Below are positions 1-64,000 of a stretch of 64,000 nt of DNA, piece by piece. The translations under genes and the position numbers were made by a program. Each line of letters begins with the position of its first letter. Position 1 is the stretch's first letter. Source of the DNA: Colius striatus (lineage: Eukaryota > Chordata > Aves > Coliiformes > Coliidae); the NCBI RefSeq assembly GCF_028858725.1, contig NC_084762.1:2613374-2677373 (forward strand). The letters are read 5' to 3'. The notes below the pieces were generated by a model that ran no database searches, was not told the origin of the DNA, and was given only the letters and a program-made list of their open reading frames with translations.

Positions 1-3000
1 AAGGTGCTGTGGCTTTTCTCTGTACTCCACACAGGCCAGAGCCCAATAGCAACAATAAATTCCCAGGTACATAAAATGGGCTGAATTCAGTATGGCATCC
101 AACCCAAGCTAGTTATCCAAGACACATTTCTATCAGAGGGATGGAGAAAGGAAGCAAATCTCCACAGAGCTCAACCCACCATGAGAGATATCTCAGACAA
201 GTAGAACACATCGTCTCTTGAGCATTACAGAAAATAACTGCAGCTTCCTCAGAAGGTGTATCCAATTCCAGAGAAAAAATGAATGTATTGAGAGCAAAAT
301 GAAGCTGTGACTGCAAAACAGAAAAGCAAAAATCCATGCAAGAACTGCTGTGTCTTACTTGGGTATCTACACCGTTGACAACATGGCCTGTGGCATGAGC
401 TAGTCCCATTTTAAAGCCTACAGTAGCACTCTGACTCCACTATCCTAGTAGCTAGACCATGTTTGTCATCTCCCCAGTCTGCAATCAACACCACTTCACT
501 TTGCAGGCATACATTCAGGGATGCAGGGACAAGTTTTTAGTCACTGTGGTCTTTTTTTTCTCCCCCCTCACAGCTTTTTTAAACCTCACAGTCGAAACAC
601 AAGTGAGCTTTTAACAAAAACACTGCAGCCCCAGCTGCTGACAACTGAGTGGATTTTTGAGCACGTGCAATTCTTTAGACTGTTAATCAAAGGTAAATAC
701 TTCACAGTAAAATATGTGTGTTTAGTTAAAAATCACATTCTGCAAATGGGTTCCTGAGGCCATCAAATAACAAGGGTTGGAAAAACAGCCTGATGGCTCA
801 TGCATGTTTGGACAAAGATACTCTTTTCACATAAGAATCTAATAAAATGTGAAAGGCAGCTCTGTGTGTATTCCTGCAAAAATAACAGTGGCAGGAGGAA
901 AGGGAGATGCTCGTTCCTCTCAGGGAGCACCCCCACCCCCCACCCCGATCTTCAGGCTGCTTTTGACCTTTGGTGAAACCTGAGCAGATGAGACCACTGT
1001 TGCTACTCTACTGCAGATGGCAATCAGCTCAGCCTTGGATGATTGTGTCTTACAGGGCTGTCAAGTAGTGGCAGCTTGGGAGGATAGTTCAAAGTACTTG
1101 AAAAAGGTTTTAAATGTCTCACTGAAACACCTCAAGGAATACTCATTAGAGGGGGAGGACTTTTAGGCAAGGCCCAGAGATTGCTATGAGAAAGTCTCCT
1201 TTTCAGCTACATGAGACTTGGCAGGTCTGAGCTCAGCTGCACTCCTACAACATCCACTGCCAAAGATAACAAATAAATAATACTCCTTCTGCCTAAAATG
1301 GTAGAGAAACCTACTCTTCAACAATGAGATCCCCTTCAAAAACTAAGGAACGCCACACAGGGCAAGAAGCTCGTAGCTGTGTTTCAAGTCACACTCTTGT
1401 TCTTCAGGATTGCCAGGTAATCTTCTCACTCTGACACGGACAATGTCCTCTCTCCCTCTTGAATTTCTGAAGCACTTCCACCAGCTCTCCCAAGACTCTC
1501 TACAGCTGTGCCCTGGCTCCTGCCAGCATTCCCTCCATTACACATCGTGTTAGCCCCAACCTATTTACCTTCAGGGCAAGGTGTAAGGTTCATCTATTCA
1601 TTCTGGTTTATGCCAGTGGGATGAATGCAAGGCCTTGACTATGGGTTTGCTTATACAAGGAAAGAAGGGTGTGAATTTACAAGCTACAGGGTGAATTTAC
1701 GCCATGCTGGCTGCTCCCTGCATGTGTACTTTTACGTGCATTGAGGAAGCCGCTTCACACAAAGGAACTCTTAGTGTGCACTCTCAGTGTCCATGGAGGG
1801 GATTTGGTGCAGAGCAGGTAAGACAAAATCATTCCACATCTCAGTTTACTGCTGGTAATTTACCTGCATAGACAAGCTTTTGCCTTGGGAACCTGCCTCA
1901 TTTCCAGAAAGCAAGGGCCGACAGTCAGGTTTCTGTAAAACCTCAACAGCAACCAAGATTACCCAAAAGAAAGCATTGCTTCCCTTAACTAAAAACCCTA
2001 TTTTTGTTGGTTTATGTGTTCTTAAGTAGCCACAGTCAGAAGCAAAGTTCATTTGCCATCTAAACGAGTTGTACTTAAGACTCAAGCGCTACGGCTCGAA
2101 AAGACACGCTTTTAAAAAAGTGTGAAACCACCTGGAATTTCTCCTCCCTTGTACTGCAGTGTTTCTCTGACAAGGAAAAGAGCACATTCCAAGAATTAGC
2201 AAGCAAGCTGACACACAAGACCTCAAACTCTAATTGAGTCCTCTGTGACCTCAGAACAAGTGACTTGGTGGCATATTTCAAACCGTGCAGGTTAAAATGC
2301 ACACAGTGCCTCAGATGCTCACCTGGTGTAAGGTAACACAGCAGCATCTGCTTCAACAACAGTCTGCCAATTTAGGTAAGTAAGAGTACAGCCTTATGTA
2401 TTTCTCAGAGGGCATGACAACGTGAGAAAGACACACATGCCTTTTCATGACAAGATTCTCTTGCTCTAGAGCCCAAGTGAAAAAGTCTGTTGTTTAAAGC
2501 AGACTGCATCTGAAAGAAATCATCTCCCACTCCCAGGAAATTCATGCTAAATTGTTAGTAGGTCAACATCCACTTCAGGGTCTTCCAAGTGCATGTTGTG
2601 TCATCCTTGTTTGTCTTCAGAACTATGAACTCCTCGGGGTATGCCTTGTGCTTGTCTGTGTCCCGTTCAGCACCCATCAGGTCGTCAGATTAGCAAAAGG
2701 TTCTTTCTATTAACAATAATAAATAATATGTGGCAAGATGCTCTCACACTTGCTTTTTGCTTGCCAAGCATGGCACAAGAGAAGATGGCTTGGAATGACC
2801 TGGCAAGAGGCAGACTTTTCAGGATATTGAAAGGTCAGTTCCCCAGAGAAAGGACACTTCAACACCCAATCAACACACTTAAGGGCAAACAATTCTCCTG
2901 TAAGCTGTTCTATTTGGAAGATTCCTTTCCCTGGACTCTTCTGAATGCTGGGCTTTCCCCTCTCCTCTCTCTATGTAGCAAGCCAGCTGGGGTAACTAAA

Positions 3001-6000
3001 GTGCAGCAAAGTAAAATAAACAGATCTGCAGAGTGCTGAGTCCAGTCATTTTCCCCAGGAGAATCTGCACAGCTCTGAGGCTTTACTGGGGATTGTAATT
3101 AACACCTGGCTGAAGCATGTTTCTGAACAAAATGAGGGAGGGAGGGAGAGAGAGAGATGTTTCAGCCTTCCACCAAATGGGTTTGAGTTGGCTCAACTTT
3201 ATGGGCTATTTTGGCAGTGGCCATGATTGACTATTACCCTGAAAAGGAGCTTGGGGCTTCTTGCCACCTCCTCCTCCCACCTCCGATCTAGCTCCTAGTG
3301 CAAAGCATGTGTTTCCATTTAACGCTGGATAAGAATCAACTGATGTCTGGATTCTAATTCAAATGTTTATTCCTCTGTGGAATCATTATTTTTTCATTTA
3401 GGTGCAGCTAACTTCTACTTCAGATTTACAAAATCCTTCCTTCATTTCCTACAATCACATTGCAACCTCAGATTCTCGAGAAATCCTCTGTCATCTCCCG
3501 AACTCAGGCTGTACCCTATTTCCTATTCCCTCTTCTTGTTCACAGACCAAATCCCTCAAGTTGTTCCAGAATGAAGAATCTCACACTACCATTAGCAATG
3601 AGATTAACAACAAAAACTAAGAACATCGTGGACTTAATCCTTCACCACTTTCCATTATACTCAGAATGGCTCCACGAGCACACCCACTGCATTCTGGTTT
3701 TGGTTTTGGTTTGTGCTTGTGTTGTTTTTGACTGACCTGAACTCAGCAATGTTAGTTCAGTTTACATCAGGATCTACTTGCAGACTAGGTTCAAGACAGG
3801 ATCTGGATTTTTGCTTCAAGGCTCACCAAGATAAGTTGGAGTTTAAGCTTCAGAGCACTCACATTTTCCAGCATTCCTACAGTATTTAAAATCACAGAAA
3901 CCTGCTCTGGTTAACAGGTTGATTACCACCACCTTGCAAAACATGCCTGCTCCCTACACATCATGCTTATAAGCAGTTTCACCTACAAAATTCAGCCTGA
4001 GCTCCCTTAATGTTCCATTAACCCTATTCAAGTATAAGATGGCATGAGCATTGTCTATTCAAGCACAGCACATCCTAGGCAGTAAAGACTGATGTCACTG
4101 CTGCTGTAGGAGCAGTGACTCCCAAAACCCTGGCTTTAGACCTGCAGTACACAAAGCTCACAGCTCTTTATATAACTAGGAAAACCCCCAAACTTCAAAA
4201 GCAGCAGGATACACCACTCAAGCAACACCTGGGCCTATCTGCTTTCTGTTGACAGTCTGTCCAAGTATACTGTGTAGTTTTGGTAGCATCCTGTTTGTTC
4301 CACCATGCATTGTTTTATTTCCTTTCATTTCCCAACGCTCCTTTGGCAAACTGTTTTGTGTGTCAGATGTCCTAATTTATTCATCTGTTTTCCACACTCT
4401 TGTTACAGCTTTGTGTTATTACTAATATGCCAAAAATACAGTAGAAATACAGAAATCCTCTGCCCTTTAATCCCAGGGGATATGGCACAGTCAAATGAGT
4501 CATAACGAATCAAAATTCTTACCTTGCTTCAGTAGAGACAGAGTACAAAGCACTTTCTGCATATACAGCACTAGTCAAAAAGAAACCAATAATCAAAGGT
4601 CCTAATAGTTTGATCAAATGATCATTTTGTTCAGCATTTCTCCAAGTCTCTAAGATTTCCAGGCACTCGGTCAAATGACTGACAATATAATCAGAATGAT
4701 GGTAAGCAGATTGCCTGTTCTATAAACATCTCTCTGAGCAATCAGACAAGCTACAGAGCAATGCAGTCTGTTTCAAAAAAAGAAAAGAACCTAAGGTGAA
4801 AAGCTCATGGCATTTATAAGCCCATTAACCACAGCACAGGCCTGAGTAATAGAGAATCATTTTCCTAGGGTCTGGTTAAAGGCTCCTGATTTACCTGTTC
4901 TCATTAGTGGGAGCTTCAGCCTGGGAAGATTGGTATTGCAAATTTGGCAAAAGCACATTAGGCAAGTCCCCTCTGTTGTAGCCACACAGTATTAATCAAT
5001 TCTTGCTGTCTCTTCTCTCTGTATGTCTGTTTCTTTCACTGGCAGCACCGAGACACACACCAGAAGACCAGCTCTTTAAGGAGTCTGGTAGCACACATTT
5101 GCCACAGTGAGCAAACCTACATTAATCTCTCACGCTCCCCAAGCCTTTAGAGGTCTCTTTGGGATTACTTTTGGCACTGTGCTGTAGCAGAGGCAGGCAT
5201 GGCCATGATTATTTGAAAGGTGCAAATGAAAGGTACCTTCTTACCATGTCACTCACTCTAACACCCATGAGAAGGCTGAGTTTGGTATGAGCATGGCTAC
5301 CTTAGGTAATAAAGTCCCTCTGGGCACCTGAAACCATTTCCCAGGCCTACAGGGAAGAGTGTCTTCCTAATTCCCCACCACACAGCTTTACTCAGCCCAC
5401 TGTTCCAGCCCTCCCTGCCAACATATTTAATCCTGTAATTCAGCCATCAGCATCACAGTTGGAGCCAAATTTAAACAGTCCACATGCAAGATTTGTGTGT
5501 GAATTTTATCAGGCTTTAGTGATAAGTTATCAGCCAGATCACCACATTCATGGTGCTTTGCTTAAGGGGGAGGGGGTATTTTGTGGTGTTTGGTTTTGCT
5601 CCTTAGCATTCCTAGGAACAGAAAGGTTTTGTGAATGAATCCACTACTCCTTTCTTTTGCTGTTTTCTGTAAACACAACCAAACCCACACATTGCACTCT
5701 TGGTGCTGCTCCCCCTGCAACTGACCCTTCCTGAGACTGATGAGAAACACTAGGAAAAGGATGCTCGTTCAAAAACAGTCTCCTAAGTGTGCAACTCTCT
5801 GGACCTATTCATGTATTCCTGTTGCAACAGTCACAGCTTTGCCTGATGGTCTAGCACCCCAGCAGCACAGTGCACCCTCAACTCTGGCTCTCTTAAGGGG
5901 AAAGCGTCACTCCCAAGTGACAATTCTGTGCTTCATAGACCAAGCTTCATAACCTCTTTGCAAGTGACTCACAAATTCTCCTTTTCTTTCTCGGGCAGAA

Positions 6001-9000
6001 TGACTCAAGCCTATTATGAGTGCTATGGATTTAGGAATACAATGAGCACCTTCATGAGGAAATTTGGCTGTGTGGACTGAAATCTGCTTTCACCCATGTA
6101 ACTTGTTGGAGCTTTCAAAAGGTCTCTCCTGTTTATGAAACCTACAGCATTAGAAAAAGAAATAAGTAAACTGAGAAACACTAGACAAAAGTTACCATTT
6201 TCTTATTCAGAGTTCACAGCCTGCCTTTAAGCCTACAGAAAGCGGCACCAAAAAAAGTAACTGAAAATCCTGACAGACTACTGAGTGTGGCTTAAGCCCT
6301 GGTATGTGGTTACTTTCACACATACCACCTTTCTCATTGAAGTTTCTTCACCTAAGTTAAATCAAAGCAACTATTTGTGGTCTTAAGTTTAAGCACTTTA
6401 CTATTTACAGGACCAACTATGAGTGTACTCCTGCCACTTCACCTCTCTCCCTTCTTCAGTCCAGGGCTCTGTTGTTGTCCTCAGTGGCATTTAGAGCAGA
6501 CCTTCTCTGATGTTGGATCAGAGCCTTTATTTGTTTATGGAGTGGTAGATACCGAGACAACAGTAATAGTGGAAATGCAATTAAGTAACTCCACTTGTAT
6601 TTTCTATCAAATCAAATCATTTTCTTTTTACTAAGCAGGGTGCAAGTTACTTGCCAGACTTTTTGGGTTAAATCCACTTGCAAGGGCACTTGCTAGATCT
6701 TTCAGATCAAATCAAATTGATCCCCTCTAGGTTTATAAAAAGGAAATGGAAAGTTGCATTTACCCATCTCACCGTATTTTCTTTTCCTCCTCTTTTACTT
6801 TTCTGCTGGTTACTTCACCAGTAGGAAAACACAGGAAAGGGTGGGCGTACAGGTCTCTCTGCTTCATACACCAACGAGCAAAATCAACCAGTTAGGCAGG
6901 AAATAGCCAGCTGCATTTCACAGCCTGGGCTCCCACTCACCAGCCTGAGTCACTGCAGAGCTCCCCTGAGTGACATGCTTCAGCTCCGCAGCTCAGCTGA
7001 GACAGAAGACTTCATCTGCTTCACCTGGCAGGGGCTGAGAGAAGGGAGCAGCCCTTGTGCTGGCCCTTTACCAGCCTCTGCACACTTCAGTCCTGCAGCA
7101 GACCTGAGCGTGCCCTGTCTGGGTACACCTTCATCGCTCAGAAATGAAAACACATGCCACAGCAAACAGTGGTATTGTCTCCTCGACATCCACACACAGC
7201 TCAAGATCATTAAAGCTACTCCAGCCTCCTCATCTGCTCCCTTCTGGGAACAGAAGTAAATGAGGTTTACATTAGATTATGTCTGACTAGTTCAGTTGCC
7301 AAATGTTTGGAGACTACAAGTGCCTAGCCAAGCTCAAGTATATTATGATACCACAGAGAGAAGAGAGGATTTCTCAAGGTCTCTCCTGCCTCTTTCCCTT
7401 TACCTCACACTTACCCTGAACGCAATGAGAGCTGAAGGAACTCTGCACCTCCCACAAGGCACTCGGTACGTGAAAGGATGATGCCCGCAGACAGCACCTA
7501 AGCCACGTGTGAGTTCACAGACCAAAATCAATGCTTTCTGCCCTGAAGCAACTCTGTAAGCCAGGGCAGACTATGGAAAATGAGAATAATATGCTGCCTG
7601 TGACTAGCTCCACTAAATAAGAAAGCAGCTGCATTTGTACCACTGGCTCTGAGTTTTGCAGGCAGATACCATCTTCTGACATCTGGGAGGGAAATGTGAA
7701 TCCCAAGCTTGCTGCACACAGGGTCCCAGTCAGATCTATGATTTAACAGCAATACTTGATTTGAGTCCAATTTACTTTGGGATTGGGGTTTAGTGTTTTG
7801 AAAAGGACACAAATGAGTATCAGAGAGCAGCACTACCAGATGAACAGAAATGTCTATGTAGATTAGGGCTGGAGATTAAGGTTGGAAGGAAAGTAGTTTT
7901 CCTGTGAGACCCTGTGGGGGAAAAAAAAGCTACACAGTGTATATTTACAGAAGGAAAACTAGGAGAGAAGAGTAGTATCTTTTGGCTAATTGCAGCAGAC
8001 ATCTGGGAAATTGAAAAGAGCTGAAAGATGTTCAAAGTCTTAAAAAACCAAAGCAATATGTTTCCCAGGTTACCAGCCTATAAACCAAAAAGCAGGCACA
8101 AAACTGAACTCAGATGCTACACTTCTCCACGACGGTCTGTGCTGGGTCTGAAAGTGCAGAGTGGAACTTTAAAGAGAGAGTGAATGTGAAATACAGGGGA
8201 GAAGGGAAAATGAGAGGAGAGAGGAGGGAAGTACTGTGTTACAAAAGACTTCCCACTAACTGCTGCACACACAGATTTCCTTCGCCTAGACTAGGAGCTG
8301 CTTTCAGCTGATGCAGCCAGTCTTCCTTCCATTTCAGCTGCCACTGATCTGAGGCTTTTTGCCCGCTGTCAGATGGCACATACCATGTGTCAGACCATTT
8401 ATTTATTTTCGTCTCAATTAAAACAAATTTGAGTCCACCCAAAAGGCATCCTGCCCCAGCTGCACTTCTGCTCTGATGTACACTCTGTTCCAATCCTACT
8501 GGAGACAATAAAAGAACTGAGGATAGAGAGACATCCTCTTTTTTTTCTAATTGAAATCATTTGTAGCATGTAAAAGACTCAGGACCCAAGCAAGAGGGGT
8601 TTATGACTATCAGCTGAAATCAGCCTCACAGAGCAATGGCCAATATTTGCATTTCTGTTGCTTAACATTGTTTGGGTTGGGAATTATAGCAGTTTTCTGA
8701 TTAACTACCTGCAGGCATGCACCAGTTTGACCTTTTGCATGCTCAGTTGCATGCACTAAATTAAATTTTCCTCTCTCTTACTGAGATAAACAAGGCCAGT
8801 TACATGACTCAGGCTGCCCTTTTCCTCCTGCCATTCCATATGCAAAGTCAATCCCAGTCAGTTAATCCTCGAATTTAAGAGCAGACTTCTGTATTTTACT
8901 AAGTAATTGGAAGGATTTTGTTTCCCTTAAGCAGTCGTGGGTCAATAATTTGTGTTCAGAAATAAGTGCAAGTAGCATAATAACCAAAGTTTCCTAATAT

Positions 9001-12000
9001 CAGGTTTGCATCAGGAGGAAATGAGCAATGTTCACTCTTGCCTCTTTATAAATGGATGAAACAATATAGTCAGCTGCAGTGGCCACTTGGGGTACTTCTC
9101 CAAAGAATGTGGGAGGGGAATGGAAAAGAGAAAAGACCACATTCAGCAGGTGGCTTTTGTACAGATAATAGATCAGAAACTCTTACATCAAATCCAGCTA
9201 TCCAGAGTTTTCAAACATTAGTAACTAATGGGTGAAGTATTTAAATGGCATCATTACTCATTCTCATTGCATTTTCAATGGAGATGACGCAAATCAGAGA
9301 CAGCTTTGGTGAAATCAGATGAAGTTATTCTGAGCCCAGCTACGCAGACTTAGTAGTGCTTATTCCCCAATAAATCGCAAGGTAACGTAATCAATTTACA
9401 GACCACGTTGCTGAATTTACACAGATGAAGATGACAGGGGAAGCAACAAGTCAGGTGGTGAAAGAAATCAAAAATCTGTCCTTTTTCTCAGTGGAAACTA
9501 GGAAAATAACTCTAAAATGTGTCACACTTTATACTGTGGTGACATAAGAAAATTTGTTTGCTACGCTAAAAGAGAGACAGAAACCTGATGCTTGATGACA
9601 TCACCTCAGGGAGGAACTCCTCTTTGCTGTCTGTGCAAAGGCAATTTCAGACCCTGGCTTCTTTGAATGGAGTAGGAAGCAGTCATTTCATGTCTACCCC
9701 ACAAAGTTTACTGTTGCTGCTGCTGTGCAATGAAAGCCCACGTTCTGTTGCCATACCATGGTTTGCAGAACACACCAGGTCCCTGTTCAGTCCAGCCGTA
9801 GCCATTCCAGCAACAAACAGCACAGTCCTGGCAGCTCTCACGGTGACTGCCTAAACCTCAGTGAATTGCAGTGATGAACCATCAGTTCCCAAAGCCTCAC
9901 AGTCAGAACAAGCTCAGGACCTTTCAAAAGTTTTAGCTAACAGAATAGACTCTTCTGTTTGTAAACAGTTTGCTACCACTCTGACAAACTCTTGTGGCAA
10001 ACATCTCTCCTCTCTCACATTAACACATGAAACAGCAATAAGCTTGCAGTTTACAGCAATTCTTTTCACAGAGGAGTGTTGACTGGAAAACATTTACGTG
10101 TTTTGTTGATGTTTGGATGAAGACTTGGGGTTTTTTTTAATGTAGAGTTAAACATTTTCCTTTCAAAGGACTGAGGCTGCCTAGTTTTACTCTATACTTC
10201 ATCTACCTCTTCCACACAGGTTCTCTCAGGAAGAAACAGAAGAAGAAGCAGCATGATGTGACTAAGTAGTTCTCCTCCAGCCACAAATCACAGTTTGAAA
10301 ATTTCAGCTCTATTTACCTGATATAAACAAAGGCAGATGGCAAACTGCATATTTACCACGACTGCATTAGGATTTATAGGACATAACTATTTGCCTTTAC
10401 CAAGTCACTGTTAAATTTTACTGGCTCTTTTTATTAGTGCGTATCTGTGGGGTAGAAAGACTTCTGAACTGATTAAAAGAAACCAATTACAATGCAAGAG
10501 GATGTTTTTAACTAAAAGAGTAGTTCCCAGTTGTTACATGGACCCTCTGCCATTTATTCAAGATTATAACGGCATGCATGATCAATTCCTTTTTAGGACA
10601 AGATGTATAGGAATAAATCCTCATGATTCCTTAACTACCACCCTTACAGAGATCCTGCTTTATATATCTTTGCAAAGACATTCCAAATATACCTGTAGTA
10701 AGATAATAAAATATATTTCTTAATTTGGCAAACCTAGAACACAGTACAATGAAAGTGTCACCTTCCTACCCCACACTACACAAAGCTCAGCTGTCTTGAA
10801 TATGTGCTGCACTCTAGATCCTTTTTTAGGTGTTGTGGAGACTCTGAAGTCAGAGAAAGTCATTGACTTTTCACTCTGTTTAATAAAAGCTTTTTTTAGA
10901 AGGAAAATAAGTTAATGGCTTGATTTGTGTTTAACTGTCCCACAAATGTTCCTTTTCATTAAGCTGTGTGCGTTGAAAGCCGTGCTCCATCAATTGTATG
11001 TAAATATACACGCAATTTGCATCAGCCACAGGTGCCCATAGATACCACCATGCACAAAGGGCAACAAAAGCAAACCCCAGACACTGTGCACTATATTTAA
11101 AAACCAGACAGAGCAAATTGCTAGGAGATATCAGTACTGGAAGTAAAAGACATGTTGCATTTCTGAAGGTCATATCTCAGGAGCTGAAGTTCAAGGACTC
11201 CACAGAGCAACCCCTGATGGGTCATATAAGCACCAGGTGAAGGAATTAGGAGGGAAATGGACTAACAGAGCTTCAATGAAAATCATTTTAAAAGGCAAAT
11301 ATTTCAGAGAAACTGGTGGTAATCAGCATAGCTGTGAGAAAGAGATAAGATTCACTGGGGAAATTCTCCTAGATACCCATCACCATTTGTTTAGTCCATA
11401 GTTCAGTGTCCATGGTATACTGTCACATCTGTTTTCTAACTTATCCTTTATAATTTTCTAGTGTCTTTACTAGGTCCATATGCCAGAATCATACTGAGGA
11501 AAGCTCTTTGACTTGTTTTCACATGTATCTGTAGGGACATATATGTGTGCACAAAGTAAAGCCATATTTAGTTTTACAATCCATGCTGTTGTATCTATTG
11601 TGTATGTGCATATAACACATTAAATGATCTGTAATATCCTAATTTGGTTTGTAGGAGTTTGAAGGAGCACTTGCTTCTATAAAGCAAGGTAACAGAAGGG
11701 GTAAGTTAATAACTAGTAATAAAAAAATATCCTTTCCTTTATGTTCTGTTTGCATTACTCCTATAATATGTTATGGCTACGTGATCCATGTTTTTCTGCC
11801 TGTAGGGGATATATAAACCACTTCTAGATGTCAAAGAGAATCCCTTCAGGGGCCTGGGGCACATGGTTCTCCCAGGAATCACCCAGAAGTGACCTTTGAG
11901 GGAATAACAGAAACAGATCATAACACTGAGGCAACCTGCACACATTTTTTCACTCCAGACCTTTGCTCCCCCCACTCTTCACATATGCTTGTACCTGAGC

Positions 12001-12870
12001 CTCCAGGAGTGTGTGGGGAGCTCGTACTGTATGCCACAATGTGACTGTGGTTCCCAATAAAGCTATTGCCTGGTACATTTCTATCTTTTCTGCCGGTTTT
12101 TGGTTGGCAGGGGAGCATCTCTTATCTCTTTGACAGGGAAATAAATTATTACAGGTCCTGGGCTCTGTTTCACTTTGGCTTTGTTAATTAGCCATAGATA
12201 GGACAAGCATCCATCCTTTCACACCAATCTTGCAGCCTTCAAGTTGAAAGTCAAAAGACCTTTGGTCATATCTTGATTACTTGATAAGTCCAGCAGATGA
12301 GAGGTTTGTTTTCACAGTTGGCTTCTGATAGTCTTACACAAGGAGACTGAAACCAAATAAACAGTGATGTCTTGAGCCTATGGAACTGAATGACAAACCT
12401 CTCATTGACTCTAGTTAGCCAGAAATTTTAGTTCAAGCTTCCAGGAGAACACAGGAGGTGTGAGCAGTTCCTCCAGCACTGCTTAGTTTTTCCCCTTTCA
12501 CTCTTCTCAGTTTTATTCCACTAAATTGCTTAAAGTTGGACAGGGCAGAAGTATTTCCTTCTGTGACATCAAGATTTATGTCCAAAAACATTACACCAAA
12601 AAGATCCACAAAATACTTTCAGTATTTCCAGGCACTGACATATGGAATTCTGTCCTGGAAATGAACGTGAGACAGTATAAACACTTACCTTCTGTCTCAC
12701 AGGATGTATGTGCCTATGGGGAACGTGCACTTAGGAAAACAAGGTGAGCAGCACAGGTAAAATTAACTTCTTTTGTCTCCATGGTAAGGAACCAGCCATT
12801 ATGGCCTGAGATGCAAGTAAAGAAAAGAACTGGAAGAGGATATACCCAGCTCTTTTTCTACACTCTTACT
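1..12870. other. Intergenic sequence upstream of PRL, no gene recognised
   Basis: I see no gene in this stretch. The open frames are short (at most 132 codons), overlap on both strands, show no known domain and have no convincing splice-linked continuation. Base composition is ordinary AT-leaning vertebrate DNA with few CpG. Small items only: a purine-only GGGA/GA simple repeat near 3,134-3,160, a G4T8 tract at 10,127-10,138 and a 12-bp palindrome (AAATGATCATTT) near 4,615. Distant PRL enhancers could lie here, but nothing in the sequence singles one out. Confidence 0.7.
3134..3160. repeat. Purine-only simple repeat (GGGA)n(GA)n
   Basis: A short run of GAGG/GGGA units passes into GA dinucleotides. 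It is a simple-sequence tract with no sign of function. Confidence 0.75.
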
Positions 12871-12876
12871 CCTAAT

Positions 12877-12995
12877 GACCTCTTACCTTTCCTTTTCCTC
12901 AACCTCCCTACACGAAAAATGGGGATAATTCTGCCCATTTCCTAGGAAGATCCCAAACAAAAAGTCATAATCTTTGTGTACAAAGCACCACACAA
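12877..12995 (+). repeat. MIR (CORE-SINE) fragment, sense orientation
   Basis: The stretch carries the diagnostic 3'-half order of MIR: a pyrimidine-rich TTTCCTCA segment at about 12,892-12,902, then AAAAATGGGGATAATT at 12,915-12,930, then a CCCATTTCCTAGG segment in the place of the usual CTACCTCATAGGG. The following bases (GTACAAAGC, about 12,978-12,986) fit the tail region before the L2-like end. MIR copies in birds are very old and strongly diverged, so some of the similarity could be chance. The GGGGATAAT core is the firmest part. Confidence 0.6.
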
Positions 12996-13090
12996 GCATA
13001 CAGCAGACGTGATCCTCAGATTAAATATTTTGCAGCTTTAATTAGCAATATAAAGGATGACAGGGAAGGGCAATGAGTTGAATTTCTCTG

Positions 13091-13190
13091 CAGATAGAGA
13101 ACTGTAGCAGAAACTTGTTAAGTAACCTGCATGGGAACATAAAGGAGTTCGTGGAAGAGTCAGGAGTTTAACCTAGATCTCTAGGAAATC
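13091..13190 (-). repeat. MIR (CORE-SINE) fragment, antisense orientation
   Basis: Read on the + strand, this shows the reverse complement of the MIR core: CAGATAGAGAACTG at 13,091 where MIR has a CAGATGAGGAAACTG-like box, then TTGTTAAGTAACCTGCATGG, then GAAGAGTCAGGAGTTTAACC followed by TAGATCTC. These match, in order, the segments that read GGTTAAGTAACTTGCC and GCAGAGCCAGGATTTGAACC in antisense MIR copies. It lies about 100 bp from a second MIR fragment in the opposite direction. Confidence 0.65.
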
Positions 13191-16100
13191 AGTTCAGTTC
13201 TTTCCCCATGGAGTGTGTTACTATGGAGAAATAACTTTTATCTCTACCACAGACTTCTGGCATAAGACTGAACAAGCAGCAAAACTCCCATTTATTCTGA
13301 CAAAGGAGGAGAGAGCACATAATACTCTCTTTCAAGAGCTGTAAGAGGCCAAGTGAAGAGCAAAAATGCACAATTAGCATGTAAATTAATACTATCACCA
13401 TGCTAAAAAAATTAATCCCATGCCATTTAAAGCTTTTCTTTTTTCCACAGGCACAATTTTGTTTCTTACGTGTGGATCTCGGCAATTAGAGACTAAAGTA
13501 AGTTGCAAACCAGTGAAATTCAAACTGTGCAGAGCAAGGTATATGAGGTGATGGTAGGAGCTAATAAGGCAAAGGGACAAGCCAACACTGCCAAACGTGA
13601 CCTCTGACAGGAGGGTCAGAAGTCACAAGGCAAATCTAGAAACAGACCAACTCTTTAAGGATTCTGGCTGTGAAAGAACAACCCCTCAGTTTCTCTTAAG
13701 CTCTAATGACTGCTTCAGCTCCTGCCATAGGCACCCATTAGACCCTGATAAGAAAGTTCTCCTTTATGCTGCAAGGTTGGACATGTCAGAGGAGAATTAA
13801 CAGAAGAAAGAAGAAATGGGTGCTGTGTTTTACCAGTTACAAAACTGAGGCTTTCACTCATCTGCCAGCATTCTGGAAGTAGCTGTCCTTAAAGGCCAGC
13901 ATCCTCTGCTTTCTATTAAAACTCCAGGGAAAGCTTAGGAAAAGAGTAACCTTAAGATCAAATACCTAAATATGTGCAAATAGCATCTTTTCAAGTATAC
14001 AATTAGGCCTTAACAACTTGAATTTAGGTTTGATTTTGAGAGTTAAGCACACAGTTCCAGAATAGTGTTATTGCTGGTTCAATGCTTGCATCACCAACAA
14101 GGGAACAGAGACAGCCTCACCTGACTGCCAAAGCCAGGCAAATATTTCTCATGGAAATGGCTGCAAATAATGAACAAGAATACTCACTTGTGTAACTGAC
14201 ATCTAATTGTGAACTAATGACTACGTTTTAGAGTAACATAGTTCTTAATTGCAAACTTACGAAGGGAAAAATAACCAAATTGTTCCCTCTGCTTCATCCA
14301 GAGCTAATCACTATCTGTGTCTCTACAAATATTGTCATAAGATACAATCAGCTGATATAAAACACCAAAGAGAGAGGAGCCATGGAAAAATGAAAGAGTA
14401 TTAGTGCAGTTTCTGCACCAAAGGCCAGGCTTCACAGCTCTCAAGAATCCCTCCCCAGCTGCTGATGCCCCTGCGAGAGCAGAGTTGAAACTGCACTTCG
14501 CTGCCATGGCTGAGGCCCACACGGCTCAATTATCTTTTGACCTTAAAGGCAGTGTGAGGTGCTTATTCTACTCTTCTCTCTTCCCCTTCCCCCACCTTCC
14601 CTTTGGAAACCCAGACCCAGAGGCACGAGGGGAAGTCTCTGACCCAAATTGCTGCGTGAGTAAAACCTATGGGCTGAATGCTGCCCTCTGTATCAGCTGA
14701 GGGGGAGAGATGATGGGCTTGTTTCAAGAAAGCCCCCCCAACCATCACGTCTGAGAACTCCTCTCGGGCATCCTCAGCCTAAACATTATATGGAGCGGGA
14801 GTCAGAGGTCACCAACTGTCAAAACACAGCACAAGTCACCCTGCATGCCGGTGAGGAAACTAAGCAGACGGCGCAGGGGCCGCGCTGCTTAATGCGAATG
14901 CAAAAGCCACCCTTAAAAAGCAACAGGCTTTTCCCCCTAAATCTTTCTGATTTTTACAAGTTTGAGCTCAAAGTTAAAGGGCCACGAGTTTTAAAAGATC
15001 AATGCACATGTGGAATTAGGCTATTCCAAATGTTAGGGCTTTCTTTTTTTTCCTCTCTTAATGGAGGGAAACAACCACCCAACTTTGAAGCGACGCATTT
15101 AACCAGCAGCAAACTCCAAAGCACCAGGTGGTTTCATAAACTGAAAGGTTCATAAATCTCTTCTTCAAAGTTTCCAATTTCAAAAAAAAAAACCCCAACC
15201 CAAAAGAGTTTGTTTTCTTTGTGGTTGTTTTTCAGTTTTTCTCCCTCCCCCTCCCTTTCTTTCCTGCCTTTGGGTGGGTGACCTGGCAGCCCCTGACAAG
15301 CCTTTTAAACTCGCTGTGCCGGCTCCTGATGCTGGAGCCAGAGCTGGGCTGCTTGCTCGCTGTGGGCATGACTTCATCTGCCTGAGGAATCACCAGGAAA
15401 CGGGCTTCACAGGGGAGCCAGGGGTTCTATTTTTAAATGCTGCCTGTTACACAGCTCAAAAGAGTGTGAGGAGTTCAAGTGTTCAGTCAATCCGTTCTCC
15501 TCGCTGCTTGGGCCTTTGAAACAGTCACAGTAATAATAATGCAAACAGAAGAGCCATCAGTTTCCACAACCTACAGCCCATGGGCCACGTACAGTCCACT
15601 GGGGTAATTCATCTGTCCTGTGTGGCAATTTGGGAGACTGCCAGGTGCAGGCAGGGGCAACGGGTCAGATGCATCACTGTGACATTTGTTTGACATGGGC
15701 CAAGGCGTCTTTAAGAAAGATGGCAGCTGGGAGTAAACTTCTGCCATAACCAGAGCACATCACCTGCCCTGCACCCCTTGCTTCTGCAGCTTGGGAATCA
15801 CCACTGAGAAAGGCAGCTGCCAGGCTCAGCGTGAGCTCTTCTTGCAGCCAGAACCTGCTGGTAGCTCTTCTGTTTTAGCAGCATATAGGGTCTACCTGTG
15901 CTTGTGTACAGCAGAGCATGTGAGCAGTACGCTTCCAGGAAGCACCAAACCTTCTGTGGTCACTGTGATGCAAGAAGGGCAGATCTGCCATGTGCAATCC
16001 TCCTCTAACATTAGAAGCCAGTCAAAAAGTCTGGGCGCTGCTCAGTTAGGTGCTACTCTGTAATCAAGACACAGGCATACTCTAATCTTCTGAAACTACC

Positions 16101-16206
16101 AGCAAATAAAGCAGCCAGGATGGAAGAAATGGTCACAGACTTCTGGTTTCTTTCTCCTTTGCCTAATGGCACCTCTGAAAACAGCTCACTTTTGCACATG
16201 CCTCAG
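13191..16206. other. Intergenic sequence, no gene recognised
   Basis: No coding feature can be supported. Frames of up to 121 codons (for example around 14,790-15,155) have no recognisable domain and overlap others on both strands. A short piece near 13,831-13,855 (TTTACCAGTTACAAAACTGAGG) looks like a further antisense MIR scrap but is too short to call. A GC-richer patch with several CpG at about 14,865-14,895 and an A11C4 tract at 15,182-15,196 are the only local oddities. Confidence 0.6.
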
Positions 16207-16252
16207 ATCATACAATCACAAAATCATTCAGGTGGCCTCAGAGGTCAACTCC
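16207..16252 (-). mobile_element. Possible CR1 LINE 3' end fragment (antisense, old)
   Basis: The string ATCATACAATCACAAAATCATT followed by CAGGTGGCCTCAGAGGTCAACTCC resembles the reverse complement of a CR1 3' terminus: tandem AATCAYAGAATCAT octamers, then a GGTTGGAAAAGACCT-type block. Several bases differ from that pattern and it fades after about 45 bp, so this may be a decayed copy or chance similarity. Confidence 0.4.
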
Positions 16253-16640
16253 CTGACAGCAGCCGACTCCCTCTGCTCCACACATTCTCCTGCAGAGAGG
16301 CAGCATAGAGAGGGGGCTGCCCAAACAGCTGGGTACCACTCGCTCATTTGCTTTACCTAAGCCAGACAGATTGGAACCTTCAGCCCATTACCACCTTTTC
16401 TCTTCAGAAACAGCACCCAACACAGAAACCCACACGTAGCTCAGTGGAGACTGATCACAACTGAGTGATTGCAGTTGAGACAGCTCAACTATGACACAGG
16501 TTTAGGTGAGGGTAGGTTACTACATCCACAGCCACTTGAGAGGTGAGAGTGTTGTCTAGTCAGATTCAGTACAGAAATTGCATTACATCTCCTCAAAGAG
16601 GACTCAGTTTTAATAACAACATTCCTATGAAGCCCTCAGA

Positions 16641-16782
16641 TAAATATCATCCACTTTACTGACAAAGCTAATGAGGCAAAAATGTTGTGGAATGTGACCA
16701 AGGCCACACAGGAAGCCTAGATCAGTATCAGAGCTGAGATTACACTGCACAGGCTTAGCCTAAGTGCTCTGGCCCCTTCTTA
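16641..16782 (-). repeat. MIR (CORE-SINE) copy, antisense, fairly complete core
   Basis: This is one of the best MIR matches in the window. In order on the + strand: CTTTACTGACAAAGCTAATG and AGGCAAAA (the antisense TTTTACAGATGAGGAAACTGAGGC region), GTGACCAAGGCCACACAGGA (antisense of TGTGTGACCTTGGGC), CAGTATCAGAGCTGAGATTA (the GCAGAGCCGGGATTC region), and AAGTGCTCTGGCCCCTTC at the head. The order and spacing of these blocks follow the MIR core, which makes chance unlikely. The element is far too diverged to be recent and should predate birds. Confidence 0.8.
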
Positions 16783-19700
16783 GTTTCAGATTATTCAACT
16801 GCCCACCTCTGTGGCCTCTGCACAGACAGGTAAAGGTAGGGTGAAGCAGTGCTTTAGATACCAGTAAGAGTCAGCCAGGCATTTGTTGACAGTCCTTCAA
16901 CTGGGCAATAATCTTTCCTCTGGATTAAGCATTTCTTACTTTTTGTTGGGAGTTTCTTTTGCACTCTTTCATTCCATGTCTTTACCCACCTCACATTTAC
17001 ACATACACATGTGCTTCCCCAGAAAAATCACATTAAATGATCTCTTTGGGTTTTTTTGAAGGGAAATAAGAACAACTTTCATGCTTCTCACGTTTTCTGC
17101 TACTCAAATGGCATTTGATATAATCTCATGAGCAGAGCCCCCAATAACAACGTCTAAATCTCATTTTGTAGGCTATTTTGGAGCTATTTGGGGCTGTAAC
17201 CAGAGCTATCCAGACAGATCCCACCACATACACCTGGTACTATTTACTCAACCCCTTGATTCATTAAATGTATTTCCAGCTCCTGAGAGGTTTATTACTA
17301 TTCCTCTGGAGCATCTTCGTATTGATTATCATTTCAAAATTCTCTGCTGGAGATCAGTGAGTACCCACTAAATTATGTGACAGCTGATGGGTATAAAATC
17401 GAAACACTGCAACTCTTTGCTGTCCACAGCCATCAGAGTAATAAAGAGATTCCATCTCTCCTCAGTCTTTGGTGTTGAATTGCAGGAAAGAAACAGACAG
17501 TTGGTAAACAGGCCTAAGCCTGAGGGTTAGCAAGGGAGAACACAGCATCTAACATCTTCCAACATAGTGGTCACTGATGCAAAGGAGCGATTCTTTTCTA
17601 CCATAGCTCCTACAAAACCTCCATCCAATCTTCTCTTAAGTCACTGAATGTTAACAGTATTGCTCTCTCGATCTTGTATCTCTGAGAATTATGGACTTGG
17701 TTAGGAACCAGCTCTCAGGCTAACCAAAGGAGGTGATTTGGGGCTTATAAGCAGAAGGCAACAATAGCATGAAGGAGTTGAAGCCATGCATTCCTCAGTA
17801 ACAGAATTTCTTGGGATACATTATTAAAAGCAATTGTCAGATGCTTTTTCCCCCCCCCCCCGCTGTTTCTTTGACTGATCAGATTCCAAAATGACTGCTA
17901 GTCATGGCTGTGCTGTTCCAAAATAGTTATGTTAAAATCCCTCCAGCCCAGACTGTCCTTAAGACTCTCTGAAAAATATTCTTGGGTTCCAACTGCAGCA
18001 ACAGGGTCCTCTGAGCAGAACACTTTTTAAAGTGTATGAAAATAACCAGTCCTTACTTCTGCAGCCTTAAATAGACTTGTCTAGTCATATACATGAACAT
18101 ATGTATATGAAGAGTCCCTTATTCCAACACATGCTCTGATAAAACATCTGAGCCTGCACTCTGTCAGGTCTGAGATCTTGGTGGGACTAGGCTTGAATAC
18201 AGGATCCATTGTTTCCAGAGTCATCCAGCAACCTAGGGAGCTGACACCCTGAGGGAATGAGGCATGCTGCTGCTTTTTCATGAAGATGATTAAAAGAAAA
18301 TTAGCTTGTAGCAAACAACTTCAAGGAAATGTGACACGTCATTCTTATCTTGCCAAGAAAAGATATATCTTTATTATTAATTAACATTTGCTTGGCTGAT
18401 AGCATTTTTCAGAGTTGTTATCAGTGAGATAGGGAACTACCCTCAGTTTTGCTAGATCCCAATGTTGAAGCTGCCAAGATCAAAACATCAGGGTAAGGCA
18501 ATATAATGCTTCCAATAGTTAAAACTCTGAGCTAAAAAAAACCCTCCACAAGTTAAAATGAGTTAAGGCTTTGCCAGAAACAAGTATATGTCAGATTCTC
18601 TAATAGTAGATGAAAGTGACAAGTAAATGACTTCTCTCTTACCTGCTGTGTCCATGCAGGCAACATGCATTAGTACCAAGGTTATAAATGTGGCAAAAAA
18701 TACTTACCTCCTTATCATTATATCTTGTCTTTGCCAAACTCTGTGTTGTTCAAAACAGTAGGTTTCATTACTGAAGGATCTGAAAAGTGCTTGTTTCCTA
18801 AATCTACAGGAGTACACCAAGCTGCATCCCACAGATTCCACTAATTCAGTGGCATATCAAGATCCTCCCAAGAAGGATGTTTTTTTCTAACACTGACCAT
18901 AAGGATCATGCATCCTAAATATATTCTGACCTGCTGAAAAACCTGGTCCAAGTCCATTTGATACTATGCTAAGATTAGTTGGTCTTTCATTAACATAAAA
19001 TACAGCATGAAAGCACCGAGAGTCCAAGGGCTGGGGACAAGAGCAGTTAGAGGCTCATGTCACTGTTTGTGTAGGACTTGATCAAAGCACTTCAAATCAA
19101 CTTGAAGTGGCCAATTCCATTTTTTTCATCCCTTGAACTGAGCCAGGCTGTTGTTATATGGAGCAAGCCTCTGAACTGTATGCACACACACTTGCATGGG
19201 ATGTTTCTAGATATACATAGGGCTAGAGGTGACTGTGCAACAAATTCCTGACCAGATCTAGAGTATGTGTCCAGAAGCAAATGAGATGTGAGCTGTATGC
19301 AAGAACATGCATCGAGATACATGAACTCAGGGGGTAGAATGGCAGAGTAATGGATTCTGGGAGGTTAACAACCTTTGTCTTGTAGCAAAAAGTAGTGTGT
19401 TTCACAGGTGATGTCACAGTAGGGGAGCAGCACAAAGTATACTGATCTGAAAAAGGAAAACCAGAGCCAGTACAAATTGAAGAGTGTTGTGTGAGCTGCA
19501 AAGGATGCTGCAGTATTTAAAACAGGTGCAGAGTTTGTGCATGTGACCTGTGCCTTTGGATATAGGCAAGTCATGGTCTGTTACAGATATAGTCCCAAAG
19601 GTAGAAGACACGTTAAAACTCCTCCTGCAGAAATAGTGACATGTGCACTACCGATTTTATCCCAAACCCCTGGAAATAATTCCACAAGCCTTTAGATTTA

Positions 19701-19822
19701 TCACAAAGCGGAAACATTAGGGTCATTTCCCTAAGGAAAACACAACCAGTGGAAACACTAGCAGTTTATCTTTGTGAATATGGGCTTTTTGTTCCCCTGT
19801 CATTTTAAGGCACAGATATGTA
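16783..19822. other. Intergenic sequence, no gene recognised
   Basis: No gene or repeat family is recognised. The stretch holds a C12 homopolymer at 17,850-17,861, a G3T7 tract at 17,048-17,057 and an A8C3 tract at 18,534-18,544. Open frames are all below 95 codons and look random. Confidence 0.65.
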
Positions 19823-20278
19823 ATCCTAGAATCACAGAATGGCAGGGGTTGGAAGGGACCTTTAGAGATCATCCAGTCCATCCCCTGCAGAAGCAGGGTC
19901 ACCTAGATCAGGTTGCATAGGAACATGTCCAGGTGGGCCTTGAAGCCCTCCAAGGAAGGAGCCTCCACACCATCTAGGGGCAGCCTGTGCCAGGGCTCCA
20001 TCACTGAAACACTGAAATAATTTTTTCTTATATTTAAGAGGAACTTTTTGTGTTGCAGCTTCATCCCATCACCCCTTGTCCTGTTACTATCTACTATAGA
20101 AAAATGGGATGTCCCAACCTCCTGATGTCCCACGCTTTAGATATTTATAATTGTTAATAAGATCTCCCCTCAGTCTCCTCTTCTCCAGACTAAACAGCCC
20201 CAGCTCCCACAGCCTTTCCTCATATGAGAGATGTTCCAGTCCCCTGATCATCTTGGTGGCCCTGCGCTGGACACTGTG
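19823..20278 (-). mobile_element. CR1 LINE, 5'-truncated 3' end (antisense)
   Basis: The left edge shows the reverse complement of the CR1 terminus (AGAATCACAGAATGG), followed by GGGGTTGGAAGGGACC, GATCATCCAGTCC, GAAGCAGGGTCACCTAGA, GGAACATGTCCAGG, GGAGCCTCCACACC and CCTTGTCCTGTTACTA, and ending near GGCCCTGCGCTGGACACT. These are the usual landmarks of an avian CR1 3' region read backwards. About 450 bp are kept, covering the 3' UTR and the end of ORF2. The frame is broken, so it is a dead, 5'-truncated copy. It lies about 4.3 kb upstream of the PRL promoter. Confidence 0.95.
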
Positions 20279-23200
20279 AGAGCAACCGTGTCTGCTTTTA
20301 TTCAGAGGCCAGCAGGCCTTTCTGATCTGACATTCCTAGGAAAGGAAAAAAACCCTTCAGACTAATCATATGCCTCTGCAAAACCATCAGTAGGGAGCAC
20401 TGAACACTGTCATGAGCCTGTCAGGCAAGTTTACTGCAGCTCTTGCTGATCGATCCTTTTACTCTTCTTTCTGTAAAATACAACCTTCAGATTTTGTTTC
20501 ACAAGGTAAAAGCTAATTTGAAATTCTCTCCAGATGTCAAGGAGTTTTGTTATCTTCTCTTCTCCTGCACAGATTCAATGTTCTGAATAGGAAAAAAAAC
20601 CCCACACACAGACAAAATTGGAGATTTTTAAAGTTCTTATTATTTTTTAACCTTTAAAAGATATGAAGGACCCAAATTCAACAGCTCTGTGAAGCAAAAC
20701 ATGCCTGGAGGGAATGGGTTAGAATAGTCAGTTACTGCTGGCATGTTTACAGGCTTTGAAGGTTCTTCACATCCAGCCTGCAAGAGCAGTTCACGGCAGC
20801 TCCACTGCATGCTGAGGTTTGATGGGATTACTGAGGGCTTTATTAAATCAAATCCCTGCAGGTTCTATTATTGCCAATGTAGATAGAAAGCCTTGTCCAT
20901 ACATGGGAGAGCAAAACTGGAGCACAGCAAAAAAGACTGGCCACTTCACCTTCCCATTCTTATGATCATCACCATTTCTAATAAGGAACTGGATTGATTT
21001 CTACAGACACTGTTTAAAATGAAAGTTGCTTGTCTGGTTTTTTACCAGGCAGAGATTTCTGGCACGCATCCAGTCACGCAGGAAAGAAGATTTAGTGGAA
21101 GATGAGCTGACTACCACAGGAGATTCCACAATTTTCAAGACTCCGTTGGTCAATTTACCTCAAGATTACTTCCCTCCAGAACAAGTCTCATGTAAACTGA
21201 AAAAAAAACACCCCACAACTTCTGCTGCCTTGTCATCCTACTTCAGTCATTTGGAATCTCATCTCACAGCCACCTGCAAATAGCAGGTCCCACTACAGGA
21301 TCTGTCTACAGCAAAATGTGCTGCAATCTGGTACCACACTGTTTCTCTCACGTTGCAAGCCAAAATACCATATCTTTTTGTTGCACTGTTGTAAAGACAA
21401 AACAGACAATATTAAAACCTGAGAGCTACTGTTCTTCCATCACCTTCATGTGTAACCTGGCTCTTTCACCCACATACATATAAAATACTTCTCTAATCTT
21501 TAATATATCTAAACCTTAAAATCAACAGTATCTTTCATGTCAGGGTTTGCATCCCTCAGAAAAAATGGGAATGTAAAAATATTTTGCTTTCCATACAGAC
21601 TTCTCCTCCACTTTTTACAGTTTGCTGTCAACACTCCCAAGGTTAAAGCTGATATTTGAAGCTTGGAAAAGCATAATTCTCACAGAGAATTTGTAGTAGG
21701 TTTTTGGGTTGTTTTTAAAGGAAATTATGATGATTCTATGAAAGAATGTCATACTCTGAGCAACACTGCAGTCCTTTATAGATTGAAAGTAATTTATGTC
21801 AATGTTTAATGACCTCTACTTAGTATATGCATTTTTATGAGGGATGCAACCTAATTAATTTTTTTCATGATGAACTTTTCTGGTGTCTATAAGGGAAGAT
21901 GGTATTGATGTGTTTCAAAGGTATAAAGCCAAATATGCTCCACAGGGAATATTAGCCCCAAGCTTTGAAACCAGAACCAAAACAGAAAAGCTCTACGAAT
22001 GCAGTTATGCAAAGACTGTGATGGACTCCTTTACTTTGCTGTTGTGGTTTGGGTTTTGCTCCTAAGGACCACTGTGACAATCTCAAAACCTTCAGTTCTT
22101 GGGAAAAGCTGAACAATTTTAACTCAACAATTTTATAACCACACTTTGAAAAGGCTAAATTAAGATACATAGATCACAATGAACAAGGACACGAGGGATG
22201 CTTATGCATAAGCTGCTGAGCAGTGCAGTGTCTCCCATGTCTTCAAGTTTAATGAACATGCTGCACTGGATGGCAGCAATGAAGGGTCCGGAGAACCCAT
22301 TGCTTTACCTCTTCCCATCTGCACAAACCCTATGGCAATGTACTCATCACACACTGTACCTGACCTGACTGCTCTGCCCGAGTCATGCAATGTCCCAACA
22401 TTTCCATGATGACTTTGGCCTCTGCTTTTGTATATCCCATAAGATCAGGTTACAGATTGAGGACTTAGGAAATGAGTAAGAAAGCCACAAAGGAGAAAAG
22501 CTGTGATTACATGCAAATATATTCATTAGAGAAGAGATTGAACAGAAATGGGCCCTCAATTTTTTTTTTTTAATGAGTTTTTTTTTAACCATACAAGTGT
22601 GCTGCAGGTGTGCAATTTAATGTAGCTGACCTTTTCAGGAGGGCTTAGCAATATTTTCTACCAGAAAGTTTTCTTTACTACAGTTTTTACCCAATTGTTT
22701 AAAAAGATTTACTTCAAACTCTTCAGCTGATTGAATTTTTCTTATTATTTCTTCTTTGCTTATATTACTGGACATCCAATGGAGCTATTATCTTTATGTA
22801 TTTAAGGTATAAAGAGGATCCTACCTCAGGTTAGGATCTCCTGGGAGAGCTGATAAGCTTTGCACAGCTTATGCCTGCCATATATATGGAAATGCCAACA
22901 GGTATATATCTAAATGCATTTCCACATATTTTTCACCTTGCAATATACATTATTTTGAAGAGCACGGAATATGCAGCCACAGAATAACTACTTTCACTTT
23001 TTAATCCCTCCCTCCCCCCAGAGAAAACAGCTTCAGGAAGAAGGCGAATGGATTTTATTAAACCAACTAAAGTCTTCCAACTATTGATTTTTGTATAAGG
23101 TTTAGAGACAGCAACAAACAAACGAGAATATGTAGATTTGGGAAAACAGTTTTGCATGCTCAATCACCTGCATGGGACCCAACTTTTAAAACCAGTCAAA

Positions 23201-24440
23201 ACTTTGTCATTTCAAACTTCTGAATTAACTAATATTCTGGTGTTAAACACAAATAAGTCCAGGGAAGTAAAAGACAAGAATCACTGGATATCACCCAGTC
23301 TTTGATTCACCTACTGAAAACAAGTATTCTGCAAACTCTGTGGTAGTTATCAATCAGACATAACACTATGCATAGCTCAAAAACTTTAAATAAGATAAAA
23401 TGAAATAGAAACATTAGATCTTCCAGCACTGATCAGTAGTTCTTAATAAAAATGTGACAGTCTAACTCATGGTCTGCAACCTGATATGACATGGAAAGAT
23501 AAGATTGAGAAATGAGCACTAAAAGCTGTTATCTGTAATATTGACAGGTCACATGTAATGCCTGTGAAGCATGAGTAATGAGCTAACAGATATAGAAGTA
23601 TGCATATAGCAAACCCTTCTTGGGGCATGCTGTTTACACCAAGTGTAATTTACCAATTAAATAATTAAATCTATTAATTTTACTTCCAGAAAAGCTCTCA
23701 AAGATAGGAGGAATGGGATAATTTAAACAGATGCAGTTGGAATAAAAAACAAAGGGAGATGGAAACATAGCTGTAAGCAAAGCACATTATTTTGTGGTAG
23801 ACTTAAAATGAAAATATGCAATGGTTTTAAATAAACCCCTCTTTCACATGATCTACTTTAAAGTGCTTGTCTACCCTCAGGTAGACAAGTCAGGCAGTAG
23901 GTAAGTCATATGAGGATCCTGACTTGAACTGATGCTGTCAGGTCTCCTTTGTTATCTAGTCCTTAACTTTATCTGCGTGCCTTGTTTTGGCATCACTACC
24001 AACACCTCAAAACACTAAGAAAAACAGACCAGTAAGTGAAAGAACAAGTCGTGGTTTGAGATGTGTTTATTCTCTTTTTTCATAGAGCTCTTCTAACATG
24101 AGAAGATTTTTCATACTCACCTGTAATATTATCAGAGAAGATGTTTCAATGAAGTCAAGTTAAATTAAGATAAGCCATATAGCTGAGGTTTAAAAGATGG
24201 CTGGTTTAATACCATCCATTCTGGAGTTTCAGCTATGGCCTTATTTTAATTTTACTGCCTTTATCAGACATTTGTCACTTTTCCTTACTACAGGCAACAA
24301 GTGCTACAGTACAAAATTTGGGGGCAAATTTTAGGGCAAACCTTTTGGCACTTCCTTCACCCAACCACACTTAGGATCCCACAGCTGAACTTGTTAATGA
24401 AATTCTCTCTCCCAGTTAAAAATAAAAACCCCTTAAAAAC
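20279..24440. other. Upstream flank of PRL, no gene recognised
   Basis: This is AT-rich non-coding sequence leading to the PRL promoter. No coding frame above 85 codons and no familiar repeat are seen. It would be the expected place for proximal and distal pituitary control elements, but I can point only to the perfect hairpin at 23,866-23,889 and to general AT-rich octamer-like strings, which are too common to assign. Confidence 0.6.
23866..23889. repeat. Perfect 10-bp inverted repeat with 4-nt loop
   Basis: The left arm CTTGTCTACC (23,866-23,875) and right arm GGTAGACAAG (23,880-23,889) are exact reverse complements around the loop CTCA. It lies about 680 bp upstream of the likely PRL start site. 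A perfect 10-bp stem is unusual for background but could be chance in 64 kb. A dimeric protein site or a cruciform are possible readings. Confidence 0.85.
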
Positions 24441-24530
24441 ACTAAATATTAATGTGGAAGAAAGGCAATTTGATGTTTGTAATTATCAAGGCAAACTCCA
24501 CGACCTGCTGAATGTATGCAAAATGGACCC
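24441..24530 (+). promoter_or_regulatory. Proximal PRL promoter with candidate POU/Pit-1-like AT-rich sites
   Basis: Vertebrate PRL promoters are driven by the pituitary POU factor Pit-1 (POU1F1) through AT-rich sites close to the TATA box. Here two candidates stand out: AAATATTAATG at 24,444-24,454 and AATGTATGCAAAAT at 24,511-24,524, the latter carrying the octamer-like ATGCAAAAT about 20 bp before the TATA box. A TAATTAT homeodomain-type core lies at 24,480-24,486. Assignment to Pit-1 is inferred from motif and position; no binding evidence exists here. Confidence 0.5.
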
Positions 24531-24537
24531 TGCGTGG

Positions 24538-24547
24538 TATATATAAA
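24538..24547 (+). promoter_or_regulatory. PRL TATA box
   Basis: TATATATAAA lies 78-87 bp upstream of the PRL start codon. With the normal spacing of about 30 bp, transcription should start near 24,568-24,572, giving a 5' UTR of roughly 55 nt, in keeping with the short leaders of prolactin genes. Confidence 0.85.
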
Positions 24548-24624
24548 GGTGGCAAGTGCAGAGAATAAGAGCAAGTATTGAGACTTCTTTCTGGTAGAGT
24601 AAGTCATCATACAGGCTCTCTACC

Positions 24625-24652
24625 ATGTGCAACAAGGGGGCTCCACTGAAAG
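24625..24652 (+). CDS. PRL: PRL coding exon 1
   Basis: This exon contributes 28 coding nt: the first nine codons and one base of codon 10. The donor is AAAG|GTAAGA. Ending in phase 1 after 28 coding nt is the conserved layout of prolactin exon 1. The encoded start reads MCNKGAPLK; a cysteine at residue 2 is unlike the serine or asparagine I remember at this place in other prolactins. Confidence 0.95.
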
Positions 24653-27600
24653 GTAAGACTTTCACCATTCACTTGCTGATAACTTCTCTATTTCTTTAAA
24701 TTTATTTCAAATTAGGATGTTACTACAAAAAATACCAGCTCTGGAAAGTGAGGTCTTCCAGCCACCTAGTCTTGAAACCTGCCTCCACCACAAATGTGTG
24801 GTGTTCAAAGCTTGGAAGGCAGCTTGATCCTTTTTTTAATCACTCAAGCCTTTTTGCCTCCTATGACTAGCTTTAGCATTGGGCAGTGTCACAGAAAATT
24901 CGCTTGAGGGATGTGACACCTGCACATGAAAGACTGGATCCAGACTGCTTTGCTACACCACTCAGAAGGCAATGACTAAAAGTCACTATCCACAAGCCTA
25001 GAAATGATGTAGTAATTTTGAAGTGAATGTTTCCATAACCACATTCAATTTCAAGCCAACAAGTCTCAGGTTTTCTTATTCATAGAATTATTCCCTAGAG
25101 TACTCTCCTCACTGCAGCATGTGGCACACACTTTGGCTACGTGGGAGGAGGAAAGCCTACTTCAATATTGTGCAAATGCACTTTAATCTAGAGCTAGAGA
25201 GAAACATCACAAGATAAAATTAGGGCCAGTTCTACTGATTTATGGAGTACAATTTAGCATTTAAGATAAGTCTAGTGTTCCAATGCAGGTAGGAGGTTCC
25301 TCTCCACAACTAAAACTCTCAGTGCACAGAACTTTGTTCTTTGAATAAGGACATTTACTTACCAAATATTTGCTTCTTATTTTCTCCCATTGTTTTTCGG
25401 TGCATATTTTATTTCACTGAGTAGAAAACTTGACTATTAAGCCAATATCTAAAATACAAATAACTTTTGTTAAGCCCTCTATAGCAGCTTCAGAATATCT
25501 CAGGAGAAAAGACAGAGGCTCTCTCTGATTTCTTAGCAGTAGGCAATTCAGGGTTAAACCCTAAACAGAAAAGCAGCACAGCTGCTGGAAATCTTCTGAA
25601 GGAACTCCCAGGACAATCAAAACCTTAAGAGTGTGACCTAACCACCCTCCCACAAAATTAATTTAAACTCCAAATGTTTGCTAAGAAGAAAGGGATCTGT
25701 GGGAGGAAGAGGAGAAGAGGAAAGATGAGACCAATCTATTTTCCAAACTTATATATCTGTGCAAATATAATTATGTATCTATATTTACACTGTGAAGAAA
25801 GGGTTTTTTTTTCTTCCATTTGTCTCTATGTAATGAAGTCAGGCAGAATAGCAAGAGACTTCAGAACATAGTGTATATTGCAACACAGGTTACCTTGTCT
25901 CCTCAAGCTCTGTTAGCAGTCAGGATGACAAAAAGGGAGGAAAGGTAACAGAATTCTTGTACTTCCCCCCTCCAGTGATTTTCAGCAGCCGGTACAGAGG
26001 ATACTCTGGGCTGCCAAAAATCACCCAGCATCTGGCTCTGACAGCTGCTTCTAAGTGCACATACAAGTCAACATGATTCCATTCTGGCTTGGTTTAAATC
26101 TAAACAGGTTTGATGCTGGTGGTTCTCCTGGTGTCCAACATGCTCCTGACAAAGGAAGGAGTGACATCCTTGCCCATCTGCTCCAGTGGATCTGTCAACT
26201 GCCAAGTTTCCCTTGGGGAACTTTTTGACAGAGCAGTTAAACTTTCACACTACATCCACTTCCTCTCTTCAGAAATATTCAATGAGTTTGTAAGTATTCT
26301 GCCTTTTCCCAAGGGTGAGGAAATAATAGATGAAATAGATGAAAGATACCATTTCCCTGTCCTCCTTTATCTGCAGGACAAGTTTCTGTTTGCTTGGTGC
26401 CAGTTTCACCCATAAGACTCACCAGAAACTTTTGACCTCTAAAGTCGAGTGATAAGTAGTGAAAAAGTAGTGATAAAAGCAAGGGAACAACTAGCTAATG
26501 GAACATTTGTATTGAAGCTCTTTCTTACCTGTTTCATTAATGCCTGTCCTTGCTGATCTGCAGGATGAACGTTATGCTCAGGGCCGGGGGTTTATTACAA
26601 AAGCTGTTAATGGCTGCCACACTGCCTCCTTAACAACTCCTGAAGACAAGGAGCAAGCTCAGCAGATTCATGTAAGTCCCCCATTTCTGATGCCATTCAG
26701 TGTAGTAGAGACATGGGAGAGTGGGAAGAGAGCTGGCTAAGAGATAGAGAAGTAGCAGATAGAGAAGGGAGGAATCAGCTCGATTAGAATAGAAAAAGCC
26801 AGGGAGAAGAAAGTACCAAAAAGGCCAAGAACAGTTCATTTAAGATTTGCTGGTACAAAGTTACAGACTACAGAGAACATGTAAGTACCAATACTTTTCA
26901 TATTCCCTTCACTTTTCCTGCATGATACATTCAGCCATTGCACCTTATTTCCAACTACAACACAACCTCATGGAGCAGTGCCAGTTACCATGCCTGTACA
27001 GAACTGAGAACACTACAGCCTTTCAACATCTTAAACATCACGATACGTTGGCTATATAGCTAGTGCTGTATGTACAAGAGGTAAAGAGCTCTGCAGTAAC
27101 TGGAAACATTGATGTGGCTGAATAAATACTAAAATAGGTACCTGCTGCTACCAGTAGGCAAAAGTGGTTGCATCTTCATCCAAATACAAAGATAAAATGC
27201 TGTAAAATGCTACAGTACTTTGCTACATACACTGATTCCACATTAAGAGAAGATGAGGATAGTCTTGCTCAGCCTATGCTTACAGATAGAATCTGAAAAT
27301 ATTCTGAAGGAAAAAAACCCACAGGTGTAAAAATGGGGATGTGCCAGGAAGAAATCTCTCCATTTCATGGTGGTGAGATCCTTGCACTCCCAGTATCACC
27401 ATCCTCTCAGTATGTCGTTCAGAAACTCTATTGGGAGCAATAGAATTCACAGCCCAGGGTTCATGACAAGTCTGGATGTGTTCAGATCCAGTGCATCTAG
27501 CAAAAGTACCAAGTAGCTGAATACTATCATAACCATAAGCTTTATGAATGCTAATTGTCCACAAAAAAGGACAGTTGTTAAAACCAGACAGCTATCGTTG

Positions 27601-30071
27601 GCATCACTGTTGTTCAAAGGGGACGACAGATCAGTTGGGGTAATAAGAGCTATTTAGTACTTTACCATAATGTGCATCACACTGAAACCTTTTAAAAAGG
27701 TTTAAACTGTGGGTTTTTTTCCACAGAGATGAAACACCACTGTACTCTCTAGTTTTTAATGTGGGCTGGCTTTAATGATATTTTCCTTTGCAATACTGTA
27801 ACTGCATGTGGCATTACTGTAAACCATAAAGACAACAATGACAAACTTCAAACATAATTGCACAGAGTTATCCAAGCTATAGGGCACATTCAGTGGTAGG
27901 TCCTAGATTAAGATCCCAAATCACTAAGACATTGCTCTGAATGCCTCCTCACGCTGCCAGTGTGTAGCCTTCTTGTTTTAACTGACTTCTCTCACTGTGG
28001 GTGAGCAGCACGAAGACCTATTGAATTTAATACTGGCGGTGCTGCGCTCCTGGAATGATCCCCTGATCCATCTGGCCTCTGAAGTACAAAGAATCAAAGA
28101 AGCTCCAGACACCATCCTCTGGAAGGCTGTAGAGATTGAAGAGCAAAGCAAGCGGCTTCTAGAAGGGATGGAGAAAATAGTGGGGCGGGTAAGTATCAGG
28201 TCCTTAATACCCTTCCAGCCTGTTGCTCTAAGGAAGACACATAAGAGTGACACACACCTGGAATAAGAGAGGCAGCAACAGATGGGAAGGAGGAAAAGGA
28301 AATCAGTATGGCTGAACCTCAAAAAACCTTCCCAGCTTTCTGCTGCTTTCTTACAACTTCTAAAGACACAAGGTGATGTTGAATGGCATAGCATAATCCA
28401 GCATACTCCCAGTCCTGCTTCAAGGGAAGCTGTAATCATTAGGCCTGGTAACCATCGCTCTATCTTTGATTACTTTGAATTTGGAATCTTGATTATTTTA
28501 AGTATGTCTGTGATTTTTCCACACACACACATATTTATATAGCCTATTTTTACATGTTTGCATGCCTACAGGTATTGTATACAGTTTTCAGAAGCAGGGA
28601 ATGTATTTAAAGCTGTTCTGGAAGCCTGAGCTATTGCAAAGATACAGCATTACAGCAAAGTAATCGTGGGATCTTTTGCTTCTCTTTTTGTACCACAGTA
28701 GTTCCTCGGAACTCTGGCTCAGACTTGGTTCCAGCTACACTTGTAAGGTTAGGCAAGGCTGTTGTCTGAGAAAACCCATACTCAAATACCCCTGGTTATC
28801 AGTAATTGATTGAAAGCTTTCCTGAATAAAATCAGCTCTAGCTTGTTTATTTTTAAAGGGGCCTCTGTTAGTGCCTCAATACATCATTCTGTCAGTGAGC
28901 TAGATGTTAACAAGAGATTCTGACTCTACTGGCTTTTGCCTGAGCTCTGAGTGGTTGAACAGCATTAAGAGTGCCACCACCACTGCATCTACCACTTTCC
29001 ATGGGATCACTCGGTCTCTCTCTCTATTGTCTCTATACTCAGAAACCTTATCCCATTCAAGCCACAAATGCAATTATCAGTGTAATCAAATGCATCTCTG
29101 CCCCATATCCACAGGTAAAAACAGCACAGATGAGGATCCAAAATAACACTAGAAATGCCGCTGCAGTTATTCTGTCACCACATTCTCATTCACATTATTT
29201 ATACAGGGTGGTAGAAGGCAGTACTGTCAAATTCATTACTGTCAAACCACATTTGAGTGACAGGTCTATTTTGTCTTGCCCATTGCTTAAGCCACATGAC
29301 AGAGGCTCCACTGGTACTCTCCTCTGTGTTTGTACAAAGTACAAGTGGTAGGAAATAAGGAAGGTACATAAGGAGGTATGGTACATCTGAAGATGTATTG
29401 CTGAAGTATTTATCTGGTACCGTGTTCTCATACTGCTTGTATCAGAGAGATCACTTCAGAGATGGGCTGAGATCAAGCTGGAGATACACATGGAAGAAAA
29501 CTCCTAGGAGAAGTATTAACAAAAGATTTCAAGGTGGAGGGAACTAAAAAGGTTACTAAAAAGGGATGAGTTCACACATGAAGGAAGGTTTGATTTCTCT
29601 GCAAAGTCACATTCCACTGGACATAAGTTTAACACATTAGTTCTCTAAACTCAACTGACAGAGTTAAGCTTCTTTCAGTTTATTCCCCTAAAATACATAG
29701 AAAACAGACAAACCCATTCAAAATCTTCATGAAGATATAAAATACCCTACAGAATAGGAGGAAATGTAAGAGGAAACACTTTTACAAGCCTTAGACTAGC
29801 AACCAGCATTCCCCAATGCTCTGTTCCACATCCACTCAGATTCACCACCGTTTACTTCAGTATCATTTTGTGTCTTGAGGTTAATTCTGGTGAGATTGGA
29901 AACGACATTTACTCTCAGTGGGACGGCCTCCCATCCCTGCAACTCGATGATGAGGACTCCAGACTCTCTGCCTTTTACAACCTGCTGCACTGCCTCCGCC
30001 GAGATTCCCACAAGATTGACAACTACCTCAAGGTTCTGAAGTGCCGCCTGATCCACGACAGCAACTGTTAA
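24625..30071 (+). CDS. PRL: Prolactin precursor, five exons (join 24625-24652, 26108-26289, 26564-26671, 28009-28188, 29880-30071)
   Basis: Prolactin is a secreted pituitary hormone of the somatotropin/prolactin family, a four-helix class I cytokine that signals through the prolactin receptor (JAK2/STAT5). In birds it supports incubation, brooding and, in some lineages, crop milk. The five exons total 690 nt: 229 codons plus stop. Residues 1-30 are the signal peptide (hydrophobic core about 10-24) and the mature hormone of 199 residues begins LPIC. The six expected cysteines fall at mature positions 4, 11, 58, 174, 191 and 199, which form the three disulfides. Family signature 1 spans precursor residues 88 (C) to 121 (W); signature 2 spans C204 to C221. 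All introns are GT-AG and every exon length equals the classical value, so the gene looks intact. The start is the only ATG giving a signal peptide (context ACCATGT). No N-X-S/T sequon is seen near the mature N-terminus; an N-G-C triplet lies at mature 56-58. Confidence 0.98.
24653..26107 (+). other. PRL intron 1 (1,455 bp)
   Basis: Bounded by GTAAGACT and CTAAACAG, phase 1. The interior shows no repeat family I recognise and no other exon. The acceptor lacks a long pyrimidine tract (it reads TTTAAATCTAAACAG), but the exon match leaves little doubt. Confidence 0.9.
26108..26289 (+). CDS. PRL: PRL coding exon 2
   Basis: 182 nt encoding residues 10-70: the rest of the signal peptide, the cleavage site before LPIC, the small N-terminal disulfide loop (cysteines at mature 4 and 11) and helix 1 up to NEF. 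The acceptor is AAACAG|GT and the donor TTT|GTAAGT. Exon length and the phase 1 to phase 0 pattern match other prolactins. The frame stays open into intron 2 for 41 codons. Confidence 0.97.
26564..26671 (+). CDS. PRL: PRL coding exon 3
   Basis: 108 nt encoding residues 71-106, from DERYAQGRG to the QQIH end. It carries C88 (mature C58, half of the large disulfide) within the N-G-C triplet. Acceptor CTGCAG|GAT, donor CAT|GTAAGT, both ends phase 0. Intron 2 before it is only 274 bp. Confidence 0.97.
26672..28008 (+). other. PRL intron 3 (1,337 bp)
   Basis: Bounded by GTAAGTCC and GGTGAGCAG, phase 0. No repeat family or extra exon is recognised. It contains an A7C3 tract at 27,311-27,320 and a G3T7 tract at 27,711-27,720. 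An earlier AG at 28,004-28,005 would add one codon (CAG), but family alignment favours the AG at 28,007-28,008. Confidence 0.88.
28009..28188 (+). CDS. PRL: PRL coding exon 4
   Basis: 180 nt encoding residues 107-166, from HEDLLNL through the RSWNDPL segment to KIVGR. It covers helix 2 and helix 3 and the tryptophan closing family signature 1. Acceptor GAGCAG|CAC, donor CGG|GTAAGT, phase 0 at both ends. The exon length equals the family standard. Confidence 0.97.
28189..29879 (+). other. PRL intron 4 (1,691 bp)
   Basis: Bounded by GTAAGTATC and TGTCTTGAG, phase 0. The last base before the exon is the G of a GAG-type acceptor, less common than CAG but acceptable. No repeat family or additional exon is recognised. 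Confidence 0.88.
29880..30071 (+). CDS. PRL: PRL coding exon 5 with stop
   Basis: 189 coding nt and TAA at 30,069-30,071, encoding residues 167-229. It carries helix 4 and the last three cysteines (C204, C221, C229). The segment [11 protein letters not shown] holds serine at 196. From memory, galliform prolactins have phenylalanine here while mammals often have serine. The terminal SNC ending is as in other birds. Confidence 0.97.
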
Positions 30072-30338
30072 GCACATGCCTGATCGCTTACCAGAGTCAT
30101 TCATCACAGTGTTCTTGCTGCTCTGCCACTTCTCACCGCAAACTTTAAGAAGACTCTCCCTGTAGAGGATCAGCAGCAACTTTCAGGCACGTTTGTGTGA
30201 ATTCTAGCTGCAACTATTAGCAACGTTTATCTTGGCGTTTTAAGTTGTTGTAAGTCACTTGTATGACATCAGTGCACTTTTCTGTCTAGTCTCTGCAACT
30301 AGTAGCATTTCAGTGATAACCAAGATAATGCAGATGCC

Positions 30339-30344
30339 AATAAA
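30339..30344 (+). terminator. PRL polyadenylation signal AATAAA
   Basis: A canonical AATAAA lies 268 bp after the stop codon, giving a 3' UTR of roughly 290 nt with cleavage expected at about 30,356-30,365. A GT-rich stretch follows (GTGCTTAACACTGAGTGG). Confidence 0.85.
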
Positions 30345-30365
30345 AATGTCATTGAATCCAAAAGT

Positions 30366-31043
30366 GCTTAACACTGAGTGGTATGCATGAATGAAAAAGA
30401 ACTGCTATGGTTTATGTCTTTAGTAGTAGCTTCTCTTTTTAGATCTCAATATCCAGGATATATTATTTACATAGGTCCTTACTTTCTACCCAAAAAAGGA
30501 GATGGGGAGAGGGGGAAGAGGGATATGAAAAATCAGATTATTCACCTATTGCACAAAACTACCCTAAACTAAAAGTGTGGCCTGAAAACCAATCTACTAG
30601 AGCAGAAGCTTTAACTCTGTACAAACATTGTCTAAGGCACAAAAAGGCAAGAAAATCAACCTGGCTAACATAGCTACTGATACCCCACACAGTCCATGGA
30701 GAGAAGGCAACACATTTGGAATTTTAAGGACAGATCCAGGTATATCAGCACCTCTACTGGCTATTTCAGAAAGAGGTATTTTTAAAGCAACATTCATTAT
30801 GTTTGAGCTGACTGAGAAATTAGAAAATTGGATGCAAGAGGCACAAAGGACAGACAAATGAACAGGGACAAAGGTAGGACCTGTCCACAAAGCAACAAGG
30901 GAAAAGAGAAGGACTCGGGCACAGGAGAATGGAAAACAGGGGTAGGACCTGACCACAAGAGACCCAGGGATCAGGAGAAGGCAAGAGACTAAGAAGTGAG
31001 CAGAGGAGCAGAAACCGGTCACAGAGCAATAGAAGAGGAGGGG
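30366..31043. other. Spacer between PRL and the repeat array
   Basis: No gene is seen. From about 30,840 the sequence becomes purine-rich on the + strand and already looks repetitive: GGTAGGACCTG with CCACAA a few bases on occurs at 30,873 and again at 30,941. This may be a still more decayed fringe of the adjacent array. Confidence 0.6.
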
Positions 31044-31640
31044 AGCACGACACAGTGGCAGAGCGAGAGCTGCAAGGAGGGGAGCTCGACAAGGCCAGAG
31101 AGAGAGGCACGAAGAAGGGAGCAAAATGAGGCAGCAGAGTGAGGCACGAGGAGGGAAGCAAAATGTGGTGGCAGAGTGAGAGGTGTGAGGAAGAGAGCAC
31201 AACGTGGCGGCAGAATGAGTAGTGCAAAGAGGGGAGCAAAACGCAGCGGTAGAGAGGCACAAGGGCAGCACAATGCAGCAGCAGAGAGGAGCGAGGAGGG
31301 GAGCAGAACGCAGTGGCAGAGCAAGAGGTACAAAGAAGAGAGAACAGCATGGCAGCAGAGTGAGAGTTGCGAGGGAGATAGCACAACGTGGCAGCAGAGT
31401 GATAGTTGCAAGGAAGAAAGAACGTGGCAGCAGAGTCAGAGGTGTGAGAAGGAAAGCACAATACCACAATAGAGCAAGATGTGTGAGAAAAGAAAGTAAC
31501 ACGGTGGCAGAGCGAAGTAGGAGAAGGAGAGCACAGTGCCACAACATAGAAAGTTGCCAGGAGAGGAGCACAACATTACGGCAGAGCGAGGCACAAAGAG
31601 AGCAGCACAATGCAACGTCAAAGTGAGGTGCAAGGAAGAG
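31044..31640. repeat. Degenerate tandem repeat, 16 units of about 31-40 bp (mostly 36-39)
   Basis: Units start with AGCACAA-like or AGCAAAA-like heptamers at 31044, 31083, 31120, 31157, 31196, 31235, 31266, 31302, 31341, 31380, 31419, 31455, 31495, 31530, 31567 and 31604. A typical unit reads AGCACAACGTGGCAGCAGAG, then TGAGAGTTGC and an A/G-rich end. Spacing is 31-40 bp, most often 37 or 39. The last unit runs straight into the first unit of the homogeneous array at 31,641 in the same register, so the two are parts of one locus of different age. Because 39 is a multiple of three, antisense frames stay open and leucine-rich over long runs. Confidence 0.9.
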
Positions 31641-33570
31641 AGCACAAAGCGACGGCACGGCACGGCGGGATAACCACGAGAGCACAAGGCGACGGCACGG
31701 CGGGATAACCACGAGAGCACAAGGCGACGGCACGGCGGGATAACCACGAGAGCACAAGGCGACGGCACGGCACGGCGGGATAACCACGAGAGCACAAGGC
31801 GACGGCACGGCACGGCGGGATAGCCACGAGAGCACAAGGCGACGGCACGGCACGGCGGGATAGCCACGAGAGCACAAGGCGACGGCACGGCACGGCGGGA
31901 TAGCCACGAGAGCACAAGGCGACGGCACGGCACGGCGGGATAACCACGAGAGCACAAGGCGACGGCACGGCACGGCGGGATAGCCACGAGAGCACAAGGC
32001 GACGGCACGGCACGGCGGGATAGCCACGAGAGCACAAGGCGACGGCACGGCACGGCGGGATAGCCACGAGAGCACAAGGCGACGGCACGGCACGGCGGGA
32101 TAACCACGAGAGCACAAGGCGATGGCACGGCACGGAGGGATAGCCACGAGAGCACAAGGCGACGGCACGGCGGGATAGCCACGAGAGCACAAGGCGACGG
32201 CACGGCACGGCGGGATAACCACGAGAGCACAAGGCGACGGCACGGCGGGATAGCCACGAGAGCACAAGGCGACGGCACGGCGGGATAGCCACGAGAGCAC
32301 AAGGCGACGGCACGGCGGGATAGCCACGAGAGCACAAGGCGACGGCACGGCACGGCGGGATAACCACGAGAGCACAAGGCGACGGCACGGCGGGATAGCC
32401 AGGAGAGCACAAGGCGACGGCACGGCACGGCGGGATAGCCACGAGAGCACAAGGCGACGGCACGGCACGGCGGGATAGCCACGAGAGCACAAGGCGACGG
32501 CACGGCGGGATAGCCACGAGAGCGCAAGGCGACGGCACGGCACATCGGGATAGCCACGAGAGCGCAAGGCGACGGCACGGCACATCGGGATAACCACGAG
32601 AGCACAAGGCGACGGCATGGCACGGCGGGATAGCCACGAGAGCACAAGGCGACGGCACGGCACATCGGGATAACCACGAGAGCACAAGGCGACGGCATGG
32701 CACGGCGGGATAGCCACGAGAGCACAAGGCGACGGCATGGCACGGCGGGATAACCACGAGAGCACAAGGCGACGGCACGGCACGGCGGGATAGCCACGAG
32801 AGCACAAGGCGACGGCACGGCACGGCGGGATAACCACGAGAGCACAAGGCGACGGCACGGCACGGCGGGATAACCACGAGAGCACAAGGCGACGGCACGG
32901 CGGGATAGCCACGAGAGCACAAGGCGACGGCACGGCACATCGGGATAACCACGAGAGCACAAGGCGACGGCATGGCACGGCGGGATAGCCACGAGAGCAC
33001 AAGGCGACAGCACGGCACGGCGGGATAACCACGAGAGCACAAGGCGACGGCACGGCGGGATAACCAAGAGAGCACAAGGCGACGGCATGGCACGGCGGGA
33101 TAGCCACGAGAGCACAAGGCGACGGCACGGCACGGCGGGATAACCACGAGAGCACAAGGCGACGGCACGGCACGGCGGGATAGCCACGAGAGCACAAGGC
33201 GACGGCACGGCACGGCGGGATAGCCACGAGAGCACAAGGCGACGGCACGGCACGGCGGGATAGCCACGAGAGCACAAGGCGATGGCACGGCACGGCGGGA
33301 TAGCCACGAGAGCACAAGGCGACGGCACGGCGGGATAACCACGAGAGCACAAGGCGACGGCACGGCACGGCGGGATAACCACGAGAGCACAAGGCGACGG
33401 CACGACGGGATAGCCACGAGAGCACAAGGCGACGGCACGGCGGGATAGCCACGAGAGCACAAGGCGACAGCACGGCACGGCGGGATAACCACGAGAGCAC
33501 AAGGCGACGGCACGGCGGGATAACCAAGAGAGCACAAGGCGATGACACAGCACAGCAGGATAACCAAGAG
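31641..33570. repeat. GC-rich minisatellite, 50 units (36 x 40 bp, 14 x 35 bp)
   Basis: Every unit starts AGCACAAGGCGACGGCACGG or a close variant and ends in a CACGAG-type block. The long form is 40 bp; the short form lacks one CACGG pentamer from an internal CACGG doublet. Counting by eye gives 36 long and 14 short units, which sums exactly to 1,930 bp. Short units start at 31681, 31716, 32151, 32226, 32261, 32296, 32371, 32486, 32881, 33036, 33311, 33386, 33421 and 33496. Variant sites: GATAACC versus GATAGCC, CACGG versus CATGG or CACAT, CACGAG versus CAAGAG, AGCAC versus AGCGC. The long unit is 27/40 G+C with six CpG, so the array holds roughly 270-285 CpG. Antisense frames of 998, 784 and 668 codons cross it but are consequences of the repeat. 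Confidence 0.98.
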
Positions 33571-33615
33571 AGCACAAGGCAATGGCACAGCAAGAAGCAA
33601 CATAGCAGGAGCTTT
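33571..33615. repeat. Decayed right edge of the minisatellite
   Basis: A last partial unit (AGCACAAGGCAATGGCACAG) breaks off into AAGAAGCAACATAGCAGGAG. This unit and the full unit before it have lost most CpG to TG or CA, unlike the array interior, as expected for an edge no longer kept uniform by exchange. Confidence 0.85.
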
Positions 33616-36600
33616 TGACCCCACCTACATACTGCCCTCTTGAGCCATAACTAAACTCAACCTTGGCTTCAACACACAGCTTCAGCAAAGAGCTTAAAAT
33701 TCCCTTCAGCTCCTGGTGGCTTTGGCTTGCCCCTCGACAAGCCTGCTGCGCTGCTTCAGCTGAGCCATCGTGGAGAGTAGAGTGAAACACCAGAGAATAT
33801 GGGTTTGAGGGTTTAAAGCCCTACTGCAACAGAATAAACATTTCTAATTGGGTGTATGTGTATATATACACACGCATATATAATGGCCTCTTTTCAATTA
33901 TTGATTGCCTCAGGGTTTATCTGTTTAAGTATATGCTAAGCCCATTTTTAATACATACAAAATCAGCTAAAGTGCAAACCAGTTCCTTATTGGACAGTCC
34001 TAACTGACATCTTTCATGAGATCTGAAATGCAGAAGACTTGGGGCACACGCAACAGCCGTTTGACACACTCAGCTGTACCGCCAGCACTCAAGAGGAAAA
34101 TGGGTAAAACTTGCCAGGCAAAATGCAAGAGCCTAGACTAGAATTTAACCTGATCGTAATATTCGATTTTCTGTTATACTTCCAATGGGAGAAAAAAAGC
34201 ATTTTAAAGGGAAAAGGAGAGAAACAATATCCTTTGTAATTATCACAAGTGCTTGGAATTACAGTGTGAGTTCTTATTCAAAAGAAAACATGAATAATGT
34301 GACTACTCTGTGTTGAGCTGGAAAAGCGATTATGTCTTGCTGAGTAAACTCCTACCTCAGAATTTCTTTAGAATTCAAAAGCAACTTGATTAATAGGGCA
34401 GACGTTCATAATTTTACATTTACATGACTAGATCTAAAACAACGACTTCCATTAACTGCTTAAAAATTACAGTGCTAAAACAATTGCTTAAAACTTGCAC
34501 ACATTGCTTCATTATAGCCTGTTCTAGTCCAATTATGAGGTTTTAATTTCATCAAGAAAGACAGAAAAGAACGACCAAAAAAAAAAACCAACCCCCCATT
34601 TTAAACAACTCCAAAGCTATCTGGCTTGCAGCTGTTTAACTAAAGGGGTTATTTAAAAGTGATCTGGTTAATATTCTGAGTCATCACAGCTGTCAGACAC
34701 AGAAAGACATCCAACCCCATGAGCACATTCAAAGCTACACCTTCATTGTCAAGTTCCCTGGCACGACAATGCCTTCAGACTCTGAATGCTCAAGCCACAA
34801 TACAGGCCAACTGGCAATTCTCTTTTTTCAGTTGCTAACAGGAACAATACATTCTTATCTCAGTAATATTTTGTTAATTAGCACATGTTTCTTAATCAAA
34901 GGAATGGATAAGACTTTCCTTCCCCCCCCCCCCACCAAGTGTAATAATTTCTGGCTACTTCACTCTTCCAGCATTTGAAATGGCTACTTTTCTAATTATT
35001 CCTTCAATACTCAAACTCAGTCTCCACTGGTTTCTTTACTTCTGTGCCTAAGATTGCTCAGTGATAGGAATGGAAAGAAAAGGTCCACGTGGTTGAAATA
35101 TAGGCTCAGTCCCGTTCCCTTTAAAAAACACGTTCAAGCTTCCATAGATAGCAATTAATTTAAGATCAGAACTTGTGACATCAAGTCTGAATGGTATTGA
35201 GTTCCAACCAACTCATGACTGAGAGCATTTATTGCTGAATACAACAGAGCAAGAGAGAGAAAATAAGAATCTAACTTGCTATTCATGACTCGTGCCTAGA
35301 CTCCAGGACTATAACCATCAGAGCTAACAGAAATAATTTTAAGGGTGATTTTAAAGGCAATAAGAGATGATTTTACTGACAGTAGATGTCATTTGGAATC
35401 AGCTGCTTAACTAATAATGTGATAATCTCTCCACTGTCTCTTTTTTTTAATCCTTTCTTTTGAGACCCTACAAAAAGCCTCCAATGGTTTAGCTTCTAGC
35501 AGGGAAATAAAAGACGATGACTTGCGACTGATTTGTAACCTACGATACAGTTTACCTTCACAATGTTATTTCAAAGGCAACCCACAATTCTCCAGTGAGA
35601 AACCACACCTACCTTCTCATCTCTGAGCAGCAGACATTCTCTGAGGGCTACATTTTAAACCAATTATAAACAAAATGCACACAAACAACAAAACAGGTCA
35701 GCGATGTAACCTCAGTAATCATACTTGTGCATGGATCCATACACTCCAGAAATCAAATGCTACAATCATGCCTGGGAACATCACAGGTACTCACATTTCC
35801 ACTGAACCTACTGGGCTTACTGGCCTGTAAAGCTGTTCACACACATGATTATTTCTATCTCAACTCTCAACAATTTGTACCTGCAAATTACTTTGAGGCT
35901 CAGCTTCAGTCTCCAAGATTTACCAGTGTTCAGTGCAACTAGAATGTAAGACTGATCATCCACAGCGCGACATTAAGTGATAAAGAGAGGTTTCAAACTC
36001 ATTTCAAAACCAAATTGTATCCATTTCAGGAATGAAGCTAAATTCAATTAAACATGACTTGGAAAACAATAGGTTTTCTCTCAGCATTGCAACAACACCT
36101 ATCATCATTGGGAGACAGAGGGTATATTTAGATATATTGCCTCATAGTTGAACACTTAAGGAAGGTACATTTTCTCATAGTGATTGTTAATTTCCTTTCA
36201 TGTATTCAACTATGAGAAGGAAATAATAGATGAGTAATAGCAAGGGAGCACAAATAAGATAGAATACCGTACTAAAGGAAAATAGAGTCCTCCTTTCACC
36301 TATAACTGTACTGTGCATAGAGGGAAAACTCAAACTCTGCTTCCTGTTCTGTCTCTAATTCTCTTCCATATCACCTGCTTTATGCTCTTTTAATTCTCCA
36401 AGAAGCATCAGAATCTCATGTTAATGTTCTGGTTTTTGGAAAAGAGTAATTAGTCATGGCATACTGCCCAGTAATTCATGCATCTGAAATACAATTGCAA
36501 GATACAATCACTTTGCTTCCTTTCCTTAGGAAGGAATTACCAAGTTCTTTCCCTGAGTAGTAACATTTTCTATCAGTATTGGCCAACCTACACAACTTTA

Positions 36601-38170
36601 TTTTTCAGCCTCGGTACACAGTAACAAACTAAGTGAAAGGAGGTTAGAGAAAGATTTTCAGCATCAGAGAAACGCTTGGTCTTTATCTCAAGAAGTACTC
36701 ATGTATAGATGTTCCTTTTCCTATTTACGCTAAGCCCCACTAAAAATCCTAAGCACATGTCTTGCACAGAGCCCTTTGCTGAGAAATTCCATCTTTCACA
36801 GCCAGTTAAAACATGATGGCATAGAAACTAGGCAAAATTTGTTAAAAACATCTTTACAACAGACACTTCTTTACATTTTACCCAGCCTGCTGCCAGAAAG
36901 TGCTTCACCAAGCATAAAAATGAATACTACTTACCAACAATATTTAATAGTAGTCCCTCAAAAATTCACTTTTCCTGTCAAACATCACTGCACTAATTAT
37001 GGGAACACTTTTCCCTCTTTAATAAATGATAGGGTTCATTACTTCAAAGAGTTCAGATCACACTCTAATTCACGAGCTGTGGTGCAAGTCATCAAAAAAT
37101 GCTAAGAGCACACACTGCAGCATACCAAAGAAGCTGTAAAACTCAGGTCATTGGTACTATGTACCACATCTTGCAAAGGAGCTTGCAGAATACAAAATAC
37201 ACAACAAGCACGTGCCCTCAACGAGCAGGAACTAATTTGTATACTAAATGACTGGCTCTGAAAATATTCGTATTTACTGAAGGATTTCTTACCTCCAGCT
37301 TTCAGTATAAGTTAATCATGAATGTTACAGGGGTTTTACAGCATTATCATAACTACTAAAGCCACAGTCATCAATCAAGCCACTGTTATTGCACATCAAT
37401 ATAGAACCTAGTCCCTTCCCAGCGATACCCTGCTCTGTTTACTTCTGATTCCTACTTGTTTGAAGAAGTATGCAAAGTGTGATATATAGCACAGCAATAA
37501 CAGGAAAACCAACAAGCTGGGGTACAAATCATTGCTGAAATACATACAGATATTATTGTGCTTACCTTTGATGACTCCATGTTTGAAAGCACTATGCACA
37601 GTTTGCAGCATTAGACCAATAATCATAAGTGATAAAAAGATCTCCCTTTACCAAGAGGATTAATATAACAACTCATTCTTCGCCTAGCCTGTGCTAGGGC
37701 TTGTGCCCACTCTTAGGCAGGGCTTAGCATTAGGCTCTGATGAGCTTAATTAGGTTCACATATATCCACCTCTCCAGCCTGTGCTGACATTTAAACCACA
37801 GCATACAAGTGTAGCCAGGAACAGGCTGATGCATTCCTCAGTTTTTAGCTTGAAGAAACATCTCTTACAGCCTGGCAAAGGCAAGTTACAGAGCTACAGA
37901 AAGCAGCAACAGGAATACAGTCCAAGCAATCCCTGTCTCCTAAAGAGTAACAAGTTGAAGACTGAAAAATATTCCACAGTACCACACACCACCTTAATTT
38001 TTGTATGGTTGGGCCTGGTTCTCAAAGTAGGGCACATACCTACCACAAAAGCATCCTTTTTACCTCCAAAAGCTTGCTCTCCTGTGGCTCTCGGCTAGCG
38101 ACAAGGCATGAGAAGCACATCCTGTGCCCACCTCTTAGCCCTGCAACCCTTCCACCCACAACACAAAGCT
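33616..38170. other. Intergenic sequence, no gene recognised
   Basis: AT-rich non-coding DNA with no gene and no recognised repeat family. It contains a TA/CA-rich stretch at 33,855-33,882, a C12 run at 34,922-34,933, an inverted repeat at 36,141-36,216 described separately and a small CCTAGC/GCTAGG hairpin near 37,683-37,698. All open frames are below 110 codons. Confidence 0.65.
36141..36216. repeat. Imperfect long hairpin (12-bp perfect outer arms)
   Basis: CTCATAGTTGAA at 36,141-36,152 is exactly complementary to TTCAACTATGAG at 36,205-36,216. Inward pairing continues with bulges: CACTTAAGGAA against TTCCTTTCATGTA, giving a stem of about 25-28 bp around a loop of roughly 26-28 nt. The loop holds another copy of CTCATAG (36,174-36,180). 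Size and shape resemble a microRNA precursor or the remains of a MITE; the sequence alone does not decide. Confidence 0.75.
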
Positions 38171-38181
38171 CAGAAAAGTGG

Positions 38182-38625
38182 CCAAGAGGAGCCCTGACAA
38201 GGCTGTGCTCAATGCTACAGAGGATGAGAAGCAAGCCCTTAGAGTGACCTACCCTGGCAGTGGAGAAAGCTTCCTCTCCCTGGATGTGAGCATGAGAGGC
38301 GCTTGCTAAACTGGTCCAAAGGAGCTCTAGCTCAGTGCTGCAGAGGAAGGAAAAAAAAACCCAGGGACACTTGCTAGTTCATCTTGGGGAAAAAAGCCTT
38401 CCTCCCCTCAGCTGGAGGGCACAAGAGGCTACCTTGGTGGTACATGACAGCAGGCAGTAGCCCAGCCCAAATGAACCAAAGGAGCCCTGACACTTAAGCA
38501 GTCATGCTCAATGCTGCAGAGGAAGGCAAAAAACCCCTGGGGACCTGTGCCAATCTGCCCCAGGGGAAAATTCCTTCCTGACCCCAGCGCTGGCGATCGG
38601 CTACTCCCTGAGCATGTGAGCAGAC
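38182..38625. repeat. Three-copy diverged repeat with a GGAGCCCTGAC ... GCTGCAGAGGAAGGC core
   Basis: Three copies start at 38,182, 38,315 and 38,476, each with CCAA(A)GGAG(C)CCTGAC-like sequence followed by AATGCTGCAGAGGAAGG-like sequence. The third is the fullest: AAAAAACCCCTGGGGACC, then CCAATCTGCCCCAGGGG, AAAATTCCTTCCTGACCCC and CCTGAGCATGTGAGCAGACC. I recognise this core as recurring in bird and reptile genomes but cannot name its family. The unequal spacing (133 and 161 bp) and divergence suggest an old local duplication. Related GC-rich sequence may go on to about 38,830. Confidence 0.65.
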
Positions 38626-38946
38626 CTGCCTCCTGGTCCCACGGGCTGCTCATGCCTCCCACGAGATGCACAAGCCCTCTTCTCCCTCAACCTGGAGCTA
38701 TCTCTGGGGCTTCCTAGAGTGGCCAAATGCCCCAGGCCTGATTGATCTTGGGGGCAAGAACCCATCCCATGCCTGGCAGTGGGTGCTCCAAAGCATCAGG
38801 ACCCCTATTGCTTACAGCTCCTGCTCCTCACTCCACAGGGGATGAGGATGGTGAGGTCTGCAATGCCCCTCAAGAAGGCAGTCCTGTGTTCTGGCTCCTG
38901 CTCTGCAGCTGAAGAAGATTTCTTGTCCCTCAGATGAGCTTTGGAG

Positions 38947-38966
38947 GTGGCGTGGCGTGGCGTGGC
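38947..38966. repeat. (GTGGC)4 pentanucleotide repeat
   Basis: Four exact GTGGC units lie 11 bp before the trinucleotide array. Confidence 0.9.
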
Positions 38967-38976
38967 CTAGCCAGGA

Positions 38977-38977
<1 letters not shown>

Positions 38978-39028
<51 letters not shown>

Positions 39029-39055
39029 ATGCTGCTGCTGCTGCTGCTGCTGCTG
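38978..39055. repeat. Compound microsatellite (CTG)11(ATG)7(CTG)8
   Basis: A perfect, uninterrupted symmetric trinucleotide array: 33 bp of CTG, 21 bp of ATG and 24 bp of CTG, ending in CAG. There is no evidence that it is coding; no surrounding frame has recognisable protein. Perfect repeats of this length are likely to vary in length between individuals. Confidence 0.98.
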
Positions 39056-39190
39056 CAGAGAACCTCCAGCCGCTGGCTTGCCTTCCTCCCTCAACTCTAT
39101 CAAGAGCTTCCTCTCAGGTAGCCACCCAGGCCAGATCTGGCAGCAGGACCTGGGAGGACCCCCTTTTATACTCTCCTGGGTGCTGTGATG

Positions 39191-39325
39191 TCATCATTCT
39201 CAGCTGATATCACTGCTGTTAGGGAACACATTAGTTGCCAGGTGTTGGCAATGTGATGTCCATCCTCAGGTAACATCACCGTTGTTAGGGAACACATTTG
39301 TTGCCAGGTACCAGCAGTGTTCTGT
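39191..39325. repeat. Tandem duplication of about 67 bp
   Basis: Two adjacent copies share GTTAGGGAACACATT(A/T)GTTGCCAGGT at about 39,217 and 39,285, with matching left parts (CTCAGCTGATATCACTGC versus CTCAGGTAACATCACCG). They adjoin the LINE relic on its right and give a repeated peptide in the antisense frame, which makes that frame look longer than the LINE similarity supports. Confidence 0.8.
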
Positions 39326-39665
39326 TCCACAAGAGTGGAATAGAGGAGGAGAATCATCTCCCTCAACATGCTGGCCACACTTTTTTTTGTGCAGCCCAGG
39401 ATATAGTGTTTGTGCAGAGTGGGACTGTCTTTCTGGGCTGTGCCTACACACTGCCAGTTCATGTCCAATTTTTCAACCATCAGTATCTCCAAGTCCTTCT
39501 CCACAGAGTTGTTCTCAATCCACTCATCCCTCAGTCTGGATTGATGCTGGGGATTACCCTGACCCAGGTGCAGGACCTTGCACTTGGTTCTGTGGAACCT
39601 CAGGATGTTTGATGTTTTGACGTCAAGCCTGTAAAAGTCCCTGTGGATACCATCCCTTCCCTTTA
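39313..39665 (-). mobile_element. LINE (CR1-like) reverse transcriptase C-terminal relic, antisense
   Basis: Translated on the - strand, the piece reads like the part after the catalytic core of a CR1-type non-LTR reverse transcriptase: an LKGRDGIHRD segment, then TKCKVLHLGQGNPQH, DEWIENN, EKDLEILMVEKLDM, and ILGCTKKSVAS with REMILLLYSTLVE. The order matches that region in avian LINE copies. No catalytic ADD motif is included, and both ends are truncated, so it is inactive. It differs from the + strand CR1 at 40.5 kb in sequence and direction. Confidence 0.85.
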
Positions 39666-40464
39666 GCAAATCAAAACATTAAAAATGGTTTGTTGCCTTT
39701 CACAGATGAAAGATGGTTTTGATCGAGTTCTAACCTTAAAAGCAATCAGCAGGATTTCTTTTACATATACTTAATTGTAGACAGTGGAAACTGTATTTAA
39801 ACTCAGTCACCAACATAATAACATACATAGTGGAAAGAGACAACAGTGATAAGGTTGTTTTGAGAGCAGGAACATATTCTGTTAATCCATATACATAAAC
39901 AATAACCTGAGACTTTTGAAGTTGTTTATAAAATACAAGGTATATCACATTTCGGTTGTACGTGTTGAAGGCATAAGGAAAATGTAATACATATGAACAT
40001 CTTTCCTCGAGCTAGATACAAGCCTGTAGATATTCCCAAAAAGGTCATAAGAGTTTGGAGCATCTTAGGAAATGCTTCTTTACATTTCCAGTCTCCTTTC
40101 TCTTAAAAAAACCCAGCCTCACAACCAGGTTTTACATACAATGAACGTGTAGTAGGACAGCTGACAGCAAAGAAAAATCTCTGTGATTCAGTTTCCATCT
40201 TTCCCTCCCCACAAATACACAGACCTTCTAAATCAAACTGGTCAAATGATGCTTCAGGTTTTCTTATTTATTGACTGAGATGAATTCTGGATTCACAAGT
40301 TTCAGAAAGAAAATTGAAGTTTTCAGTGAACCTGCCACTTTAGTAGGTAAGAAACGTGTCATTTCAGCACACTCTCATGAGATAATATTCTATGAGCAGG
40401 GATCTCCAACAAACCCACCATTTTAACAACAATTCATAGGTAAACATTCATTAATAACAACAAT
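39666..40464. other. Intergenic spacer between two LINE copies
   Basis: AT-rich sequence with nothing recognised apart from an A7C3 tract at 40,105-40,114. Confidence 0.65.
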
Positions 40465-41487
40465 GGGTGGATGGCTGAGTCCAAAGAGTGGTGGTGAACA
40501 GAGTTAAATGCAGTCGTTGGCCAGTTGCCAGTGGTGTTCCCCAGGGCTTGGTGTTGGAGCCTGTTCTATTTCATATCTTCATCAATGGTCTGGGCGAGGG
40601 ATGGAGTGCAACCTCAGTCAGTTTGCAGATGACACCAAGCTGGGCAGGAGTGTTGGTTCGTGTGAGAGCAGAAGGGCTCTTCAGAGGGCCCTGGCCATCC
40701 TCCCCTGGAGCGATGCGCTGAGGGCAATAAGATGAGGGTCAACATGACTCAGAGATGGGTCTTGCCCTTGGGCCACAGCAACCCCAGACAGTGACACAGG
40801 CTGGGGCAGAGGGGCTGGAAAGCTGCCCAGAGGGAAAGGACCTGGTGGTGTAGGTCGATAGTGGTGAACGTGAGCCAGCAGTGTGCCCAGGTGGCCAAGA
40901 AAGCCAAGGGTGTCATGGCTGGTATCAGGAAGAGTGTTGCCAGCAGGTCCAGGGCAGGGATTGTCCCCATGTGCTGCAGCTCAAGGGCTGTGTTCAGTGT
41001 TGGACTCCTCACCCACTGCCAGAGGGACACTGAGAGGCTGGAGAGTGGCCAGAACAGGGCAGCAGAGCTGGGGAAAGGGCTGGAGCACAAGGATGCTGGG
41101 GAGGAGCTCAGAGAATGTGGGTGTTCAGCCTGGAGGAGGAGGCTGAGGGCTGACAGGAGCACTCTCTGACACTCCCTGACAGGAGGTTGTGGCCGGAGGG
41201 TGTCAGTCTCTGCTCCCAAGTAACAAGTGATACAATAAAAGGAAATGGCTTCAAGTTGCTTCAGGAGGAGTTTAAACTGGAGATGAAGAACAATTCCTTC
41301 CACAAAAGTGTTGTCCAACCCTGTCCCAGGCTGCCCAGGGCCATGGTGGAGTGCCCATCCCTGGAAGGATCCCATAAGCCACGGAGCTATGTGACACGGT
41401 TTAGTGGTGACTGTGGCAGCGCTGAGGGAATGGTTGGACTTGATCTTAAAGGTCTTTTCCAACCTAAAGGCTTCCATGATTCTGTGA
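40465..41487 (+). mobile_element. CR1 LINE, 5'-truncated, about 1.0 kb with ORF2 end and 3' terminus
   Basis: This sense copy begins GGGTGGATGGCTGAG and ends AGGCTTCCATGATTCTGTGA, the usual CR1 octamer-type terminus. It encodes the reverse-transcriptase part [20 protein letters not shown] in one frame and FADDTKLG, the catalytic ADD motif, in another, so a frameshift lies between about 40,590 and 40,625. Later landmarks are GAAAGCTGCCCAGAGGGAAA, CAGCAGTGTGCCCAGGTGGC, CTTCAAGTTGCTTCAGGAGG and GTTGGACTTGATCTTAAAGG. The copy is 5'-truncated and disrupted, hence inactive. An antisense frame of 339 codons at 40,749-41,768 is a shadow of this element. Confidence 0.95.
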
Positions 41488-41577
41488 AACACCCAGTTTG
41501 CAGGGGGCTGGCGATTAACCCAGGCAGCAGCAGGCAGAGGCTGCGGTGGGCTGAGGCAGCCCCGATGCCTGCTGAGG

Positions 41578-41590
41578 GTTGCTAAGCAAC
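41578..41590. promoter_or_regulatory. GTTGCTAAGCAAC palindrome, RFX X-box-like
   Basis: Two 6-bp arms (GTTGCT and AGCAAC) are exact reverse complements around one A. This resembles the inverted half-site arrangement bound by RFX factors. It lies in a GC-richer patch (41,500-41,640) just beyond the CR1 end. The motif is plain to see; any function is inference, and no gene starts nearby. Confidence 0.4.
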
Positions 41591-41652
41591 TCGAGCCTAC
41601 TGCTGCCCCCAGGGCTTCAGCGCAGGCTGAGGGGCTTGGAGAAGCTGGAGGG

Positions 41653-41718
41653 GGATATTTCATCAGGCTATAGAGAAAGGGGAAAGGATATTTCATCAGG
41701 CTACGGAGAACTGGGCAC
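41653..41718. repeat. 33-bp tandem duplication
   Basis: GGATATTTCATCAGGCTA followed by TAGAGA at 41,653 recurs at 41,686 (as CGGAGA after the shared 18 bp), an offset of 33 bp. The duplication is recent enough to show only one or two changes in the shared 24 bp. Confidence 0.85.
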
Positions 41719-44700
41719 GCATAGACATTATTGTAAATAAGCAGGGGGATGGGGACAGGAGCAACCACAGCGCGGCTCGGCTTCCTAATTCACAACATCC
41801 AGCGGGTAGCAGCTTTCTTGTGGGTTTTGGTGTGGGTTTTTTTAATGTAACTGACAAAATCTGGCAACAATGCACAGTGTAAAAAGTGACATTTTGACTC
41901 TAAGGGAGGAATTATTTGCAATTTGTTTTGAACAGAAGCTTAGTTCATGTCAGATGTGAACCTCCAGACAATCATTAGTTTAAACTGCCTGCTATGTGTT
42001 TAAAAATTTCAGTCAATTTAGAACTGATCTGAATTGCAAATGGGATGGTAATAAGCCATTAGGGAATAACATATCTCTCTTTTGCACTTGCAACCCTCTG
42101 CTTTAAGGGGCCGCAACTGCACTGAAATATGAAAATACCATTTTAGTCATGCGCGTTGACACCAAACATGGACATGTAGGAGGTCCAGACTCCAAAGTAG
42201 CACTCAGGAGGAGGATGAGGAGACCGACAGCCACCACAGGAGCAAAGAAAGGGGTGTAAGTTCTGCTTTGGACAAGAGGCAGCAGTCAGTTTTCCACGGA
42301 ACAAATAGTATGACATGCTGATGGCACAGTAAAACGCAGGCCTGGAATCTGGCTAGCAGTAGGGTATTTTGATTTCTGAGGGTCTGAGGCATTTCTCATG
42401 CTCTGTGAAACCATTTTTGTGAACAACTGAGGGCTTTGCATCACCTAAGTTACCTGCATTTCCTCAAAATTAGCTAACAACCTTCTTTGATCAAATGAGT
42501 GAAAAGATACTTTCATGAGGACTCTGTAGTATACAGATCCATTAATTAATCAAGACAACATCTGCACAACTAAACCCAACAATACCATTTAGATGGCAGC
42601 ATTAAGCATTGCATGTCCTATCCTAAATCTCTTTTCTCACTACAAACCATTATAAATTACCTACTGATGTTTTACAGGTGTGTCAAAGGAGGAAAGACTT
42701 TCTTCTACCTATTCTATAGCTACTCATGGGTAGCTATTACTGTACTTTTATGCTGCCTCACAAAATGATATACACCTTATAAAACCCATCTATTTCACGG
42801 TTTCTGCAGCTGAGGCTGACTTGATGTCTCACCATCCCCACTGATAAGCAACCTACTGTCTTCATTCAAGCAGATTCCCATGCAGCTGTGGCGAAGGGAG
42901 AAATGCAGACTTCTGATCTGCATCTGTAGAAGTTGAAGTTGGTACCTTAGCACCAAGCAATGCAGTAGATGTTCCCACACCACTGGATACTCCTGCAACC
43001 CTAGAGCTGACTCTGGGACTCTCTCCCCCAGAAGCTGTATGTCTAGATACAGTTCCTGGAGATTCGTTTTCTAGACAGCCTCTGTTGAGGGGAAGCTAGC
43101 CCAAAGACATCTGCAGCAGACCACAGAGACTCTGAAGGATCTCACCTCATGGGAGGTCCAGCTGACCCAGATGCTGCTGTGTTGGCAGACACAGTGGACT
43201 GAATTTCTGCACAACACGCCTTCGTTCTTAGGAGAGCATTAAAGTGGATATTCCATTAATTCCTTCATGGCACATGCACTCAGTCGCCTCTGCTTTTCAG
43301 AGATAACACCTTAGAATTGCTGACTGCAGGTGAATTTGGATATTACACCCCATCTCAGCTTTCCTAGAAGGTTCATGTCAGCTTCTGTCCAGCAGGCAAT
43401 ACACTGGGAAGGGGATTGCTTGCACAGTACATTTATTGAACTGCCATGCAGCGGAAAGGAAACGGGCAAGGTCAAAGTTAGACTGCTGAGCCAGAGGCTT
43501 TGCATAAGAAGCAGGGGAGCTAAGCAAGGAAAATGCAACTCGGGTAAAACCATGGGAGCAGATGAGTAGTACAAGAGCTTCATTAACCAGCTTCCCACCC
43601 AGGAGTGAAAAAAGGCTTCTCATTCTGAACTCCTCTGCCTCAAACTGTGCCTGCTAGCACACTCTAAACCAACCTTAACATGGGCTTATTCTATTGATAG
43701 AGTCTTCTGAACCTTGGTGTAAATATACATTATAATATACTCAGAAATGACTTATTCCACCTTGACATTTCAAAGAAATATTGTTGCATGAACATTAAAA
43801 ACAAAGGGACAGAACATTTTCAAAACCTCGTGTAAAAAGGCTGCAGCAAAATGAATACGCTTCAGACAGGGAAAAGCTGAGTTATTGTTTTGGATTACTT
43901 CTTCAAGGACAAGTACACCTAAAACTCCTTGAGCATGCAAAATTTTCAGGCAATTCTGCACCAGCTGAGGTAAAAAATTCTGAACTCTTTATTTCCTGAG
44001 AACACAGCAGATTATTCATCTCCCTCAAAGCAACATGAAATAAATTAATCCTTTCCAATTATCCTAGCAAGGTATATTTAGGGTAACAATTCCCTACTTT
44101 CATACAGACATGTGTGGAGCTTCCACTCATTTTAGTGAGATAAAAGATGTTTCCAATTTGGATCTTTGAAAAGGTCTGACATTCGGTATTTATTATTACA
44201 GCGAAGATTAAGAACAGCCCTACTGAACTCTAATATTTAAAGGCTTATTCCTTTCAGAAGTGATATTATGGCACAGGACAATTAAAACACTCCCAGAAGT
44301 ATATCTTTCAAGCAAAAAAAAAAAAAATTCCTGTGATAAATACAGAATTAAAGATGGCATTATATGTTAATTCAGATGGAAATGAAGCAGTTAAATACTT
44401 CCAAATCTAAACTCCAGCTACTTACAATTTCCCCAGCAATTTCTAAGTAAGACAAAGAAAAAGAACCTTCAAGCTTTCCTGTCACCACACTGGATTTAAA
44501 CAAGACAGTGCACAGAATAAGATACTCAGAGTCCAGCGAAATATTTTAAGGGAAAAAAAAATAGAGAAGTCCTCTGCTCTCTCCTCCTTTTTTAGTGACT
44601 TCAGGCAGTTCTGTATTTTTATCCTTAGATGGGGCATTCAATATTCATTCCATCAATTCCTCTGGCTAAGTGTGTGATGCCAAAGTGTGTGTTATAAATG

Positions 44701-47700
44701 TGTTTTGTCTTACACACACAAATTGTTTAATTGTCATAAATGGGTCCTTGAATGCACAAGCTTCCCCTTCCACAGACACCTGCACAAACCAGCATCTTAA
44801 AGATATAGATTGTGTACGGAAACTTGAGATTTACCCATCTGCTCCATTCGTGTTTGAAAACTGACTTCCATGTAGAGGGGTTCTTATCCTTACTTGACAT
44901 GTGGCACAGGCCAAAGATCTGCAGTTGTATTTACTGAAAGGAAACCAACACAAACAGGGGAGAGGAAAGATATGAGCGACTTGGGAGATGCGATTCCTTA
45001 GACTTCCAAGCATGTGTGTGTGTGACAGCCGTATACTCGCTCTGTCAGATATTTGGCCATCTAAGTATTACTTTTCACATGACATAGTCCTGGAAGCATG
45101 TAGTGTAAATTATCATATATCAGTTATGAGAAGACAGTCATGTAAATGGAATCTAAAAGGCAAACAATCATCTCTCAGCTGCAAGTGAACATAATCCAAA
45201 CGCAGAGTCATGTTTTGCTTTGGTTCAAGAAGAATGCTACAGGAATCAAAGGCTCAGCCCTACATTCCCTGCCTTGTGTGGGTACTCCTATGGACTTCAG
45301 CAGGATGGTGAATGTAATGTGGCATAATCAGTCAACACCATATCTCCAAAGACCTGACTTACTTGAAAGAGAAATGAGGAAAATTTTGTTCTATGTGTTC
45401 CCAACCACCTTGTATCACACAACTGGGCCCCAGGTTTCAGCACAGAAACCAGAGTAAGTAAAAGCTGTTGCAATATAGAGCAGCTGATTCATGAGAGGAA
45501 AGCTCTATATACTTTGTCAGTGCAGAACTGTGTAAAGCGAGGAGCAGAATTCTCCTCTAAGAATAATTTCTCTCTCAATGCACCCTACAGATAAGCCCAA
45601 GATTGTCCGGCTCCACACAGAAATCTGATCTATATGCTTCACTAGGACTGGATGCATTGCCCATGTGCAAAGACAGGTTTAGGTGATCTTTAAATCAAGC
45701 CTTGAAAAAACACAATCCTTGAGGGCAGGTCCTTGTGGGGATCTTTTACATTGAAATAAGTTTTAATCAACACATCCAAGGTCCAAATTGTGAACATTCA
45801 GTTCTTGACTCTAAACCTTTCCATATTATAGATATGAAAGAGGTTTCCTAACTAAATGGTAGCACTTCTAGAAACGTCTTTGTGTGAAAATACCGACAGG
45901 CATTCGTTACATTTGAAGGGTTTCGTGTCCTTTTCCAAACAGAGGGCTTGTACAGATTCCCTCAAATTCTTCCTGAGAGCAGCAAATTCTTACCACAGCA
46001 TCCCCTGAGGGAAGACAGAGAAGTTTTAGATCCACAGGCCCTCCCACCTCTTCCAGCGATGCTGATTTTGCAGTACCCAAATGAAAGTCCATCCAAGCTG
46101 CTTTGTGGTGTCCTGTTGCTGAGTCCCTGAATCTATGTTGCTGTAGTAGACAGAATCTGCTGGCCTTTCTATCAGCTGAAACTGAGTGTGGTATTGCATA
46201 CAAGAGGTGATGTAGAAACACAGACCTGCACAAAGCCCAGCCTGGTTTCCACAAAAGAAAAATGGGAAACATCAAGGCAGCTGCCTCCTACAACCGCTGG
46301 CTGGATGCAGGAAGGGGAAAAAATCTGCATGAAGAGTGCCTCCCCCGTGCATATCTACAGAATTTAATCCAGCCCTTCGTTTCCCATCTTCCAAACACGG
46401 CTTCTACTCAGACAAAGAATGAGATGTAACAGAATGTATGTGGATATGAGAGAACATGTGCCTTAGGGCTAGGAACAGAGGGAGGTGAAGGTGTAACAAG
46501 CCCAGATGTGAAGGTGAAGACAGTGATGCACAGTGCGGCTTATCTCATGCAGACACAAGCCTAGAAGTCCACAAAGAGTGGAAATCCATTTCCTCAGAGC
46601 TTGAGGGGCCTACAGCAAACCATTCTCTAGCTGGGGTATGTCTGGCAAATAGAATACATGTAGGAAACTGGGAAATACTAGTTGAAATGCCAAGTGTTTC
46701 CAAGACGAGACATCCACTGGAGAGCCAATCCATCTACCTGTGCATCTATGTGCCTTATATGAGTCCAGAATATACTGTTCCCAGATATTAATTCTCACTT
46801 TGTCTTTAATAGCCTCACCGGGAGAGAACAGGCTTCATCCACAGAGCAGTAGTACAAAAGACGACCCATCTTCACGATTCAAGGAGGTAGATGATGTGAG
46901 AAGCACCAGGTAGGATGGACTTCAGTGAGGCAGTGGGCAAGCTGAAAGCCAACAGTAGGCAGGATCCTTCCTGTTGAAAACAAACTGAGAAAGATCAGCA
47001 GTTCGGAGGTAGCTATGGAGAGTACACTACCAGAGGAAAAGAAGATTGTGGGTTAACCTTAAACACATCTGTGCACTTTGCTGGCAACATAAGCCTGACA
47101 CGCTCAATCAGGTGATTTCTGCAAGGTGGAATGCAGAAGCATAAATGTCTATCTGCAGGTATGGAGGCCATTAACATTAGAATTAGATATGCCATCTATA
47201 CCCAGTGTGCATTATTTTACTCATCACCACATATTTATTCCTTTATCAGATCTTTTGTTTAAACGAGCTCCACTGAACACAAAAGACCCGACTAATTTGT
47301 TATGCAATAAATGTGTCCTTGTAGCCTTATTATTTCCTTAAACAGAAAAAAGAATGTGGTTAGATTAGCTGAAATGACAATTCGCTGCCTTACATTGGGT
47401 TCACTAGGTTACAGAGGGAAACGTTCACGCGCTCTCAAATGAAAGGGTTCAAGAAAATGACAGAAGGTATAGTTAATTAGTTGACTGGATTATTCAATCT
47501 CTGCATAAAAGCATGAGCTTTGCTTTAGCGAAGCAGCGAGCATTGACAGAAGTTAATGCCTTGGAGAGCCTTCTTTAAACACTTTAGGCTCTTGTCAAAA
47601 TCATAATTGCATTCATATGAGATTTTCTGCATTTGGTATAACAGGGGATTGGTCTTTTTTTTCTTTGCTTTTTTTCACCTGGCAGGAGTTGCTTCAGCTA

Positions 47701-50700
47701 GAAAAGGGAGCAGCACAAAAAGGGAAGGAAGCACAAGTGGATGCCACGCATCAGGAGCAACGGTGTAGGTGCAAAACAACGTTACTCATCTCGAAGGCAC
47801 TTACAGTGTGTGAGCGGGACGGAATAAATGACAAATGGAAAAACACAGACAGATGGAAGAACAAAGCAGCAGTGACACAGTTGGTCAGTGTGATAGGCAG
47901 CATTCTCAGCACATCCCTGGTCTGACAGCTGTCAACATTTTAATAAATTTCAGAGCAGAAGAGTGTTAGGAAAAGGCAGCTAAGGAAAATCACTTACAAC
48001 AAAGTAAGGTGAGGCAAGCTGAAAATCTGAAACCTCTGCAATGTTTGGCCTTCCTGCTCTCAAACCCTTTACTTTTAAGGGAATAAAGAGAATAATGTGT
48101 CTTCCTGATGTCTGGATTCCCAGCACAACACACTTTCATTCACCAATGGTTTGAACTGGCTTAATGCAAGTGAAGAAATCCTTATTTTCACTTCAAATTC
48201 CCTCGCCTCTTAGAAAATTGATACAGCATCCCTATAAGGAGAAAGCTCCTTTTGCTCTGAACACGTTTACCATCTCCAGGCACGCCAAACATTTGCAGGG
48301 TGTCAGCTGTGAAGGAAACGTGAATATGTTCACATGATCAACAGCTGCACTGTGAAAATGCCTGTGGGGATGGGGAAACATTCTAGACCCCTACCCATCA
48401 GCTCTACACATTGTGAGGTGATTAAAAGACAGAACTTCAGAGCTCCCATGAAGATACAAGTTATTTAGGGAAGAAAAAAAAAGAGAGAAAACATTTTTTT
48501 GTGACATTTGGAAGGGATGAGATGATATTACTTCAGGATTCTTGTACAGCAAAGTATTGCTTTCTTTTCCCAGTACCCTTATTCCACGATTAATCTAAGC
48601 AGCAAATAATCCAACCTGGACTTTGAAAGAGTGGTATTATGACCCATAATGTTGTCTGAGCACCTAACAGTAATCCTTCAAGCTACATACATACAGTACA
48701 GTTTCCCCTAAAGCTTGTGACTGTTTCATGAGCAATTGCTTCATTTATTAAGCCACAGTTAGATATAACAGACTAGAACAAGGCTCCATCGGTTACCTCT
48801 CCCCTTTATATCCAGAACTGATTCATCAAACAATATTTGTAGTCAAATCATAGTTGCTTCAAATGCACTTTTAAATAGCACGTCACTGTTTGCAAAGGCT
48901 GAATGGAGAGAGTCACGCAGAACAAAAGTTTTGGATGAAGAACAAACACCTTGGGAAGTCCACTCTTGATCTAAAGCAGTGATAGGATGCCCTACAGAAT
49001 AATACAGGCACTGGGGGATGGAGACAGGAAACTAAGAGAAGCAGAATTGTTCATAATGGGAGCTCCTCTTGTCTCCTAGGATTGAGCACCTTCAATGAAT
49101 GGTTGCTTCCTCTCACTGGCCTTCCCCACTTCTGTTGTTTTGTTTCTGCCACTACCCTGCAGGCTCTTGCAAAAGGGTGTAATCTGCACCCTCTTTTAAA
49201 AACCACCGTATTAGTGAGGGCTCTGTTATTTCAAATAATTCAGGTTGCAGTCCTGCAAATGGCTTTTAAGTCAGAAAAGAAAACTTTAACCTTCCCTAAG
49301 CCTTTCACAGAAGACACAGAAGACTGTCAAGAAGACAGTCAGAAGGGAATTTGTCTCAATGTTACAAATAGCATGGCCTCTCCTAGAGGGTTCTATTAAT
49401 AACAATAAAGTTTTTTGCTAAAAACACCAACTTACCTTCGCTGAGATAGAAGTAAGAGCATATTTCATCCTCACACCTCATTACTGACGTCCAGCCTCAA
49501 GAAATAAGTATAGCTCTTTGACCAAAAAGAAAAAATCAGCTAATTGCTCTTAAAGCTAGGAACATTGGAGAAGCTTGCTTTCATCTACAGAAATTAAGGT
49601 GACTGGAGACATTTGAAATAATTGCTTAGGTGTATTTCTGTCAGCAGGTGCAGAACATGAGCAGTTTCATCTTGAAGCCAATCTGCTTCACAAACTTCTG
49701 AGTGGGATCTTCACCTTTTCTTCCAAAGAAGACTTTTGACTCAGGAACCATCCTCAGGAACCAAACAAACAGGGCTTGTTTACTGTTGAGAAAGTGCCAT
49801 TACCCTGTACAAGAGGGAAGATGACAGCAGCATAAATGCAGAAGTAATTAATGCAACGCTTTCAGACTTTGCAAAGGGAGGGTTTGGGGTGAATGGGTGT
49901 CGTTGCTGAGCTAACAGTGATGCTCTAGCAGTCTAATCATTGCTACTTGTTCTATGCATGGAGATGAGTAAAGTGAAATGAAACTATCTGACTCTGGAGA
50001 GAATACTGAACCTAAAATTTTAGACAGGAAGCTCAGGAAAAAGTTCAGAACAGCAAATCGAATACCTTCCATAAATCCAAAGCAGATTAAGTTAAAGTAC
50101 AACTATGAAATATCAACCTCAGTCTTGATTTTATGGGATCTCCTGGAAACATCACAGACTCTCCAAACCACATCATGTTTCACCAGCTCATCTCTCCTCC
50201 CCCATCCTTTTCTTCAAGGGACTCTCTATAAAAGGGGAAGCTGAATGACAGAGAGTGCACTCAGAATCTAACCTTAAAATCAAATGACGAACCCTGACAC
50301 CTTCAGCACTTTAAAATGACTTGTTATCTTTTAAAGCTGCTGCTGTAGTATTATTACAATGCAGCTTTTAATCAGATTCATGTCTGCCTCACGTCTCCCA
50401 GACACAACTGCATATCTACTGCAGCTTCATTTGAGCCCCACAGCATGAGTTATATCAAGGTACCAGGAATCACTGATCAAGTTCCCACGTACCTAGGACT
50501 CAGTTTTCAACTTCTGCTGTTTATATCAGATTCTTCTACATTCAGACTCTTTTTTCAGGGCTGTAAGCATTTTCCACAGTTCTCCATATTTCCTTCAGGA
50601 TCCCTCACTTTGTCCCCATGGATGTGACACCTTCAGGTGTTCCTTCATCCCTTCTCCCTTGCAGTGCATTTTGCACTGGGTTTTATAGCCTCACTGACAC

Positions 50701-51911
50701 TCAAACGGATGCAGTTCTTCTGCCTCCACAACTCACATGGAAGCTGAGCTCTTTTGTGGTCACTGGAGTGTGATGCTCTCTTAGCTGCACTCATCAGCAT
50801 TTGTGGCCATGTAGTGTCTCACCAAACGCAGGGGAGCTCTCGCTAGCAGCCAGGTTTGTTCCAGCCTAAGCTCCTAAACCAACTCCTAGGAAACAGCCAA
50901 AGATACACACACATCCATGTTTCTCCACATGCATATGGGCCTTTTTTTCAGTTAAATCACTAACTGTAGTAGTTTGTGTTAATTCTAAAGGGAATGATTG
51001 CAGTCCAAACTTCAAGAGATCTCATTTCCATTTGAAACCTCTTCTGCTGAGCACAAATGATTGAGAACATCCTTTTCAACTTATGAACTTTTATTAGGTA
51101 ATGTCTGGATGACTAACTGGCCCTGGTGGGGTTGGGGAAAACTGCTTACACCACTCTGGCTAATTAATATGTATGTCCTGACACATGTCCTCCAGAGTAT
51201 ATAAAGAAGGGGTAGTGGTCCATTCCAACATAGCCTTGAAGGATCATTAAGATTAACAGCTATTCATGAAGTACTGGCAAGTGCAATCAAAGAAGATGTG
51301 AATTATCATCTGTATTGGTTTTGAGGTGGAGAAAAAAAAAAAAAGGAGACCTCCCATAAACTCAGCTTAGAAGGATAAAAGAGGAAAAGAACGCCTTTGT
51401 TTAGCACAATATCTGAGACAAAAATAAACACTGCTGCAAATGCAGCCCCTCTGCAGACATACAGGAAACGTCACAGGCCCTCCAGAGGAAACAGTCAGAG
51501 GGTTTTATGACTTTTATTTTTAAACTGCCCTGGTTTTACTATTTTGATGTTCTCAAGCGTCCCTGAAAACTTACCTATGATAAAGAGGAGGGCTGTGAAG
51601 TGGGATGTGTGCTTTGGAGATGTTTGGAGGTGGTATCTGTTTCTCCATTTGGAGCCATTGCTCTTACCGTGCCAGTTTTTATTGACCCACTTACAGGGAG
51701 GGAAGAGGAACATGGAGGAAGGTGCTTCAGGAAGGACCATAAAAGGTGGCCTTTATAAAGCAGCATGTGTGCCAAGATCCTCTGAGGAGAATTAGGCATT
51801 AAAACTAGAGGAAGAAAATACCTTCTGGCCCTTCCAATACAGTAATGAAAAGAAACCACTTCTCCTTCACTCAAATATTTAAAATATTAAAACTCTGAAT
51901 GTTCCCCAAAT
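41719..51911. other. Intergenic sequence, no gene recognised
   Basis: About 10 kb of non-coding sequence. Frames reach at most 122 codons and overlap on both strands with no domain. Small items: G3T7 at 41,834-41,843, an A13 run near 44,315 and short GT repeats near 45,012. I could identify no repeat family here. Confidence 0.6.
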
Positions 51912-52010
51912 GGAATCTCATTATTCTCACAACCAGAGGCTAATTTCCCCAACTCTCTGAGAAACTGACACTCAGCAAGCCACTGAGTGGTTTTGCACTC
52001 TAAAAAGTAG
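51912..52010 (-). repeat. MIR/L2-type 3' end, antisense
   Basis: AATCTCATTATTCTCACAAC followed by CAGAGGCTAATTTCCCCAAC, CTCTGAGAAACTGACACTCA and GCAAGCCACTGAGTGG follows the order of an antisense MIR tail and core: ATCTCATTTAATCCTCACAA, then ATTATCCCCATTTT, then GATGAGGAAACTGAGGC. It is divergent but block order and spacing are right. Confidence 0.65.
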
Positions 52011-52450
52011 GGCAACTAACGGGCAACAGATACCTTTTGCTGAGAGGATTTGCTGTTGCTTCTGCTCTCCAGTGCCAGTCAATGATTTCCACACAAACTC
52101 ATCCACTAATTCCTGTAAACACTCAACTGAAAGCCCCGAGGAAAGGCACTGATGGATCTCTTTTCAGTGCTTTCAATGCAGATGCAGCCCTAACTCAGCC
52201 ACAGGGTGGGCATTTTTTGATCCAGCATAGTAATCATTTATACATCGTCACATTAACGCAACTATTTGAGCACCTTAAAAGGTTGAGGTGTTACTCTCTG
52301 CATGGCTTTAGCTTGAAGGATTGAAAACTGACAGCAGCAGTGTTATTTGTTGGAAAAAGTATGCCAAAATCTGAGCAGTGCACAACAATGCCACACTGAA
52401 AGGTGATGTCCACCATTGACTCAGTGGTAACTTAGGGGGGAAAGAAAAGG

Positions 52451-52517
52451 TCACAGAATCCTAAGGGTTGGAAGGGACCTTGAAAGATCATCCAGTCCAA
52501 CTCCCCTGCCAGAGCAG
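52451..52517 (-). mobile_element. CR1 LINE 3' end fragment (antisense)
   Basis: TCACAGAATCCTAAGGGTTG, GAAGGGACCTTGAAAGATCA, TCCAGTCCAACTCCCCTGCC: the outermost 65 bp of a CR1 3' region read backwards, then an abrupt end at AGAGCAG. It is a short 5'-truncated copy. Confidence 0.9.
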
Positions 52518-55284
52518 AAATCAATCTACATTCTTTGGAAAGACAGACAAAGGATGGGGAGGGGAAAGGAAGAAAGAAAGGATGACAAAGAAGAAGGAAA
52601 GTAATCGAATCTCTGACCCATCCTGTTTTCCTGGTGCATGTGTAACTTTAGGAAGCTGAACAGCTCACTGAGGGAACAGAGTGTTGGCTGGCTAAAGCCA
52701 GAGTCATCAGGCAATCTTCAGAGTTGGGCCTTATACTTTTAAAATATCCATGCAAGGGTGCTTTTGTCACAGTAGACATGCTTTTCAGTCTGTTTGAGAT
52801 CAGGTGGGTACCACGAGCAGCAACGAGCAGGTGTATGATGCCAGTCAGCTAGGGATGGTTCAACGTGCCATCCTTCAGTAAAAAAACAGACCAGGTAATG
52901 CCCTGGCTGTGTTTTATCCTTTTAGAAACATATATCAATTGCTGCTGGAAATAGTCTCCTTCAAGTTAAGCCACTGTAAAATCCCTAACTTCACTATCTC
53001 GTCTGTACCACTGACTGATATGTCCTATTTACTCAAAGCCCAAAAAAGCTCCTGGTGGTATTTAAACTCTCTCAACCCATATGTCAATACAGGCCAGCAG
53101 TTGTGACTATGAGAGATGTGCTTGCTGGGGTATAATGTGCCTGCTCACTCACACAAAACCAAAGCAATTCAAATGTCTCCACCGCGACTCCTGACATCAC
53201 GTCCACTATGGCAAGATCTGGGTCAGCTGTAAAAGCTGAGTCACATCACCAATCATCTTTGCCAGGCATAAAAACACTGACGCTCTTCAGACAATAGCAG
53301 CTCTGATTTCTCCTCTCAATAAACTGAAAGGACTGAAGAAAGCAAAGCATGATGCAGACAAGTTGCACTCTTCCATGAGACATCTATTGGGCAGCGCATA
53401 TGGTTTGTTGTGAAAGCCATTTAGCCCTTTTTCTGGAGCAAACTCAGACATTGACAGGAGCAACACAATCATCTCAGGATATATTCTCAGAAGCAAGTCA
53501 ACTAAACTCCTGAGTGTATATTAAACTTTAAATAGAACTATCTTAGACTCACTACTTTAGAAGATTTATTCATTCTTTCAAGTTGGGCACTTGTTCCTTC
53601 ATGGAAAATGACTTTGCTGCTCTGTCATTAAACGTTTCACCTTCTCTTTCTGTTTTTGTTTAAATCTGCACATTCAAACAGCCTCGGCTTGACATCTCAC
53701 TGAAATCTCCTTGCCATGGTTTAGAAAGTGATGGGCACCCACTCAGCCAGGCCATCATTAGCTCAAAAGTGGTGACTAGGATACTGTTCTACACAGAACA
53801 TAAAATTTGTGCCCTGCTGGGACAAAAGTAATCACAGTCCAAATTTCCAGGATGAGATCTGATATTCCACATTTTTCCAAAGCAAAATAAATGTCCCTTT
53901 TTTATCCCCCAGTAAAGGGACATTCACTGTATTACTCCCAGCTCTAAGGGGACCCATGTCACACTGTGGTTATTTTTCCTGGGTTTTCTAAGAGAAGAGC
54001 ATACCCTCTTTCTATGAAAAGAGAACCCTGACAGCACTACAAACACAGACAAGGGAACATGGATAATACAACCAAATATCACCCTGAAACAGAACAACTA
54101 TCCCATAGTGTATATATCAAAATATGATGGAATTCCAGCATCTTCTGAGTCCAGGAGGTTTATTGAAAACATCTAGAGATTAAAAAGCTGGAGAGGTCGA
54201 GATGGAAGAGGGGTTTGATGTGACTTTTCAAGGAAAACCCCTAAAGGAGGACACCTCTCTGAGTCACAGTGTGGCTTAATGCTGTTAGATATTTTCTTAC
54301 ACTCTCAGGGACCAGCTTTTTCCCTTTGAAGAGTACCAAAGTAAGTTCTATCTGGTTTTAGGAGAACCAATTGTAAGTAGTCTCACAGTTATGACCAACT
54401 AGAAAACTCTGATCCATAACCCAGCCCAATGCTCACACCTCAGCAACATCCTGAGCTCCGGAAAAAACCTCACAGCAGATACAAGGAACAAAGAAATTTG
54501 CTGGACTCACTTTTATTTCCCATATGCTTCAAGCCCCACATATTCAGTGACCTGACACAGTGATCCTGCTGGGTCTCCAGTCGAGGTTAGTCAGCAGAGT
54601 TTCAGTGAGCTCATAGCCATGTGTCACCCTGCGCAATCTGAGGAGCCGCCGTGGTGCAGCCACAGAAATTTGGGCAAATCACTGCTTTCCAGGCAATTTT
54701 ATCTCAATCATCCTTCTGAACTCTGGCTACAGAATTTTGTCTTTAACTTAAGCTTGGATTCCTGCAACATTAAAGAGCAGAATGCATCAAGTTAATTGGA
54801 AACAGTTTTGCCTCAACACATCCTGCATTTGTTCAAGGACTCGGAGAGAGGAAAAGCCCAGGCTTTGAAGCACTGTGACAACTTAAGATGAATTTCAGCA
54901 TTACTTTTCCTACAGAATATAATTGAAAACATACTTCAGCACAGCCTCTAATCTAACTCTGGGTAGAAATGTGTTTCACCCACAAGACTGGAGCTCAACA
55001 TTCCCAAGTCTTGAAGAAATTCTGACTCTGACCCAAACCGTCTTCTCTTTCTACAACGAGCAAAACCAGTCTTAATACTACTGAACTGAGTTCATCACTT
55101 ATTCAAAATCATGGCTCTTACCATCACTTATGTGTTCCTTTTCATCAGATTGATGTCTAAACTCTTTATTTCTCCCTATCCCTCTCAATAATTAGGGTCA
55201 AATACCTGTATATTGAAGAAGGCAGTCCCTCCCCCCAAAGCATCAGTGTCTAGAAAGACAAAAACTGGCACAGAGTGAGATAAA
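52518..55284. other. Intergenic sequence, no gene recognised
   Basis: No gene or repeat family is recognised. A purine-rich tract (GGGGAGGGGAAAGG and GAAGAAAGAAAGG runs) lies at 52,557-52,602. Confidence 0.65.
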
Positions 55285-55720
55285 GGATGTATTGTTATCC
55301 CCATTTTCAGCTGGGAATCCATTCCTTTGGATGACTAAGAGTCAGAATCCCAAGGGAGGTCAAGGATCAGAATCTCAAATGCTCAATAACCACCAGCAGA
55401 GCCAGACTTTCAGAGGAAAAAGGGAAGAAAAAAGCAAGGAAGGAAGAGGAAAAGAGAGAAAAAAATATTTTAAAAAGAGGGGGAAAAAACCAACATCAAA
55501 AAGGCTCCAAGTCTTGAATTTCCTACTTTCATTGCAGATGTTTCAGAAGATCTTTTTGCCCACCCAGAAGCTGTGGCCGCTCAGGCACCCATCGCTGCTG
55601 CCATTCCCAAGCGGGGCAGGGCATGAGTCGCCCACAGTCACAGAGGCAAAAAAAAACCCCTCTTGCAGAGCCAGAAATTTGAACCAGTATCTCCTGTGCA
55701 CTAACCACAAGTCTTTCCTT
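55285..55720 (-). repeat. MIR copy, antisense, split by about 300 bp
   Basis: The first part, TATTGTTATCCCCATTTTCA at about 55,290-55,309, matches the antisense TATTATCCCCATTTTACAG block. The core resumes at 55,622 with CATGAGTCGCCCACAGTCAC, then AGAGG, an A9C4 tract (55,648-55,660), TCTTGCAGAGCCAGAAATTT and GAACCAGTATCTCCTGTGCA, matching TGACTTGCCCAAGGTCACAC, GCAGAGCCGGGATTCGAACC and the bases beyond. Between lie some 300 bp including a purine-rich tract (55,412-55,466). The 159-codon frame across this region is repeat-derived, not a gene. The two parts could also be separate copies. Confidence 0.65.
55412..55466. repeat. Polypurine tract
   Basis: About 55 bp almost wholly of A and G on the + strand, broken by a single C. 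Long polypurine tracts can form triplex structures, but no function is shown. Confidence 0.8.
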
Positions 55721-58700
55721 TCTCTCACTAACAACACAGTGTATTTCTTTGTTAAGTTTCTTTCTAGTTAGAGATAACATAAAGGGCCTTTTTCTTTATT
55801 CATCCGCGATGGTAATATGACATTATGAGACTGGCACTTGTCATTCACAGGGAATGGCCTTTTTCCTCTTGCCCCCAAAACACAAACACACTTGGCAGAT
55901 TGTCTGCAGACGACACTGGAATCTCTGTATTTTACAACCTTTTTACAGCAGCCTCACAAGAGTAAATTGCCCTTTATTACTCTTTTTCAGGAAACTGGCA
56001 ACTCACGGATCCCAGCTAGAAAGAATTATTCCCCTTTCTCACATAACCTCCGAGGGGAAGAAACCAACTTTATGGTCAAGAAGATCAAGATAATATCACG
56101 TTCTTTATATCATATCCCTCAGCAGTTGCCGCTACCATGCAAAGGTCTAAATAGCAGAGTAATAGGTCAGCAGCCACTGGCTACCATCATGCCTGTGAGC
56201 AGCCTTAAGTGTCCCTGGCAGAGTTGTGGAGTAGGTGTGGAGTAGAACAGCCCACATGGAAAACCCAAGAGCAACACCATGTTTTCTTTTGCCCTTTTTC
56301 CCACTTGAGAGGGGCACACATAACCACCACTAAGTCTCCATTTCAAGCTCTGAAGATGACAGGGAGGATGTCACTGTACACACCAAGACAACTACAGATA
56401 CTCTGTGTATCTGCAGAGGCAAAGAAAAGGGTGCATGTGAGGAATGCCTGATGTACAGAACCCCGTTCATCTCTGCGTTACTATTTTCGCATTCATCTCA
56501 TTCGGGCTTCTTTTCTTTTTCAGCTTCAGTTTCTTCAAACCCTGTCCTCTTCTACATGACCTTTTTGATCAATAGCCCTTTGTTGTGCTGCTGGGCCTTG
56601 GCAGCAGAGGACAGAGCGACTACAGCTAATCCTTATCTAATGTTTACCTTTAAACTCTTCACGGCTTGACACAGGTTTGAGACATTGCTCTCTTTAGGCT
56701 TTATAACTCTAAATGATGAGCACTGCTAGAGAACACAGCCTCCTCCAGAGACATCCCCCTCTGCTCCTGCCATCCCCCCCATCCCTAGCCCACAGAACAC
56801 TTGCACTTTTCTGCTTCACCACCTCAGAAATTAGTGGATTACCTCAGCTCTTCTGATACATCTTTTGGCAAGTCAGCGAAAGTCAGGTTGCCAAGTATTT
56901 TCATGTGGAAAACAGGCCTCTCCTTGTCTTTTTAAATGCAGAAGACATTTTTTATGAGGAGGGGACTCGAAAAGCCTCTTTGTCAGATTCTGCAGTTGCC
57001 TATCACCAGCTCCAACTGGTACTTGTCACTGTATTATCCTCTCACAGGCATTTCACTGAGCAAAATTTGTGGCTGACTTTCAAATGGCAAATCAATAGGA
57101 AACTTTTTATTCTTCCTGCTCTTAAGCAGCCTGTTACCCTATACATTAAGATCTATTATTGTTTCAGACAGCAGTGTAACCCAACATCCCTGGCAGCTCC
57201 CAGAACAAAACCACCAGACAGATGGGATACCCCACCTCCCCCCGAAACTTTATCTTGAAAGCCCTTAATTTGATCAAACAGCCTCAAGCATGACTCATAT
57301 CCCAGCCAGAGACAACTCTGAAAACTCAAGGGCTGCTACAACTGACCACAGAGAGGCCAAAGGTATCAAAAATAAGCCTAAGACTACAATTGCAGATGCA
57401 AACCAAGCTAATACTCCCTTAGAGGGAAGAAGACAGATCAAATCCTTTCTGTTACCAACTTCACAAACATCCTCTTGGTGCACTTCAGAGCTGTAGAGTT
57501 AAGTTGAAATAGAAATGAGATGACGTGTTGCTTTGGTTCTGTTGTGTTGCTTGGGGTTTGGGGTTTTCAACTGGTATACATGCAGTTAAAGAGCTCTCAT
57601 GTAAACGTAGGGCCAGTCATTAAAACTAGCTCCCAACTTACTGTGAAATTAAGAAGTGTCCTCAGTCTTGTCCTTTGCCCCTTCCCTAACAGCAACTGCT
57701 GAAAAGGTGCAAGTTACCAACCGCTGAAATGCCACATAAATGCTCTAAAACAAACCAAGAACGCATCTCCCTGTAGATACAACCAAGCAAAGCTCATTTT
57801 CAGCTTCACAACATGCAACAACGTATTAGCGACTGATCCATTTCTAAGGAGAGGAAAACCCGCGCGAGAAAAAGCCTTTTCACAGTTCAATAGAAAGTTA
57901 CAATACCTGAGAAATGAACAAGAAGTCGTGTAATGGCTTTGCAGCTTTTGAACTTTCACGTGTTTCAGATTTTTCTGATGCTTGTGCGGATTAGAGAGAT
58001 TCGCATCTCGCTGGCTGGGGCACCTCGTGTTTTTGCCTTGGATCAGGTTTAATGCTTTCCACACCGTAGAAATTTCACTCTGTGTGAACACACCCTGAAT
58101 TTAAGGAATTTTTCATATTTTGGTGCGTGTTTTCCACTGTGATTCTTTTTATGCTAACCCTGTCAAAGGGCACAGTGTCTGGATCAGAAGAATGAGCAGC
58201 TCCTTCAATTTCACACGTCAGTACCCCGGGCTTTTGTGACATGTTTTTCCTCCCAGATCCCCTAAAAATAAATTAAAAGGTGGGAGGAAAGTCAGGAAAC
58301 AATAAAATAGAAGACAACCATGTTGGTGGGTTTTTTACTTCTGTATATTATCTCAACCTGGATCCCAGAATAAAAAGGAGAACCATTTATTGCAGCACTG
58401 TGCAAAGTTCATGGTTTTAAAGCTACAGCTACACCTTTTTCATCTCTTCAAAAAGACATTTCAAAGCAGGGCTGTGGGACCCAAAGAAAGAGAAGAATCT
58501 CTGATGTCCATCCAGCTCACCCAGTAAAAAGCCTGCATTTTCCACTCTTTGACACAGGATTAAGGAGTGACAAAAAGCCATTTCATCCTGGCTAAAAAAG
58601 AACCATGCATGTGAGCAGTTGAACAGGATCTACATTCTAGGGGCTATCAGGAAGGCGTGGGCACCATCTAGAATCTAGACATAATGCCAGCCCTCAGAGC

Positions 58701-58910
58701 AACCAGCACATGGGTTAACAGCAAGAGGAACCAAAAACCTTTGCACACAATAGGTGTGACAGCCCATGATGTCAGCTACTTGGGGCTTGTGCAGAACTGA
58801 AGCTAGGTGATAAATTGAGGAAGGGGTTCTTGTCCTAGTTGTAGACCCACAGAGTAAGGTAACTTCAGACAAAGCAGGCAAAGGGTGTGCGAGAGCAAAG
58901 AGAAAGGGGA
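55721..58910. other. Intergenic sequence, no gene recognised
   Basis: No gene or familiar repeat is seen. Frames up to 135 codons (for example 55,838-56,245) carry no domain I know and compete with overlapping frames. A G3T6 tract lies at 58,328-58,336. Confidence 0.6.
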
Positions 58911-58974
58911 CATAGAATCATAGAATGGTAGGGGTTGGAAGAGACCTGTAGAGATCATCTAGTCCAGCCCCATG
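58911..58974 (-). mobile_element. CR1 LINE 3' end fragment (antisense)
   Basis: CATAGAATCATAGAATGG, then TAGGGGTTGGAAGAGACC and GATCATCTAGTCCAGCCCC: a clean antisense CR1 terminus with both octamers, cut off after about 64 bp. Confidence 0.95.
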
Positions 58975-61032
58975 GGAAAGATGGAGCTTCTTTTGAACAC
59001 CACTTGTAGTGATGCCCATTTAGGCATTTCTGGAAGGCAGACAAATAAGCTCTCTCATTATTCTTGCCTACATTTGGAGAAGTAAACTTGTCTACGTGCT
59101 CTGTGAATAAATCACTGCAAAACTACCCCAAGGATACATTTCACTTCTATCATCAGTTTCTTATTCATATGGGAATTACCTACCAGCTTCTGAATCCTCA
59201 CCATGCCAAAAAGCAACAAAAGCCCAGAGCAAAAACACACACTTTCCACCAAAAGAACAACTTTTACATACAAACCCATAACTTTTACAAATAACAACGG
59301 AACTCTACTTGAAAATAACTTACCCTCTCACTTTGAGAAATCACCAAGGAACTTTTAGTGGGACTTCTACAGTCCACAGGGACATCTATTAGTGAATTTG
59401 AACTTATGGCTGTGCTCAGCTCTTTCCATTCAATCTAAGCAATTGCAGCCACCAAGATAATTTAAAAGTCATGTGATTCTTCTTCAATAATACATCAGAT
59501 CCTCCTGAATTAGCATCAGATGACTCATTTCTACTGGAGCTGCTCACGTCCGTCTGTATGTCAATGTGCTGGCAAAATGTCTTAAAATACAGGTATTTTT
59601 TTCAGGAGAGATCATATGTCTAGCATTCTGATTGCTCATGTCCACTCTCCAGCCTACAGCATAAAGCTTAGAGTACAAAACCCCCTCATTTTGGTGATAC
59701 AAAGCATTGAAAGGTGGACACATGCAGAGTTTCTATTGCGACCAACATAAATGGGCACAGGAGCACTGGGAGTGAAACAAACCCCATAAATTTATCCCTA
59801 TTTATTAAAAAGGCCTTACTTCCTGAGAAAAACAGTGCTCTTTTTTTCTTAGTTATTTAGTTCTCCTCCTGTTGTGAGCTGCTGTATTGCAAAGCAAACG
59901 ATTGCAGCAAGCCTGGAGTTCCCACTGAACTAATCTCCATCGTCATGTAGCACTGGAGTGTAGTCAAAACTTCCCTGCCTCGCATTGCTTTTCCCCTTCT
60001 CTGCAGCAGAGGCAACCAAACTGTTCAGAAAGCTGCAACTACAGAACAAAATCTTCCAATTCTTTGGCATGCTCCAAACTCCTGTTAAAGTTAACACCAT
60101 TATGAGGCAGTCAGGACCACCTAAGGCTATCAAGGAGCCAAGACTTGTGGGAGAAAGATGGTTTAAATAAAGGGTATTGCCTCTCCTTACAGTCACCACT
60201 GAACTGAAAGCTGCAGCAGCTGGGCTAAGAAGGCATCCAACTGCTGGCAGCACTTGAAACCTTGGTGAATCTCTTGGGAGAGCTGTGCAAGCAGAGGGTG
60301 TACCCTGCTCAGCAAAGCTCTCCAACGGCCCCACCACTGCCAGGCTTGGGCTCACAGCCCTCATTTCAGATGCTCTACTGCTTGAATGCACACAAACAAG
60401 TTGCTTTGCAGAGCATTAGCTTCCTGTCCTGCTTCTTAGTATCATAACATGAAACCAGGCATCATCTGTCTGCTTGGGCTCCTTGGGCTGCTGTTCACTT
60501 CTGGAAGAAATAAGATTCCTCTCAAAGCAAGGGAAAACATTTTGGAGGGCAATGCTTCATCTTCACATCTAACACCCACCTAAACTCATCTCAAATATGA
60601 ACTAGCACTATAAATACAGGCGCCAGAGGAGGCTATTTTGTTTTTCCATATGCACATATCTCTTGACAAGCATGGAACTGCTGACAACAGGGAGCACAAC
60701 AAGAAAAAATCTGAGGCCAATGTGAGCACAAGCGTGCTGCTCCCTGGCTGTGAACATAAAACCTGTGATGGGAACAGGATCAAAAGGCTGTGACAGAGCA
60801 AATTGGGCACTGAAGTGCACTGCAACTTCTGCTTCTTTGTACAAAGGGTACGTCCGTACCTCACAGAGTGACCCAACTTTTACCAACCACTGGAAAAGAG
60901 GGGAAAAAAAACCCCAACAATGGAATTTTTGGTCTCATGTGTGAGTTGTAAACAACCATAGGTTTGAGTTTCAAAGGAGCAACACAGAGAGCTGCTGGAG
61001 ATGACTTCACCAGCTCGGCTCAAATAGGGGAG
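58975..61032. other. Intergenic sequence, no gene recognised
   Basis: Nothing coding is recognised. A 153-codon antisense frame at 59,930-60,391 has no recognisable domain. An A8C4 tract lies at 60,904-60,915. Confidence 0.6.
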
Positions 61033-61034
61033 GG

Positions 61035-61052
61035 GGGTGTGTGTGTGTGTGT
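61035..61052. repeat. (GT)n microsatellite
   Basis: A run of about nine GT dinucleotides following GGGGAGGGG. Confidence 0.85.
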
Positions 61053-61218
61053 CTGCATAGGTGGGAGCTACAACACATTGCCATCATTAGAAGTCACAAA
61101 CGGGAGATTTCAACTGAGATCCATCAGCAGCCTGTTTCAACCATAACCAGACTAAGTACACAGCACAGCACTTCCTCCACTCCCCTTGTTTTCAGAGCAA
61201 CACAAACATAACACAAAA

Positions 61219-61280
61219 CCATAGAATCATAGAATGGGAGGGGTTGGAAGGGACCTTCAGAGATATCTGGTCTATCCCAA
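61219..61280 (-). mobile_element. CR1 LINE 3' end fragment (antisense)
   Basis: ATAGAATCATAGAATGGGAG, then GGGTTGGAAGGGACCTTCAG and AGATATCTGGTC: a short antisense CR1 terminus, 5'-truncated. Confidence 0.92.
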
Positions 61281-61590
61281 ACGTCCCCTACTACTACTTT
61301 TATTTCAAGCATCTCCAATCTTGAAATATCAACACACACTTGACCTCAGAAAAGCCTCATTACTGTGCCTCTGTGTAAGAAAGCACCACATGGCAAACCC
61401 AGGGAGAACTGTGGCAAACCCACCTGTCACTTCCCTGACTGTTGGTGCAGGGACTGTTGATGCAATATAAAACTGTCAAAAAGAGGGGAAAAGAAATCCA
61501 CTGTCAGCTCCAGTGATAACAGTGTAGGTTGCTAGAGCTAGAAAGCCTTTCATTTGTAAGGACTGGTGTGTTCTGTCTCCCTCTGCCTTT

Positions 61591-61700
61591 CACGGAATCA
61601 TAGAATTGTTTTGCTTGGAAAAACCCTTTAAGTTCATGGAGTCCAACCCCTCACCTCACACTGCCAAGCCCACCACTAACCCATGGCCCTAAATGATCCC
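61591..61700 (-). mobile_element. CR1 LINE 3' end fragment of a second subfamily (antisense)
   Basis: CACGGAATCATAGAATTG, then GCTTGGAAAAACCCTTTAAG, GGAGTCCAACCCCTCACC and CACTGCCAAGCCCACCACTA with CCATGGCCCTAAATGAT. This is the variant 3' UTR (GGTTGGAAAAGACCTTTAAG / CACTGCCAAG / CCACTAAACCATG) also carried, in sense direction, by the CR1 at 40.5-41.5 kb. Confidence 0.88.
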
Positions 61701-62595
61701 TAGCTTTGTAGGTTAAGACATGAGCCATCTCATTACCTGAGTTTCTGCAGCCTGTTAAGAGCCTCAATTCTCCTTGGCATATTTGTTGTTTGACTTGTTC
61801 CATTTCATCAAAAACAAAGACATTTTGTGATGAAAGCAGGGGTGTAAGGACAAACATAATGATGGAGACTAACTGCAACTCACCCTTATCTGCTCAGCAG
61901 TGAAGGGACATCTCCCCGCATTTTCTCAGGCTCAAGAGCATGTTTATAGTATATTGCTATAAAAAAACACCAAAAGTAAGCTTTCAAAGCATTTTCAGAG
62001 GAACAGAGGGAAGAAGAAGAAAAAAGCAGGAATAGAAACACATCACTTTGGAGCAATAGCACAAAAAGAGAGATGTTCAGGGGAAAATACCAGAGATGAA
62101 AGCCTGGCCCCACTGAATTCCGGGATAAAACAGCCATTGGTTTCAACAGGGTCACGATCTCTGTCAAGATGTGAGTCTGGATTCACTTTTGAAGTAGGTG
62201 TGGCCTAAGAGCAGGAGGGAACCATTAACAAGAACATAAAATGCATCTTTCCCTCCTGAACAGCCCATTGTGTGTTTCATTTTACATTGCCAGCAACTAC
62301 AAGAAGGGCAGCAGTGGTTTCAAAACCCATCTATCTAGGTACACCCTAGGTTTCACCACGTTCTCCTCTCTCTTATCTCTGTATCACAGTGACATCATTC
62401 TTTGGTGGTTACTGGTGGTGGATGGGATGACAGCACAGACACAAAGGTTCTGTTACGCATCAGAACTGTATGAATTTCGTGACAAGACTCGTCATACACA
62501 AACCAGCATCACACATCCAGAAGCACAGGGATTCGTACTACCCCAGGGAAACTGTGATGACATACTGCATGCTTAGATTTGTATTTATGTGTTAT

Positions 62596-62908
62596 CACAG
62601 AATCCCAGGATGGTGGGGGCTGGAAGAGCCCTGCAGAGCTGCTGCAGCCCCAGCCCCTGCTAAAGCAGGTTCCCCTCAATCAGGGGGCACACGAACATGT
62701 CCAGGCAAGTTTGGAAACCTCCCGAGAAGGAGCCTCCACACCCTTCCTGGGCAGCCTGGGCCAGGGCTCCCTCACCTCAGCACCAAACAAGTTTCTCCTC
62801 CTGTGCCAGGGGCACTGCCTATGTTTCAGGTTGTGCCCTTTACCCCTTGTCCTGTCACCAGCCAACAACACAACAACAACTGGCCCCATCCTCTCCATAT
62901 CTGACCTT
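62596..62908 (-). mobile_element. CR1 LINE 3' end, about 310 bp (antisense)
   Basis: ATCACAGAATCCCAGGATGG opens the element, followed by GGGGGCTGGAAGAGCCCTGC, CCTGCTAAAGCAGGTTCCCC, GAACATGTCCAGGCAAGTTT, GAGAAGGAGCCTCCACACCC, TGGGCAGCCTGGGCCAGGGC, CAGGTTGTGCCCTTTACCCC, TTGTCCTGTCACCAGC and TGGCCCCATCCTCTCC. The copy is 5'-truncated. Overlapping frames of up to 144 codons around it are repeat shadows. Confidence 0.94.
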
Positions 62909-64000
62909 TAGGGACTGATCAGCATTGATAAGGTCAAATGATTGATAAGGTTATGCTTGTGTCTCATATCAGCATTCACACACCCGTGCACCGCATTCCT
63001 GGGTGTATGGGCTCACTCAGTCACAGATGCAGGGAAGGCTTCAATGTGGGAGCTACAACCACATTGCTCCTGGATGACATGCCCATCATACAGGATTTGT
63101 TTCTGTGTTAATGGATCACAGAAAAAATAAATCTTGTAAGGATTATTTTAATTTGTAAACCATTTGTATTCCCTACTGCATTGCAATAAAAGGAACGTGC
63201 CAACTGCCAGTCCTTAGAGAAACACAAGACACCTCCTCGCACTTCGGGTTTGGAATCAGAACTGAAACACATTTGGCACAAAAGAACTGATCTTTAGGGA
63301 CCTGGCAGGAGGTGAAGGCAGGGAGAACACTCACTCCTCGTGGCTGTAACCCATCTAGATGTGTTGCTCTACATCCTGTATCCTCTGATCATTTGCAGGA
63401 AGTTGCAATGAGATCACAAATCCCTGAGCAGCCAGGACTCTGAGGTCAGGAACAGCCCGAGCAGCGCAGCCACCTCACAGCTGCAAAGGGAGGCAGGATT
63501 CGGGGTCTTTTGCTGGGGAAAAAAAACCCCTCAAAACCTTATTGCCTGCATATGCTACCAGTAAATCAGCACTCACTGAGCCACCCTGGAGCATGAAACT
63601 CAGTATAATAGGTCTTTCATAGCTCACAGGAGAGGTCATGGCACAAGAATGCTGAACAATACAACACAATCTTTTGTAGGTAAGCAACTTCAAGGTAGGA
63701 GGTGTAAGTTGTTGCAACAATAGAAACCTCAGAGGAGATGATCAGAAAATGATTAACGTGTTTTCTTGGGAGGAATGTGCACAATTGACAGTATTTTCAA
63801 CACACACATGCATTTTTAACTCCTCTGGTATTCTGTTTCTTATGCATTATACACACACTGAGCTCAGAGTTTGGGTTTGTCTCACTAAGTCTCTATTTCT
63901 GCTACTTATAATTACTTAAAGCACCATCATCAGATTATTCACACATCCGTTTGTTTGGAATAACTCCTAATAAAGAGACTTTCAGAAGAGTAACCCATTG
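62909..64000. other. Intergenic sequence to the window end, no gene recognised
   Basis: No gene is seen. It contains an A8C4 tract at 63,519-63,530. Confidence 0.65.

Follow-up and report, generated by a model that had tools for sequence, protein, structure and literature searches.

A strand-asymmetric, GC-rich minisatellite downstream of the prolactin gene of Colius striatus

Related tandem arrays and how the prolactin-flanking locus compares

Avian satellites (CNM and the like) have units near 41-42 bp and are abundant and heterochromatic. Among minisatellites of the MS32/MS205/CEB1 type, strand asymmetry is common. This human class is described as GC-rich and autosomal, with interspersed base-variant units, and for GC-rich minisatellites of the autosomes a gene-conversion mechanism by strand annealing has been put forward (PMC2599865). 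The human Y-chromosomal minisatellite MSY1 is given as 75% A+T, with 25-bp units arranged in single-type blocks (PMC2599865).

The array considered here lies 3' of the prolactin gene (PRL) of Colius striatus, within a 64-kb window that constitutes the whole stretch of DNA analysed. It is a genuine but ordinary minisatellite, odd mainly in its dense CpG content amid CpG-poor surroundings. Set against the general description of CNM-like avian satellites, the array is alike in its unit of about 40 bp, but is short and situated beside a gene. It resembles the MS32/MS205/CEB1 class in being GC-rich with interspersed base-variant units (PMC2599865), a likeness drawn from one sequence of the locus. 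It does not contain the Jeffreys core. With MSY1 it has in common a tandem arrangement of units that differ by base substitution, whereas its composition is 67% G+C and its unit types are interspersed (PMC2599865). Keyword searches of open-licence PMC yielded no description of a tandem array past avian PRL among the titles and abstract openings listed, and the initial annotation had likewise known of none. Another paper mentions a CA repeat located 5' of prolactin in the rat, an element distinct from this array (PMC3899988).

Structure of the array and its T-poor domain

Positions refer to the window, and features lie on the plus strand unless stated otherwise. PRL was placed at 26107-30071 by similarity and Pfam, extending from codon 10 of a chicken prolactin bait to the stop codon at 30069-30071. 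Four coding blocks match this bait, at 87-92% for three of them and at 73% for another, whose alignment overruns its exon; the search with this bait did not find the first nine codons in the window. The open reading frame that contains the first matched block gave a Pfam match to Hormone_1 (E 1e-10). An AATAAA poly(A) signal, identified by sequence match, is present 3' of PRL at 30339-30344, and the clean array starts 1294 bp beyond its end. The coding blocks, the Hormone_1 match and the length of this gap together bear out the initial placement of the array about 1.3 kb past the PRL poly(A) signal.

Tandem Repeats Finder (TRF), which the initial annotation had proposed running on the window, reported one dominant array at 31638-33592 (period 40, 50.6 copies, 91% matches, score 3035); no other row anywhere in the window scored more than 187. 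Combined with cutting at each unit start, this resolves a clean core of 50 full units at 31638-33567, totalling 1930 bp with a GC content of 0.672. Units of 40 bp account for 36 of the 50 and units of 35 bp for the other 14, the two lengths differing by one pentamer within an internal run. These counts, and the one-pentamer difference, are exactly those initially annotated, for an interval (31641-33570) that corresponds to the same array in a register shifted 3 bp later. Minisatellites are defined here as head-to-tail units of about 10-100 bp across hundreds to thousands of base pairs, a range within which both the unit lengths and the extent of the core fall. Beyond the core, unit cutting, composition and CpG count delimit a 24-bp partial unit (33568-33591) and a decayed 3' tail, which together occupy 33568-33612 and reach the end of the T-poor domain. 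Other repeats in the window include a trinucleotide tract of some 27 GCT/GAT units (38977-39056) and a 65-bp sequence in two tandem copies that are 78% identical (39195-39325). A minus-strand open reading frame at 39166-39669 had no Pfam match at E 0.01; it resembles the C-terminal portion of a reverse transcriptase of the CR1 type.

The clean array sits within a larger T-poor, purine-rich domain that includes a degenerate upstream array, a context that the initial annotation overlooked. Delimited by AT skew and segment score, the domain extends over 30834-33612 and encloses both arrays. Its T content is 4.6% and its segment score 466.6, compared with 22.0 for the highest-scoring other segment in the window, whichever of the four bases is considered, and AT skew in 500-bp windows rises to 0.83 within it, compared with at most 0.31 for windows starting outside 30500-33700. 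Directly upstream of the clean array, TRF reported a row at 31058-31444 (period 39, 10.4 copies, 66% matches). TRF, wraparound alignment and autocorrelation define an older degenerate array of period 37-39 bp at 30972-31637, such that decayed repeats span about 0.7 kb on the PRL side of the clean core. The consensus of this older array gave a wraparound score of 280, compared with 29 in 10 shuffles; because that consensus was fitted to the same stretch, the fair test of periodicity is the autocorrelation, the best value of which (0.47) was reached in 0 of 1000 shuffles (maximum 0.384). A weaker and less certain continuation occupies 30840-31040, where the periodicity was reached by 7 of 1000 shuffles, and no periodicity was detected at 30620-30839, where 738 of 1000 shuffles reached the observed autocorrelation.

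Because the plus strand is T-poor, long antisense open frames arise as an effect of composition. Overlapping minus-strand frames of 998, 784 and 668 amino acids are found at 30597-33790 and are likely to mislead gene finders. In the repeat domain, the minus-strand frames contain 0-4 stops each and the plus-strand frames 23-29 stops each. A protein-coding repeat, expected to have units divisible by three and one preserved frame, was rejected, given this density of stops in every plus frame and the mixture of 40- and 35-bp units.

The clean unit and the consensus of the older array have a 10-base run in common, an outcome equalled in 5 of 2000 shuffles. An exact copy of this run occurs only once in the older array; with up to one mismatch it occurs at four sites there and at nine sites outside the T-poor domain in the window, and because near-matches are also found outside the domain, the run alone is no strong mark of relationship. 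Whole-unit alignment of the clean and old units was reached by 24 of 1000 shuffles in fixed register and by 76 of 200 under free rotation, and the clean unit, when aligned locally with the older array, scored 25 (shuffle maximum 28). Adjacency, composition and the common block nevertheless make a common origin of the two arrays likely, though not proven.

CpG content and turnover of units

The clean core contains 266 CpGs, with an observed/expected ratio of 1.25, compared with 191 (0.14) in the 30.8-kb left flank and 263 (0.19) in the 30.4-kb right flank. About a third of the CpGs in the window are therefore concentrated in 3% of its length. CpG islands are defined by a GC content above 50% and a CpG observed/expected ratio above 0.6 across more than 200 bp, values that the core exceeds in GC content, ratio and length alike. 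CpG density is lower on either side of the core, with 21 CpGs in the older array (observed/expected 0.43) and a single one in the last 85 bp of the T-poor domain (33528-33612; 0.17). The 3' edge is also decayed in sequence, the last full unit carrying six changes.

One site in the unit has two states, G or A, with A present in 22 of the 50 units. When this site is left out, the units carry 31 changes from the consensus, 18 of which fall in the CpG columns (10 of the 40 columns), corresponding to change rates of 3.8% at CpG positions (18/472) and 0.9% at other positions (13/1408). This excess has a p value of 9e-5 under independence of the changes, an assumption that does not hold because units are copied from each other; counting distinct changes only, 7 of 14 are in CpG columns (p 0.04). 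The frequency of CpG-column changes suggests some methylation in the germline. Taken together, the CpG pattern is consistent with a young core carrying at least partial germline methylation and with edges no longer subject to turnover.

The 50 full units comprise 17 distinct sequences, the commonest of which is present in 12 units. Of the 49 pairs of neighbouring units, 11 are identical, compared with a permutation mean of 5.4 (p 0.008); this was the only significant lag, identity of unit pairs being non-significant at the other 11 of the 12 lags tested (2-12). Such interspersion of variants with local duplication is a trait of hypervariable minisatellites. Unit length and the state of the G/A site showed no association (Fisher p 0.54). 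Successive quarters of the array contain 1 (first 12 units), 9, 10 and 11 changes, and the gradient along the array (Spearman 0.33, p 0.018; with the last unit excluded, 0.28, p 0.048) is suggestive only. The longest exact internal duplication measures 219 bp, which, together with the interspersed variants, indicates that no long block has been copied wholesale. Local duplication combined with conversion would yield the observed variant pattern, as a candidate rather than a proven mechanism. The recent expansion or homogenisation that had initially been read from the uniformity of the array is supported by the small fraction of differences (about 0.9%) outside CpG columns and the two-state site, by the retention of most CpGs although both flanks are depleted, and by the identity of neighbouring units beyond that of shuffled order.

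Origin and possible roles of the array

The initial annotation considered the array close enough to PRL to matter for its chromatin or transcription. In the T-poor domain, no match was found to a canonical G-quadruplex (G4Hunter maximum 1.12) or to an R-loop-forming (RLFS-like) repeat under simplified rules, nor to CTCF-type, chi or human PRDM9 13-mer sites using simplified motif strings. The Jeffreys core, GGGCAGGANG, is absent from both strands of the domain, as it is from many minisatellites. The domain contains seven CCCTC pentamers on its minus strand and two GATA-type hexamers on its plus strand, matches that are meaningless because the strings are too short. Four 120-base strands analysed for hairpins were each less stable than their own shuffle mean (z 0.81 to 2.13), and Rfam returned 0 matches at gathering scores. 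The G-quadruplex, R-loop, hairpin and motif tests thus provide no positive evidence that the array influences the transcription or chromatin of PRL, while leaving room for such an effect. The only two R-loop-type G clusters of the window occur on the plus strand at 40803-41079, in a locally GC-richer block.

It is very unlikely that the array is a selected regulatory element, that is, a block dense in CpG that governs chromatin state or aids termination past PRL and tunes output by its length. Its location 1.3 kb beyond the poly(A) signal, its CpG observed/expected ratio (1.25, with the flanks at 0.14 and 0.19) and its purine richness on the PRL sense strand would suit such a role; however, no G-quadruplex, R-loop, CTCF-type, stable hairpin or Rfam match accompanies them, and the germline methylation suggested by frequent CpG-column changes also argues against it. 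We attach very little probability to a self-renewing orphan CpG island, in which turnover would regenerate a CpG-dense, strand-asymmetric block faster than deamination, and array length would tune PRL methylation or read-through termination, producing heritable parental or laying variation.

Units of close to 40 bp are found in some bird satellites, and the array could on that basis belong to a dispersed satellite family, one copy of which came to lie next to PRL. This origin is distinctly unlikely, given that the clean unit has no match outside the T-poor domain in the 64-kb window and that the adjoining older array, with its similar period and T-poor composition, fits growth in place. An exact 24-mer of the clean unit had 0 matches in viral and 0 in prokaryote collections, a result that is expected for vertebrate DNA and says nothing of other birds. 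Although tandem arrays of near-identical units are difficult to assemble, inflation or collapse of the copy number by the assembler is highly improbable here: the variants are interspersed, exact internal duplication extends no further than 219 bp and the edges of the array decay gradually.

We conclude with good confidence that the locus is an old strand-asymmetric, GC-rich minisatellite 3' of PRL, in which the PRL-side part has decayed and the core has recently been re-expanded and homogenised. It comprises two adjoining arrays of common T-poor composition, with a CpG-rich core, CpG-poor edges and a mosaic order of variants. The core would have grown by unequal exchange, gene conversion or replication slippage, its source probably being one of the old array's units or a unit related to them, and edges outside the zone of turnover would decay through ordinary mutation, partly by CpG deamination. 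Most likely, the array has no selected function and any effect on PRL is incidental. Length polymorphism is likely, judging by analogy only. If the array is length-variable, it would offer a convenient marker at a gene that matters for brooding and laying, as well as a natural test of whether array turnover sustains CpG density in a CpG-depleted region.
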